Positions 1 to 64,000 of a stretch of DNA of 64,000 nucleotides are shown one piece after another. Source of the DNA: Pochonia chlamydosporia 170 (taxonomy: Eukaryota > Ascomycota > Sordariomycetes > Hypocreales > Clavicipitaceae); assembly GCF_001653235.2 (NCBI RefSeq), contig NC_035792.1, forward strand, positions 496,001 to 560,000, written 5' to 3'. The notes under the pieces were generated by a model. The model saw only the letters and a list, made by a program, of their open reading frames with translations. It ran no database searches and was not told where the DNA came from. The first letter of the stretch is position 1; every line of letters starts with the position of its first letter. Made by a program: the position numbers and the translations under genes.

Positions 1-450
1 GGTAATTGAGTATGCGGAATGGCGATCTTTATGAGTTCATTGGAACTTGTCTTGTGGATCTTTGTCTGGTTCTTAATGCGATTATTCATATGGTGAACTC
101 ATACATGGAAGTATTCGCAGTTTGATAGTCGATGAAAGTATGTTGGTGGCAACAATGTTGAATCAACAGTTTCGAAACACAATAACCGCAGAGTTGGCAA
201 CTAAAATAAATCGCAGATTCCTTTAAGCCACTTTAATTCGTACCATCATGCTTTATTTATACCGTGAGAGCGATTTCGTCGTCTACAGATGACATCAGGG
301 CTTCCGTGGGGGATGACAGCAACTCAGAGCTTAGTGTGTCCAGCAAGTTTACAAATTGTGGCAGGGAAACCAGACAATTTGTAGCAGCATGGTCTTGATA
401 TTGCACTTGACATCGCACTTATATGTTCATTACAAATGTCCTTAAAGAAC
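1..450. other. intergenic, no gene seen
   Basis: No supportable reading frame. It lies downstream of the gelsolin-repeat gene, which ends at 451 on the minus strand, so the right edge probably holds that gene's 3' untranslated region. Confidence 0.6.
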
Positions 451-1635
451 CTAATTCGCAGCAATCGCCCTCATGAAAGCCCGGCTCTCATTCCCCTCAT
501 TCACCTTCGCCAACGGCGTCAAGTAATGCTCGCCATCAGGACTCACGCCCTGCACATGCCGAATGTATGCCTGCGCGACGGACAGCCACTTGGCCTTTTC
601 CTGACGACTAGCACCAGCGCCTTCCCATACCCAAATACCTTTACCTGCATCATCTAGCAAGAAGACGTCGTTGCCGTCGAGATCAGCCTGTGAAATACGA
701 CCACCATCCTTGACAAGGTCAAATGCCAACTGGCCAGAGGCGTCGCTTAGACGGAACAACTTCCTCGACTGATCTGGCGTGCTTCTCCTCGCGGATGTGC
801 TAATTGGACGACGTTGCTTGAAGCCCTCTCGTGGAGTGTCATCTCCTCCACCCAGCAAATCTGTAATACGGCGCGAGCGAGACTCACTCTGAGCAATAAC
901 CTCGACGTCAACATGTTTCGCGAGAGTCATATCATGCACAACCTGCGCAGCCTTCGCCTTCTCCATGGGACTACAGTTCTTTCCCTGCCACACCCAAATC
1001 TTATCACCCGTATCCAGCACAAAAACATCCCCATCATCCAGACTCTCCACCCTGGCCTCAACCTCATGCACAACCACCCCATTCCCAGAGGGGCTCTTAA
1101 ACACACGCAGCAACGTCCGAATAGCCTCCTTAGCCTCCTCCTCCACATGCCTGAACCCAGAACGCACGCCCCCCGAGCGAATAGACATCCTCGGAAACAG
1201 CGCTAGGAACTCGTCCGACGGAGCGCTCTGAATCTCGCGGTGCTGCGTCGCCGCCCCGTGCAGAAACTCATCCAGCTCAACCGTCTTGTAGGCAGCGACG
1301 CCCGCCTCATCCTGCGTGGTGTGACTGCCCAGCCAGAAGAAGATGTCGTGGCCTAGTTTATCCTCCTTGCCGACCTTGTAGGAGTGCAGGACGATGAAGC
1401 TGTCGCCATCGTAGAACTGGCCGTAGTTGTTCTCGGGCCAGGGGATGACTTGGAATTCTTCGATGCGCCAGATGCGCAGGCCGGGGTTTTGGCCGACGCG
1501 GCCGTCGTTCCAGGCGGGCTCGGTGGTTGCGGAGGCGTATTTTATGCGGTGGTCGATGGAGGTGTTGATGAGCTCGACGTTGCTGTCTTTGATGTCGTAT
1601 TCTTTGGGGTGGACGAGGCCTTGGTGGGGGGGCAT
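451..1635 (-). CDS. gelsolin-repeat actin-binding protein (fragmin/severin-like)
   Basis: A single-exon gene for 394 residues. The frame continues upstream to 1770 but only from a GTG; the first ATG is at 1635 (start MPPHQGLVHPKEYD). Three gelsolin-like repeats are visible: about residues 50-150 (LRIWRIEEF, YDGDSFIVLHSY, DIFFWLGSHTTQDEAG), 185-270 (DDGDVFVLDTGDKIWVWQGK) and 300-390 (NDVFLLDDAGKGIWVWEGAG). The aspartate/glycine-rich turns followed by a WxWxG strand are the family signature. Three-repeat members such as fragmin and severin bind, sever or cap actin filaments in a calcium-dependent way in the cytoplasm; that role here is inferred from the family. The linker between repeats 2 and 3 (SESRSRRITDLLGGG...) is basic and serine-rich. 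No intron is seen. Confidence 0.9.
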   Translation of the reverse strand: MPPHQGLVHPKEYDIKDSNVELINTSIDHRIKYASATTEPAWNDGRVGQNPGLRIWRIEEFQVIPWPENNYGQFYDGDSFIVLHSYKVGKEDKLGHDIFFWLGSHTTQDEAGVAAYKTVELDEFLHGAATQHREIQSAPSDEFLALFPRMSIRSGGVRSGFRHVEEEAKEAIRTLLRVFKSPSGNGVVVHEVEARVESLDDGDVFVLDTGDKIWVWQGKNCSPMEKAKAAQVVHDMTLAKHVDVEVIAQSESRSRRITDLLGGGDDTPREGFKQRRPISTSARRSTPDQSRKLFRLSDASGQLAFDLVKDGGRISQADLDGNDVFLLDDAGKGIWVWEGAGASRQEKAKWLSVAQAYIRHVQGVSPDGEHYLTPLAKVNEGNESRAFMRAIAAN

Positions 1636-2652
1636 GTTGAGCGATATGAGGAGGGTGGATTGGGACTGGGATGGTGTTGATGAGTTGGATAGGATTTGGT
1701 TGGGTTGGATTGGAATTGGCTTGAATGTTTGATGTTGTCTGGTGATGGTGAGCTTCGTAAGTCGTGACACGGACTTGGCTACGTCACTTTGCTGAGGGTC
1801 GAGGTGCCATCGTGGCGCAGGGGCAGTTGAGAGGCAGGCACAGAGGGGTCAACTGGTTCAGCGGGGCAGACGAGGGGCTGATCAATGGGTGCTGGAGGGT
1901 CCAGATTGATGTTCAAATGTTCAATGTCTGGTTCCAATCAGTCAAGATGTCCATGTCCATGTCCAGTCTGGTCTGCTGGATCAGTCATGCTGCTGGACAT
2001 GGAGACATGGATGGTCAATCCTGGGTGGTGGAGGCCGGGGGCAACACTGGAGTCAAGAAGGATCCAACACCTCAACGCATGTCACCAAGCATGTTGGGAG
2101 GAATGTCGGGTTGTTAGAATTAATTCATCTTCAGTTGTAATATGGTCGGCAACTCCAATTGTGTGCATATCAAGAGGTTCTTGTCACTTTTTGTTGTGAA
2201 TCGTCTCATCATCGATGGACAATTGTGAAGCTGCATGTGTGTTAAGTCCAGTATACATGTGTATATAGTTGAGTAAACTTAGCAGGTCAAGTTTCAAACC
2301 TGCACATCAAGATGATGGCAATAATTCGCAACTCAAGTCGAGATATCATGTTTAATATTCTCACGCCAGTTGGACATATTACTCTTTCTGCGCTCCTCGA
2401 CCGTATACAACTGCTAGCCTCACTTTGACACCAACTTGTACGTGCTATTCAACTATGGACAAACGTCCAAGAATTAAACACCACTTCACACCAGTATCTT
2501 TTCACCGTATCCCATATTTACTCATCCAACTACGTAGATAGGTACATGTATACAACCACTCTATCAAACTCAAGCCAAACAATCCTCACTTACACCACCA
2601 ACATCCACAACACCAGCATCTACATCCCAATCCTCATCCACCGCATCAAACA
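1636..2652. other. intergenic; promoter side of gelsolin gene and 3' side of HsbA-like gene
   Basis: Both flanking genes are on the minus strand. The part next to 1635 should hold the promoter and leader of the gelsolin-repeat gene. Around 1900-2000 the plus strand has repeated short words (several copies of tgtccatg/gtccagt). No coding frame with a convincing start and codon pattern is present. Confidence 0.5.
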
Positions 2653-3174
2653 TCACCCAGCCTCACACGCATCCCCCTCAAAAGCACCAATCCCCCTCTC
2701 AAACTGCCCATCAATCAACCCAACCAATTGCTCCCCCACCGGCGCCAACTCCAGCGGCAACTTCTCAATCACCGCGCCGCTAAACTCCCCCGTCGCACTC
2801 TTCAGGTCCTTCACCATCGAGACCACAATCTCCGTCACGCCGACCTTGTCAAACGCCGTTTTTGTCGCAATCAGCGTCGTGATGGTGCTCCTCGTGTCGG
2901 CCGCGAGCTGTGCCGTCGCCGACGCAAGCTGCAGGGCGTCCTTGAATGCCACTGGCGGTGAAGCGCGTGCTTCGGTTGCGCCTGCGTTGATGTCATTTTT
3001 GAGGGCCGTCGAGTTTCCTAGCACGTTGGTGAGGCTGGTGTCGTCGCCGGTGAAGGTGGCGAGGGATTGGTTCAGGGCGCGGATGTCGGTGGTGATTTTG
3101 GCGAGGGTTGATGGGATGGTGGCTAGGGTTGGGATGGCGAGGAGGGAGGGAATGAGGATTTTGTACGGTAGCAT
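2653..3174 (-). CDS. HsbA-like secreted hydrophobic surface-binding / cell wall protein
   Basis: Encodes 173 residues in one exon, from an ATG at 3174. The N-terminus (MLPYKILIPSLLAIPTLATI) is a likely secretion signal. The mature part is predicted helical, with regularly spaced small and hydrophobic residues (ITTDIRALNQSLATFTGDD, LQLASATAQLAADTRSTITTL, LPLELAPVGEQLVGLIDG), matching the HsbA / Mp1-type cell wall galactomannoprotein family. Founding members bind hydrophobic surfaces or lipids and are secreted by filamentous fungi during growth on solid or polymer surfaces. The only cysteine in the mature part is close to the C-terminus (GDACEAG), and no GPI signal is seen. The family call rests on fold pattern and length (usually 170-200 residues), not on catalytic residues. 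Confidence 0.8.
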   Translation of the reverse strand: MLPYKILIPSLLAIPTLATIPSTLAKITTDIRALNQSLATFTGDDTSLTNVLGNSTALKNDINAGATEARASPPVAFKDALQLASATAQLAADTRSTITTLIATKTAFDKVGVTEIVVSMVKDLKSATGEFSGAVIEKLPLELAPVGEQLVGLIDGQFERGIGAFEGDACEAG

Positions 3175-4038
3175 CTTTTTGTCCTTTGTCTTTCGTTTTC
3201 TTTGTTTATGTCGTGTTAGTTGCGGTGAGATATATCCTCAATTCTTGTCTACTAGTTGCTGCTGAGGAGCGTTGTCTGATGTGCTATTAGGTATGTAAGT
3301 GATTTATACCATCCGACTTCCAAACATAGTTTCAATCAAGTATTCTTCACGGTTCTTTATTAAACTCGCCAATAGAAATGCGCTTTGCATCTGCCGTAGA
3401 CGTGCTGTCTGTGCCCGTGAGCCAGACAGCTGAGAATCTTGTGAGAACCCGTGCTGGGAATCACTTGCCTATTTCGGACGCATGTCTAGGTGTGGTTGTA
3501 ACCCTCCAGGAATCCGGTGTGCGCTGCCTCGGCTGCCCTGTGATACTCGTGAGCCTCATTAGTGTACCGTACATGGTCTGACTAAGAGTTTGCTCTTTGC
3601 ACTTTTGGGCGCATTTACATGAATTAGCAGGCATTGGCTTGGCAATGTGTGAACTGGGGCATTATGTATCGTTGGAGTTTCTCCCCGCAAAATGAAGAAT
3701 GGCCAGTTTGGGTTTCGCCTTTTGGCTCGTAGACCTGGATAGTTATTAGTATTGTGTTGAGACGGGTGTAAATAGGTCAAATCGATTATACGAATGCTCA
3801 TGGTTCTGATAGTTTAGTAGGTCGAGTTTAGTCATCCTCCACGAGACAGTACGGGCAATTGACACAAGTAGCCGCAAGCTGCCAAATGTTCAATGAATTG
3901 TTTGACGATGATTGTCTATGGCGAAGAGGGCCCCAATTCAATGCCCGATTTCCTACGCGTACATTGTCCTAACAGCCTGACGATTCATCAACCTGCCGCC
4001 AACAACCGGGTCGCATGTCCTCTACACTACTGGCCTCA
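3175..4038. other. intergenic; promoter side of HsbA-like gene
   Basis: No supportable gene. On the minus strand a TATA-like gatatatc sequence lies about 50 bases upstream of the HsbA-like start. The far end holds the 3' flank of the COG5 gene. Confidence 0.4.
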
Positions 4039-5367
4039 TCACCGCAAGTTGTTCGTCACACTGCCCACCATGACGGCAATCTCCCTATCCCAAGAAGCCT
4101 CCGCAGCCTTCTCCTTATTGCGTCCTGTTGCAAACGCCCCCGGTGGCTGCGATCCCTTAAGCACAGCCTGTCGAATAGCATCCGCCACGTTCGTCTTGTT
4201 GGACTTGAGCGTTCGCGCAACAACTCCACCCCTGTTGACAATATCCTGGACCCGAGCAGCGAGACTCCCTGCCATGGTGCGCCAGAAGTATGATGCCAAC
4301 GACCCTGTTTCCAAATGCGTCAGGAGCGGTTGAATCAGATTCGGGTGCTTGTGGGTTGATGGCGCAGGGAGAAGTGGGTGAGCGGGCGGCTTGTTAGCGT
4401 GCAGAATGATTTCGAGGGCGATAATATTCTGGCATTTCGAAGTGACTTCTGCCAAGGCACGGTCCAGAGACGGAAGCTGCCCGAGTGAACGAGACAAGGA
4501 CGTGATGCTTGTCTGTAGACAGGATCGGATGTATGTATCAAGTGCAGTCAGGAGAAGTCGTGGTGCCCAACGGTCAGGCTTCACCCCATACGTAGGCGAA
4601 AGGAGATACAGGGCTGTCATGGCGGATTCGAGCTTCGCCTTTGCCTCTTCGCCCTGCGAGAAGGTCGTGTTGGCGGGGATAGCAAACTCTCGCACGAATC
4701 GCTCGGCTGTTTCACGGACTGATCGCTCAATGGGTGCAATGACGGTGTCTTGTAGGGTGCGAATGGCCTCTACTTTTCCGAGTCCGTAGCCTTCCTCACC
4801 AACACCCTTGGCGTCAATAACCTCACGAAGAGACAGGACAGTGTATGAGCACCGAACAAGTGCCCGGTGGTCTTCGTTGGCACCAGGACCGCCAATCTCA
4901 GATTGCTGCACCTCCAATTGCCTACCTAATTGGAGACACCGACCGACGGATCTGCCAAGACGAAGTGTCTCCCATAGCCGCAGTGCGACCTGTCGGACTT
5001 CGTCGGCCTCGGCATGCTTGTCAATGACCTCCTTCTCCAACTGTTTGTAGCTGTCGTTGAGGCTCTTGATCTGGGTGTCGAGCTCGGTAACGATCCGGTT
5101 GCTCGCTTGGTTTTGCTCCCGCGTATATTCGAGCAAGGGGACAGCTGAGCGACTCGTTAGCAGATCGATGTGCGAGTCGACTTCTTGTGCGTCAAAGAGC
5201 ACTCGGGATAGCGGGGTGGAGAGGTCGAGCGGCGTGTCGTTGGGATTGTTTGTCGAGACGACGAGGGTGTTGGCGAACTGGGCGGGGGAGAAGTCGGGGG
5301 ATAGAAAGGCTTCGTAGTCAATGTACGAAGGCTCGTCTGGTTGAGGGGCACCTGCTTCGGTAGCCAT
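4039..5367 (-). CDS. COG5: conserved oligomeric Golgi complex subunit 5
   Basis: An intronless gene for 442 residues. The N-terminal block (SYIDYEAFLSPDFSPAQFAN, then DLSTPLSRVLFDAQEVD) is characteristic of Cog5, followed by a long coiled-coil stretch at about residues 70-140 (ELDTQIKSLNDSYKQLEKEV). The central part has LWETLRLGRSVGRCLQLGRQL and the C-terminal half carries the helical-bundle pattern of tethering subunits (YLLSPTYGVKPDRWAPRLL, SLASYFWRTMAGSLAARVQDI). Cog5 is part of lobe B of the COG complex, which tethers vesicles recycling within the Golgi and supports glycosylation. The length fits fungal Cog5, which is much shorter than the animal protein. The start is the first ATG and gives the expected N-terminus. 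It is divergent from the next gene, so the 1.2 kb between them serves both promoters. Confidence 0.93.
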   Translation of the reverse strand: MATEAGAPQPDEPSYIDYEAFLSPDFSPAQFANTLVVSTNNPNDTPLDLSTPLSRVLFDAQEVDSHIDLLTSRSAVPLLEYTREQNQASNRIVTELDTQIKSLNDSYKQLEKEVIDKHAEADEVRQVALRLWETLRLGRSVGRCLQLGRQLEVQQSEIGGPGANEDHRALVRCSYTVLSLREVIDAKGVGEEGYGLGKVEAIRTLQDTVIAPIERSVRETAERFVREFAIPANTTFSQGEEAKAKLESAMTALYLLSPTYGVKPDRWAPRLLLTALDTYIRSCLQTSITSLSRSLGQLPSLDRALAEVTSKCQNIIALEIILHANKPPAHPLLPAPSTHKHPNLIQPLLTHLETGSLASYFWRTMAGSLAARVQDIVNRGGVVARTLKSNKTNVADAIRQAVLKGSQPPGAFATGRNKEKAAEASWDREIAVMVGSVTNNLR

Positions 5368-6539
5368 TGTAGTGGTGGGAGGTCTGCTTGATAAGAGGTC
5401 GCAATTATGTGTGGTGTTGTAGCTTCAGTCTTTTGAGAAAACATTGAAGATCCACAGTTGGTGATGAAGCTGGAGGGGTTCCAATGTTGGGGCCAACCGG
5501 CAGCACATGTTGGGCGGTTGTCGCAATTAGCAATAATTTACTTTGGAGTCGTACGTCAAAACTATAAGGTGAACAGTCACATTTTAGCTGTCGAAAAAAT
5601 AAGATAAAATTAAAATGTGACCTTTAGTTCCTGTCAACGGCCGTGGCATGGACGCGGTGCACACCTTGCTGTTGGTTGACAGCTCAACACCATCACGACT
5701 CAGCATTACACAAGAACAGTCCAAGCACTCGACTCCACCGGAAGCAAAGAACCAGACTAACATGGACTTGACATTTTGTCGGCGCTGCCGGTGCCGATGC
5801 CGTGCGGGACACCAACAACACAATCACCATTGATCAATGCCAGTCTTCAGCCATCCGCCATCCGCACATCCTTGTATCACCTCCAGCCTTCAACGTTCTT
5901 CTCCGTCTCCAACTTGCCCGTTCTGGCCAAACACGGCGCTCGACGGAGGGAAAACGCTACTTAATTGCCGCAACCCAACCCACTTAAAAAATAAGTCCTG
6001 TTGTCCGTGGGCCATTGCTTGTGTCCCGGAACATGGGGGAGCGTCATCGGCCTGTGTGAGACATGGGAGATTAACACTGTGTTTGCGTATCCCTTGTGCA
6101 GAAATAGAGTCTGAATCTGCGGTTTGTTGTCCTGCCATCTCCACTCCTCGCACTGTGTCTGTCGCGGCTAGTTCGGCCGCCAACCTTCGCCGTACGTTCC
6201 GTAGCCAAACACCATGTTCTGAAAATTCACTTCCGCATCTTCCCTGACATGCCGCTGGATCTCTTGTAATATTTTCTTCTCTGACCTCTGTCGCCTTGGC
6301 GCTCTCCTCCTTCCAATCCCGCTCACTGCTCGCTGAGCGCGATTCTCCTCTTCGTTTCTGCGCTCAACAACTTTTCGACTTCTTCAACCCAGAGCAACTG
6401 CTTCAATGCCCAGATTATAATCTCAATTCTCGCTGAGCACGCCTACAACACACCTCCCGCCCTTTAGAAGGGCGCGTGAGCGCGATCCGACAAACCTTTT
6501 CGCAGTCGGTAGCTGGACTTCCAGCAAACAGCATTCATC
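5368..6539. promoter_or_regulatory. divergent promoter region between COG5 and the DUF2434 gene
   Basis: COG5 runs left from 5367 and the DUF2434 gene runs right from 6540. The last 250 bases before 6540 are rich in C and T on the plus strand, as is usual in fungal promoters and leaders. Two very short upstream ORFs occur there (ATG at 6250, six codons before a stop; another near 6404). No regulator site can be named. Confidence 0.5.
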
Positions 6540-8356
6540 ATGATCAACTACGACGTCTTCGACGCCCGCGACCTGCTTTTCCACCGAGACGCAAGCTTTC
6601 CCAAAGGTGCCAACGAGACCGATACCGTCATTGGAGGCATCCACTTCAATGCCACGGCCCTCGACAATAACAATTATACCTATTACCCTGGAAATCAGAC
6701 ATTGTCCAACATTTCCAACTGCTATCTGGTGTTTGAGCCATATTCACCAGTGTTTGTAAGAGCCAACGGCAGTTTCGTCAATGCAACAACATGTTATAGC
6801 TCCATTAACCCCATCGGTACGCGTGGCTACACGGGTATTGCGCTGGGTGTCATGTACGGTCTGGCCATTGTTCTCTCTCTCGTCGTCCTGGCCAAGCACG
6901 GTGCCTTATATCTCGCCACAACCAAGCGCTTCTATCCAATCGGTCGACGTTGGCAATGGTACTGGGCATGCTTTGTTTGCGCCTGCGCCCTCATCAGTCT
7001 CTTTACGAACGTGGAAATCGAGAGGTACTATCTCCAAGACTTGCCCATTATTCTCTGCGTCTTCTTCTGGTACCTCATGTGCCAGGGAACAATGGCCTTG
7101 GTGTGGGAATCTGTCCGACACTGGGGGAGCTGGCTGGAGAGGCAGTATATTGATCCGAATCCTTTCGTATATCGAGAGGATGATAGACGTGCCAAGATAG
7201 AATTTTGGCTGCCTTTATGGTTTTACTTTTGGGTGTGGATGGTAAGTGCATATTTCACTGCACGTGTATGCCCGCATGTATTGACCCCTGTTGCTAATTT
7301 CTGCGACAGAACTTCTTCATGGTTGTTCCGAGGAGTTGGAACTTTGCCAAAGACCAGCACTCTGTCGAGCAGATAAATGCCGTGGCCATCCCCAGCGCAA
7401 CAGGTGCGCGGTTCAAGGTCGGGGCGTTCTGTCTTGTCATCGCCTGGCTCACCATCCTGTTCTCATTGCGACACTCTATCCGACACTACAAACCTAGACA
7501 CCGCGGCATCTTTAACCGAGCGGTTGGCTTCGTCCAGGCTATTCCTCTCCGATTTGTCCTTACAGTTCCACTTGCCCTTGCACTGATTGGGTACCAAGCG
7601 TTGATCTCTTTCGTCTGGGACTTTTCGCTCGTCAAGGCAAACGGAAATGTGCCAGTCATAATGGCCTGGGGCTATGGACCTTCTCTACTCATCATCTACA
7701 TTCAGATTGTGTACGGATATGTGGCCCCCAACGAGGATAAGGAACTCATTAGACAGCGAAGGGAGCGCGGAGAGACAGTTGACCGTGAACTCGGCGTGGT
7801 CAGAAAGCCAGCCTGGTGGAAACGCGTCCGAGGAGATCACCTCCGCAGCATGAGGGACAAAATCCATCAAAACGTCAACGAGGTCGGTGGGAAGCGAGGG
7901 ATTGGCCGCCGCGTCGAAAACGACGCCGAAAGGCATGCTCGTCTCGAAGCAGAGGGCGCCGCCATCAACGATGATATTGAGCTCAGCCCCCTCCGAGACG
8001 ATCCTAGTAACCCGCGCGCCGACAGGGCTGGCGTGCGCAATCTCGGCACAACGACAAGCGTGTCTTCTGATCCGTTGACTATGCCCTACGGGGGCAAGAA
8101 CGATCGTCGCCACGCAGAGAGACTCATGCAGAGCGCTGCAACAGTCTTGTTCCCTAGCGAAGAACTGGCTAATGAGCGAGCCAGGAGAGCAGCTGAACTT
8201 ATGGAGGACGGACCGCCGCCGCCACCGTACCATGATAGGGAGAGGACGCGGTCAGAATCAGGGAGACCTGGTTCGGCGCAAAGGACAAATAGCACATCAA
8301 CGACGCATAGTATCAATGCGGAACCGCAGCAGGTGAGAAGTATGTTGGACATATAA
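6540..8356 (+). CDS. DUF2434-family multi-pass membrane protein
   Basis: Two exons, 6540-7241 and 7310-8356, joined in phase 0 across a 68-nt intron (GTAAGT donor, gctaat branch, ACAG acceptor), give 582 residues. The N-terminus (about 1-90) is rich in N-glycosylation sequons (NET, NAT, NQT, NIS) and probably faces outside. About seven hydrophobic segments follow (for example GIALGVMYGLAIVLSLVVLA, FWLPLWFYFWVWMNFFMVV, LTVPLALALIGYQALISFVW, LLIIYIQIVYGYV). After about residue 400 the tail is hydrophilic, charged and proline-rich (GPPPPPYHDRE) and likely cytoplasmic. The sequence fits the fungal DUF2434 family; its biochemical role is not known to me. The ATG at 6540 is the first in frame. Confidence 0.85.
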
Positions 8357-11300
8357 CCATATAAACTCTCTAGCCACGGGCACGGGGGATGAACATGTAT
8401 ACATTTGCGGGTGTTATTCTTTCGGGTGATGATCAAAGTTGACTATTATTACCACATGGTGCCTGGGCATAGTTACGGAGTGAGACTTGCGCAATCATTG
8501 GTCATGACTGACGGAACATGGGATCTATGCTTTGAATTATGTAGCGTCTGGTGGGTAGTACTGTAGAATGGCACAATAGATATCCTTTACTATATTTGAA
8601 ATGAAACTCTCTCCGGCCTGGTCAGCGTGCACATGTGTCACTGTCACAGCCACAGTACGGTCAATACCGAGAAATGCCTTTCCTCGTGGCAGCCTAATCC
8701 CATTTCTTCCCGTAACGTTGATGCTCATGAAACACAACAGACGCCCACCCTCCCGACCTCAGACGTCAGGCCGACGACGTGTCACCACATTTACATGCAG
8801 CGCCGATGCACATTGCCCACCATTCTCTTCACTCGCCATCCAATGCCTTTACATATCTTCCCAATATCTAGCCCACGTCCCGGTGGCAAGGGCTTGATCT
8901 TGCAGGGGAACAAGAGGTGGAGGTGTTGTCGTCGGGGTTAAGATACATTGAAGATGCAAGGGCTCAGGGTGCAGCGAAAAAAGCAAATACCCCGGCTGCA
9001 ACACAGTCCGGCCCTTTGAAGGAAAAAGCAAAGGAAAAAGAAAAAAAATTATGGCGGTTGCTCACGATAAACCAAGTGTATCGTGATTTACGTTCAAAAG
9101 CTGGCAAGAAATTCATGCTGTTTGCGAATGCCATGGCTCTGGTAGGGTAGGTTCGACCGTGGTCGCAAGAGGACACTGGCTCCTTCCTCAAACATTCAGA
9201 TGTCCGCCATGTCGATCATCCATCTGCATCTGCGTCGATTTTACGCCAACGCTGCATCATCGACGATCCAACACAGTATTTCACCCACAAATATTCTTAG
9301 AAGCACTGGATGACAGTACGAGCGTTGAGGATGCACTTGTGTCTGAGCTGTGCGTGTCAATCGCCCATTGTCGCATCAAAACGTGGAATTTCGACTCCGG
9401 CATCACTATTACCTCACCCATTCTGTACTCCGTAATCCGTCTCCAAATAGATGAGTACACCGTGTCAGATACTTCAGCAGTTGGCTAGCTAATTCTCAAA
9501 TCAGCAGGTCGCCGTGTGAGACAGGTATTAGCCCACCGAGACAGTGACCGCCTGCATTGTGTCCCTCCCACCGTCGAGTTATTGGGTTCCGATCACAATT
9601 CGGTGCGTGCGATGCCTTTGCACCGCACCCAAGCATCCTTCAGGCATTGTGTGTTTATATGGCTCACGATCCTCCTGATCGGATACCTCTTTTTGTCTTA
9701 CACCATGGGCATAGTTGCTTCGTTTTATAGATCATCGATCAAATATCAACTTGCGCAGCTGCCAAATTGGGTGCGTCTGACCACCAACACCGGAGATTCA
9801 GTCTCCCCTGGTCCCGCCACCAGGTCAGGGACAGGCACGTCATGGATCCGTATCGATCGTCGCACAGCTAGTCGCCAGCTAGACTGGTTTTATGATCGAC
9901 ACCCATCTCCACAGATCCAGCGACGTTACCGACTGGTCCCTTTGACTTGCCAGCCATCTTGTTTGGCTGTTGGCTGTCGTGGTTGACTTGAGATGCAGCA
10001 AGCCTGCTGTGGCCTGCTGCTTGTCTGAACATTCAGCCGTTTTGTCGGGCAGTCCGGTGTGATTGATTGCTGCTGTTGTGTGACAAATTGGCCACGATGG
10101 TCAAGGTCTAATCAATTTGCCTTTCCAAAAATGGTGGGTATCTTTTGCCATGCTTCGCAAATCAACCTCCACCCGGCATTTAACCCTATCACGATGTTGG
10201 CTCTCCAGTCCTAGGGTGGGCTTGAACTATCTGTCGTTATGGCCAAACTTTCCGTTCTTGCATCACGGGTGACATGCTCGCCGCACATGGCATAGTCTTT
10301 TGACAGCCAGCTCGGCAAGTATCTACCTTTTGCCACTTTTACCTTTGCAATCATTCAGAGCGAATTGTGGATGGCGAGTTCGGTGGGCCAACAGGTATCA
10401 AATACCCCCTTGGTCCCATGCCAAGTCAACACCAACCGGCCCTTTGGTATCTGACCGATACGACAAGCAGGCACGACTACATCGTCCTACGGAGTACACT
10501 GGACTACCATGCATCGTATTTATATCCTCCAACACGGACCTCGACCAACCAGGCCAGCAATGTCCAAGCACAATGTTGACTGAGTGCAATCCTCGTCAAT
10601 ACAAAAATCCCGTCAGGCGGTCTGCAGCTTGTCACTACTACTCCGCATGATGTGCGGCGATAAGTACGCATGGGTACTGGGTTCGGGCTAGCCACCACCC
10701 TTGAAAGACACCATCGGTCGTTGCAAAAGCCATCAATCACCAAGCCAGGCACATGTGGTCCGGCGTGGTAACGGTTCTCTAACTCCACCAAGCTGTGAGG
10801 TCCAGTCTTACTTCAAAGCCAGCCACCACTCGCATAAAAGGGCGGGGGAGGCAACTGACTAATAAGAACGCAGTGATTTTGCGAGAGAGCACGAGCCAAG
10901 AGGCGGCCAGTCCCCAAATCTGGCAAACCTGGTTGACACCAATATTTCTAGGCACAACAGAGGACGGATTTGTTGAAGGTACATTGGCGCTATTGCATCG
11001 CTTTGAATCCATCGCCACCTGTATGATAAGCGTCCTGCATCAAATCCAATCTGACATTAGCGAAGGTATCTGGTTCAAGAAAAGTCCAAACGACAAGATT
11101 AGTGACAAGTCATGGCCATTTTTAACACGAGTCTGATCTATAGTCGCCCTGTTTGGGTACAACGTTTGGGAATGGCCGGAAACAGTCAGCCCTGGATTCC
11201 ACGACAACCGCTTTCAGTCACTGAAGACAGCGACAGAGCATCCGACACTCCCGTGGTTAAGTTCTAGCTACAGGCACTACCTTACAAAATCATCACAACC

Positions 11301-11868
11301 AATTGACCGATCCGATTCTTGATTGGGAATTCCGGTAGCAAACAAAGCCATCACTGCAAGACAGTTCCTTGACTGGACGCCGTGTACCTGGGCCCCGCCC
11401 GCGCTAAGATGGGCAGATGACCTGTACCTTACGTCTGCCCCTTCTGCAGGCCGACGACTTACTGGTTCATGGTCATGGTAATGTCGACAATGAAGCATGA
11501 GATGCTGCCGCAAAAAGGTTGAAGATTCCCACGACAGATCAGACAGTGGGTGTGCTCTGGAGCCTGAACACTCTGGTCCCCTTTATGTCTCTTCCAACTT
11601 AGCAGTTGAGACCTCACGATGATACTGACAGCTTCCTGTCTCGGATATTGCAGTTGCTGCCACAATATGCTTCTCCTTGGCAGCCTTGTTGTAATCCGAA
11701 TGCTTACATGGCTGGTGGGACACGACGACGCAGCCGTGTTGTTTCGTCCTTGCACAGAATGCTGCATGCGTAATCCTCGACGCTGACGATGAATGTACGA
11801 ATTACGGACTACAGCCCGGCCTTTTAGGTGGTACCTACCACTGCACGACGTTGATGTGATTCAGCCAA

Positions 11869-11883
11869 GCCAGGCCAGGCCAG
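11869..11883. repeat. short tandem repeat (GCCAG)x3
   Basis: Three perfect copies of gccag, preceded by the near copy gccaa at 11864-11868. A minor repeat in the long gene-free region. Confidence 0.8.
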
Positions 11884-13552
11884 GCACGATGTTTTCTCAT
11901 GGTCTGTAGCCCCGGCTCTCGACGACGGCAGGCACACAACCATGCCGACGGGCTTGCCGTGGCTCACAGTCTCACATCACCTTCCAAGTCGCTGTTGGGC
12001 TGTGCCTCACCAGCAGAGCAAACTTGCTCCATACTAAAGGTGACGTTCGCTTGTTAGATTCACGGATTTGCCCAAGGCGCCATTATGCAACCAGAAAAAC
12101 GTGCTTCTCTGGGACGTTGCATGGCGGCAGACGTGCAAGGGTCAATGCTGTTTCTTTTCATTCTTCGATCTTGGCTGGCGCAAGAAACGCCAGAAAGCGA
12201 GTTTAAGTCTCGAGCGGCAAACCATGTTTTCGCGAATAATGCATGAATGGAGCATCTATCCGGAAAAATGGCCGCCTCCCGATCCGCAAAATCCAGGCGT
12301 TGAAGGAAACTGGCACTACTGTTGTCTCCTTGCTTTTACCTTTCGCTAGCCTGGGTTTGTCTGTCGGGAAAATCGAGGTGGTTGGCCAGGTCGACTGGTG
12401 TCAACACCCAAGTACATGGGCGCCGTCCAAGGCCGGATCTGGACTCCACCTCGCAGGCAAGACATCGCCATCCCGCTCTTACACTGCGCCGTACCACGCC
12501 GTACATTTGGATGCTATTGATCCTACCCACATCCGTCCGAGGCGGGAAAAGCAAGGACACCAGCAAGGAGCTCTCACCACACCACAAGGAATCATCGGCC
12601 CCAGTTCTTTCCATCGCCACTCGGCAGCCTCCAATGATTGTCCCGATTTTGCTTGCTGTCAAAGCTTGAATCCACCAGCCGGCGCCTCCTCTTGCTGTTG
12701 TTGCTTCTGTGTGGCCCTCTCTGGTCCTCTGTGGCCAAAACTGACCATCCGTGGCCCTGGGCGGTGTTGTTCAATGTTGAATGGTGCCCTCTTGGTGTTG
12801 CGTCCCTCCGCTTGTTCCACCCATGCCCCTGTCACCGTGCCTCATGACTTCTTGCTCCCCCTGGCGTCCAAGTTGGGCCTTACTCCCAAGGCATGCAAGC
12901 ATCATCCCAGGTCGGCCAGGTCCCCTTCAGTCTGACCTGACCAGGTTGCCAGGTTTGCCGGGTGCTTGCCTCCCACCGACCGGCAGTCTGTCCGCCTAGG
13001 TCCCTATTGCACCAGACTCTGTTCACACCAGCCAGATGTGCTGCAAACAGAGCGTTGGTTATTCAGAGGCACCAACTCTTCAGGCGTCTGACCTCTCTCT
13101 CTCCATGTTGATGGTCTCGGCTGAGGGCAATCTAAGACACATCCCCAGCCTCCTTCTGGGCATCAAGGCGCTTTCGCGGCGGATGTTCTGTTCGGGCCTC
13201 TTTCTTTTCTTCCTTTGCGTCTTTGCCAGATCGGCAGCGTTCCTGAATCGCATTGCATGCTCGCTCTACGCCTGCCCTGTTGCGCCAGCCAGCGTGGTAC
13301 CTGCAGGCACCGGCCAGTAGTCCGTTGCGGCGCAGCATGGCGACAAAAGACATGCACCAGACAGACATTCTCTCCCCACAAATCTCACAATCCACCAGAC
13401 ACCATGTTCTTGCATCGTCCAGTCACTGGTGCTGGCAATGTCATTGGCAGCTTCTGGCCGCAAGAGGCCAGTGTGCCGTCTTCAGCTCCAAATTCCCTAG
13501 TCAAGCATGGAACATGGACACTTCTTGTGAGCTGCAAAGGCAAGCAGCTAAC

Positions 13553-13587
13553 CACAAGCACAAGCACAAGCAACCAGACAGACAGAC
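13553..13587. repeat. adjacent short tandem repeats (CACAAG)x3 and (AGAC)x3
   Basis: Three perfect copies of cacaag at 13553-13570, followed by three of agac at 13576-13587. They lie in the pyrimidine-rich upstream region of the C2H2 factor gene. Confidence 0.8.
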
Positions 13588-14186
13588 CACACATCCAACA
13601 GCTCTGATCAACTCTGTGCCCCCCCCCGCCACCGACCCATGGCTTGACTCAAGCAAGCCCCCGTCGCAAGCAGTCGCTTGGCCCATGTACAGTAATCATC
13701 TTTTCTGCTCGAGCCGCTAGCTAACCCTCGCCAACTCATCATGCCAACGGCGGCCAGCCTGTATTTTTAGTTCGTCCGTACCTTGGATAAGCTTTCTCTG
13801 ACAACCAGACTCGCTCGCACTTGGACTGGCATCGCTTCAACTTTAGACTTCAGAGTCAATCCTCGTTCAGGTCCGCATCATCCGGCACCCGTTGCGAACA
13901 GCACGCTTTCGTCTGAAACATACCCAGGGAGCAAGCGAGACGAGACATTCTATACTAAGCTCAAAGCACCTCGAGCTGGCTCCACTAGAGACTTTAAACT
14001 GCATGCTCCGTCTGTGACGCTGCATCTGTCTGGTGTCCGTCCGCGCCCCCTCGTCGCCTCGTCACCCCCTCCCCTGCTCTGCCGGCTCCTTCAGCCTCAC
14101 CCACCACCGTTGGTCGCCCGCTTAACAATACCCTCCATCCCCTGGACGACCCTCCACTCGACTTTCACCTTGACCTCTCTTCATTC

Positions 14187-14312
14187 ATGGGCAACACTTT
14201 CCGGGACTGGATTCTCGCTGAACGTTACGACCGTTTGCCCGCCTCTCAACCTGATCCCCTCCCCGACAACATCGGCTTCCTCTTCTACAGCCTCGACAGC
14301 GCTTTATCTTAA
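14187..14312 (+). CDS. upstream ORF (41 aa) in the leader of the C2H2 factor gene
   Basis: ATG at 14187, stop TAA at 14310-14312, only 13 bases before the start codon of the transcription factor and in a different frame. The peptide begins MGNTFRDWILAERYD and continues with a proline-rich then aromatic part (PLPDNIGFLFYSLDSALS). Codon use is strongly coding-like: most third positions are C or T, with an almost unbroken run of C-ending codons over the last half, as in well-expressed fungal genes. A random frame would not be expected to look like this. It is likely a translated uORF that controls reinitiation at the downstream start. Homology was not searched; transcription of this leader is assumed. 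Confidence 0.65.
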   Translation: MGNTFRDWILAERYDRLPASQPDPLPDNIGFLFYSLDSALS

Positions 14313-14325
14313 ATAGCTCGCCACC

Positions 14326-16573
14326 ATGGCGGGTGCGTTCCGACCAGTGAACTCGTCGCTGATGGGCGAGTCCATCAAGGAGGAACCCATGACGACATCC
14401 TCATCCTCATCCGCCACTCCTCGACCCAGCACAGCATCGCAACATCCACCACAATCACAATCTCATACTCTACCCGACGATTCGAAAACGCCTACTCGAT
14501 CGACATTTAATTCCGCTCCCACGGATCAAACGGGGCTGCCCAACGCTTCGCTCTCTTCAGCCGGACGACCTTCTGACCTGGCGGACGGCACCCCGCGCCG
14601 TGAAAACTCACAGCATTCCACCAAGTCGTCCAGAAGAGACTCCATGGACGTCGATATGGACGATTCTGACGGAGAGACTGGAGCTGGAGGTGATGACGGG
14701 ACCATTTCCGACGGAGACAGCGTTGGTCCAGACGGGTCGAAATCAAGCAAGAAGAAAAAGTCGCAAAGATTCTACTGCACGGACTATCCACCATGCAATT
14801 TGAGCTTCACGAGGAGTGAACACTTGGCTCGACATATCAGGTTGGTCTTAATTTTGCTTTGGATGTTTTGTTTAGTTATTTTATTCACCTTGGATTATTC
14901 ATCCTTTGTATTCTTGTTTCCACACATGACCCTATTTTCAATGCATCTCAGAAACTGACCTAAAACATAGAAAACATACCGGAGAACGACCGTTTCAATG
15001 TCATTGCTCCCGCCGCTTCTCGCGGCTTGACAACTTGAGACAACATGCTCAGACTGTTCACGTAAATGAGGACATCCCCATTGATTCACTTGCGGCAACT
15101 GGATCACGGTTTCAACGGCAAATGCGAACCACAGACAGAGTGCGACAAGCAGGTAACAGGGCCAGAGCATCGACTAGCGGCAGTGCGGGTGGACCTGCTC
15201 GTGGACACTCCAAGAGTCTTTCCACATCCAGTATTGCGAGTATCAGCTCCGTAGGTTCAGGTTACGGCCCTCAGACCGATGCGAGGAGGCGGCCACCACC
15301 GCTGGTCATGGCTGCAGATCCCCGATCCCGACTTTCACTTGAATCATACCGAAGCACTGCCGACAGCACATACTCATATCGACCTCCTTCTCCCGGCGAC
15401 TTCAGTACACCGACATCCGCTACCTTCTCAACTGCACAAAGCAGCCCGCGGTGGGCATCCGGGATGGCCTCGCCTACGTCGTCACATGTTCGCTCCCAAA
15501 GCATGTACAGCTCGGGTAACCGGACTCCGGGTCGACGACTGAGCGTGCCCTCAAGCGCGAACCCTTTTCAAACAACCCCAGGGCGGCCAATGTTTGGTCC
15601 TGGCCACATGAACAGCTCACACCCGGCCGCATTCGCACCGGCTGGCTCCAATTTGGTTCCATCTCCCACTTCATCCACCTCTGGATGGTCCACCCGGCGA
15701 GACTCTATGTCAAGCAACAGCGACGAAGCATGGAGAAGGCGCACATGGCATCCAGACAGTCGAAATTACGGCAACCAGCCACCACAGGTACAATCGAATC
15801 AACTGGCCGGTGTAAACCAAAACGTGGGACCCAATCCTCCGCCTCCTATTGCGAACCCGTCAAGTTCTCAGTCGTCTTTGCGACTGCCCGGCATTGAGTC
15901 TTTCGATCCGCTCCCTCCACGTCGACACCCAACGCCACCTCCCCAGCAGCGCGGCCCTTCACCTATGGCTATTGATTCGGAGGCAGCATATCGACGTCCG
16001 TACCAGCAAGTGGTAGGCGAGACCATTCAGCCAGATGAACGCCGCAACTTGAACATGTACGATGCCAGTCTTCAACGTGGGTTGAATCGCCTCGACATAA
16101 GCCACAAGACACCACCCCGTGACAGTGCTGGGAGCTGGGCCTCTGAAGCCAACAGAGCCGTCCAAGCGCAGGCTGAACGTGTCCAAGTTCAAGTCAATCA
16201 ACCGACTGTTCGCTTTGAAGACCAGGTGCCCCCGTCCAGGCAGTTTCCTCCCCAGGTACATAGCGGACGATCCCTCCACCAGCACACAATGTCAGCGCCT
16301 TCCATCACAACACGGGAGAATAAGAGACACGGCTGGTATCACGGACCCGTGCCGTCGCAGGCCGTTGGTGAGCAGGCAGCGCAAGACCCGCGAGGTGCCC
16401 ATGTTGATCGCATGGTTCACCCGAATCTAACTGGCTTCAGCGGCTTTCCCGCCAGGGAGCAGGCACCTCCACCCCAACAGCAAGACGGTCAAGGAAATCC
16501 AGACTCTCTTAGGCGTCTGGAAGCCCTAGTTGCTGTTGCCACGAGCGAAGGGACTGCAGCGACAGCTTACTAA
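14326..16573 (+). CDS. C2H2 zinc-finger transcription factor
   Basis: Exons 14326-14840 and 14971-16573 (130-nt intron, donor GTTGGT, acceptor ATAG) encode 705 residues. The start is ccaccATGG, a good fungal context. Residues 1-145 are serine/threonine-rich, with an SIKEEP element that looks like a SUMO-type site, and an acidic stretch ([12 protein letters not shown]) before a basic run ([10 protein letters not shown]). Two zinc fingers follow at about 151-174 ([15 protein letters not shown]) and 182-202 ([15 protein letters not shown]), joined by the TGERPFQC linker; the intron splits finger 1. The remaining 500 residues are disordered and rich in S, P and Q. Tandem fingers of this kind bind short GC-rich promoter elements, and the arrangement resembles Msn2/Rgm1-type fungal regulators. 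The targets cannot be told from sequence. Confidence 0.88.
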
Positions 16574-19500
16574 GAACACGAAGATCAGCAGACTCTTATT
16601 TTGCAATGAACAACCGGGAGCGCCTTTCTTTGTCTATTTTATCGCAGACCCGTATATTTTTCTGGCAGTTTGTCACTGGTCATATAGCCGGCTATAATAC
16701 TTTATTCTGCTAATACGGCTTGCTAATTTTGGCACATACATCTCTACTTTTATGCTTGCCTGGACTTTCGCACGAGGACGTGTCTTTTCATTGGGTTGAC
16801 AATATGGAATCGGGTCATGACGTGATGAGATACCCCAACAGACCATTATGAGATGGCGGTTACGAGCGGGCCACGATACACGATTGGCGAAGAGGCGTGG
16901 GGATAGCGCTTAGACGAACATATCGACGACTCACGTTATGAGGTGGACAAACTGATAGTTGGATGTTGTGGTGTTTGCGACGCCATAATAGCCGATGGAC
17001 TGGCGGCACCTGTTGTTGCTGTTGTTGTTTTCTTGTTTTTTTTTTCTGGGTCTGTTAGCTGGGATTAGCGTTTGATTGTGATACCCTGATGTTTGATACC
17101 AATTCGGAGGGGTTTGTGTGATTTGGGACGTGATATAGTTGAGCATGGGATTTAGGCTGCGGGCGTTCTTACTAACGACTTTCTTTATGGATGGATGATT
17201 TGGATCAAAGAATAGGATTGTGTAGCGTCAATATGATTAACGACTTGAGTGCGGATGACTGTGCGAGTGATTGTTGTTTGATGCTTTAAAGTGCTTAAAA
17301 AGAGGCCCTAGACATGTATTCCGAACGCCAAGCACCCAGCTTTCTAATTAGTACTTTACACAGTACCAATCTATGTGTTCCTGGCATGACGCAGTGGTGC
17401 GTACTGAGACAGGGGCATGTAGATGCGACAGAAGGAGTTTGGGGTTGATGATCGGAATTTTGGCCAGCTCTAGGGTATATAGCTGGCATCAATTCATGTA
17501 ACGATACTACTTGCCTTTATTATCACAATTATAAAAACATTAATTGGATCGATTTGATCGTCGATGGTTTTCTGTTTCATGTAGGTTTGTCACTGAGCTG
17601 CTGAGGTGACTCAACGGTGATGGCAGCATGGTTAGGCATCTTCAAGTGCAACTGTGGAATCACCCTCTCATTTGCATTGACGAGGCCGCATAGTCGTTAG
17701 AAAGCCATTGATGTACATCTTGTGATTAAAATTAGGAAAACTTGGTTACATGCCTCATATAAACGTTTAGGCTTCGTCTTTAGTCGCTTTACGTGCGATT
17801 GGGGCATTGGGAGCTTCCTGCCTTGTCATTTGGTGGTGCGGGATGACTGCCTTGTGGTTTTTATGCGCATGTTTAGGTTTATGGTAGAGTATGTTGTATT
17901 GGTTGAAATTGAATTCCGTCTAACATTGGTATTGGCTACGAGACTTGTGATAATCTGAGATATATGGAGTACATTGACCTTGGATTTGGTTGATCACCAA
18001 CAGGGAGCGAGGATTTTGTTTTGAGTGGCTTTCGGAAGCTGGGAGTGAAACAACAAATAAGTGCTTCGTCGTCACATAGATCTAACATGCTAATTTGGGC
18101 TTGCTATCAGCTGTGCATTTTACGGCTAGTTACACCTTCTATGACAGAGCAATTTGCTAAACACAGATGCAAGGCCAGCGGAGTAAGGGACTATCAAATC
18201 CTTCTCCATACATGGTACAATGTTTCTGGGTTGTGCCTCTATGTCGTGCTGGTCTGTACACCGTCCAACAACGCTAGCAACTTAGAAGGGGATATATCTT
18301 GCAAGTGTATGACGAAGTACATTGGGTTGGCTTTTCCGTCGGTTCTTTGGCATCTGTGTCGTTATGGACAAGCCGCTACTCCCTGTTGTTTGCCATCGGA
18401 TGGGGAACCTAGCCAACCTCACGGATAACTTGCACATTTGCCTGTAGATCTTGAGGCATTTCGCTCCTTTTTGTTTATCCGAGTATTCATTTTTGGGTTG
18501 TAATTGTTAGGTTTGAGATGTGATGTATCCTTAAATATCTCTTTCGTGCGAAGGGAGCGCCTTACGTAGTAAGTTGCACGTCACTGCTTGGCATGGCTAG
18601 CATGATGTATAACCCGACACTGGGCAAAAAACAAAAAAAAAAAAACAGAATCAATGGGCAGTGAACCGATGTATTGTTACAGCCGTTCAATCATAGGCAA
18701 TTGCGTTCAGCTGTCCATAGAAGGTTAAATGTCTATTCAAGAACTGAATAATCACCGTTACATCCTTGAGAACTCATGGTAAATGCCGCAAGAGAACTCC
18801 ACAACGGAAGAAGAAGCTCCCTGACTGATACGAATAGTGTTTGTACCTTGCGTGATACTTTGTACTGTCATTTGAGTCCGTCTGTGATGTGCGACATTGC
18901 GGCTATGTTATCAGCTCAGTCTAAGCATCTCTCACTTCCGCTGTGGCATCATCAGGCGATATTATCGGAATTGAGTTAAGCAGTCTTGTCGAAGTAAAAA
19001 TGCCTTGATGTACGCGGGCACTGATGCTTCGCCGCTTGGGGCCAAGGACAGTGACAGTTTAAAACAGAGTTCAATGCTGTCTTGTTTCGTGTCTGCGGAA
19101 GCAATGAATCGCAAATCGGCTGTGCGCATGACAACAAATCGGCTTTTGTCCGAGCTGGCCACCCAGGGTTCTTTGGCATGGCAAGTATAAGAGGATTTGT
19201 TTCGAGTATATTGGGGGATTGGGGCTGCCACTCGATTGGATTTTCGACCAGGGTGCGTTCGGCAACAAAAACCGCTGGACTCGATTCGTGAGGTAATTGG
19301 CTTGGGTTGAGAAGGGCCTGAATGTCACGGTGGCTGTGGTGTTTCAGGGGTACCGAGTCGTTGTTGGCCACCGCATATCGAGAGTTGCATTTAAACGTGC
19401 CCTGCTACTTTATTGACATCTGATACATGGGGCTATGCGTATTTCTAGTTTCTCAGCGTAGCATTTGCTCCATGTGCACGTCGGGTGGTGCAAGCACCCT

Positions 19501-19797
19501 TTCTTACAGTATACAGCTGTTGCTATAACTGATGGGATTGTAGACCTGCGCCTTGCTAGACTGTTTCAATGAGGGCTCATTGTTTTGGAATATAATCTAT
19601 GAATCGTGAAATGGCAGCTTGATTCGATATTGCCTCTGTGTTGGGGGAGGCAACATGAATCGAGATTATGCTTGTGTTTTAGGTTACTGAAACAGACTCC
19701 ACAACCCGATCCAGGGGAGGCATTGAGCATCAAATTTACTTGGATGATGACTTGACAGGTGAAATAGTGCTCTTATGAGGATATGGTGTAAAGGCAA
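16574..19797. other. about 3.2 kb without a supported gene
   Basis: Holds the 3' flank of the C2H2 factor gene and then mixed sequence with only short frames on both strands (longest about 135 codons, no domain, no signal peptide, no plausible splice chain). An A-tract of a dozen or more bases is at about 18629-18644. I see no RNA gene or mobile element. Confidence 0.5.
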
Positions 19798-19807
19798 CTA
19801 TATAAGA
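19798..19807 (+). promoter_or_regulatory. TATA box of the small secreted protein gene
   Basis: The sequence ctatataaga lies about 145 bases upstream of the start codon. It is followed by an A/C-rich leader (caactcaacaacaacaaac), the usual arrangement for strongly induced fungal genes. Confidence 0.6.
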
Positions 19808-19949
19808 TGTGTCTTGTCAGTCGTAATATTCAACTCAACAACAACAAACTTCAACAACTCATCCAACTCCTATTCATTCAGTCTGGTCACTGAAAAGCTC
19901 ACTCTACACTTTTAAACCAAAAACTCCATCACCAACACCAACATTCACC

Positions 19950-20340
19950 ATGGTTCGCATCTCAGCCGTCGCTATCCTGGCCTGTACGTGACCACCACCC
20001 CATCCATTTTGGACTACCACTAATCATTAAACCAGTCGCCGCTTCTGCCATTGCCGCTCCTCAGGCTCCTTCCGCACCTGCCTCTGCGCCTGCTGCGGCT
20101 CCAACTCCTATCCCAGTCACTGACTTCAACGGCAAGCCTGTGTCCAAGGAAATCTCGGACCAGGTCCTCGCAATGGAGAAGGAGATTGATGCCAAATCCG
20201 AGGAGCTGTTCAAGTCGTTCACTGAGCCGCAGAAGAAGTTGGATAAGGAAATGGCAGATATATCTAACAAGATTGGTGATTTGTTGGGCGTGCCTAAGGA
20301 TGTCAAGGCGCGTTCCGTCAAGAAGCTTGTCATGTCTTAG
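19950..20340 (+). CDS. small secreted alanine/proline-rich helical protein
   Basis: Exon 1 (19950-19983) and exon 2 (20036-20340) are joined across a 52-nt intron (GTACGT donor, ACCAG acceptor) to give 112 residues. The intron sits inside the signal peptide (MVRISAVAILAFAASAIA), which is common in fungal secreted-protein genes. After the signal comes a short Ala/Pro-rich spacer (PQAPSAPASAPAAAPTP) and then a charged, predicted helical region of about 70 residues (ISDQVLAMEKEIDAKSEEL, KKLDKEMADISNKIGDLLG) ending VKKLVMS. There are no cysteines in the mature protein. I recognise no family. Secretion is supported; a surface or effector role is only a guess. A TATA box and A/C-rich leader stand upstream. 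Confidence 0.78.
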
Positions 20341-20591
20341 ATGAGCCGGGTGTCTCGCCATATGCTCTACTATACCGGTTATAGACGAGATGTGCGCTAT
20401 AGAATCAAATAGACAATATTCTGTTTGAATTTCTCTCTCTGCTCCAAAAGTCTGGACCTGTGACACTTTGGTAAAACGTGCCTTGCTGGGACTATAGCGT
20501 CTCCACGCTTGACCTCTCATCACCGGGAGGTGTGGCAGCAATCAAACCTCATGCTAGAAACACACCCAGTCTGGTTCTCTTTATGCAATCT

Positions 20592-22110
20592 TTATATTTT
20601 GTCAGGACTATCACCACGCATTGGACTCACAAGATAATCCTTGACTCGATTTCGCTCTAACTCAGATGTAATGGCGTCAATCTTGACAGCAACTAGTACA
20701 CAATCCATCCCGCTCTCCCCATCCTTTCCTGGCAGGAAGCATACCCTCCATTGTCCAGTCTTGACGATCCATGAGACCGGTGAGCCAGATACGGTGCGTT
20801 GCCGCTTCCGTGGTTTAGCGGTGGTGTTGGTGTCCCGATCATTTAGCAGTGACAACTCGCTGGTATATGGCTTGCCGTCCACCGTGATAGCCGATTCAGG
20901 TTCCAGTGAGACCTTGATCAGATTGGGTTTTGAACTCACTGTGGTTGGAGTAGGAGTCTTTTCCCGATCGTCAACTTCCATTTGTAGGTTGAGGGCGTCC
21001 ATGGCAGGTATCAAGTCTAATTTGTCTGTGGCCACTTCCAGAAGTTTCGAGACTCGATTCTGCGCATCATTCAGGAATTCTGCCCGTACACCAGCTGGAA
21101 AGAAGTACATTTTGGTTGTTTCGTCACCAATCTCTACGATTAATTCGCGTGCCCGATCGTCTACCAATGGCCGAGCGTAATGAACAAACACGGGTAAAGA
21201 GCTTGCGCTGGATTCGTCGGTCAGCGGCACACGAATACCGCTTTTTTGTATATTCTCCAGCCGCACGGTTATTTCATCAGATTGTCGGAGCGCATTGTAG
21301 CCTATCAGATGCGGGATGAGCTGCTGTTCTAGTCCTTTGAAATGGAAGTATCTCGCATCACGGAGAAGTTCTTCTCGGTGGTTTTCATCCCGAATAGTTA
21401 TCGGATAACCCCGAAGCAAATGCAGCAAGTCGGAAAATGTCTCGGCACACCGATTTGGCACAGAGGAAGGGATCACAGAAGGTGGGCGTATTAGTGTCTT
21501 GCCTTCGGCGCCGGGGAAGGGGTCTTCAGGGCGAGAAAACTGTGTTGCGTAACCAAGGGTGAAGAAGTTGGGTGAGTTGGCTGAATCAGTCAAGAGGCTA
21601 CGGGGGATTTGAAACTGCCGATGCCCGATTGATATGAAGATGCCCGATTCGTGTAGCTGTGATATTAGTCTTGGGACTTGAGAGAGAAGGGTTAGTGAGT
21701 CAAGTCTGTTCCTCTATGTACAAAGGTAAGGACACATACGACTGTAGAATTGTGCATCGGCAAACAATCTCGTAAAATGAACTTCATCAGTCGGGGCGAC
21801 GTAGTAGCCCTGAAGATGCAGCAAGATATCTTTGAATGTGATTGGATCTCGATCTATGTAGAGCGTCTTGATGGCCTTTCCCAGGTCTTCCTTGTTCACT
21901 TGCGCGGCTTTGATCTGGTTCAAAAAGTATTGTGTAAAGTACGAAGGTGCTTGTTAATGTTAACCTGCAGTTTCTTTATTACGTTTATCGCGGAATAGTC
22001 TATGGCATACCATCAGAGCAGATTGACGCCCCTGAAACTTTGAACACCTCGTTGCTGACTTGGATTGGAAACACAAGCCAGTGTGGCAATATTTCGGGAA
22101 TATTAGACAT
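20592..22110 (-). CDS. BTB/POZ (T1-type) domain protein
   Basis: Three exons on the minus strand: 22110-22011, 21949-21740 and 21676-20592, with introns of 61 and 63 nt (both GTATG donors), encode 464 residues. All joins keep phase 1. The N-terminus (FPIQVSNEVFKVSGASICSD, then APSYFTQYF) and RTLYID-like block (KTLYIDRDPITFKDILLHLQ) form a T1-type BTB fold, continued after the second intron by SLPRLISQLHESGIFISIG. A second, divergent BTB-like segment follows (FQIPRSLLTDSANSPNFF, DLLHLLRGYPITI). The C-terminal part is conserved in fungal homologues such as yeast YLR108C but has no assigned activity. BTB domains mediate dimerisation and often adapt substrates to cullin-3 ligases; nothing here proves that role. 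Its tail-to-tail neighbour ends at 20340. Confidence 0.87.
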
Positions 22111-23180
22111 AAGCTTCTTCTTTAGCTGGTAGGAGTTTTGTTATACAGCAATAGGTAATGATTAGTTTACAACAAAGTAGCGTGATTGTTAGTGTTGATA
22201 CAACTTTGGTGGCGTTAGTTCCTTGTAAACTATTTATTATTTTATACTTTGTAAGTCAAAACTTGTAGGAGTTGGCATAGAGCAAAATACTTGGCAACTA
22301 GCTTATTAAAGACGTTATAAGCTTGCATAATTCCAATTGTAAATGTACCACAAAACCTGCAGTGGATACGACACCAAGAGAAAACTTGTTATTAATGACT
22401 ATACCCTTCTTTCTCGTGTGTTCGAAATCAGTGATCTACACGTGGCTGGCTTCGGCTGGGCCTTCCAGGCATTGCCAGGTTGTGGCGCAACCCGGGTTTC
22501 CAAATAGCTGACATGAAGATTTAAGGCTGTTCGGCTACACCGACGTCAGCGGGGTTAACAGGCTCGCTTCCCGGGCTTAAGGCTGAAATGTGTAAGCATC
22601 CCGGCGAGCCGGGGAACCAGGTTGGTGTGCGTCATGTTGTCGTGGGGGCTGTTTAGATAAGTATTATCAATTTATAATGGGGCTGTGGTTGTGAGCCATG
22701 CTTGTGAGCCGGTAAAGTTTTGGATTCTGGCTGGCTTGCCCTCTTACGGCAGTATTTGGAATTGGATTGATGTTGAAATTGTTAATTTAGCCTACTTGTA
22801 GAGTTGCCGTAACTCTGGATTTGATCCACGCAGAAGTTGAGGCTTCGGAACTCGCCGTGGCTCAGACAATTCGTCAACACATCATCATCTGATACCATGC
22901 CCTATGGTCCCTGGTAAAATATGAATTGCCGGACAAACGGAACAGGGGTTTAGAAGCACAAGACATATGCAGGTACAACTGTCCATGGGATGATCGTCTA
23001 TAATTATTCAGCGCCTGAAGTAAACTGGTTTTTTAGACACAATTCTGCCGTTTTATACTTTGTCAGTTACCGCGCGCTTCACACGAGCCCCAAGCCACTA
23101 ATGTACGGCCCGTCTTGGCAACTTTTATGACAGATCAGCAACAAATACTTGGCAGTCTCCTCTGGCAGAGCAAGTAGCTT
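22111..23180. other. intergenic, no gene seen
   Basis: Promoter side of the BTB gene and 3' side of the hydrolase gene. Base composition is mixed, AT-rich at 22140-22330. A GC-richer patch at about 22490-22620 has the palindrome aacccgggtt and the word taaggctg twice. No coding frame is supported. Confidence 0.5.
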
Positions 23181-24296
23181 TTACTCCCAGGCCACTGCAG
23201 ATTCCAACCTTTCTTTGACGAAACGCACTGACATAGCGATGGCATCCTCGCCGGGCTTGAAGCCAGGGAAGATGGTGAAAGCATGAGGTGCACCAGGGTA
23301 TATTTTGACAACAGCGTCACTACCAGTGCTCATCCACTTTACACTCATAAGAAGCGTATCATCCAGCAGAGGATCCTCAGTTCCACAAAGAAACAAAGCC
23401 GGCGGCAGTGATCCCTGCACCTTCGATAAAGTTTCCATGTCTTCGTAAAGAGGCGATATGCTTGGATTACGACGCTGCTCAATTGTCATATTCGGCGTGT
23501 AGGCGTTACCGAACCGCTGCAGGGCTTCACGGTTGATGACGAGGCGCCGCTCAAAGGATGACACCTTCGGCAGATTCAGTGTCAGGTCGAATTGGCCGAA
23601 CGGGAGAACAGTGCCAGCGAGTTGGTGGTGCGGACGAGCACGCAGAAGATGGAAGACAGTAATTGCTGCAAGACATGAACCGACGGACTCGCCACTCACG
23701 AAGAGCAGACTGCCGCCGAAGATAGATGCATTGTCGATGAGGTACTCTGCTACATCGGCGCAGTCGTGCACTGCTGCGGGCCATGGGTTCTCGGGTGCGA
23801 GGCGGTATCCTACGGAGATGGATGTCAGTTGGCAGGCGTTGGCGTATCTTTGGAGGGTTTCATCTTGACTGTGATGAAGCTCGGTATTAGTTACTGATGG
23901 TACTTGGTCATAAAGGGGCAGTGTGCCTCAGGAGAGCGAACAGTCTACTACATACTGCTGATGGGAACCCAATACAAAGCCGCCACCGTGGATGTGAAGA
24001 AAGACGCCCTTGCTGGGCTGTCCATTATCCGGTTTATAAACACGAATTGGAATGCTGCGGCCCAGGTCCCTCGATGGTATGGCTTCATCTTTGGCTTGGG
24101 GGAGATAGACTGGCATAGGGAGAGGTGTGTCTCCTGTTTCTCGCATCTCGCGATATTTGGCGGCACCGACTTCGTTCCATTGAGGGCCTTTCGAGCTAAT
24201 TGTCTCAAGAAGGGCATTTGTTTTCACCGTGTCGTCGGTGATGTTTTGGTGATTGAACTTGCTGGAGTTAATGGTAACATCACTAGCAATGGCCAT
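23181..24296 (-). CDS. alpha/beta hydrolase, HSL-type esterase/lipase
   Basis: Exons 24296-23956 and 23868-23181 (87-nt intron, GTATGT donor, CACAG acceptor) encode 342 residues. The frame reaches 24365 but only with a GTG, so the caccATGG at 24296 is preferred. The oxyanion-hole motif HGGGF is at about 103-107, the nucleophile elbow GESVG has Ser about 175, and the acid and histidine are likely Asp about 279 (GTEDPLLDD) and His about 309 (GAPHAFTIF). The block SVGYRLAPENPWPAAVHDC is typical of hormone-sensitive-lipase-type esterases. These hydrolyse short acyl esters, and in fungi often xenobiotics or secondary-metabolite esters. There is no signal peptide, so it is likely cytoplasmic. The substrate cannot be told. 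The intron lies just after HGGGF. Confidence 0.9.
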
Positions 24297-25049
24297 GGTG
24301 GTGTTGTCCGTAGTGTATCGTGGGTTCTCAGTGATGAACTGGTAGCTTGATGCAGTAGTTGCCACTGTGGCACGGTCGGCCGCATATTTAACCCCATGAT
24401 CAGGTTATATTTTACTTCTTCGCGGATGAGAGTTTGGTGTTTCCAACTGCACCCACCCGAAGATTCCATTCCACCATGCTGACGTGATATGTCCTTCACC
24501 CTCGGGTGCACACCAGTTAGCCATTCACACTGTAAAGTTCACCGACTGAATGTTTGTTGTTGGTTCGTCGTCTACCGAAATCACACCATCATTGGCCCAT
24601 GTCTGTTTGAGTATGTTTTATGTTTACTTCGGTCTCATACGTCGGTTTCAACTCGCGACCAGAAGCATTAATAGGCTGCTAAACGCATGCATTCCCACCA
24701 TCTTGCATGATTCCATAAACATGGCTCTTTTGGAGTTGAAAGTGCTGCGGTAGTTGACAAATCATTTCGGTATTAAGCATTTTAACATGCGCGGTCTTGA
24801 CGTCTTCTGTGGATGCACAACGTCGCGGACACGGGGCATGTGAGAGACATAATCTTAGTTCAGTGCGCAGCTTCAAGAGACGTGGAGGGAATGAGCAATG
24901 TGAAAATGGAAAAAGATGAGTTTAATATAATTAGACTATGAGTCGGGTAGCCGTTGCCTGTTACTCGATGCCAATTTAGTCAACCAACCGGCACGCATTT
25001 GCGGCCATGTTGATCGTTGCGTTCGTTCAAGCCTGCTCATGTTCATCCT
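24297..25049. other. intergenic, no gene seen
   Basis: Promoter region of the HSL-type hydrolase gene and 3' flank of the oxidoreductase gene. Only short unsupported frames. Confidence 0.5.
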
Positions 25050-26021
25050 TCAATTCATAGTAATGACAAACTTCTTTCCATGGTGATTAGCATACGCCTC
25101 CACCGCATCTTCAATCCGTACCGTCTCATAGTCCGACGAGACAGCCTGCTTCCACCGCCCACTTGCAAAAATTGGATCCAGCTTCTCCAGCAAACCCGCC
25201 ATTTGAACACTGCTGTGAGATATAGAATTCACACCCACAATGCTCTTCTCCTCGCGGTAGAAACCTAGCATATCAAAAGACAAATCCTTATTCGCATCAG
25301 GGCCACGAGGTGCAGTGATGAACACGAGACGCCCACCATGACCCAGAACCTCGACAGCCGCGCGTGTAAGCGACGGTACGCCAACAGTATCAATAGCGGC
25401 ATGGACACCAGACGGGGCGAGGCTACGCACCGTCCTCAGGTCCGGATCTGCCTTGGTGTCGACATCGCCTGCCGGTCCGCGTACTGCGCGGAGAACAGTA
25501 CAGCCCTGTTCTTCCAGCAGCACGCATATGCATTTGCCTACGGCTCCATTCGCACCTAGAACTAAGACTTTGTCTCCGGCCTTGGCTCCCGACTGCTCAA
25601 CTATTAGTGCTGCTGTGGTAAAGGGCACGCCGAGTGTGGCAGCTTGAACATGAGTTAGACTGTCGGGTTTGCCCACAACTCCCTTGGCGGGGACAACGGC
25701 ATACTCGGCTTGGAAGCCATCGACGGTGAAGGCGTGAGTTGAGCCTGATGACCCAAAAACGGGTGTTCCTTGTTGGTCGCCGGAGGCAATGACACCGGAA
25801 AAGTCGCGACCGGGAACTCGCGGAAAGGTGGTAGTGCCGAATTCGCCTCGCGCATTTAACAGATCGGATGGTTGGATTGCCGATGCGTGAATGCGTACTA
25901 GGAGTTCGTCTGGGCCGGGGACTGGGACTGGTTGAGTTGTGGTGAAGGAGAGGACGGGAGTCGTAGTGCCAGGTGGTTTCGTGAGGATGAGAGCCCTCAT
26001 TTTCGATGTATTTTGAGACAT
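25050..26021 (-). CDS. medium-chain quinone oxidoreductase-like protein (zinc-independent)
   Basis: A single-exon gene for 323 residues from an ATG at 26021. The N-terminal GroES-like domain has VPGPDELLVRIHASAIQPSD and FPRVPGRDFSGVI; the nucleotide-binding domain starts near residue 150 with VLVLGANGAVGKCICVLLEE, the glycine pattern of NADPH-dependent quinone reductases. The C-terminal part (HGGRLVFITAPRG, WKQAVSSDYETVRIEDAVEA) completes the family. The cysteine set of zinc alcohol dehydrogenases is absent, so it belongs with zeta-crystallin/enoyl-reductase-like members, which reduce quinones or alkenals with NADPH. The substrate is unknown. It is on the same strand as the hydrolase gene, about 750 bases upstream of it, but there is no sign that the two work together. 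Confidence 0.9.
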   Translation of the reverse strand: MSQNTSKMRALILTKPPGTTTPVLSFTTTQPVPVPGPDELLVRIHASAIQPSDLLNARGEFGTTTFPRVPGRDFSGVIASGDQQGTPVFGSSGSTHAFTVDGFQAEYAVVPAKGVVGKPDSLTHVQAATLGVPFTTAALIVEQSGAKAGDKVLVLGANGAVGKCICVLLEEQGCTVLRAVRGPAGDVDTKADPDLRTVRSLAPSGVHAAIDTVGVPSLTRAAVEVLGHGGRLVFITAPRGPDANKDLSFDMLGFYREEKSIVGVNSISHSSVQMAGLLEKLDPIFASGRWKQAVSSDYETVRIEDAVEAYANHHGKKFVITMN

Positions 26022-26684
26022 GCCGATGTGTGTGGGTTAAGAACTGAAGATGAAGAGTCGCTGATATGAGGGAACAAGTCCAATATTGTTATGGAGTTTG
26101 CGATACTATGAAGAGGTTTGATGAAAGTTGCCTCGTAGAAACTAAATATGTTTGATGATTGTCGTATCTGAGCTAAAATGGTAATTAAATAAACATTGTG
26201 TAATAAACGTCTAATGGATCCAGAGTCCGGGCGGTTCTTATCACTCCACAACTGATGTTGCTACTGCAACTCCCTCTCCGTAATACATTTGTCACGTTGC
26301 TGTCAGCGGCGATGAACCGATAAGACAGGATGCTAAGCATTGCCAATCCACTGGATCCTCACCGTTCAACGCCACGAAACCCAGAAGGGTGGTGCAGAAG
26401 CGGAGACTCAGGGATCAATCGTTGGTCGTTGTAATGGACGTTCGAATATAGCCTAAGTTACACTGGGCGATATGTTTTAGAATCGGCCGAGACAGGAATC
26501 AGCGTATAACTATTTTGACAAGAAAGGTTACAGTTGGTTGCCTTCCGTCAGCGGTTGGTAGGCAATTTGTAAATACAATCATATGTTTCGTGTATCGTAA
26601 AGGAATATATAAACAGTTGTTTTAATCCATCGTCATGGTAAAGCCAAATCTATCTATGAACAGCTACGCTCTACAACCCAAAAT
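26022..26684. other. intergenic, no gene seen
   Basis: Promoter side of the oxidoreductase gene and 3' side of the ankyrin gene. No supported frame. Confidence 0.5.
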
Positions 26685-28901
26685 TCATACCAAAACCTCT
26701 ACAAAACTCCTTCGCTCAGCTCCCCCATTCGTCGCCCGCCTTCGATTCCGCCGAATAAGTTCAAAGTTATGAAAAGAATCACGACTCACAACATCCGCCC
26801 GCTGTAAGAGATGATTGAAAACGTCCTCCCGTCCACGGAACAGCGCCAAAGCAAGGGGACTCCAATTCGTTGTCGTCATCGCATTGATATCCACCCTTTC
26901 ACAGTCTATCAGTGCCTTTGCGATATGATCATGACGGTTTTCGATTGCAAGGCAAAGAGCGGACCTCCCATTACCGTCTTTATGGTTGATGTTGGTGGAC
27001 GGGTGTTGTAATAGCAGATTCACGACATCAATGTGTCCTCGCTCCGTTGCTATCAGTAATGCCGTCTTGCGGTATCTGGCCTTGGTATTGACACTAATTT
27101 TCGTATGCTTTAACAGCAAAGACACGACTTTTGTGTGTCCGTGAAATGCGGCCCGCGCGATTGGATTCATGTTTGAGCCGTCTCGCCATTTAATACCGTC
27201 GCCTCGTGCGTTGAATGCCTGGACGAGGTCTAGGATTATGCTTTCTTGTCCCTCCATGCACGTGAGGGACAGTGCCGTATGCTTCCCATTGTCTAGCTGG
27301 TATATATCGACGTCGCTTCTCTCAAGAAGCAGTTTTACCACAGACTTGTGTCCGTTTAGACAAGCAGTGGCGAATGCAGTTTTCCCGCTGTCATCTTCGG
27401 AATTTACGTCCAAGTCAGTTCTTTGCAGCAGAAGTTGAACGATGGAAGCGTAGCCGGCCTCGCAACTCAGTGCTAGAGGCGATTGATCGAAGCCACTTGG
27501 GATATTAACGTCTACAGCCTCTGCCTCAAGTATTACTGCAACAACGTCGTGGAAGCCTCTTGATGCTGCAATTGCCAGTGCGGTAAAGCCCATAGAATCC
27601 CTGGCGTTGATATCTACGTCGCCTGAGCTCAGTATTGACTTTACCAGAGCGATGTCTCCGTCATCTGCTGCCCATGCGAGTGGCTGTCGATCGAGCCTAG
27701 ATAGATTTCGGGGAGGTTTGAATGCTCCTACGTCTGATACTGGACTTTGTTGCCCTTGTTCCTCTGAAGGCATAGATTTGGTATCCTCATCCATATCACA
27801 GTCTTGTGGATCCAGATCATCCATGATATCTGCATCTGGTGCTCTATTTGTAGATGCTGTGGCGGATACCCCATTGTCTTTCAGCTTCATTGCGTCCAAT
27901 ATCAACCAAGCGATGCTATTGTAACCTCCGTCGGCAGCTACCTCAACCGGCATCCGTCTCCCCGAGTTTGTAGAATACAAGTCCGTTGCAGGGCTGTCCA
28001 GAAGTAGCTGCACAATGCGTTGGTGACCGTTGCTTGCGGCCATTGCCAGCGCCGTATCACCACTCGCATCCTTCTTATTAACCAGGATCCTGGTATCCTC
28101 AAGTAAACAGCTGACAACATCCGTGTGTCTATGCCGCGCAGCGACAAGAAGCGGCGTCTCGCCGTACGAATCCGGTATGTTTATGTCTGTCTCTGGGAGG
28201 CTCATGAGCAGTTTCACGGCGGCAACATGGCCCTGTTCAGCAGCCAAAAACAGAGGCGTGGTTTCTTCTTCACTCACGCCGTTGACGTTGACCTTCTCAG
28301 TTCTCAGAAGGAGGTTCATAATGCCAACATGGCCCTTTTCAGCGGCCAGGCAGAGAGGAGTCCATCCCTGATCATCCGCAAGGTCAACTTCGATATCAGG
28401 ATAACTGAGCAGCTGCTCAACGACGTGTTCGCGCCCATAAGTACACGCGACTCCAAGTGCCGGGCGGCCGAGCTCATCGTCCGGTGCGTTGAGTATCGTT
28501 GCGTCCAGTTCCAGCATGAGCCGGATGAGTTGCGTACATCCTCCGCTAGCAGCACGCGATAGAGGCGTCCTGTCGCTGCTGTCCATTTTGCTGAGATCGA
28601 TTGAGCAATTCTTCAGGACTAGCTCCGCTATTGACTCATGGCCATACCCAATTGCTAAGTTTAAAGCTTCTTCGCTGCGTGACGATCCTGCCTCGATTGA
28701 AGCTAGGGCTGTCTGAGGCTCGCCGTGCCTGGCTGCCCATGTTAAAGCCGTCCCGTCTGACTCTCGGGCATTTCGCTTATATAAATAAGACCTAAATAGG
28801 GAATTGGTAGCTTTGGAGGCTCGCGCAAATGAGTTGATGTCGCATTCTGACTCAATGAACGTTACGATCTGGAGGAGAATTTCGGAAGGCAGACTCAACA
28901 T
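26685..28901 (-). CDS. F-box-like and ankyrin-repeat protein
   Basis: An intronless gene for 738 residues. The frame is open to 28949, but the ATG at 28901 (MLSLPSEILLQIVTFIES) starts exactly at an F-box-like helix pair (LPSEILLQIVTFI, SFARASKATNSLFRSYLYKR), so it is preferred. About 16-17 ankyrin repeats follow in two blocks, roughly residues 50-325 and 405-700 (for example GWTPLCLAAEKGHVGIMNLLL, GRSALCLAIENRHDHIAKALI). The blocks are separated by an acidic linker (DADIMDDLDPQDCDMDEDTK). F-box/ankyrin proteins are common and variable in filamentous ascomycetes and may present targets to SCF ubiquitin ligases; the target here is unknown. The repeats are diverged from one another, so there is no sign of recent repeat expansion. 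The C-terminus (NRRRATNGGAERRSFVEVLV) is basic. Confidence 0.88.
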   Translation of the reverse strand: MLSLPSEILLQIVTFIESECDINSFARASKATNSLFRSYLYKRNARESDGTALTWAARHGEPQTALASIEAGSSRSEEALNLAIGYGHESIAELVLKNCSIDLSKMDSSDRTPLSRAASGGCTQLIRLMLELDATILNAPDDELGRPALGVACTYGREHVVEQLLSYPDIEVDLADDQGWTPLCLAAEKGHVGIMNLLLRTEKVNVNGVSEEETTPLFLAAEQGHVAAVKLLMSLPETDINIPDSYGETPLLVAARHRHTDVVSCLLEDTRILVNKKDASGDTALAMAASNGHQRIVQLLLDSPATDLYSTNSGRRMPVEVAADGGYNSIAWLILDAMKLKDNGVSATASTNRAPDADIMDDLDPQDCDMDEDTKSMPSEEQGQQSPVSDVGAFKPPRNLSRLDRQPLAWAADDGDIALVKSILSSGDVDINARDSMGFTALAIAASRGFHDVVAVILEAEAVDVNIPSGFDQSPLALSCEAGYASIVQLLLQRTDLDVNSEDDSGKTAFATACLNGHKSVVKLLLERSDVDIYQLDNGKHTALSLTCMEGQESIILDLVQAFNARGDGIKWRDGSNMNPIARAAFHGHTKVVSLLLKHTKISVNTKARYRKTALLIATERGHIDVVNLLLQHPSTNINHKDGNGRSALCLAIENRHDHIAKALIDCERVDINAMTTTNWSPLALALFRGREDVFNHLLQRADVVSRDSFHNFELIRRNRRRATNGGAERRSFVEVLV

Positions 28902-30151
28902 TTTGTCGCAGTTTGAGTGCCACACGCACCTAGAAGTCACAACGAACAAAGGTATGCCGTTTTGACGGAAGAATAATGAGAGTATTCGGATGTTGACTTG
29001 TAAATATGAGATCTACATGAGATTAAGATTAGCACATCACGTGTCATCTTTGCTTAGCATTCTCCATATTCTAGAGCATAACGCAAACATGGGAAGCTGC
29101 TCCGTTGCCGGACACCTGTCCTCAATCGTTGGAGTTTGTCCAGGCTCCCCAGCGAAACTTGATTAAGGCAATTCAGGAGAGGAAACAGTCGTACTGTAAA
29201 GAGACAACTTGAGACATTTGGCCAGGGGCACAGCATCTCGGCGTTCATTCTTCAGAGTTGACTTGAGCAACAACTTACACTGATCCACTTACTCGTGGGG
29301 CAAATGTTAGGGTTGAGGCTGACCTACGAGGGGGTTGTGTCAGAAAGTAGTAAACAAGGTAGAGAAACTAGACCAACTGTACAGAGAGTCGTAAGAATTG
29401 GTTGAAATGGTTGAGTTTCACAAACGTAGCCTTGGATCCTGGCTAGGTTTCCTCGTCAGATATGAGTTGTGGTCAACCCGCACTTGGTTTGCTAGTTGGT
29501 GGACGGGAACGATAACATCACAAATCGTAGAGGTAATAAAAATGAGAAGTTAGACTGCCCGCCTCAGCTTACGCATTTGGGTGCATCGCTAGCAATTAAT
29601 TGCTGCAAACAATTGAGTTGCCAGAGTCACCAACGGCTCCGATGTTCCTAACCCGCATCCTCATCCGTAATTTCACGCCACGTCCAACAAAGCCTAACAA
29701 ATCCGAAGCAAGCATATCTCTCTTAGAAACCTATAACGTATCTGGATAGGAATTCACATTCTGAGAAAAGAGTTCAGCCAGTTTCAGCGTTGTGCTTCAG
29801 TTCACTCAATGGTGACTCCTTTTCTGCTCATAATGATGAATGAGGTTCGGACAGCTATCAAACTATTTTTAGACAAAGTAGATTACTGTGTTTCTCATCT
29901 GATTCGAACCCATAGCCAGTGACATCCCGAAATGATGAGTGTAGACACTCAAGTACGCTGTTATGCTGTGATCAGGCATTGTATGTACCTGTTAGACGAC
30001 AGGTACAACCAACAGCATCAACGAAGAAATCCCCAAGAAAGAAATTCACCAGCTCACGACGACTCAAGAACCAGTAATACCGCCGCCATTTTCAGCACTC
30101 ACACCCCAGCAGCATTTAACCCTTCACCTAGCCTTCAGCCTTCACCAGCCC
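28902..30151. other. intergenic, no gene seen
   Basis: Promoter side of the ankyrin gene and 3' side of the isochorismatase-like gene. Only short frames with no family features. A tRNA-like T-loop word near 29901 does not fold into a tRNA. Confidence 0.5.
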
Positions 30152-31071
30152 TCACCCCAAAAGACCCTGCTCACCAGGCACCACCGACCCATTCTGAACA
30201 GCAGCAATATGGCCGCGCGCAACATAGCCCCAAACAGGGAAATACCTATCCAGCCAAGGAATCATCTCCTTCGCCCCAGGTGTATTCCTCCAATCTCTCA
30301 TCAAGTCACACGCAATCGAGAACAGACTGACAATGTTGACGCCAGCATTAGCCATTCGATCATTCGAAATCTCGCGGACCAGGTCGGACGTGGTGCCTGA
30401 CGCCTCAGCATTTGCCCACACTGAATAGCCTTCTTGCCGAAGTGACAGTGCTAGGAATGTGGTGCAGACGTCGGTGGTGATGCCTGCCATGATGATTTGG
30501 GACTTGTTGGCTGCCTTGATAGCTTTGCGGAAGTCTTCATTGTCCCAGGCGTTTACTTCGCCTTGGCGTTGAATGAGGGGGGCACTGGGGTACATTTCTA
30601 GGATCTCCTTTGGGAGAGGGCCATTTGGTCCTGTTTTTTGTTAGAGCTGTTGAATCATTGCAACTTCCAAGCTACTGAGGGTGGTGGTTTTGCCGCATGC
30701 CTCAACTTACCGGTTTGAGCAGATGTAGTCAGAACAACAGGTATATCGAACACTTTACCCAGCGCGGCATGGGCAATGAGCTGCTCACGATAGAGCGTGG
30801 GGTCAAAGTCTCTCGCGAGGTTGAATAGTCCGACTTGGTGATCCACGACGAGGAGCATCTAAGGATGATTAGTCGCGGTATGGTATACATCACTTAAGAA
30901 TACCCACGGAGTTATTCCTGTCCAATCGCTCAAACTGAAACTCTATTACTTGATGTTAGTCCTGAGATACATTTAGTTCTTTCCGCCAGTGGCTGACTCA
31001 CTATTCGTGGTAGAAACGCCTTGAGTTGCCACCGCGGCGGCCACTCCCGCCAAAATACAGAGCAGCTTCAT
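30152..31071 (-). CDS. secreted isochorismatase-like cysteine hydrolase
   Basis: Four exons on the minus strand: 31071-31002, 30942-30908, 30858-30711 and 30630-30152; introns of 59, 49 and 80 nt, the second with a weaker GTGGGT donor. They give 243 residues. Exon 1 encodes a signal peptide (MKLLCILAGVAAAVATQG), exon 2 the short FERLDRNNS link, exon 3 the first catalytic strand (MLLVVDHQVGLF, Asp about 41) and exon 4 the nucleophile block (IMAGITTDVCTTFLALSLRQ, Cys about 140) with GEVNAWDN. This is the YcaC-like branch of the isochorismatase superfamily, whose members cleave C-N or vinyl-ether bonds. Most are intracellular, so the signal peptide is notable: some plant-pathogenic microbes secrete relatives that lower host salicylate. 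That function is inference only. A TATA box is upstream. Confidence 0.87.
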
Positions 31072-31193
31072 GATGAAATGACTTCAGCACAAAGATATCG
31101 GCAAAAGTGTAAGGACGAGCTCTTTCGCAAACCAGAATACAGTAAGACACAATGAAGAGAACTATCCTCGACATTAGCTGCCAAAGCTCGAGC

Positions 31194-31199
31194 TTTATA
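31194..31199 (-). promoter_or_regulatory. TATA box of the isochorismatase-like gene
   Basis: TATAAA on the minus strand, about 125 bases upstream of the start codon and close to the usual fungal distance from a transcription start. Confidence 0.55.
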
Positions 31200-32579
31200 C
31201 ACACCTTTGCTCTCTATAACCTACGAAAAAGGTTCCACCTAACCAACAATGCCGCATCTATCGTAACAACCCGGTAAAAAAGATGTCATCATTAGTATGT
31301 GCTTATTTATTGCTTATTTGCGTTCAATCCATAGTCGCAGTGGATACTGGGCTGCATGTACGAACTCCGCTTCATGCGTGCATCTCATATTAAGCCCCCA
31401 ATTTTCAATACAAATCGTGCCTGAAGCAACCCAATTGACAGCCACGGCATCTCTCGTTGGTGGATTATTCACTCCGCGGGCGATATGTGCTGGCTTTGCT
31501 TTCATCTGTCATAGTTGAGTTTTGATCTCGATTTGGAAGTGATGGAGCCATTTTGAAGCATTGTAAATGCAGGCTCCGCAGGATAGCGACTGATGGGGCG
31601 GATGGACCACCGAGGGGAATTATGATGGTTAAGCGACCTAAGCTCGAAATTTGTGCTTGGCTTCCGGTGAAGACATGAATGTAGTAGCAACAAGATACTA
31701 TCAACAATGCCTGTCCAAACAGTGAGTCGTTGCAACTAGCGCTGCAGGAAATCTAGGACAGTTATATAAGGCGTGGTTTGTATATCATCGAGAAAACTAA
31801 TCGGTTGTCCAAGCCATGGAGAGGATAGTGGGTTAGCTCAACAGATGCCAGGTGAGACTACAATTGGTGCAGACTCTTGTTTCAAACTACCGAAACAGTT
31901 GCCGTTCCCGCCTCGTTATCAGATGCATCAAATCTTACTGACTCTTGAGTCACCAGCGACGCCGATACGAGCCGAAGAACTATCTCCACTCTCACATCTT
32001 AAGTCTCGGCCCTTAGGTTTCGTAGTTAGGTCCAAAGTACACGAAGCCGATGGTCGAGAACTCTTAACCACTCGGATTTGCGAGCTGTGGTAGAATCCCC
32101 GGCTAAATGCAAGTGTCTAATCAACCAATCGTTGCAACTTTGTCTCTCTTCAACCATGGAAATATAGCTAGGCACTGTACGTGAAATACGCAAACATGGA
32201 TGATTGCTGACAGATATTTGAGTAAGCTTGTTTCCAAGCGTGAGCACCAGGCAAGGTTTGTAACCCGGTATCCAGGCGGCATGCGAAAGTGGGTCAAGAA
32301 CCTCGGCTGAGTAAATCCCAAGACTTTGTAGGGATGACGTTTCAGATGCAGACTATGAGCATGAGCTTGTGAACAGTTTTTATGTACCTAGGTATGTAAA
32401 TGTTAGATATGTACAAAGATATCATGGTCGGCACTGGACCGCCTTCTTGGTCCCCAGCTCATTGCAACACCATGTACATTGTCACGGTAAGAAATGTTAT
32501 TTCAGTCGTCGAACCAGAATGCTACCAAAACGGCGGGTATCGGCAGCACTTTGACGCCCGTACACAGGGGTGCCAGGCA
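31200..32579. other. intergenic, no gene seen
   Basis: Between the isochorismatase-like gene and the 3' end of the receptor gene. A TATA-like tatataag on the plus strand at about 31762 is not followed by a convincing gene. Frames are short and lack domains. Confidence 0.45.
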
Positions 32580-33848
32580 CTACTGGTGAGGTTGCGTGTT
32601 TCGATTTGGGCCGCTCGTACTTGAAGCTCTCGCCCACATGGCGAAGCTTTTAGCCTTGATATCTTGGGCCAACTTCTTACACGCAGTCCATGACATCACA
32701 ACGTATATGATCCAGTTCCAAAACCCCTGCAGAGGCAGCACAATGGCACTCATATAAGCCACCGGAGCATAAGCCTCGCCATTGTGAACCAGCGAGAAGA
32801 CCCGATTGGCACTGGCAGGAATCCAGGTGATGAGGATGGCTGTAAAGTAGAGCAAGGCGCACTTGGTATAAGACCACGCGGCATTTTTATGCTCGTAGCT
32901 TCGACGACGGTGAACAAAGCCCGGTTGAACAGCATTCTGTGACCCACGTTGAGGAAGTCGAACGGTCGTCGTCTGTTGGTAAACAAGGCGAGTATGAGTC
33001 CACACTACACCGCCGCCTGTCAATGTCGAAGTCCCGGTTTCATTCACTGTGGTAACCTCGGCACTAGTGAACGAGTTTAGGTCGTAATCGGAATTTAGCT
33101 CGTGGACTTGTTTGCGGATCTTGAAGATTGTGCGAGCGGCACTAATATAGATTGTGAATGTTACAAGGATCATAGCCCTGTACAAAACGACTCAGCATTG
33201 TCGGCGGTATAAGCATATTCGCAGCAGCCATGTCGGTCACCGCTTGCGAACTTCTCTGTTGACTTACCAAACAGGGGCGTAGAAAGTCGCAATGCGCAGA
33301 GCCTCAAGGTCGCTGGAGATCCAGCACCATAGTATCGCGTCTCCATACACCCTTTGTCCGTTGTGCCTAACGAATAGGTATGTGAACGCTGGTATAAATG
33401 GAATGCCGTAGCAAGCTGGGAGATAGATTAGCTCCATCTTGTGCAGCCGTTTTATGTCAAACTTTCGGTACACCGTTAGATAGACGTTGACAGCCATAGC
33501 AATTATCCACCCCACATCCGCGGCCATGAACCTAGTGATAGTTTTAGCACCAAAAGCGATTATCAATTTCTTGTTTGGTGTGACAAACCATTGAACCAAC
33601 ATGGCTTGAAATTGGCACCCAAATGAGTCGATGTCGTCGAGAAATGAACGGGACATTAGGGTGCCAATGTTGCTTCCCATGTTGCCGAGGGATGCGTAGA
33701 ATACGAGCCTGTTGACAGGTTTCTCTCGGAAGGCGCGTAAACAAACAAATGTAACGATTGTGAAGATGCAACCAAGAAGGGAGATGGCAGAGCAGGTTCG
33801 CTCCATAATGCTAATCGCATTGAGCTGACCATCGGTAAGTTGAGTCAT
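32580..33848 (-). CDS. cAMP-receptor-like G-protein-coupled receptor
   Basis: Three exons (33848-33589, 33531-33268, 33177-32580) encode 373 residues. The frame reaches 33893 only through a GTG, so the ATG at 33848 (MTQLTDGQLNAISIMERTC) is used. The 57-nt first intron is a multiple of three without a stop, so an unspliced reading would add 19 residues in the second loop region; splicing restores the expected MLVQWFMAADVGWIIAMAVN. Seven membrane segments are visible, with the family blocks LVFYASLGNMGSNIGT and GCQFQAMLVQW, a TM6 FTAILITWIPASANR and a TM7 VLPLQGFWNWIIYVV. It matches the Dictyostelium cAR-like class found in filamentous fungi, thought to sense unknown ligands and signal through heterotrimeric G proteins. 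The long third inner loop contains a threonine-rich part (TTVNETGTSTLTGGG). Confidence 0.9.
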
Positions 33849-35597
33849 TGCGGTCGGCTTCGTCACCGGCGCGGCCGGTGGTGGTAGTTTCACAGGTTAC
33901 TGGCCGTTCCGGCTGTTACCGTGGTACTCTTATTGTTGCCGTGTCTGTACATTGTTGACAAGTAGGTTGTATGATGACATTGATGAGATGATACATCAGT
34001 GGTGGTTAGCTTCGTAATGCGTGTAGTGCTGCGACGAGTTACGAGATGGCGGTATGCCAGCTGCTGTCAATCAAGGGCCAACCATTCACCTTAGCCAGCT
34101 CGATTGCGGATGAGGAGTTCGTCATGCATTATGTTGATGCCAACCGAGACTTCCATGGTGGCTGACATTTTGTTCGTTCATAGGGGCACGTGATGGTGGC
34201 CGGAGCATGAAGCTTTGCATTCCAGCAGAGCTTTTTCAGCTCAGCTGAACACCATCACCAACCAGGCGGAGCAGATTCCGGGCAAATGGCTGACCCGAGT
34301 TTTGTGGCTGATTCTTCAGTGGTATGCAAGCCACTCGCTGGCAAGTTGGTTTGCACAGGCTCGCATCCGTCACTGTGATAGGTGACATGGCGAATCGCGA
34401 CAATGCTGCCTGCTTCTGTGAACCTATCCAGTGGGGTCAATCCTCGATGTTGCCAAACGTCCAAAGTGTGCTTAAAATGGAGGTAATATGGAGGTAGCCC
34501 TGCGCGCGATTGCATCTCGTTTGATCAGATGAAACGCGTGCAAAGCAAGCTGTGTTGTTTGGAGAGATGTCAGTCTCCTTGGAGATCCGGGTCGGCAAAT
34601 AACGGATAAACGAACCTGTTTTGGTGCAGCTTACCAGCCTCGACCAACAAACTTGACCATCCCATCCCTTGTCTCTGGATGAAACAATGCCAGGTAGTAT
34701 GTGGCTGTCCCTCGGGCCATGGACGTGATAATCCAGTGAAAACAGTTCTGGCTTTCCCTTGTTGTCTTAAATTATACGGATTTTTGGGGGCCGAACATTG
34801 AGCAAGCACTGATGCGCACCAAATGAGTCTCGACTTGGCCGCTTAACTGTCGACTCGAGGCATAAATAGAGTGACACCTTACTCAGCAGTTAGCCAAACA
34901 CAAGTCCACAATATTTGTGGTCACTCTAAATTTACGTGGGCTGTGCAAAGTCTCTGGCTTACAACGCAAAGTCTCGACCCATCGCCAAAGGCGGAGGCGG
35001 TCCCAGCCGCTCTCAAGGCTCGAGAAGCTATGTGGTCATCCGACATCAGAGGATGAGCGCAAATTTGCGTCTCTTCTCAAATAAAGCAATGTATAGGAGA
35101 TTTCAGTCATCGCAGCAGAAACTCTGGTCTGTGCATTGATGAATTGAAGCAGGCAAGTCGAGGAATTGATGCATCAATGATCAGACCACTGAAGTGGGGT
35201 GGCAGAGATGTAAAGTGAGATCGGAGATTGGCAAGTGGATATCATTGTCCGATCGACCCAGGTGCAGTTGGCTCCAGTACGAGACCCACAAATTTGCGAC
35301 TGCCGACAGTCGCGCCACCTGGCAAGCAAGAATCAGTTGGATATCGCGACTCTCAATGAAACGGATCGTGTTTTGTCGCACCAAAGGGCTGAAGTTACAA
35401 AGATGCCCAACGCTCTGTAGCCCAGACGAAATCCTTCATTCTTTATCACCTCTAGCAGATGCCTGTCCTAAGTCTTCACACATGCAGTGGCCATCAGTGG
35501 CTGCTTTGCTCAACACCTCGATTACCCTCCGGTCGTACCGAATCTTGCTCAGACAGACCTTCACATTCCGAATGGACGACTAGCTAACCAACTCAAC
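33849..35597. other. about 1.7 kb intergenic, divergent promoters of receptor and potassium transporter
   Basis: The receptor gene runs left and the TRK gene right. Frames between are short (up to 129 codons) and without family features or good starts. Confidence 0.5.
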
Positions 35598-38222
35598 ATG
35601 TGGCGCCCTCCTATCAATTTCATTACCCTGCATTGTAAGCAGACTTGACTTATTCCTGCAAGCGGGAACTTGGGTCAGCTCTCACCATGGACTGACAATC
35701 TCAGATGCTTGGATCCTATTCATGGGACTACTGTCTTTCCCGGTCTTATACACCTATGGTAACCTTGCAGTCATCGATGCCTACTTCTTTGGAGCAAGCG
35801 CATCTACCGAGTCCGGCCTTAACACGTACGGTTTCCTAGTAGGAGAGATGGGCAGGCATGAGAACGAAAGTGTAAACAAAAGCTAACGTGAGTTCTACAG
35901 CGTTGATCTCAAAGAGCTAAAGCTGTATCAGCAGCTATATCTATACTTCATTCCTATGTTTACAAACATGTGTTTTATAAATATCATGGTCGTTGTAGTT
36001 CGTCTCTATTGGTTCAATAAGCGTCTTGACAGGTTTGGTAAGCTTCCAATGCAACAAGGGTGGCCGGTTTCCACGTCTCCATCCCGTCTCTAACTCGAAC
36101 CTGTTCAAACACGTCCAGAGTCTAACTGTTCTGTGACTATCAGGTCTGGCCCTGCTTCGCGCGAAAAGGCGCAAATCCCACAGCGGGGGACAATTGGATC
36201 CTGAGACTGCCGAAACAACGGCAACCTCTTCTTTCACCGTTACAGGTGCCATCCCGAATGGGCATGAAGCTGAAGTTGGACATGGGCACGTAGGCGATCA
36301 AGGGGGAGATCAAAGCAGCCAGCGGCCAACCAAGGGCGGAAAAGAGGCCATCACAGAGGCTATTCCTAACCGACTCATCCCAGATGAGGCGTCTGATTCG
36401 GTAGATCCCTTGGAAAGGCCAACACCACCGCGAATCACTTTCGATCCGTCGACCAACAAAACCGCACATCCCAAAAATGATGTTACTCTTTATATTCCTG
36501 GGCCTCGGGAGCGTGACAGGGGTTAGTTCAAGTGACAATTTATAGTATGTAGGCTTGAATCTCACATTTTGCAGGGGACTCGATTGTGGAACTGACGGGC
36601 ACAAGAGTCAATGGTTTGTTCAGCGCGACCTCGAAGCATCATGTCAAAGCTCAAATTGCTCACCAATTCATAGACACGGATGCGATATCAACACGTCGTC
36701 CCAGTGAGGCAGAACCTGAAGGTCTACGCCACCGTTTTTCAAGGGCTAAATCGTTCGACATTGCGGCCGGCGTTGCTACATCCGCTTTCATCATTGGTAC
36801 TGCACCGACCACTGCGCGTCTGGCCAGAGCCAAAACATTGCAAAGAGTTGCTGCAGACGACATGCCATACCTCTCCAGGAGGGCAACCATCGGGAGAAAT
36901 TCCCGGTTTTACAATCTCACGAATCGCGATCGGGAGGAGCTTGGCGGCATAGAGTATAGAAGTCTGCAACTTCTTCTCAAAGTCGTACTTATATATTTTT
37001 TCGGCGTCCACCTATTCGGCGCGATTGGACTTATTGGATGGATTCAGTACGCCGATCCAAAGTACGTGGCCTATCTCCAACAATGCGGTCAAAACAGGAT
37101 CTGGTGGGCTTTCTATACTGCTCAAAGTATGATGGATAATCTCGGCTTCACCCTGACACCTGACTCCATGATAGCTTTTAGGGAAGCAGAGTGGCCGTTG
37201 TTCCTTTCAACTTTCCTGACATTTGCTGGCAACACTTTGTACCCCGTCTTTCTGCGGCTTGTTCTCTGGACCATGTCAAAGGTTGTGCCTCGCAAGGCTG
37301 CCATGCAGGAATGCCTACAGTTCTTACTCGATCATCCACGTCGATGTTATACATTATTGTTCCCTCGAGGTACCACATGGGCGCTCTTCGGTATCATTTT
37401 CCTCCTCAACTTCATAGATGCGTTTTTCATTCTCATTTTGGACTTACACAACGCTGAAGTCACATCGTTGCCTCCAGGGCCCAGGGTCATGGCGGCCATT
37501 TTCCAAGCAGGATCGTCACGTCACACCGGTGCTGCAGTGTTCAACATCGCCAATGTCAGCCCTGCAGTTCAGTTTAGTTTGCTGGTCATGATGTACATTT
37601 CCGCATTCCCCATCTCCATCAGCATCCGGGCGTCCAATACCTATGAGGAAAAGTCCCTTGGAATTTACCAGACGGAACCAGATGTGGAGCTTGACGAACA
37701 ACATGGACGGTCTTATCTTGTCAGGCATCTACAGTCGCAATTGAGTTTCGACTTGTGGTATGTCTTTTTGGGTATTTTCGTTCTGAGCATCTCCGAGGCA
37801 GATAAAATTGCGGACTTGACACGACCTGTATGTTTGAGCACTCATTCCCGCTCAATATCGGTATTCTCGTGGCTAATGAATCCAGGCCTTTGCATTATTC
37901 CCTCTTATCTTTGAAGTCGTTTCAGCCTAGTAAGTTGCTGCCACACTGAGGAAACAATTGGTCATGATTGTTCCAACACAATTGGTGCTGATGCGTGGGC
38001 AGTGGCAACGTCGGCCTCAGCTTAGGCTATCCCGGCATCAACTCGTCGCTATCTACAGAGTTCTCAACATTCGGCAAACTGGTCATTTGTGCGATGATGA
38101 TCCGTGGGAGACATCGTGGACTGCCGTATACTTTGGACAGAGCGATTATGCTCCCGGACGAGCATCTTCTGGGGACTGATACGCAAGAACAGATGGCAGA
38201 AGACAACGTATTCCGTAGATGA
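35598..38222 (+). CDS. TRK-family high-affinity potassium transporter
   Basis: Seven exons (35598-35634, 35705-35825, 35901-36037, 36144-36521, 36575-37827, 37886-37929, 38003-38222) encode 729 residues; all six introns are GT-AG and every join keeps phase. The first pore unit has AYFFGASASTESGLNTVDLK; the later units are in exon 5 (SMMDNLGFTLTPDSMIAF; SRHTGAAVFNIANVSPAVQF) and exon 7 (YGNVGLSLGYPGINSSLSTE). The S/T-x-x-G pattern in each P-loop is the potassium filter of Trk/Ktr/HKT proteins. A long hydrophilic loop (about residues 100-330) separates the first unit from the rest, as in fungal Trk1. It sits in the plasma membrane and takes up potassium. The tail ends LPDEHLLGTDTQEQMAEDNV, close to the usual fungal C-terminus. 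Confidence 0.93.
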
Positions 38223-38633
38223 CGAAGTCCGTTGCAATTGCTACCTGGGTATAATATAATTCACTCCATTCCTAGAACACTGATGATGCAGACAGCAAAA
38301 AGAATCTCCTCGCGTGAAGTCGATTGGTGGTCATAATGTAATGTTGCAGGAACTGCACGAAGCTACCACAATCCAGGCAATCACTGATTCTCCATGACCT
38401 CGAAGCATCCCACAACCGAATCACAAATTGTGTAAAGAACAGGCAGCCTCCAAATCGACACCAGCATTAACGAGTTGAATCCGCTCTGGGGTAGTAGACA
38501 TCGCTCGATCACTAACCACGGGTTGTGCGTGTCTAGAGCACACACGGATCTCATTGCCGCCTTGGCGGACCCCATGGTCCATTTAGAAAGTCATTCGTCT
38601 CTACCTCCCCAGATTGAGCATTACATCGCCAAG

Positions 38634-39300
38634 ATGAGCTTCAACGCCATCCAAGAAGAAACCCACTGCAACAGTCTACTCAAAACCTGCAACTTTGCAA
38701 ACGACCAACTAGGTAATTTCACCATACAGAACCAAAAACACAAAGCTGACCAACAAGGAGTGCTCCCAGAGATTCTGCACCGGCGCGCCTTACACCTGGG
38801 GTGGATGCCAACAATCAGGCCCATCAGGCTTCGTGCCTTTCCCGTCGCAAATATCGCACTGCTGCTCACACAATGACCCAAACTCATGTTTTGCCGCGCT
38901 GCAGGAAAGCAGCACGGGGAACAGAGTTACCGCCGCGCCTGTTTCTGCACCCTATGCAACACTGACATCCCTGTTATCAAGTTGTGCTGCGGCATCGTCT
39001 TCGCAATTCATGAACGGGAATGCGGCAGCAAAAGCCGGCTGTCTTTGCATCGACGGCGATGGAAGTTATGATCCTTCGCGGTGGGATGATGCGGAAGCTT
39101 CGTGTTTTCCTTTGGGGCTATCGTCAGTTGCGTCGTCGTTTTGGTCTGTTGTTTCGGCGGATGGCCAGGGATGGTGTACTACTCATGCTGGGGCGACGGC
39201 TACGGCAAAATGTACTAGGAATAGTGGCACCGGAACAAGTACTTCGCCGGGACAGGCGACGGTTACGAAATCGGGGGCCGGGGACACGTTAATCTTGTGA
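38634..39300 (+). pseudogene. cysteine-rich protein gene, incomplete or decayed at its 5' end
   Basis: From about 38713 to the stop at 39300 one frame reads as a cysteine-rich extracellular-type protein: ECSQRFCTGAPYTWGGCQQS, ISHCCSHNDPNSCFAALQ, AAKAGCLCIDGDGSYDP, then a Ser/Thr/Gly-rich tail ending TKSGAGDTLIL. A preceding frame from ATG 38634 also has paired cysteines (THCNSLLKTCNFANDQL) and a GTAATT donor at 38713, but no acceptor links the two frames in phase without losing the first cysteine block. No signal peptide is found upstream. The likely readings are a pseudogene with a small frameshift, or a gene whose first exons I cannot recognise. I do not know the family. Confidence 0.45.
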
Positions 39301-39809
39301 TGGCCTTGAATTGGGTTTGGGGATCTGGATTGCGTGGCATTTGTTGGTAGTTTGAAGGGTGAAGTATTCTGATAGTCGTTGGCTTTGCCCTGCACGCAGA
39401 TGAAAGATTCAGGAGCTAATATAATTTGCTTGTGGTTCACGCCGGTTCCCGAATGGTCTAGTTGCATACGTCACCAATATGGTACTTTCCTCGCTACATT
39501 CTCGTTCGATACTGGGGTTTAGCGTACTAATGTATCATTTGACGATGTCGGTCAACTGTTGTGCCAGCCTACCCATAGATTATTTGTTTTTCACCACCAG
39601 GCTAAGGCAAATCTCGTATACATACAATTGCTCATTCATCCTCGATCCATGGTTCAACAACTCATTGTACCCTTCAATAACACCAAATCATGTTGAAGAC
39701 ACTCCTATTCACTTGATCATCTCCATCAGTCTATATCACTCGTATATTTCCCCAAGATAAACCACACCAACCAGCAACGCCACGCCACGCTCAAACTATC
39801 ACCAAACAA
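39301..39809. other. intergenic, no gene seen
   Basis: The 3' flanks of two convergent genes. No supported frame. Confidence 0.55.
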
Positions 39810-40265
39810 TCACTCCTCAACCATCTCAACATCCGACCCCTCCGGACTCTCCAACCAACTCCCCTCAGGCACAGGCACAACAGCCGACTTCGTCCAGATA
39901 TGTCTCGCCCCTTCGACCGAAAACCCCTCCAAGGCACCTCCCTTGATCGTCAGCGTCGGCTTCGGCGTCCCATTCGGCAGAAGCGGTCGATGCAGCACCC
40001 TCACACCGCATTCCTTGCAGAAATAACACTCCAGCGTCGTGCCCTTGTCGGAAGTGCGTGTCCACTTGCCCAGTTTGGACTGTACGTCCTCGGGGAGTGG
40101 CCACATGCCCTTGGCGGGGAAGATGGCCGAGGTGCCGAATGCTGAGGACGATTGTTTGCGGCATTCGGTGCAGTGGCAGATGTAGACTGCTAGGGGTTTG
40201 GGACGGGATGTGTGGAAGCTTATGGCGCCGCATTGGCATTGGACTTTTGGGTAGGGGTTGGCCAT
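39810..40265 (-). CDS. GFA / CENP-V domain zinc-binding protein
   Basis: One exon, 151 residues, starting at ATG 40265. Zinc ligands of the GFA fold are clear: CQCGAISF near the start, ICHCTECRKQSSSAFG at about 29-44 and YFCKECGVRVLHRPL at about 81-95. The final block includes IKGGALEGFSVEGARHIWTK, also typical. Family members include glutathione-dependent formaldehyde-activating enzyme and many fungal proteins of unknown substrate that likely bind thiols. It is probably cytoplasmic, with no targeting signal. Length fits the single-domain family. It is head-to-head with the RRT8-like gene, about 690 bases away. Confidence 0.9.
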   Translation of the reverse strand: MANPYPKVQCQCGAISFHTSRPKPLAVYICHCTECRKQSSSAFGTSAIFPAKGMWPLPEDVQSKLGKWTRTSDKGTTLECYFCKECGVRVLHRPLLPNGTPKPTLTIKGGALEGFSVEGARHIWTKSAVVPVPEGSWLESPEGSDVEMVEE

Positions 40266-40952
40266 TGAGGTTAGAAGGTTGATGAGGGCGGTTTCTGATG
40301 GGTTTGTGTTGGTCGTCTGTGTGCGGTTCGTGATGATGATGTATTGCGCGAGCTTGATTTGTTCTGATGGATTGATGGATTGGTATGGGTTTGTGTGTCT
40401 CTAGGGGAAGTTTTGCTGAGGGTCGCGAGGATCGAATTATGCTGACCTCTGTCGAGCTATGATTCACGGTTTGCTTATGACGCCGTGCAATAGGAGCACA
40501 TATTCAGCTTGTGGCGTGCACGCGGGGAAGCTTGATTTTTAGCCTCACACCCTTGGCTCTTGTACCAGATCATGAACTTCAATGTGCCTTGCAGACGTTA
40601 GTCATCATGAACAGTCTTACTGCAAATTCATCCATCATATCCCCCCAAAACAGAAAGTGACAAAATAAATACAGAGATATCAGCATTTATTTCTTTCATC
40701 TGCGCGCCGTTCGCTTACCAACCTGAATGAATTCACATGTCGCAGATTCTGTAGGGTAGCACCTACTTTGGCGTTGAATTCCGAGCTTGGCTCACATGGT
40801 CATCGGAGCCAGAAGCTGCCCCACGCCCGACGGTGTGACGTACTGCCGATGGCCACGCAGCCTCAAAACAAACTGACCAGGCACTCCTGCAACACCATCG
40901 CAACATCACAACATCGTGCTGCCATTCTTCGTCGCCTGTGCTGTATCTCACG
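40266..40952. promoter_or_regulatory. divergent promoter region between GFA-domain and RRT8-like genes
   Basis: The two genes start at 40265 (minus) and 40953 (plus). No named control element is visible and no extra gene is supported. Confidence 0.45.
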
Positions 40953-41930
40953 ATGGCGTCGCAAGGCAGCCTCTCCGCCAGCCTGTACGGTAGCCAGTCT
41001 CAGGGCATCGATGGGCGCTCACTGACCCAGTCTCGCCCTGCCAACTACGTCAGACGAGCGGGCATCGCGGCCTCCTACCCATTGCGTGGCATCTGGTATT
41101 TCCTTCGGAATAAGGAGTTCTGGCCCCTGTTCAGCGGAAGACTTCTGCCGCTGTCGCTGATATCGTTTTTTGTTTACTTCATTCTCTTCACGTTTGCGTT
41201 CCTACCACAGTTTGCATTCCTTGCCATCTTCCACGGCTGGGGTGCCTGGGTCAACGCGGTGGTCCTAACGTTGGGGGAGGGATTGATCATTATACAGGGC
41301 CTCTTTGAAGGTTTCTTTGTCGATGAGTGCCGAGTCGATGTCTTCGATGTAAGTTTTGACCACATCGTATACTGAAAAGAAAGAATTTGGTCGGTCAGCT
41401 GCTGACCGTTCAACTAGGCCACCTTCATCAAAGTTGGCTTGAAGAACCTCATCTCCCCTCACCGAATTCTCTTCGAAGATGCACCGAATGCCGTCAAGAT
41501 GCTTGGCAAACCGACAACTGCTGCGATTTATCAGCCTTGGAGCATTATTCAAATTGTCGAGCTGATTGTTTTCCTGCCACTTAATCTTGTTCCGTACGTT
41601 GGAACTCCGGCCTTCATCATCATCACGGGCACTAGGCTGGGCAAACTGTCCCACTATCGGTGGTTTCAACTTCGCGGCCTTTCCAAAGAGGAGCAGAAGA
41701 GAGAAGTCAAGTCTCTCTCCTGGGACTATGTCTGGTTCGGCACGGTAGCAATGATTCTGGAGCTGATCCCCGTCTTTTCCTTCTTCTTTCTCTTGACGAC
41801 GACGGCCGGATCGGCATTGTGGGCCGCGAGAATTGAGGATGAGAGAAAGAGAACGGGCATCGACTCACTAATTGTCAACGAAGAAGCTCCCTCTCACGCC
41901 CCGCCACAGTATTCCGATGACATGGCATGA
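40953..41930 (+). CDS. RRT8/LDS-like multi-pass membrane protein (EI24-type)
   Basis: Exons 40953-41348 and 41418-41930 (69-nt intron, GTAAGT donor, AACTAG acceptor, phase 0) encode 302 residues. The ATG at 40953 gives MASQGSLSASLYGSQ; an extended frame to 40938 lacks an ATG. Hydrophobic segments include LSLISFFVYFILFTFAFLPQ, WVNAVVLTLGEGLIIIQGLF, IVELIVFLPLNLVPYVGTPA and MILELIPVFSFFFLLTTTAG. The motif LPLNLVPYVGTPAFIIITG and the SPHRIL/ALWAARIEDERK blocks match fungal proteins annotated as outer spore wall protein RRT8 or LDS family, related to EI24-type membrane proteins. Yeast members associate with lipid droplets during spore-wall formation; a similar role here is inference. The C-terminus (HAPPQYSDDMA) is cytoplasmic-looking. 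Confidence 0.85.
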
Positions 41931-42994
41931 TGCTACGCTCAAACGCGGCCACATGCTTAGTCACGGATCAAACGAGTTTCCAATTGCGACTACAAACACA
42001 GGTGCAAATCAAAAGCAAGCTTCCATGAAACCTTGCTCCGATGTATACATGTCTTTGTAATTGGACTCGTCAAGTGGCCAGATCAAAAGCCCGCTCCCAT
42101 TGGCTATCAGCCCTTTGCCACTCCTCGCCAGCTGATCTGGATCGACGATTAGAACCTATCAGCACGACTCCTTTGTTCCTTGGATCGATCGATTCTACGA
42201 TCATTGAGTGGAACCGATCTTGGCTCGGCATTTAATGCCGTGTTTCTTCAGGTTGTGATAGGCTGACCTTGGCGAGGAAGGAAGGCACATCTGCACTTGT
42301 GGCGTGACAATCGCCGGCTGGACTTGAGTTTGTGGGTCAAGGGTTTTGTAACCTGAGGTTTGTATCTCCTCAGCTCAATTTTGGGAAGGAGTCTCTGGCT
42401 TTTGAACCGATTGGAAATCGCAGCTGGTACTCTAAGGGGAGACCATGAAGCCCAACGAGAGTATTTCCACATGAGGCCGGGATTTTTGTATACTTGCATA
42501 GCGACCTCGAAGGCGCACGTTTTCTACTAAAAACGATTTGTAGTTAATTTGCATACCAGATTTCTGGATATTACACCCCATTGGTTGCCATATTCATGTG
42601 TCTACGCTATGGGACTTCCTTGTGAGGCACCAGTCTGGGGAGCTCGCAGCTGGCAGGTTGCTCCTTGCTCCTTCCTCAGTTGACAAAATGTCGGCTATGC
42701 GGCAGGATATCGTGGCAGCTCTTCTGCATTCCTTGAATTTCCATCCCACGAAATTTTCACGCAGTCTGCCGTGTGTTCCGTCTCTCGATTCTACCAAACC
42801 ACTTCCCCAACTCTCGCAACCTCAAACCTCCTCGCATTTCCAACACCACTTCACACCATTCGTTCGTTTCCTGCGCTCGTCATTATCAACGACCTCTATT
42901 CTTGATCTCCGTACACCCGCAGCATTCGGTCCTTTCAGTCGACACTCCGGCTACAACTTCACCTCCTTTGAGCATCTTCCATTCGCCGCACACC
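41931..42994. promoter_or_regulatory. intergenic, promoter and leader of the repeat-rich secreted protein
   Basis: The last 200 bases before 42995 are pyrimidine-rich on the plus strand. No gene is supported here. Confidence 0.5.
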
Positions 42995-45900
42995 ATGCGT
43001 GCCCCCTTTTCGTTCGGGGCCGTGGTGGCCAGCAGCCTTCTGTATCAAGCTGCAGCCCAAGCAAGCTACGGGCAAGTTTTCAAACCTTCTGATATGATTT
43101 CACCTTTGGACTGACTATGTGAAACAGGAATCCAGATGATGGAAATGATACCGGAAATTCTGCTGGCCAAGTCGACTCCCCCAAAGGCACAGTCACGGTG
43201 ACAGCCAATGGTGGTGACAACTCCAATGGCCTTCCTGCCGGACAGTCTTGTCTGATGCAAGACACCACGACTGTTTTTGTCACTGTTTATCCCACCAGCC
43301 CTGTTTCTACCGGCAATGAGTCTCCTGAAAACACTGCTGCAATCTCTGGTGCTTCTTGGGTCACTGATGGGGCTCCAACTCGAACAATCCGCGTTTCTCC
43401 CTTGAATTCTGCCCAGAGCAATCAGCCAACCGTCCAGGCATTCACTACTATTACCATTTCTGATCTCTGGGTCGATGGTTCTGGTTCTGGAAACAACCCC
43501 ACTTCATCGGATGTCTCTGACTCTGACTCTGCCCCCGTCACCACCACCTCTTCTGATTCTCATGGCTCGTCTCCCGCGGGCTCCAACGCTTATGGGACTC
43601 CTGCTCCGACTTCTGCTGCCAGCCCTGCTGAAACTAATGGAAGCGAGAACGGTGATGGTTCTACCCAGGTTTCTGGGCAAAACGTCCCACCGAACTCAGA
43701 TTACAACACTGGCAACGCTGGTCAAGTAACTGCCAACCCAAGCGGTGCCAACAGAGGAAGTGCGGTGCAGCCGTCAAATCTGTACACAGTTGTCACGGAT
43801 ACAAATGTTGAATGGGTTACTGGCTCTGGAGGGAGTCCAAGTCCTGTCACTATCATCTCTGAACACACCATCACTCTCTCAACTGCAGCAGCTGAAGTGG
43901 CTTCTGGTGCCGGGCCGGCAGTGACCTGCTGGACCATCACGGGCTCAGATGGCAAAGAAACTGTGATCGAATCGACACTTAAGACTAACCAAGGCAATGG
44001 TGGCTCACCAACTGGTACATCCGCGGCCATCACTGGTCCTGAAGGCGGCATTTCCCAGCAAGCTGTCACTACTGATGTTGAGCCACAAACTCCAGTGACT
44101 ACCATCACAGCGGTTGGAGCCACTCCTGTCTACACCGGACCTGGTGTGACCACTTCCACTGCACTCACAATCCTTGGTCCTGACGGAGTGGCAACCGTTA
44201 TTCATTCCACCTGGGTCATTGGAACAGCTCCTGTCACTGGTGCTTCCTCCGCGCTGCCTGTGGGGACCTCCGTCTCTCCTGGGGCTACTCAAGGGGCTTC
44301 AAACGGACAGGACATTACCAGCTGCACCAGTTACACAGTTATTGGAGCTGACGGTCGACCGACTGTCATCGAGTCAACATTGGTGATTCCTGCATCTGTA
44401 GTCTTGGCTACAGACTTGCCTCAGGGCCTTCCAAATGGCATCTCTGTCCAGGGAACTGTCCTGCCTGTGTCACAAGCAACGTTGTCTGGCCCGCCTGGAG
44501 CTATCACGACATGCTCATCCTACACCATCATTGGAGCCGATGGCAAGCTCACTGTCGTTGAAACCAGTTTCCTCATTCCTGGTCCCGCAGCTACACCTGT
44601 TGCTACTGCAGCCCCGTCTGGAATTGTCTCGGGTGTTCCAGGCCAAATCACCGCAGCCCCTGGGCAGGTTGTACCTGCTGGTATGACACCCTTGGGTCTG
44701 ACTACTTGCGTCACGTACACAGTGATTGGAACGAATGGCCTTCCCACTGTCCTTGAGTCCACGGTTGTCATGCCTAACAGCAATGCTCTGCCTACCAGTA
44801 CCGGCGTTGGGCTCCCCTCAATTGTCCCTGAGGACCAAGTTGGCGCGCTCCCTCAAGGTATTTCAGTTCCAGCTCAAGTTGGTCAAGGCTACACTACTTG
44901 TATCACTGTTGATATCCTTGGTCCCAATGGTGTTGCCACTCCTGTCGTTGAAACGGTAGTTCTCACTCCACAGTCATCTGGGCTTCACGGCGCTACTGCT
45001 GCTGTTACCACAGTCGGATTTCCCTCCATTGTGCCTCAGGGTCTGAGTGATCTCCCTCAAGGTATCACTCCTTCTGGGACTGCTATTGCAAGCCCGATCA
45101 CCACCGCTGTCACATTCACCGTTGTCGGACCAAACGGAGCTGCCTCTCCCGTCGTTCAGACAATTGTCATTACCCCAGCACCACAGGCACCAACGCCTGT
45201 CGTCTCAAGTCCTCAGACGGTGCCTGTTGGTGGTTCTGCTCTGTCGCCAGGTTTGGAAGCATACGGATCTGAATCCCACATTGCACCAACTGTTGTTTCT
45301 CCGCCGGTTGTGAACTCTGCTGTTGCTGGTTTACCTGCTGGAACTGATGTCGCCCCGAAGTCTCCGGCCCTGACCATTGTCACTGGCCCAGGTGGCATTC
45401 CTGTCCTGTCTGTTATTTCTGCGGCGCCTCTGTCGGTCTATGGAAATCCTGGAAGTTCTGACAACAAGGACTTGCCTGCATCTGGCCCCGTCCCACAAGG
45501 CAGCCTAGGGGGTTATGGTTGGCAACCGGCTGCTTCCTCGCCTGCTGGGTATGGTGGCCTTTCATCTCTGTTCAATCCTCAAGCTGGACCTGTGGCGACC
45601 TTCCTCCAGACCAGCACTTGGGTCAATGTCATCCCCGAGCCAACCACGACATACACATTGAACTTTCCCTTGACTACTCTTACCACTGTCACTGTGCCAG
45701 CCAAAGTGACTGCTGCGAAGCGCCTTGTTCAAAACCAGCGCCGGTATGTATCTGCTTGATTACCATCTGGGTCGTGTTTTGCATTTCTTCCCTGACCGCA
45801 AGGTGCATTACTGACTGCATGGCAGAGTTATCCTAGGAGATGCGGGCTGGGCAAACTCGACGTCTGTCCACCCCGTGCCCTTGACAGATGTTCCGACATT

Positions 45901-46737
45901 GGCTCCTCCTGCGACGGATCCTACTCCTGAGCCACCAGTCTCAAGCACCGTCGCCGCCATTCCTCTCATGTGCCCTGCCGGAAGCAAAGTAGGCAACACC
46001 ACAATAAATGTAAGTAACTGACCAACCGAGCCAAGGTTAGCATACTAACTCAAGCACAGTTTGATGCCTCCAGACCTGGTCCTCTGTTCAACCCTGACGG
46101 AGACTTCTGGTTCTCGGAGGGATTCATTGTGGCGCCTCTGTCACCACAAGCCGCTCAAGGATATCTGCCTTCTTCCGGAGGACAGCTTGTGGAGTTTGTC
46201 CCGCCAGCTATCACCGGACCTCAATCAGCTGGTAGTGCCGACACTGCTGAGATTGGTGTTGGACCCAACTCTCCCAACTCCTGCTTCCGCTTCAATCTCT
46301 ATGGCGCAAACCTGGGATGTGCTGCTCAAGCCGCTGAACAGTGGTGTGAGTTCGAAGTCTCAGCGTACACCTACAATCAGGCAGTGTCCAATGAGATGTC
46401 CATTGCATGGTCCGAAGTAAAGCGCGTTCCCGCTTGCCAAAGCTTCCCCAATTCTCCATGCCAGCTGACCCCCGTCACATTCGACGGATACCAGAACATC
46501 ACATCTGTACTGATGCACCTTCGCGTTGGACTTGAACTTCGCACATGGTGGGCCGATGACTTGCAACTCGGCTGGACTGACAATACTTGTGAGGCTGCTC
46601 AATGCCGACAGGGGGCGCCACCTCAACAGGCCAAGCGAGAGGTCTTTGAGTCTGCCCTTCGACGTGGCATTTGGCGTTGGACTCCAGTGGGCTTGGAGAG
46701 ACTGGGAGATGAGTATGTTTGGGACTCTTTGAACTAA
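42995..46737 (+). CDS. large secreted Ser/Thr-rich tandem-repeat protein
   Basis: Four exons (42995-43071, 43128-45743, 45826-46009, 46060-46737) encode 1184 residues. The first intron is GC-AG (donor GCAAGT); only it restores the phase between the signal-peptide exon and the main exon. The N-terminus (MRAPFSFGAVVASSLLYQAA) is a signal peptide. Residues 30-280 are Ser/Thr/Gly/Asn-rich. At about 280-715 come seven or so imperfect repeats of roughly 60 residues around a core like TTCxSYTVIGADGxPTVIEST. A third low-complexity stretch follows, then a C-terminal domain of about 225 residues with paired cysteines (GSKVGNTTINFDASRPGPLF, GPNSPNSCFRFNLYGANLGC, QLGWTDNTCEAAQCRQG). No GPI anchor signal is seen, so it is secreted or held in the wall by other means. 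It could be an adhesin; the function is unknown. Confidence 0.85.
43912..45195 (+). repeat. coding tandem repeats, about 60-residue units
   Basis: Successive cores start near 43912 (TCWTITGSDGKETVIEST), 44149, 44314 (TSYTVIGADGRPTVIEST), 44502 (SSYTIIGADGKLTVVET), 44698 (VTYTVIGTNGLPTVLEST), 44890 (ITVDILGPNGVATPVVET) and 45098 (VTFTVVGPNGAASPVVQT). Spacing is roughly 165-230 nt, so the units are diverged and of uneven length. Spacers share the pattern PQGI/PSIVP. Confidence 0.8.
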
Positions 46738-47276
46738 TATATGGCCACAGAGTGGAGAGGTGGTTGTTACTTACGAAGAATTGCTGCGGGTTCATATTTG
46801 CTTTGTTCAAAACGAAAATCATGTGATGGGTAATTTTTGGAAGGCAGCTCAATTCTAGAAGGCTGCGTGATGGTTGTAATTGCGGAGAGGTTCCGATGTC
46901 GCGTATTATGATAGTATCTTAGCCTCGATGCAATGGAATTTGACGTGTGAAGATCTACCCTCGATGCCCGACATTGGGAGCGAAACTGTTGTTACTATCA
47001 TGGACTGACGAAGTGACTGGTAGCCAGAGCATGCCGTCGTGCGTCAAACTGGACGAAGCTGTGTCGCCACTTGAAGAAGGCGAGCTACCCAACCATACCA
47101 AAGACCACATATCATATATTGATGCTGACAGGCAAATTGATGCACATAGGGGCGACTTGACCGTTGCTCAATGTTGAGCAGATATTCAACTCAAATGAGC
47201 AACCGTCATGTGCTCAACGGTTTAGATTGGAGCAATGAGCCACGATCTAGAGGTTTGCAATTGGCAATCCATGTGC
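46738..47276. other. intergenic, no gene seen
   Basis: The 3' flanks of two convergent genes; nothing supported. Confidence 0.55.
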
Positions 47277-49139
47277 CTAGATGGTATACTCGACTTCACA
47301 TTTCTCATCCCATGGTCCGCAATCAACTGTACATACTGATTCTTCAGCTGGAACAGTACCTGTTTCCAAGTACTCTTCGACCAACTTTTCGATACACTCA
47401 CTTGTTGCCCCAGCACCAAGAGTGGTATGTCCTCCTACATCTAACACGCCCAAGCCAGCTCCAGGATAGACGTCTCTCATATCACGAGCCGAGAGAAGAG
47501 GTGTAACATGGTCAAGCCGGGTGGACAGATACAAGGTTGGAGCAGCAGGGTATCCGGGTTCTGGGTCACCACTTGCGTCTTTTCTGGGCTCAGGTGATGT
47601 GAATGGTCCAGTGAAGCGCCAGTTGGACTTGAATTTCCAGCCTGAACAGATGAATCGCTTGTTTGCCCAGTAACTACCGAAAATGAGCGATCGCGATGTT
47701 AGATTCTGTGCATACTCACGCCACCAGGTAACATCCTTTTGGGTAACGTCGTCGCCATCACCACAGCGGACGGCGTAGCCACCATCGCCTGCTGCTGGAT
47801 GGAGAGGGTCATCATACAGACCGCCGTCAGCTTTGCGCTTGGGGCTGATGTCGGAAAAATACGCATCAAAGAGACGTGCGGTATTGCCTGTTATTGCAGC
47901 GTCTAAGATGAATGCCATCGTTTGGAACGTTGCTATCGGGGCATAAAAACCACCACCCATGTACGCTCGAATATCGCATCCTGTGAGAATGCGCACGTCA
48001 CCATCGGGACCGATTGATGTTAAGGGATCTTTCTCGAGTTTATTGAACCATGTATTGAAACGGGATTCAATGTCATTCCCAGACTTATCGCCTGAACGGG
48101 ACAAGGCGCAGATTGATGGTCCCGCTTTGTGACAGCCGCCAAAGAAAGCGTGGTAGAGCTTGTCTGTATCGGCTAAGTTGGTTGTCCAGCCCTGAGTAGG
48201 GGTTAGTATACGTAACACTTGGTGAAATGGGTCAAGTACGTTTGATAAAAGATTAAAACCTGACGCCAAAAAGGCACAAGCGTAACATACCGGTCCGGTT
48301 GCGTAGTCTCTGGGGTCCATGACGCCGTCGAGAATCAGACGACCAACTCGTTCGGGGAACATGGATACCAAATAATGGCCTAGAATGGTTCCATACGAAA
48401 AGCCGAGATATTGTATTCGGGCGACATCTTTGGTTGTTTGAGCTGCATCGCCCCCATATTGACCGTTTGCTCCATGTCGTCTCAAACGCAGTTCCACAAT
48501 CTTGTCTGCCACTTCCACCATATCACGAGCAACACTCGCTGTTCCAGCATAAGCCATAATGTCTCCGCCATTTAAACCACTTTTATCTGCCATGGCACAT
48601 CGCTCGCCAAATCCATCGCTTAGAGCGAGTCCGTAGCGTATGGCATGATCTGAGTCTGTCAAAGACCCCATCCCTCTCTGCTCCATGTTGAAGGCCAGCC
48701 TAGATAACAAATCGCCTGGAAAACAGTTGGAAGCGGGCCAGCTGTGTCCAATGCCACGACCATCAATCCCAATGTACTCATAATGGCGACGACCAGATCG
48801 CTCCAACCTGAGTTGTAGGCTTGGCCCAAGCCATACTGCTAGATCGGTCGCGCAACCCCCCGGCCCTCCTGGGTTGAGAAATATAGAGCCGCCGAATCTA
48901 GGGTCATCGTCGGGAACAGTGGTAGGAATTTTGGCAATCGCGAGGGCGACTGTTCGGGTATCATTGGGCTTTTGGTAGTCTAGTGGGAGGATGAGTCGAG
49001 CACATTGGGCGTTGGTGTAGCATGGGTGGTATTCTAGGTTGGTGGAAGGTTTGATTGATGTCCAGTCGAACCTTTCGGTGGAACAGGTAAGTTCAATAGC
49101 TGGTCGAAGCAAAGGTAGAAATTTTATGAAGGGACACAT
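47277..49139 (-). CDS. TAP-like alpha/beta hydrolase (prolyl/tripeptidyl aminopeptidase type)
   Basis: Exons 49139-48291 and 48191-47277 encode 587 residues. The 99-nt intron (GTATGT donor, ACTAAC branch, CTCAG acceptor) is a multiple of three and has no stop, so the gene also reads as one open frame of 620 codons; splicing yields the expected ATGPGWTTNLADTDK instead of an extra cysteine-rich insert. The oxyanion loop is FLNPGGPGG (about 88-95), the nucleophile GFSYG has Ser about 248, and the C-terminal TAP-like domain carries the acid (STRLDHVTPLLSARDM) and the histidine (VGGHTTLG). Relatives remove N-terminal peptides or proline residues. The N-terminus (MCPFIKFLPLLRPAIELTC) is a weak signal peptide at best. 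Conserved cysteines (YHPCYTNAQC, SVCTVDCGPWDEKC) suggest an extracellular protein. Confidence 0.87.
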   Translation of the reverse strand: MCPFIKFLPLLRPAIELTCSTERFDWTSIKPSTNLEYHPCYTNAQCARLILPLDYQKPNDTRTVALAIAKIPTTVPDDDPRFGGSIFLNPGGPGGCATDLAVWLGPSLQLRLERSGRRHYEYIGIDGRGIGHSWPASNCFPGDLLSRLAFNMEQRGMGSLTDSDHAIRYGLALSDGFGERCAMADKSGLNGGDIMAYAGTASVARDMVEVADKIVELRLRRHGANGQYGGDAAQTTKDVARIQYLGFSYGTILGHYLVSMFPERVGRLILDGVMDPRDYATGPVCYACAFLASGFNLLSNVLDPFHQVLRILTPTQGWTTNLADTDKLYHAFFGGCHKAGPSICALSRSGDKSGNDIESRFNTWFNKLEKDPLTSIGPDGDVRILTGCDIRAYMGGGFYAPIATFQTMAFILDAAITGNTARLFDAYFSDISPKRKADGGLYDDPLHPAAGDGGYAVRCGDGDDVTQKDVTWWREYAQNLTSRSLIFGSYWANKRFICSGWKFKSNWRFTGPFTSPEPRKDASGDPEPGYPAAPTLYLSTRLDHVTPLLSARDMRDVYPGAGLGVLDVGGHTTLGAGATSECIEKLVEEYLETGTVPAEESVCTVDCGPWDEKCEVEYTI

Positions 49140-50199
49140 CTCGCCATTTGCTCAACTAGGATCCTGTGGAGCCATTTACACGGTTGTTCATGATAGTGTG
49201 TCGCAACACGAAGATGCCATACATTTTATAATCTTTTGTGAATAGGCCAAAAGGCCAAATAGCAGTCCCTGCATCAAGGATGGATGTATACTCTGTGAAC
49301 CAGCATAGCTCGCATGCAGGTCAGGTCAGTTGACGGGCTTCTACCAACGTAGGTGACCAAGACTCAGCGCATGATGCAGTTAAACTCTCTGCCTAATTGG
49401 TCGTGATTTAGTCTTCGCCAATAGTCTGAGCTCTTTGGGCGCATTCGATAGAAGTGTAGGAGTGAATTATGCATGCATGTTGCGAGTCTGACCAAGCGGT
49501 CAACATGTGGGTTACACGGCATACTCGCACGCGACACTCTGTGCGACCAGCTCACCACGAGGATGCAGGGACCAAGTTTCCTCCTACCTGCGTTAGCTCA
49601 ATGTAGGTAGTTTTGTTACAAGCGATATATACTTTAAGTTTAGTGGAAAAGCTTTTGGGTGGCCCGCGACGGCCCGAAAAGTCAAAACAAGGGGAATAAT
49701 GGTGAGATGACTCAAGCCTAGCAACTAGTAGAATGCAGAGCATCAATCTGTGGACTATGACTAGTGAACAAAGCATCATTTAGAGAAGGGTCTGTGTGGC
49801 TATCTGAAACTCTGCTCTGCATTTCTTGGAATAGCGTTTCGTCGAAGTTAGTTGGGACTTGTTGGCTGAAATCTACAATCCCAGTTGTGTCAGCACTGAG
49901 CAGGCTATGCAATGTTAAACTCTGCCATGACACCAATACTGCATGCAGGACAAGAAATACTTTCGAACTTGCAAAGAGTAAATATCTAGTAACCTTCGTG
50001 GCTGCGTTGCCTTGCGTAGCTGAGAGCTTGCGCACACAGATAGTTAAGTTTGGCTATGAAAAGAAGTTTCTGGGACATAAAGTCTCTTTGGGGGTAAATT
50101 GTGTATTTAAGCCGCGGGTTGCATGTTCTTATCAAACAACTTGACTTGGTTTCTCAGTTTTGTACAGTTGTCTGGAATAAAAAGCGAAGAATAGACAAA
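49140..50199. other. intergenic, no firm gene
   Basis: Divergent promoters of the TAP-like and F-box genes. A minus-strand frame at 49718-50035 (start VSWQSLTLHSLLSADTTGIV inside it) has an acidic, Gln/Ser-rich end like transcription-factor tails, but no domain and no supporting exon, so it is not called. Confidence 0.4.
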
Positions 50200-51378
50200 A
50201 TGGTCTCAACCACAACACTTGATATGACCCGACATGGGATGTATAAGTTGGTTGCTTCCAGCACTGGCTGTCAAATGTCCATCAGACGTATTAGCCAGCG
50301 CGAATTCTCAAGGAACGAGGGCCAAGTTATTGTAGGGCTTCTGGCAGTCCCATGTAAACCTCCTGGTCTTTTCGAAAAGTGGGAAGATGATCGCGACTAC
50401 AAGGCCACTTGGGACGGGATGACTTCTCTACAAAGAGCAGCCTTTGCTCTTGCCAATCGGCGATCACGTTGCCAAGGAGTCGACCGCCTCTCTAGGCTTC
50501 CATGTGAGGTGCTGCATATCATTTTCGACGAACTCAACGATTCAGTACCCATGGCATATCTTGGCTTCACGAGCCGTTATATGTGGAAGATGGCTGAACG
50601 GGCACTACATCGATACTTCGCCAAATCCTTGGGGAAATACGCAGGCACAAGGATAATGCTTGTCAAGCTGGACAGCTTCCCACCGGGGTTCGAACCCATA
50701 AGATTTATGTTCGGAAGGCGTTTGAGCGAGTCGCCACGTCATGAAATCTGGGATCTTGTCTCACGTTCACAGCGATACAATCTCGATCGTTTCCCCATAC
50801 ATTACTCGTACACACCTCATTCCCTCCCTGGCTACCCAGGCGAAGACATATATTACGGCAACAATCAATACTTTCGGCCGAATAGGCACATTGGGTATAC
50901 TCTCAATGCTTGCGCGCCCGTTCTTTCACCGAGTCTCGACATGTTCTATGACGTTAAGAGAACTTGGGTTCTGAGAAACCTGACTACGAAGGAGTATGTC
51001 AGGGGGGATGCGATTGCCCTTAGACCTGACTTCATTCATGGGCCATTTATCGAAGGTTTGGGCTTTGGAGAAGTCGTCATCATGCGCACGGCTTGGAAGC
51101 ACGCGTCTCTCATGCCACACCCCCAGGACGGGAAATGGGCAGGTCATTGCCTGGATATTAGGCCGTGGGGTGTTCGCGAAAAACGGACTGGGGATAATAC
51201 TTGGAAGGATGTCAGCGAGGAGATTGTGAAGCAGCTTGACGAAGTCTTTTCTGAACGACTGGGCCGACAGTGGCGCGAGAATATCATAAGGCAAATTACA
51301 ATGCCCGACAGGCCGAGACCGTCGGTGCTGCATCCTGAAAACATGCGGCGGCTTCGGGCGTTAATGCGAGATACATGA
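50200..51378 (+). CDS. F-box-like protein of unknown target
   Basis: One exon, 392 residues from the ATG at 50200 (aaaATGGTC); the frame is open further upstream but that part reads as leader. An F-box-like helix pair lies at about residues 95-140 (LSRLPCEVLHIIFDELN, AYLGFTSRYMWKMAERALHR). The rest has many aromatic and basic residues and no recognised repeat, with blocks YNLDRFPIHYSYTPHSLPG and GLGFGEVVIMRTAWKHAS. Such proteins are numerous and variable in filamentous ascomycetes. The F-box should bind Skp1 in an SCF ubiquitin ligase; the target is unknown. Confidence 0.75.
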   Translation: MVSTTTLDMTRHGMYKLVASSTGCQMSIRRISQREFSRNEGQVIVGLLAVPCKPPGLFEKWEDDRDYKATWDGMTSLQRAAFALANRRSRCQGVDRLSRLPCEVLHIIFDELNDSVPMAYLGFTSRYMWKMAERALHRYFAKSLGKYAGTRIMLVKLDSFPPGFEPIRFMFGRRLSESPRHEIWDLVSRSQRYNLDRFPIHYSYTPHSLPGYPGEDIYYGNNQYFRPNRHIGYTLNACAPVLSPSLDMFYDVKRTWVLRNLTTKEYVRGDAIALRPDFIHGPFIEGLGFGEVVIMRTAWKHASLMPHPQDGKWAGHCLDIRPWGVREKRTGDNTWKDVSEEIVKQLDEVFSERLGRQWRENIIRQITMPDRPRPSVLHPENMRRLRALMRDT

Positions 51379-51883
51379 TCGGTTGGGCGTTTGGATAGAT
51401 ATGTAAGGCACAATGGCGTTTCTTGATATCAGTGTATTTTAAGCCTCAACTCTAGCATCAATACATTTGGTAGACACACTGAAGGGATACTTTGACTTGT
51501 GAGGCCTACTCTGTCAAATGTAGCTGTTCGTTGGGACAAATGTATCGTTCATGGATAACCGGCAATGCGGCTATCACGATGTCAGCAACCTTCCTAGTTT
51601 GTCAGTTCTGTAACATGAGACGCACACCTGATTCGACACATTTTTTGTAGGATTCAGAATTTCAACAGGAATCGGCTAGGTTCCCCTCACCTATTGACCG
51701 GCGCCTACAATCGTCGAGTGCTGATGTGAGACGGCTAGAGGGTTTACGCAGAATCGGGCAGGTGAGTTGTGAGAATCGGGCGATCGGCCACCACGATGGC
51801 AACTAAGCTGAGATGTGCGATGGACAAAATCCAACCAAGGAGCAAAGTTCCCGTATGTAGATCTTTAAAAGTTGTTGAAGGAC
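51379..51883. other. intergenic, no gene seen
   Basis: The 3' flank of the F-box gene and upstream region of the cysteine-rich peptide gene. Confidence 0.5.
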
Positions 51884-51892
51884 TATATAAGA
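51884..51892 (+). promoter_or_regulatory. TATA box of the cysteine-rich peptide gene
   Basis: The sequence tatataaga lies about 80 bases upstream of the start codon, followed by a short CA-rich leader (caaatcaccataATG). Confidence 0.6.
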
Positions 51893-51967
51893 GTGTCGGT
51901 CCTCCACGGCCAGTTCTCAGACCACGCTTACATCAACTTACCAACTTGTACAACTCAAATCACCATA

Positions 51968-52178
51968 ATGTCTGTTCTCAGTATCCGCCAGGTTGTCGTC
52001 GCCGCCATTTTCAGCATGTTGGCTGCCGGTGCTGTTGCATCTCCGGCTAACCTTGAGCCAAGAGTTTGTTGTGGCAATGCCGCCAACTGTCCTGCTCACT
52101 GCGTTCGGGTAAGTTAGCCAAAGGAAAAGCCGGGTCCAGTTCTGCTAACAAAGATGTATAAAGTGTTTCGAATGCTAG
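51968..52178 (+). CDS. tiny secreted six-cysteine peptide
   Basis: Exon 1 (51968-52108) encodes a signal peptide (MSVLSIRQVVVAAIFSMLAA, then GAVASP) and the start of the mature part. A strong GTAAGT donor leads into a 55-nt intron with a gctaac branch; the acceptor at 52162-52163 (AAAG) adds a 15-nt last exon, Cys-Phe-Glu-Cys and stop. The product has 51 residues. The mature part (LEPRVCCGNAANCPAHCVRC plus FEC) has six cysteines in about 20 residues, as in disulfide-knotted secreted peptides. Without splicing the frame would end after two more residues and lose two cysteines, leaving four. An acceptor further upstream would give a cysteine-free ending, which fits less well. Small cysteine-rich secreted proteins often act at host or rival contact; no activity can be assigned. 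Confidence 0.7.
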
Positions 52179-52643
52179 CTGGATAAAGTCCAACGTTTGA
52201 TATGAACATGGGTCGCCGAGGTTATTTGGCCGAAAGGTTGCATCGGATCTTCAATCCACCGCATCATAATAGCACTGTTACTCTCAACCAATCCAGTCTA
52301 TTGATTCATTATTCTTCTTGGCCCAAATAATTAAGCTCGTGGAATCTATTCCGAAGTAGTATTGCTCCACACGCGTGGGGCTGATCGTATTGAAACCGAC
52401 GCCTCATGCTTGTTCCTGTCTCATCCCCACGTCTCTGCTCCTCTCAACCATGATGTGAAACTCCCATTGTAGGATGTACGAAACGCGCTCCCGCTGTCAG
52501 AAACGCAAACTCCGATACTCCCCTTGAGATTTACAAGAACTTTGAGAGGTAATTTGGCAGACACAAGCCACATCTGTGGCGTTGACTGCATCCGCACAGT
52601 GTGAAGACATCGCGACTTGGTAACACTGAGTCGGTGAGAGTTG
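52179..52643. other. intergenic, no gene seen
   Basis: The 3' flank of the peptide gene and promoter of the HET-domain gene. Confidence 0.5.
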
Positions 52644-54972
52644 ATGAGAATGACCATCATGGGCGACAATGGTGGTTCACCATCTACTGCCGGAGGCGAA
52701 ATAAAGAAAGTAAGCGAGAATGTACTCTCAATTCAGAACTTGTGCGAAAGTTGCAGGGAGATTGATCTTGCAAAACTGCTCCATGTGTCACAGCAGCACT
52801 CATACCCTCGTCCGCCTGGAGGTTCGTGCGGTATTCCAAGCTCATTCCCTCACGTTATCGTCAGATATGCCTCTTTGTCTTTTCAAGGGAAGCACAGCAG
52901 TAATGCCAACTGCGAATTATGCGCATTCATCTTGTCCCAGGTCGCGCGACAACAGAATGCCGACTTCAATCTGAATAGGCCCGTGGAGATGGCCCTGTCG
53001 CTACCCCCTGTGACAAGATATCACTTCTATTTTCAGGATACGTCAAAATATGGGTTTCTCAGAAATGAAGACGAGTTCAAATATGAGTTTAGACACAATG
53101 AAAACATTGGTAAAGTTCCTGAAACTGTGCAGTCTGTTTCAACGCCTGAGACATTTGAAGGAAAGCCCGTTACCATCAACATTGCATGCCGAGCCGGTAA
53201 GACTTTCACCCTTTGTTGCTTCTGATTGAAACATAAAACGGTGCTGATGTATCATAAATACTGCAGAAAGCCATCTGTCAAAAAAGATACCTCGACGATT
53301 GGTTCATGCACGGGGGACACAAGGCAGCTTCCATCAAATGAGGAAGTGGCTGCGCGAATGTGACGAGACCCATCCAGGCTGCAAAATTGGTATCGACCGT
53401 GAAAAGCTTCCCGATGATCCCAACTTGCCAACCAGAGTCATCGACGTAGGCGACGTGGACTCCGACCAAGTACACCTTTTCATACCGCAGCCCAACTCTC
53501 CTGGAAGATATGCAACCCTGAGCCACCGATGGGGTGGTGATAGTTACTGCGCCTTGACGAAAACGACTGTATACGCGCTTCAGAGTGGAATTTGTTACAG
53601 TGACCTGCCACCTACTTTTCGAGATGCCATTACCGTCACGAGACAGTTGGGATTGCGCTATCTCTGGATTGACACGTTTTGTATCATTCAAGACGATGGA
53701 GAAGACTGGGCTATTGAATCAGCTCGCATGGGAGACATTTACGAAAGGGCATACATCAACATTGCGGCGACTGGCGCCGTCGATGGCACTGGTGGTTTTC
53801 TGTCGTGCGGAATCCGTAACCAGTCGAGCTTCAGTCTCCCGTGCCAGGAATGCGGCGAGATTGGCTGCATCACCTTTACAGATCAACCTGACAGTAGCTT
53901 CTATAAAAACGTCATCAAGACGCATATCAACGAACGAGGATGGGTCTTCCAAGAAAGACTCTTATCCCGACGGACGCTACATTTTGCCAAAGACCAAATC
54001 TACTGGGAATGCGGGCATCACATTGTTTCTGAAGATGGACATACACACAACAACTATGACGATGCACCGGAGACAGATCCTCAACCTAGAGAGGAGAATT
54101 CGTTCAGAAACCTGACGTTGAAGCATTATAACCTGGATGACACGAAGATTGTGTTGAAGAAACACTTTGATTTTGAATGTATTGGTCCATCACTCCAGGC
54201 TCCTCTCTCGTCTGCAAACGTAATGGACGTTGATGATGTGGAAGAAGAATGGCGACGATATGTTGCGTGGATGGAGATTCTACGCAACTACACTGCGTGT
54301 CATCTAAGTTTCACAAAAGACAAACTTCCAGCGCTGCAGGGATTGGCATCCAAAATGTCGAATCTGATCAAGGCAAAGTATAACTATTCAGCTGGTCACT
54401 TTATCGATGCCACAGCCTCGTTATTATTCACGGTCCAATCACCCGGTGGTCGACCAAAAGAGCCTCGCTGTTCATCTTGGTCGTGTCTCTCTGTCGATGC
54501 ACCTATATCATTCTACGACTGCCAAAGTGCCACGCCCTGTATTCGGCTGGATATAGACAAGACGTTTTCTCTACCGACAAAGAAAGATTTTGCGTCGTTG
54601 GTTCTAACCGGCTCCATGAGGAGTGTCAAGAGAGGCCCACCGAATGGTGAAGGCAGCGGCCCAGCTCGCCATTACTCGATGCATTACTTCTCGGAAACGC
54701 CGTATGGCAAGTTTCAAAAGACGTTGGGGCCGGTTGTGTTTGATGACCCGGCGGATACGCCTGCGGAGTTTTGGCTGGTGCCGTTTTGTAAGGTTACGCC
54801 TAGACAACGGACGGGGAACCAGGTCATGGCGGAGAATTGTCTTGTGTTGGCTTTGGTGAAGACGGGGGGTGAGGTTGGTAGGTATCTTGAGTTTAGAAGG
54901 GTTGGGATTGGGCATGTCTATATTTCGGGGGTTTTTGGGGATGTGGAATCGGTTACGTTTGCGTTGTCGTAG
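52644..54972 (+). CDS. HET-domain (heterokaryon incompatibility) protein
   Basis: Exons 52644-53196 and 53267-54972 (70-nt intron, GTAAGA donor, CTGCAG acceptor, phase 1) encode 752 residues. The ATG at 52644 is chosen; an in-frame TTG lies before it. An N-terminal cysteine-containing region (IQNLCESCREIDLAKLL, NANCELCAFILSQVA) precedes the HET domain at about 266-420: YATLSHRWGG, PPTFRDAITVTRQLGLRYLW then IDTFCIIQDD, RMGDIYERAYINIAATGA. The WVFQERLLSRRTLHFAKDQIYWEC block that usually closes the domain is present. HET domains are related to TIR and trigger cell death when incompatible fungal cells fuse; many copies have no known partner. The long C-terminal part (about 330 residues) has no recognised domain. 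It is the left neighbour of the array of genes sharing a C-terminal module. Confidence 0.92.
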
Positions 54973-55448
54973 AGTGTGCGAGTAGAATGCATGCGGCTGT
55001 TTGTCTTTGGCTTAAGCTCTTTATAAAAGATAATAGCAAAGCTCTTAAGATATTAACTGCGGTAACCGGGTTACTGTGATTTTATATGCGGCAACTCTAT
55101 GTAAATGTGGTAACTAAGGTGTAAAGCATCTATAGGTCTCTATAAATTCAGGACCTATTTAGCTTCACTAGGTACACTTAGGTAAAAAAGTAGCGCAATA
55201 GCAAGCAGCCGCGATGGCTCGAGGACTATGAAATAGAATGATGCAAGCGGCGGTGATGGTATCAGCTGTGAAGCTTCGGAGAAGCGTGGCCAGTTCTAGA
55301 GGTGCGTCATGTATCAAACCAGACTTGGCCTTTCTCAAAGCTTTTGGAGGTTTGTCCATAACCAATTTTGCCGCCAGAAATCTCAAAAGGCGTGCCTCAG
55401 ATTGAGACGAAACCGAAACGGGGTGCAGCCTGTCTTTCTGGACATCCA
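54973..55448. other. AT-rich intergenic
   Basis: Base composition drops to AT-rich at about 55000-55190. A minus-strand frame (55168-55503, MQTTGAQYIGITESVV) overlaps the end of the next frame in a shifted register and may be what remains of a longer gene. Confidence 0.4.
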
Positions 55449-55922
55449 TTAGCGAAACCACAGACTCTGTGATACCGATGTATTGCGCGCCTGTCGTCTG
55501 CATTTCCCGATGGTAAGGAACGCATCTCCAGCAATTGTACGCACTGCTCGCAGGGTAGAGTAGTTGATTTGAAGTTTAACAGTATGGTTGGCCTCTATAT
55601 TGCTTCCCGGAGTCCACACTTCGTTGACGATGTAGCCGGCATCTGTTTTGGACACTCCCACCGGACGACTTTCAGGATTGATATTCTTTAGGGCGGATCG
55701 ACGTGTTGAGTTGTATCGATCATTTGCGTCTTGAATTGGTCCCATGCGCTGCACCTGTTGACTCCCATCACTGGTGATGACCACCTCGGACTCAACAGAC
55801 TTGCCGTGCATGATGCATAGGTAAAAACTTGTCGCAATGCATTTCGGGTCGTGGCGGCCAATACTGCTTACAGTAGACCGCACTTCAATACCCGACTCTC
55901 GGTCGTCATTGTCGAATACCAT
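55449..55922 (-). CDS. hypothetical protein, possibly broken
   Basis: An ATG in good context at 55922 (gccATGG) opens a frame of 157 residues (MVFDNDDRESGIEVRSTVSS, then FYLCIMHGKSVESEVVITS, VWTPGSNIEANHTVKLQIN). I recognise no family. Just after AFLTIG a second minus-strand frame (TTGAQYIGITESVVSLMDVQ to CATFLPKCT, down to 55168) continues with equally plausible composition, but I find no intron joining the two in phase. A frameshift or an undetected intron is possible. It stands between the HET-domain gene and the shared-module array and is divergent from the phosphorylase-like gene. Confidence 0.4.
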   Translation of the reverse strand: MVFDNDDRESGIEVRSTVSSIGRHDPKCIATSFYLCIMHGKSVESEVVITSDGSQQVQRMGPIQDANDRYNSTRRSALKNINPESRPVGVSKTDAGYIVNEVWTPGSNIEANHTVKLQINYSTLRAVRTIAGDAFLTIGKCRRQARNTSVSQSLWFR

Positions 55923-56680
55923 GGCCTGGTGGATGACGAGACCTACCACCTCCACCAGCCGCACTTGCTGATTATTTTGATACAATTTCAGAAAGAGAAG
56001 GGTGAATGTTCAGGTTTATTCGCGCCACAGTGTGGTGAACTGGCTGGCGATCGGCACGGGACGTTGCTCCTGGGTAAAGATGACGCCAAAGGTTGTCAGA
56101 TCCGTGAGGGGTTAGAACTAAGCCTAAATGTGTGAGCTAGCAGGTCCTCCGGAGCAGAGCCGCCTTGGTTAACGGCAAGCCGCACATTAAATACGGCGTC
56201 AACGGAAATGTGTATTAATAGTAACTCAGGATGCACAGCCAGTTACAACCGGGCGATTCCACGTTTCGGCGCCGTTATGTTCTGTTTCATCAAGCGCCCA
56301 ACAGTTAGCAATTGTAAAAGAGTACGTTTGGCATAAGATGAACCTAGTATGCTGCCATCCAATCATCCATGTTGATCACCCAAATGACAGACCTTCAATC
56401 CAGCCCCCAGGCAGCCACGGGCGCCAAATCTAATTCGTGTTGCTGTGGCCCACACAGGTGCAGCAGGACTTGACCTAAAGAACATTGAAGGTGCAGGGCA
56501 CGAGACTAGTTTGGTGTAACAGCAGTCGCCTGAGATGTCGGCGATTGTTTGGTGAGATATGTCCTCCATCATCAACTCCGGAAGGAAATCCCGGAGGAGC
56601 TGCCACTAACAGACATAATGTGAGTTCGAGCGCCGTTTCGAGGCAGGCTTATCAACAACTTGAGTCCATTTCCAAGAAAA
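55923..56680. promoter_or_regulatory. divergent promoter region left of the shared-module array
   Basis: Upstream of both 55922 (minus) and 56681 (plus). No further gene is supported. A short plus-strand frame overlaps the start of the next gene but lacks features. Confidence 0.4.
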
Positions 56681-58102
56681 ATGGTGAAGCGGGGAATATC
56701 TCGATCTCGAAGAATGAGGGGCGTGCGAAACGGCAAGAGAAAACACATCCAGTGCGACGCACGAAACGAAGAGAGTGACGACCACAAGAGGCAGCGACAT
56801 GATAAGGATAAAAGCAACGACAAACTGGATGACCAAGTTCGCAATGCCACCATCATCCCTCACGACAAATATTATATTGGCTGGATTTGTGCGTTGGATA
56901 TTGAGTTAACTGCTGCTACCGCTATGCTGGATGTTGCCCACGGCCCACACCCTCAGCCTGAGAACGACATCAATAACTACACGTTGGGTTCTATCTCAGG
57001 ACACAATGTTGTTATCGCGTGCCTACCCTTTAACAGCTACGGCACAAATACTGCGGCAATAGTTGCTACGCACATGCGGCGCACATTCTCCTCGATATGC
57101 GTTTGGCTGCTTGTTGGAATTGGGGGTGGAGTTCCGGGCAAAGTTGACATAAGGCTAGGCGACATCGTTGTCAGCACCAGAGTTCTTCAGAGCGATCTTG
57201 GAAAGATAGAAAAGGATGGCCAATTGCATCAAACCGGCCTTGCGTGTGCACCATCCCAAGGTCTTATGACAGCCGTCGCTACAATGAAAGCAAAACACAG
57301 AAAATCAACCAACGAGCTCTCTAGGATTCTGCAAAATCTGCGCGAGGGTCCTTGCATGACAGATTTTGCGAGCCCAGGTGTCGAATCGGACTTACTATTC
57401 GACAGCAACTACGAGCACGAGTCCCTGATGCGAGAGAACTGTGATGCTTGTGACAGATCAAGACTTGTGCACCGAAATACCCGCGTTGATGAGAAACCAA
57501 TGGTCCACTACGGCATCATTGCATCTTCCAACCAACTTATACGTCATGCCAGAACAAGGGATCAAGTGGTCCAAATCGCTGACAATATCTGCTTTGAAAT
57601 GGAAGCTGCGGGTTTGATGGATAGCTACTCGAGCCTGGTGATTCGCGGAATCTCTGACTATTCAGATTCGCACAAGAACAAACAATGGCAGGGTTATGCT
57701 GCCGCCGCCGCCGCAGCGTACGCCAAAGAGCTCCTTTCAATCATACCGTTGAAAGAGAGGCAGGAATCAGAAATACGGCGCGGTATATCAACAACGCGAG
57801 GCGTCACTGCTCGTCATTCTCGCAACAACTCTCCGGATACGGAGACACCCGGAAAAGCACATCGGATCAAAGACATTAAAGCCGGGCAAAACGCAAAGTT
57901 GGTCTTTCATTCGGATGACTCCCCCTTGAATGTGAGTGGCGTGAGTGCCGGGGATAATGCCATTGAGTTCTTCGGATCCGGAGGACATCTACTTTTGCGC
58001 GAACTCCTCCATGGGCCGATCAGGGCAAAGGCTCCGGCGGCTGAAGAGACGGTACAGGAAGAGACCACGATTTCTACCAGTAATTCGAAAAGTACGTCTT
58101 AA
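56681..58102 (+). CDS. nucleoside-phosphorylase-like (PNP_UDP) protein with shared C-terminal module
   Basis: One exon, 473 residues; ATG at 56681 is the first in frame. Residues 1-60 are strongly basic (SRSRRMRGVRNGKRKH, DHKRQRHDKDK) and look like a nuclear signal. The phosphorylase-like domain is at about 64-355: YYIGWICALDIELTAATAML, LVGIGGGVPG (146-153), DIRLGDIVVS, and FEMEAAGLMD (305-314) before VIRGISDYSDSHKNKQWQGY. In fungi this domain usually stands in front of NACHT or NB-ARC modules of NLR-like proteins; here there is none. Instead, after a serine-rich linker, residues 394-446 (nt 57860-58018) hold a two-part module (HRIKDIKAGQNAKLVF, VSAGDNAIEFFGSGGHLLLR) that recurs in the next three genes. 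It converges on the 58185 gene with 82 bases between stops. It could sense a nucleoside ligand or hydrolyse nucleotides; either is inference. Confidence 0.85.
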   Translation: MVKRGISRSRRMRGVRNGKRKHIQCDARNEESDDHKRQRHDKDKSNDKLDDQVRNATIIPHDKYYIGWICALDIELTAATAMLDVAHGPHPQPENDINNYTLGSISGHNVVIACLPFNSYGTNTAAIVATHMRRTFSSICVWLLVGIGGGVPGKVDIRLGDIVVSTRVLQSDLGKIEKDGQLHQTGLACAPSQGLMTAVATMKAKHRKSTNELSRILQNLREGPCMTDFASPGVESDLLFDSNYEHESLMRENCDACDRSRLVHRNTRVDEKPMVHYGIIASSNQLIRHARTRDQVVQIADNICFEMEAAGLMDSYSSLVIRGISDYSDSHKNKQWQGYAAAAAAAYAKELLSIIPLKERQESEIRRGISTTRGVTARHSRNNSPDTETPGKAHRIKDIKAGQNAKLVFHSDDSPLNVSGVSAGDNAIEFFGSGGHLLLRELLHGPIRAKAPAAEETVQEETTISTSNSKSTS

Positions 58103-58184
58103 ACTTGCTATTTATTTACTTCTTGTCAATTAAAAGCTCACAACTTCTTGTCCACCTCAAACTGGAGACGGCGCGGCGGCATAT

Positions 58185-58532
58185 TCATTTAGAGGCCGTT
58201 CCACTGCTTTCTTCCCGCCTGCCGAGCTTAAATCCGCTTCCATACATTGTCCCAAATGTAGATTTACCATTGTAATCTCGGGCTATGGTCGTCTGGCGAC
58301 TGCTCAGAAACTTGGAGAGTTCTGGAACCGAGGATTCGTCCCAAGCGCCGATCACTTGCCAAGAATTCACACCGGCTTCCACGTTCTCTGCATCGTAAAC
58401 GTGATCCTTCGTAGATACGAGGAGCTGTACGCTGTCGTCTCCCGCTTTGATATCTTTTAGACGATGTGTTGGTCGCATTGTTGGATCAGGTCCTTCTGCA
58501 ACGTCCATTTCTCGATCGGAATCCATCGACAT
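58185..58532 (-). CDS. short protein consisting mainly of the shared C-terminal module
   Basis: ATG 58532 gives 115 residues; the frame runs a little further up but without an ATG, and no upstream exon is evident. After an acidic start (MSMDSDREMDVAEGPDPTM) comes the module at residues 23-76 (nt 58305-58466): HRLKDIKAGDDSVQLLVST and ENVEAGVNSWQVIGAWDESS. The tail (about 77-115) is basic and glycine/serine-rich (FGTMYGSGFKLGRREESSG). It is nearly identical to the module of the phosphorylase-like protein in the first eight positions (HR[IL]KDIKAG). Being convergent with that gene and module-only, it could act as a decoy, a seed or a regulator of its neighbours. A gene fragment left by duplication is the main alternative. 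Confidence 0.65.
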   Translation of the reverse strand: MSMDSDREMDVAEGPDPTMRPTHRLKDIKAGDDSVQLLVSTKDHVYDAENVEAGVNSWQVIGAWDESSVPELSKFLSSRQTTIARDYNGKSTFGTMYGSGFKLGRREESSGTASK

Positions 58533-59762
58533 GTCGGATCGGGTCACCGTTTTTGGCAAGATGAAGCGGAGTAGTCACTGAAGCAGAGTGAAATAATGAT
58601 CGAACTGAATGACAAGACAGATATCTCGGTTACTCGGCACCCTAGGCAAAGGCCCTGCCTTTAAATTATGTAGAAAATTGACGAAGATGCTTCAACCCAA
58701 GCTCGCGATGCGCTGTGTTGGGACGCAAGCAATCCTGCATGGCCACAAACTGGGCTGAGCACTTGGTCCCAGGCGCCACCCCTTCCTACCAGACTCCGCA
58801 GCCGGAGCCTGCGGAGGGTGTCGGGCCAATCTATTGGTTGTCCAACGACGGGATAGTAGCGACACAAAGTCCCAGGCCGCCTGGGATATGCTAGGCAACG
58901 CCTGACCACGGCGCGCGCCTCTCCAATCCAATCAATAGCCAAATGGCGAATTACACAAGGATGACACCTTCTCTCTCTTTTCTGGTTGGAATGGAGTACA
59001 TGTCACGCTGAAATACCATCAAAGCTTAGTTGACACAGCGCTGCAGAATAATATCACGAGCTCCAGAATGCTGAAGATTTTTTACCCCGCATTAGGGGCC
59101 GATGTTGGTGAACATGGCTGCAAAGGCCAAGGCATGTAAGCGCCCAGCTTGATTGTGCAGGGTTGAGGGGGTTTGGCGTTCGCCCGGCGCTTGTTGAAAC
59201 TCAGAGGAGCTTCTACCGCTCTGTAGCCGTAGCTGGCGTCGTCATCAATGGTGGCAACACATTGGTCAGCCATGAACGTTAGTCAGGCGTTGCATCGGGA
59301 GTCAAATGAGATCAGCCCCGTATATGAGCAAGGCAACAATGGCCACTCCTAATATCCCAGATGAGAACAAATAAAGCTTGAACTTAAGCCGAGATGTTTT
59401 CTCGTGCGTGCCTTGAAATTCAAATTCTGCATCCTCTTGCGTCAGGGAATTTCTCAGAGCGCCACCGCTTGGGATTGATTGGTTCCTCGATACAACCAGA
59501 CAGCAACGGTTATGCCTCGTCGCCCCACACCCGATGTAACTCTGTCGACTGGCGCCGCCCATAAAACCAAGCTCAGAGCCAAGGTGAGGCCTAGCTGCCT
59601 CGTATCTCATCAAAGGTCGTGCGGTGATGTCTCAATAGGCCGTAAGTTCCCCCTACAAGTAAAGCTTTGGTGCTTGATAACGTTAATGCTTGTCGTATTA
59701 AAGGATATCCCTCAGCCGAATTCACACAGGTAGTTGGCAATCCAATCAGTCTTCTCTGAAAC
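58533..59762. other. intergenic, divergent promoters inside the array
   Basis: Between the starts of the module-only gene (minus) and the HeLo-like gene (plus). Short frames here have no features. No mobile element is seen. Confidence 0.45.
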
Positions 59763-61089
59763 ATGGCAGATCCTCTGAGCGTAGCATCTGGTGTCGTCGC
59801 GTTGGTGACTTTCGCCCTTACGTCCAGTGTCAACCTGTACACGACAATTCGCGACTTCCAAAGCCAAGACAAAAGAGCACGTGCGTTAAAGAACGAACTC
59901 AATGATCTTACAGCCGTACTGGAGTCACTCTTAGAAACCGTCAGCAACAACCCAGAAATCAGCTTTGAGGCTCTTAAAGCTCCTCTTCACCGTTGCGGGA
60001 ACGCGTGCAAGGAGTATGGGGACCTAATCTGTCGTTTTACAACACGCTCTACACCTTCACGATCGAGTGTACGAGATTGGGTCACCCAGAAATATCTTCA
60101 AGGAGATATCACCGACTTTAAGGACATGCTGGCTGGGTATAAATCCACCATAAATATAGCACTTGCCAACGCAACCATGTAAGTTAAGCTCATGCTAGTC
60201 GCTGTTTTGCACAAATGAGTTGACTGTTTTTTCACCTAGTCGGGTAGCTGCCATAACTCCAAGAGTGCTGGAAGACTATAAAGATATGATATCAGATGCG
60301 ACCCAAGATTTGAAGGAACATTTGCAAAAGTTGGATGAAAAAATTCAGCTCCTCTCGCATTCCGACCAGAACGACACTGAATGGCAAGCCATGATGGAGG
60401 AGAAAAAGAGTACACAGCAGGGCCTTAGAATCTGTGCTCAGCTATCAGAACGGATCGAGCAGCTGGAACCAGTGCCAGAAGAGCCTTCCCAGTTTTCCCA
60501 ACGTCCTTCGGCACATAAATATGTCAAAAATGGATTGGATGCCACAAAAGGATCTATTCGCAATCTCGTAACACAGCTGCGTAGCCACGAAGAGGACATC
60601 GATCGGCGAATGCAGGTAATGGCGTCTACGGATACTATATCTAAAGACGCAGCCACGGAGCTTGAACGATTGCGTGCGACAAAGGAAAGCATCCATCAAT
60701 GCATAAATGTTATCTCTGATGCAGATGATACTAAAGCAATTGAGCGACACAATGTTTTCGAAGATATTACTCTGGCCGATGATGCCTATAACTTTACAAT
60801 CTCGACTGTTGGAGACCTTGTAACCGCCAGGCGCATCAATCTTACAGGACGGTCACGCAATATTGGCGGGCAAATAAGTGACGAAAGTTATCAAAAAACC
60901 ATCGAAAGCTTTTCAAAGCAGACAATACAGGATTCTCAGCAAGTCACCAAAACCCTCAACCAGAGTACCTCCACTCCTGACCAAGGAACTCAAGGTGACA
61001 CAGAAGGCGTATTTGATAATCGTCATGGGCCTGGCGTTAGGCTCTCAAGCTCAGCAGAAAATCAGATATGTTCGAATACTACGTTATAA
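59763..61089 (+). CDS. HeLo-like N-terminal domain protein with coiled coil and shared module
   Basis: Exons 59763-60178 and 60240-61089 (61-nt intron, GTAAGT donor, CCTAG acceptor, phase 2) encode 421 residues. Residues 1-140 match the fungal N-terminal domain found on STAND proteins and on azaphilone cluster protein L: MADPLSVASGVVALVTFALT, then ALKNELNDLTAVLESLLETV and KEYGDLICRFT. The first 25 residues are hydrophobic, as in HeLo-type membrane-active helices. A charged helical region follows (about 145-300, LKEHLQKLDEKIQLLSHSD, with the RICAQLSERIEQL element). The shared module is at 309-364 (nt 60748-60915): HNVFEDITLADDAYNFTIST and SRNIGGQISDESYQKTIES. Unlike its neighbours it has a further Ser/Thr/Gln-rich tail of about 57 residues. 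A cell-death effector or scaffold role is inferred from the domain class. Confidence 0.85.
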
Positions 61090-61725
61090 TCCGCAGAGTA
61101 CCAATGCAAAATAGAACGGAATATTCTGAACGCGACGCAGTGCTGGTTGGGTTTTGTCGTTGTGATTCTCACGCCCAGTGCCTGCGTTCGCTTTAAAAGT
61201 CTTGACCTAATTGGCAACGTGCCGCCTTGAGTCAAATTTGGTCATCGAAAACATGCATATTTCCGGACGCCTTCTTTAAATGGAGATTTAAAGCTGTTGT
61301 TAATATATCCTACCGTAAGAGTGTGTCTCTCAAAAGATTTCACTGTTGTGTTGTCGGTTGGGAAGTGAGGCAAATAGATGGCAACCCACCCACATTCGAC
61401 ACCACCTTGTGCACTGTGTGGCGCCAAGGTTGACATGATGATCATGTGGACAGTTCATCACCTTGTACTGGAAAGAAAACAAGGGAAGGAGTTCAAACGA
61501 AGTCGTATCAAGTGGCAAAAACAATCCAGAGTCAAAGGATACACCACTTGGTGCAACCAAGCAGGAATAACCCAATTTCCAGATATGTACTCAAAGACAA
61601 ATGCGTCACAATCGATAGATTCCATCTACTACTAGCCCGTGAGATATAGCGAAGGGTTTCTTAGGCGTAGCTAATTATATTTGACAATCTTATTACCCCA
61701 GAAAACTATCGAGAGCAGACATTGA
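61090..61725. other. intergenic between convergent genes
   Basis: The 3' flanks of the HeLo-like gene and the truncated relative. No supported frame. Confidence 0.5.
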
Positions 61726-62391
61726 TTACCTGGGTATTTTGGTCCTAAAATACTCCTTTAAAGCAGCATCCGACATTGTTCCAATCAGCTGAATCGCCCT
61801 GTTTTCGGCGGCCACCTTCTTAACATCAAAGACATCTCCTAATGTAGACACGATAAGCTGCTGCCCATCATTTCCCAAACTGATATTTTCAAGAACATGT
61901 GATCTCCTCTGCGGGACACGACCGGCGGTATCCCTGCAGAAGTCATGATGTTTCCTGTCTGTTTCGTGCTGTAGCTTTTCGAACTTTGCTTCTGCGAGCT
62001 TCCCAGTCTTTCGCGTCGACTTGGCGGAACGTTTAGGTGGATCAAAATCATCCTTCTCCGCATACAAATGCAACTCTGAAATTGCCTCGCAAAGCAATTC
62101 GGTACAATTTTTCAGCGTTGAGAGTGTTATCACATCCGCCAGGGTCAAGCAGTGAGACTCGAGAGGCGGTGATGTTGTTAGGTCGGGGGGTATGTCTTTA
62201 ATTAACGGGAAGTATATCTCGTTAATACGGATGAGGACCCGGCTACAAATATCCAAGCACTTCTCAGCGCTTTTTTGTTCGGTGTGTATTCTCAAGTAGT
62301 TTGACATCTTGACTGCCTTTTTGGTTGTTGGTGTAGTAGTTGCGGAAAAGCCAAATTGTTTGGCAATAAGCTGTGCAGCAAAATATACCAT
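61726..62391 (-). CDS. shared-module protein lacking the HeLo-like domain (truncated relative)
   Basis: ATG 62391 gives 221 residues in one exon. Residues 35-60 (EQKSAEKCLDICSRVLIRIN) match the second part of HeLo-like proteins, including the CLDIC element that corresponds to GLRIC in the 59763 gene. A charged middle follows (KRSAKSTRKTGKLAEAKFEK), and then the module occupies residues 165-221 up to the C-terminus (nt 61729-61899): HVLENISLGNDGQQLIVSTL and NRAIQLIGTMSDAALKEYF. The N-terminal HeLo-like domain is missing and no upstream exon supplies it; about 300 bases upstream the DNA turns AT-rich. It may be a 5'-truncated copy cut off by repeat invasion, with a new start, or a true short form. 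The frame is intact, which argues for use. Confidence 0.72.
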   Translation of the reverse strand: MVYFAAQLIAKQFGFSATTTPTTKKAVKMSNYLRIHTEQKSAEKCLDICSRVLIRINEIYFPLIKDIPPDLTTSPPLESHCLTLADVITLSTLKNCTELLCEAISELHLYAEKDDFDPPKRSAKSTRKTGKLAEAKFEKLQHETDRKHHDFCRDTAGRVPQRRSHVLENISLGNDGQQLIVSTLGDVFDVKKVAAENRAIQLIGTMSDAALKEYFRTKIPR

Positions 62392-64000
62392 TTATGTTGC
62401 GGCACGGTATTTGATCGCACAGTGATCAGATGGCGTGCAATACTGTGCATTAGCGGTAACACCACTCAGATAGGCTTGAGCGAAAGATGCAAACTATGGT
62501 ACTCGTGAACGTTCCAGATGCATGGCGAAGTTTAGTAAATAACCTACATAGACTTGTTGTAGGTGTATGGAATATCTTTCTGCCCAGAAAGAAATGTTAG
62601 ACGTAAGTGAAGAGCAGGATAAATGCCACAATCAGCTTATTTGTTGGTTCGCAATAATAAAGGTCCCGTTAACCTGGCTAAATCACGCGCCCCAAGCAAT
62701 AATACAATAATCAGTTAGCTTGCAATGGTGTGCCACCAAATTCTAGAATTTCAATTAGCGCAGTATAGGTTATATTTTATCTTCTATAGCATAAGAATTC
62801 ACCCAGAACATTAGATCATGTTACTCGTTGTAACGGAAAGAATTCCATACCCTGTGTTGCTAACTCTATACTCTGTATAGTCTCGCGTGTCGCGTTTTAA
62901 CGATAACCACAAAAGCATTTCACAGATCTCTAGTCTCTTTTAGGTGTAATATTACTGTAGTTATTATTCAATCGACTAGAATTGCCGCGGCATTCTCGCA
63001 AGCTTGCAGCATAATTATTAGTGCCAGTCCTTTAAAGGGGTTAAGAGAGCAGGCTAGCATAGGATATACTTATATAGAAAACACTTATTACAGTCTTAAT
63101 AATTAATTAAAATAGATTGCATATTCTTACAGCTTAATTATTATTAGTATCACACATGGGTAAAAGACCTAGTCTAAGAATAACATTTTAAGACTTATAG
63201 GGTGCTCTTAAGAGTAATATAACTGCCTAATTCTCTATTAGAAATAGTTTAAGAGCTTTCTCTAAAGTTTATCTAGTTAAAAATAATGCTCTATTATAAA
63301 GTATTAGTGTTTATAACCTAATGCCTTCTAAAATGTAAGACTTTATACTAAAAAGTTAGCTTTAGTCTCCTCTTAGTATTTCTCTAGTGCTGCTATAGCA
63401 CTACTAAGAGCAATAAAGGCAATAGTAGCTAGAGAAGCAAAATATACAGTAGCAGCTTAAGTGAGATAATGTTAAAATTTTCTAGTATTCTTTATCTTTA
63501 AATAAAAGACAGCTATTTAAGAAGCTATAGGTTAGATAGAATTATTAGCGCTTAGTTTAGAGAACTAGAAGTCTTTTAATGCTGCGCTATAAGTTATTTT
63601 CACTTAAAAGCCTTATAAGAATTTTAATTAAGTATATACTGCATTCTATTTTAAGCTTAATATAACTCTTTGTAAGGGGCTAGCCTAGCGGCTTCTGCGA
63701 GCTAGCGTCACTAATAGTAACTTTTCTCATAGAGAGAAGTCAGAAAAGAGAAAGGGGGAATAGATTAGCTTAGCCCCATAGAGGACCCTTATAGAGCCCG
63801 GTTAAGCTCCGGTGGAAACCCGCGGTAGATCCTTAGGCCGCCTTTCTGGCGCACTTGTCTCCTTCTCCCTTAAGATCCAAGCGCTACGCTTGAATCCGTA
63901 ACACCCTTTAGAGTTTAATTGCTTAGCAATTTTTTGCTATATAACATATCCTTATAGCTATTTATAATCTAGCTCTAAAGGGACTTAAAACGCTAATATT
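62392..64000. repeat. AT-rich, RIP-like degenerate repeat DNA
   Basis: From about 62.7 kb the sequence becomes AT-rich and poor in CA/TG but very rich in TA, the mark of repeat-induced point mutation. For example, 63241-63300 has ten TA dinucleotides and no CA. There is no open frame of note. A less AT-rich island at about 63670-63900 may be the least mutated part of an old mobile element. The element itself cannot be identified. Confidence 0.7.
63878..63931. repeat. pair of small perfect inverted repeats
   Basis: Arms caagcg/cgcttg around cta at 63878-63892 and arms aattgc/gcaatt around tta at 63917-63931, both 6+3+6. They lie at the edge of the less AT-rich island in the RIP-like region and could be part of a non-coding element. 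Confidence 0.55.

Follow-up and report, generated by a model that had tools for sequence, protein, structure and literature searches.

A candidate NLR-less HET-s-like signaling cluster in Pochonia chlamydosporia, with a module-only protein that may link two effectors

Results and discussion

Genes and features of the locus

The window, that is, the whole stretch of DNA analyzed here, comprises 64 kb of the genome of the nematode-parasitic fungus Pochonia chlamydosporia 170 (NC_035792.1, positions 496,001-560,000). Its features of interest, in window coordinates, are the following.

56681..58102, + strand: PNP_UDP_1 (PF01048; Pfs-type nucleoside phosphorylase/nucleosidase) protein, 473 amino acids, with module A C-terminal
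57860..58018, + strand: module A (from translation; homology to module B, P = 1.2e-9)
58185..58532, - strand: module-only protein B, 113-115 amino acids depending on the start codon, tail to tail with the PNP gene, without a Pfam domain
58305..58466, - strand: module B, made up of two repeats (r1, r2) with a period of 23
59763..61089, + strand: HeLo-like (PF17111, PigL_N) protein C, 421 amino acids, with a coiled coil and module C (from Pfam and splicing)
60748..60915, + strand: module C (from translation; profile match)
61726..62391, - strand: protein D, 221 amino acids, a C-like coiled-coil part plus module D, without a HeLo-like domain (from alignment with C)
61729..61899, - strand: module D (from translation)
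53248..54972, + strand: HET-domain (heterokaryon incompatibility) open frame adjoining the cluster, without the module (PF06985, 101 bits)

An earlier, sequence-only reading of the window had proposed that four neighboring genes share one bipartite module on different front ends, each copy beginning with H and usually containing [VI]-S-T. Translation recovered all four modules where they had been placed, each with its initial H; the [VI]-S-T stretch is present in three, and module A reads F-H-S instead. The front ends differ as proposed (PF01048 before A, no domain before B, PF17111 before C, and before D a C-related segment without a Pfam domain). The PF01048 match of the PNP protein scores 33 bits against a curated Pfam cut-off of 25.1, and its EMEAAG and GISDYSD stretches align to the adenosylhomocysteine nucleosidase 4jos. 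PF17111 matches protein C with 178.1 and 74.8 bits (cut-off 27.2) on two exons, 59763-60178 and 60240-61089, and splicing out the intron at 60179-60239 yields a single open frame. Protein D has no Pfam domain at cut-off, PF17111 included; its alignment with C (pairwise E 3e-9, 21% identity over 182 columns that include the module) begins past the HeLo-like domain and extends to the module, and only this later part of C is common to both, for which reason the earlier label of a truncated HeLo-like type is a fair one. The module profiles gave no match in the HET-domain frame.

Homology and repeat structure of the module

A joint profile run over the 64-kb window found the four modules and only one further, chance-level match (E 3.3). 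In profile-profile comparison, all six pairs scored above their column shuffles: P was 1.2e-9 for A-B, 2.7e-11 for B-CD, 6.9e-10 for C'-CD, 8.5e-8 for B-C' (52 gapless columns), 3.7e-7 for A-CD and 1.4e-3 for A-C', with real scores of 19.8-53.4 against a top shuffled score of 18.5 (pair CD-C'; 60 column shuffles per pair). By these sequence comparisons, the modules on the differing front ends of neighboring genes are homologous.

The second half of the module repeats the plan of the first, as had been suggested. Seven representatives (A, A', B, C, C', D and the second module of P0003) were aligned by hand for the tests of period, frame and charge; because they are homologous, the cells counted in these tests are not independent. 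In the combined alignment a period of 23 fits best, its autocorrelation being equaled in none of 2,000 column shuffles, and the same period is best singly in four of the seven. No known domain was found for the module in Pfam, a search for sequence relatives in the PDB returned only a chance-level match (E 0.78), and the B-family profile found no sequence relatives there.

Relation to HRAM and other amyloid motif classes

The resemblance to the HET-s class claimed from the sequence holds for repeat period and core hydrophobic spacing, but not for glycine 19 of r1, loop length or residue 15. Like HET-s/NWD2 and HELLF/FNT1 (HRAM1-5), in which a HeLo or HeLo-like domain is followed by a pair of pseudo-repeats, each about 21 residues long, the module has two repeats (period 23), hydrophobic residues at core positions 5, 8, 10 and 18 (53 of 56 cells, compared with 10-27 of 48-56 in eight shifted frames), glycine 19 in r2 (7/7 representatives) and charge complementarity between r1 and r2. 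As described for HRAM5, most repeats (10 of 14) have Q at position 16. Unlike those systems, glycine 19 occurs in only one of seven r1 repeats, the repeats are joined by about two residues in place of the 6-18-residue loop seen in 154 of 155 published HRAM cases (one case has a short loop), the module occurs additionally on a PNP enzyme and in a bare protein, and an adjoining NACHT/NPHP3_N gene is absent. Of the 14 repeats, 13 have a residue at position 15 (one has a gap there), and just one of these residues is the K/R that HRAMs prefer. Pfam PF11558, a model that matches only 38 of the 155 published HRAM proteins, is matched by none of the 41 B-family members. On these sequence features, the module is not an HRAM in the strict sense.

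Two other motif classes were considered and rejected: the G-h-Q-h-G-like pattern of the PP motif is absent from all 165 sequences, as are the PUASM pattern FxGxGxQxxGxGxF and its inner GxGxQxxGxG (0/165 each). The architecture has parallels nonetheless. According to PMC5485727, the PP motif (HELLP/SBP/PNT1) and the sigma motif (sesA/sesB/het-eN) mark clusters of three genes, two of which encode different effectors with an amyloid motif in common; two differing effectors share a motif here too, but the third gene there encodes an NLR and here a module-only protein. PNP_UDP effectors with a C-terminal amyloid-type motif, the architecture seen here, appear in PMC9815663 (section 24) as PUASM and HRAM3-like NLR12, whose motifs, unlike the module here, are described there as common to NLRs. 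The module may overlap with the NLR12 and PF01048_015 motifs.

Protein B and recurrence of the gene set

A search with B returned 39 proteins at E<=1, its own record P0124 included, and by sequence B is a member of a family of small fungal proteins, in which no Pfam domain was found. The B module profile kept 40 of 41 family members (P0161 was dropped); set A4 excludes P0124, the window's own B. Module B is under strong purifying selection, and dN/dS between the PNP gene and its copy at the C19 locus is 0.22. The structure model of B predicts a two-rung fold, with HELLF and HET-s as the best, though weak, structural matches; a second, low-confidence prediction did not reproduce this fold.

Whether module genes adjoin PNP or HeLo-like genes elsewhere was a check proposed with the earlier reading, and it came out positively. 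The set of PNP_UDP, convergent module-only and HeLo-like (PF17111) genes recurs at two further loci, C12 and C19, which are duplicates of each other. The tail-to-tail PNP/B pair is kept at all three loci, with stop codons 40-82 nt apart (82 nt in the window); at C12 the PNP gene is interrupted and the B frame is still open. A broken copy of B lies at C11, 8 kb from an NPHP3_N/NACHT gene. In Metarhizium brunneum, PNP and bare-module genes have consecutive locus tags.

Two effectors and the question of the sensor

The sequence-only reading cast the PNP protein as sensor and the HeLo-like protein as effector. The second assignment agrees with the effector role described for HeLo-like proteins, and the first does not stand, PNP_UDP being likewise described as an effector in PMC9815663 (section 24) and PMC12881547. 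Both are effector types; the locus therefore consists of two effector types and a bare module, and no sensor was found. As to an adjoining NLR, the search for NACHT/NPHP3_N matches found none closer than about 98 kb to the window cluster (on its contig, C3); on C12 the nearest is about 112 kb away, and on C19 none is listed, so that a local NACHT/NPHP3_N gene completing the cluster was rejected for all three loci. In the published HRAM set, an NLR is adjacent in 98 of 155 cases.

Module homology, repeat period, charge pairing, the HET-s-motif core, recurrence of the gene set and purifying selection on B are the basis of our best reading, an NLR-less HET-s-like signaling cluster in which the module-only protein would link two effectors. 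We give about an even chance to the specific proposal that the module is a HET-s-type homotypic interaction module and B a relay that templates the PNP and HeLo-like tails in regulated cell death or incompatibility. The module stands near the C-terminus of an enzymatic (PNP_UDP nucleosidase type) and a membrane-targeting (HeLo-like) effector, and alone in B. Its two 23-residue pseudo-repeats would stack as two beta-solenoid rungs and extend a growing fiber (a fold predicted for B only); a signal would trigger assembly of B, presumably as amyloid; assembled B would template both tails; and PNP and HeLo-like proteins would multimerize into active forms, causing nucleotide depletion and membrane damage, respectively, and so regulated cell death or incompatibility.

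Signal passes from NLR to effector in the fungal amyloid signaling systems described in the papers cited here. If our reading is true, two effectors and a conserved module-only partner, with no NACHT/NPHP3_N gene nearby, would mean that the HET-s fold can act as an adaptor in its own right as well, for which animal ASC and MAVS offer a comparison. B would also be a small protein with which to probe natural prion-like relays beyond [Het-s] and sigma.

Alternative explanations

The module might instead be an ordinary soluble domain for docking or oligomerization, built of a short pair of beta-arches and a helix, that holds PNP, HeLo-like protein and B in a stable complex, with neither amyloid, templating nor a switch. 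The helix at residues 68-87, after the strands of the B model, points this way, as do the six of seven r1 repeats lacking glycine 19, the weak fold match that the second prediction did not reproduce, and the high conservation of the C'-type module among the 120 proteins listed from 315 matches in all (70 of these 120 make up set A5). We regard this explanation as possible, if somewhat improbable.

We are similarly doubtful that the cluster belongs to a usual NLR-controlled amyloid pathway, whose NLR would lie elsewhere in the genome and carry only one, diverged r0 repeat. In its favor, NPHP3_N gives 97 match rows in this genome, one NPHP3_N/NACHT gene neighbors the broken B copy, and in PMC9815663 (section 24) non-adjacent NLR/effector pairs are suspected most for HRAM3-like NLR12, whose effectors are PNP_UDP proteins. 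Against it, when single modules and a second-module variant were searched against the fungus's own genome, no hit fell on any listed NACHT/NPHP3_N place, and repeat profiles upstream of NLR matches scored as in shuffles, in a scan that covered 41 of the 97 places with about 700 bases each and sought 21-residue repeats, which are hard to detect.

An unlikely explanation is that PNP (with or without the HeLo-like protein) is harmful and B an inhibitor capping its module, loss or mismatch of B bringing death in the manner of toxin-antidote or incompatibility gene pairs: B as a module without an effector, the close tail-to-tail pairing, the Metarhizium tags and the selection on B would suit it, but B stays open at C12 where PNP is interrupted, and the 39 proteins found for B against two for the PNP module speak against a fixed tie between B and PNP, an argument that is weak because the PNP search was a single query of short reach that missed the window's own PNP.

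The HeLo-like arm

The broader form of the relay proposal, which we advance only tentatively, is an NLR-independent amyloid system in which B would be a self-templating, possibly natural prion-like relay firing PNP and HeLo-like proteins together, with the module-bearing HeLo-like arm widespread in filamentous ascomycetes. If so, that arm would have been overlooked because surveys kept only proteins of fewer than 310 residues or began from NLRs, and a function would be suggested for a large fungal family named so far only after a pigment cluster (PigL_N). The idea that every HeLo-like gene of the genome carries the module was rejected: at the other PF17111 places scanned (C5, C11:566, C1, C4 and C2, each with about 1.5 kb flanks), the best joint-profile match had E 0.57. 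The C/D profile picks the C' module (P0001) at E ~8e-9 and the window's B at ~1e-5. Module D is related to P0001, and shares 43% identity over 42 residues with the HeLo-like modules of C12 and C19.

The module cluster

The window spans positions 496001-560000 of contig C3 in the 44.2 Mb genome of Pochonia chlamydosporia 170 and contains the cluster. Translation located all four two-repeat modules proposed by the sequence-only reading:

57860..58018 (+): module A, near the end of a 473-residue PNP_UDP_1 protein
58305..58466 (-): module B, about half of a 113-115-residue protein on the strand opposite to the PNP gene
60748..60915 (+): module C, after a HeLo-like (PF17111) domain and a coiled coil in a 421-residue protein encoded by two exons
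61729..61899 (-): module D, preceded by a C-like coiled-coil part and without a HeLo-like domain, consistent with the truncated HeLo-like type suggested earlier

Gene B is placed tail to tail with the PNP gene, 82 nt from its stop. To compare the modules we built profiles of four families (A-type, n = 3; B-type, n = 40; C/D-type, n = 3; and C'-type, the module of P0001-type HeLo-like proteins, n = 70). All pairs were related at P values of 1.4e-3 to 2.7e-11, and every real pair scored above its own column shuffles (19.8-53.4, against a shuffled maximum of 18.5; 60 shuffles for each of six pairs); modules A-D are homologous. Profile searches across the examined loci agreed. With the C/D profile, E was about 8e-9 for the C' module, about 1e-5 for window B and about 5e-4 to 4e-3 for the A-type module of the duplicate-locus PNP, and window module A was not matched; the A profile recovered window B (1e-4) and D (3e-3). 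Alone among 161 proteins, P0003 (Aspergillus nanangensis, 521 residues) carries two modules, C'-type and C-type (290-349 and 435-493), and is either a genuine double protein or a fused gene model; its second-module variant, searched against the whole genome, returned only weak matches to C (E 0.34) and D (E 0.82).

Between the window and its counterpart on contig C19, module B has a dN of 0.033 and a dS of 0.81 (ratio 0.04), compared with ratios of 0.24 for the whole B protein and 0.22 for the PNP (dS 1.6, near saturation). The B protein is real and constrained, its module more so than the rest. The B family also shares a C-terminal G-x-G-x-x-L tail (G100 invariant, G98 and L103 at least 90%), and B-like HGPGxxL tails can be read directly after the module in C and P0003. 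The tail of window gene B (58185-58532, -) might correspond to the glycine/aromatic segment that follows the HET-s repeats.

Recurrence of the cluster

Single-module searches of the Pochonia genome recovered B copies on C19 (94% identical), C12 (93%) and C11 (frameshifted; G000:C11:502142-502304), together with A-type modules within PNP frames, and PF17111 followed by a C-type module, on both C12 and C19. Exact protein matches place P0001 (VFPPC_11477) on C12 and P0121 on C19. A single segmental duplication (96% identical across 9.7 kb and extending further) accounts for the C12 and C19 loci, which therefore count as one independent locus besides the window; their lesions differ (a TAG in the C12 PNP frame, stops in the C19 HeLo-like gene), and both sequences were kept uncorrected. 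PF17111 exceeds the cut-off at six places (C12, C3, C19, C5, C11 and C1), three of them cluster loci. A chromodomain-type frame adjoins B in both duplicates (L018:3005-3763 on C19, where PF00385 was tested, and L019:3218-3976 on C12), and none was seen between the cluster genes of the window. A relic C'-type module with two stops (61% identical over 36 residues) lies at G000:C2:5950543-5950650.

A search for PNPs with the module gave 2 of 60 candidates, Metarhizium brunneum being the only source besides Pochonia; its reach was short, given that the window's own, more diverged PNP was not returned. In M. brunneum the locus tags of the PNP and B genes are consecutive. The B family comprised 39 of 76 candidates at E<=1, including the window's own record, and the 13 other named members come from hypocrealean genera. 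The C'-type module was present in 315 of 356 candidates at E<=1, in a search confined to about 234-745 residues, limits that would hide large NLRs; the best 120 of the 315 are 74-100% identical, from Aspergillus, Penicillium, Talaromyces, Pseudogymnoascus and others.

A putative relay between two effectors

The sequence-only reading had cast the phosphorylase-like protein as sensor and the HeLo-like protein as effector, a division that we do not retain: fungal immunity uses PNP_UDP and HeLo-like domains alike as effectors (PMC9815663, PMC12881547). Because the PNP, aligned to a nucleosidase, also retains its EMEAAG and SD stretches, we read the locus as two effectors, A (PNP) and C (HeLo-like), which relay B would join; in our judgement B would be a relay rather than an inhibitor. 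D, a C-type protein minus the HeLo-like domain, could act as a regulator. The searches recovered B-type proteins from a broader range than module-bearing PNPs, as expected of a hub, but they were unequal in reach.

Several observations speak against a HET-s-type reading of the module. Its first repeat lacks glycine 19 in six of seven representatives, the inter-repeat linker is about two residues, and position 15 is K/R in 1 of 13 letters; by strict features it is no HET-s-related amyloid motif, and at most resembles one in its working. A second AF2 model, of P0001 (70-sequence alignment), was poor overall (pLDDT 49), and its module region was predicted as two strands and two helices with no two-rung pattern. 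Too little alignment depth, or a chain that does not fold as a monomer, may explain this outcome, but the model does not support the HET-s-type reading. The strong conservation of the C'-type module is also compatible with a constitutive role.

In the available text of the fungal amyloid-signalling literature, including PMC9815663, PMC4518210, PMC7889193, PMC5485727, PMC12261475 and PMC12881547, we found no description of this module or of a module-only partner. A 2015 survey was limited to proteins of fewer than 310 residues and a 2022 survey (PMC9815663) started from NLR N-termini or effector-NLR neighbours, designs that HeLo-like proteins of 420-430 residues without NLR neighbours would escape. 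Partial overlap with the known PNP motifs NLR12 and PF01048_015 is possible.

Candidate sensors and flanking features

An NLR bearing a diverged single repeat may exist elsewhere in the genome, which has 61 NACHT and 97 NPHP3_N match rows. The nearest lie about 98 kb from the window cluster (C3:453893) and about 112 kb from the C12 cluster (C12:201692), and none is listed on C19. On C11, the frameshifted B has an NPHP3_N/NACHT gene (C11:510539; L063) about 8 kb away, with no module repeat detected in the stretch upstream of that gene. In the stretches upstream of 41 NLR matches (41 of the 97 NPHP3_N rows), most of them about 700 bases long, profiles of the two repeats reached at most 5.8 bits, similar to shuffled sequence (up to 5.2); the window's own repeats, which were in the training set, scored 14-48.

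Two other features flank the cluster. The PNP gene is preceded at a distance of 1.7 kb by a HET-domain (PF06985) open frame (53248-54972, +), which may form part of one incompatibility-type neighbourhood with the cluster. Beyond the cluster, GC drops to 33% over the window's right end (63001-64000), perhaps marking degenerate repeat-rich DNA.
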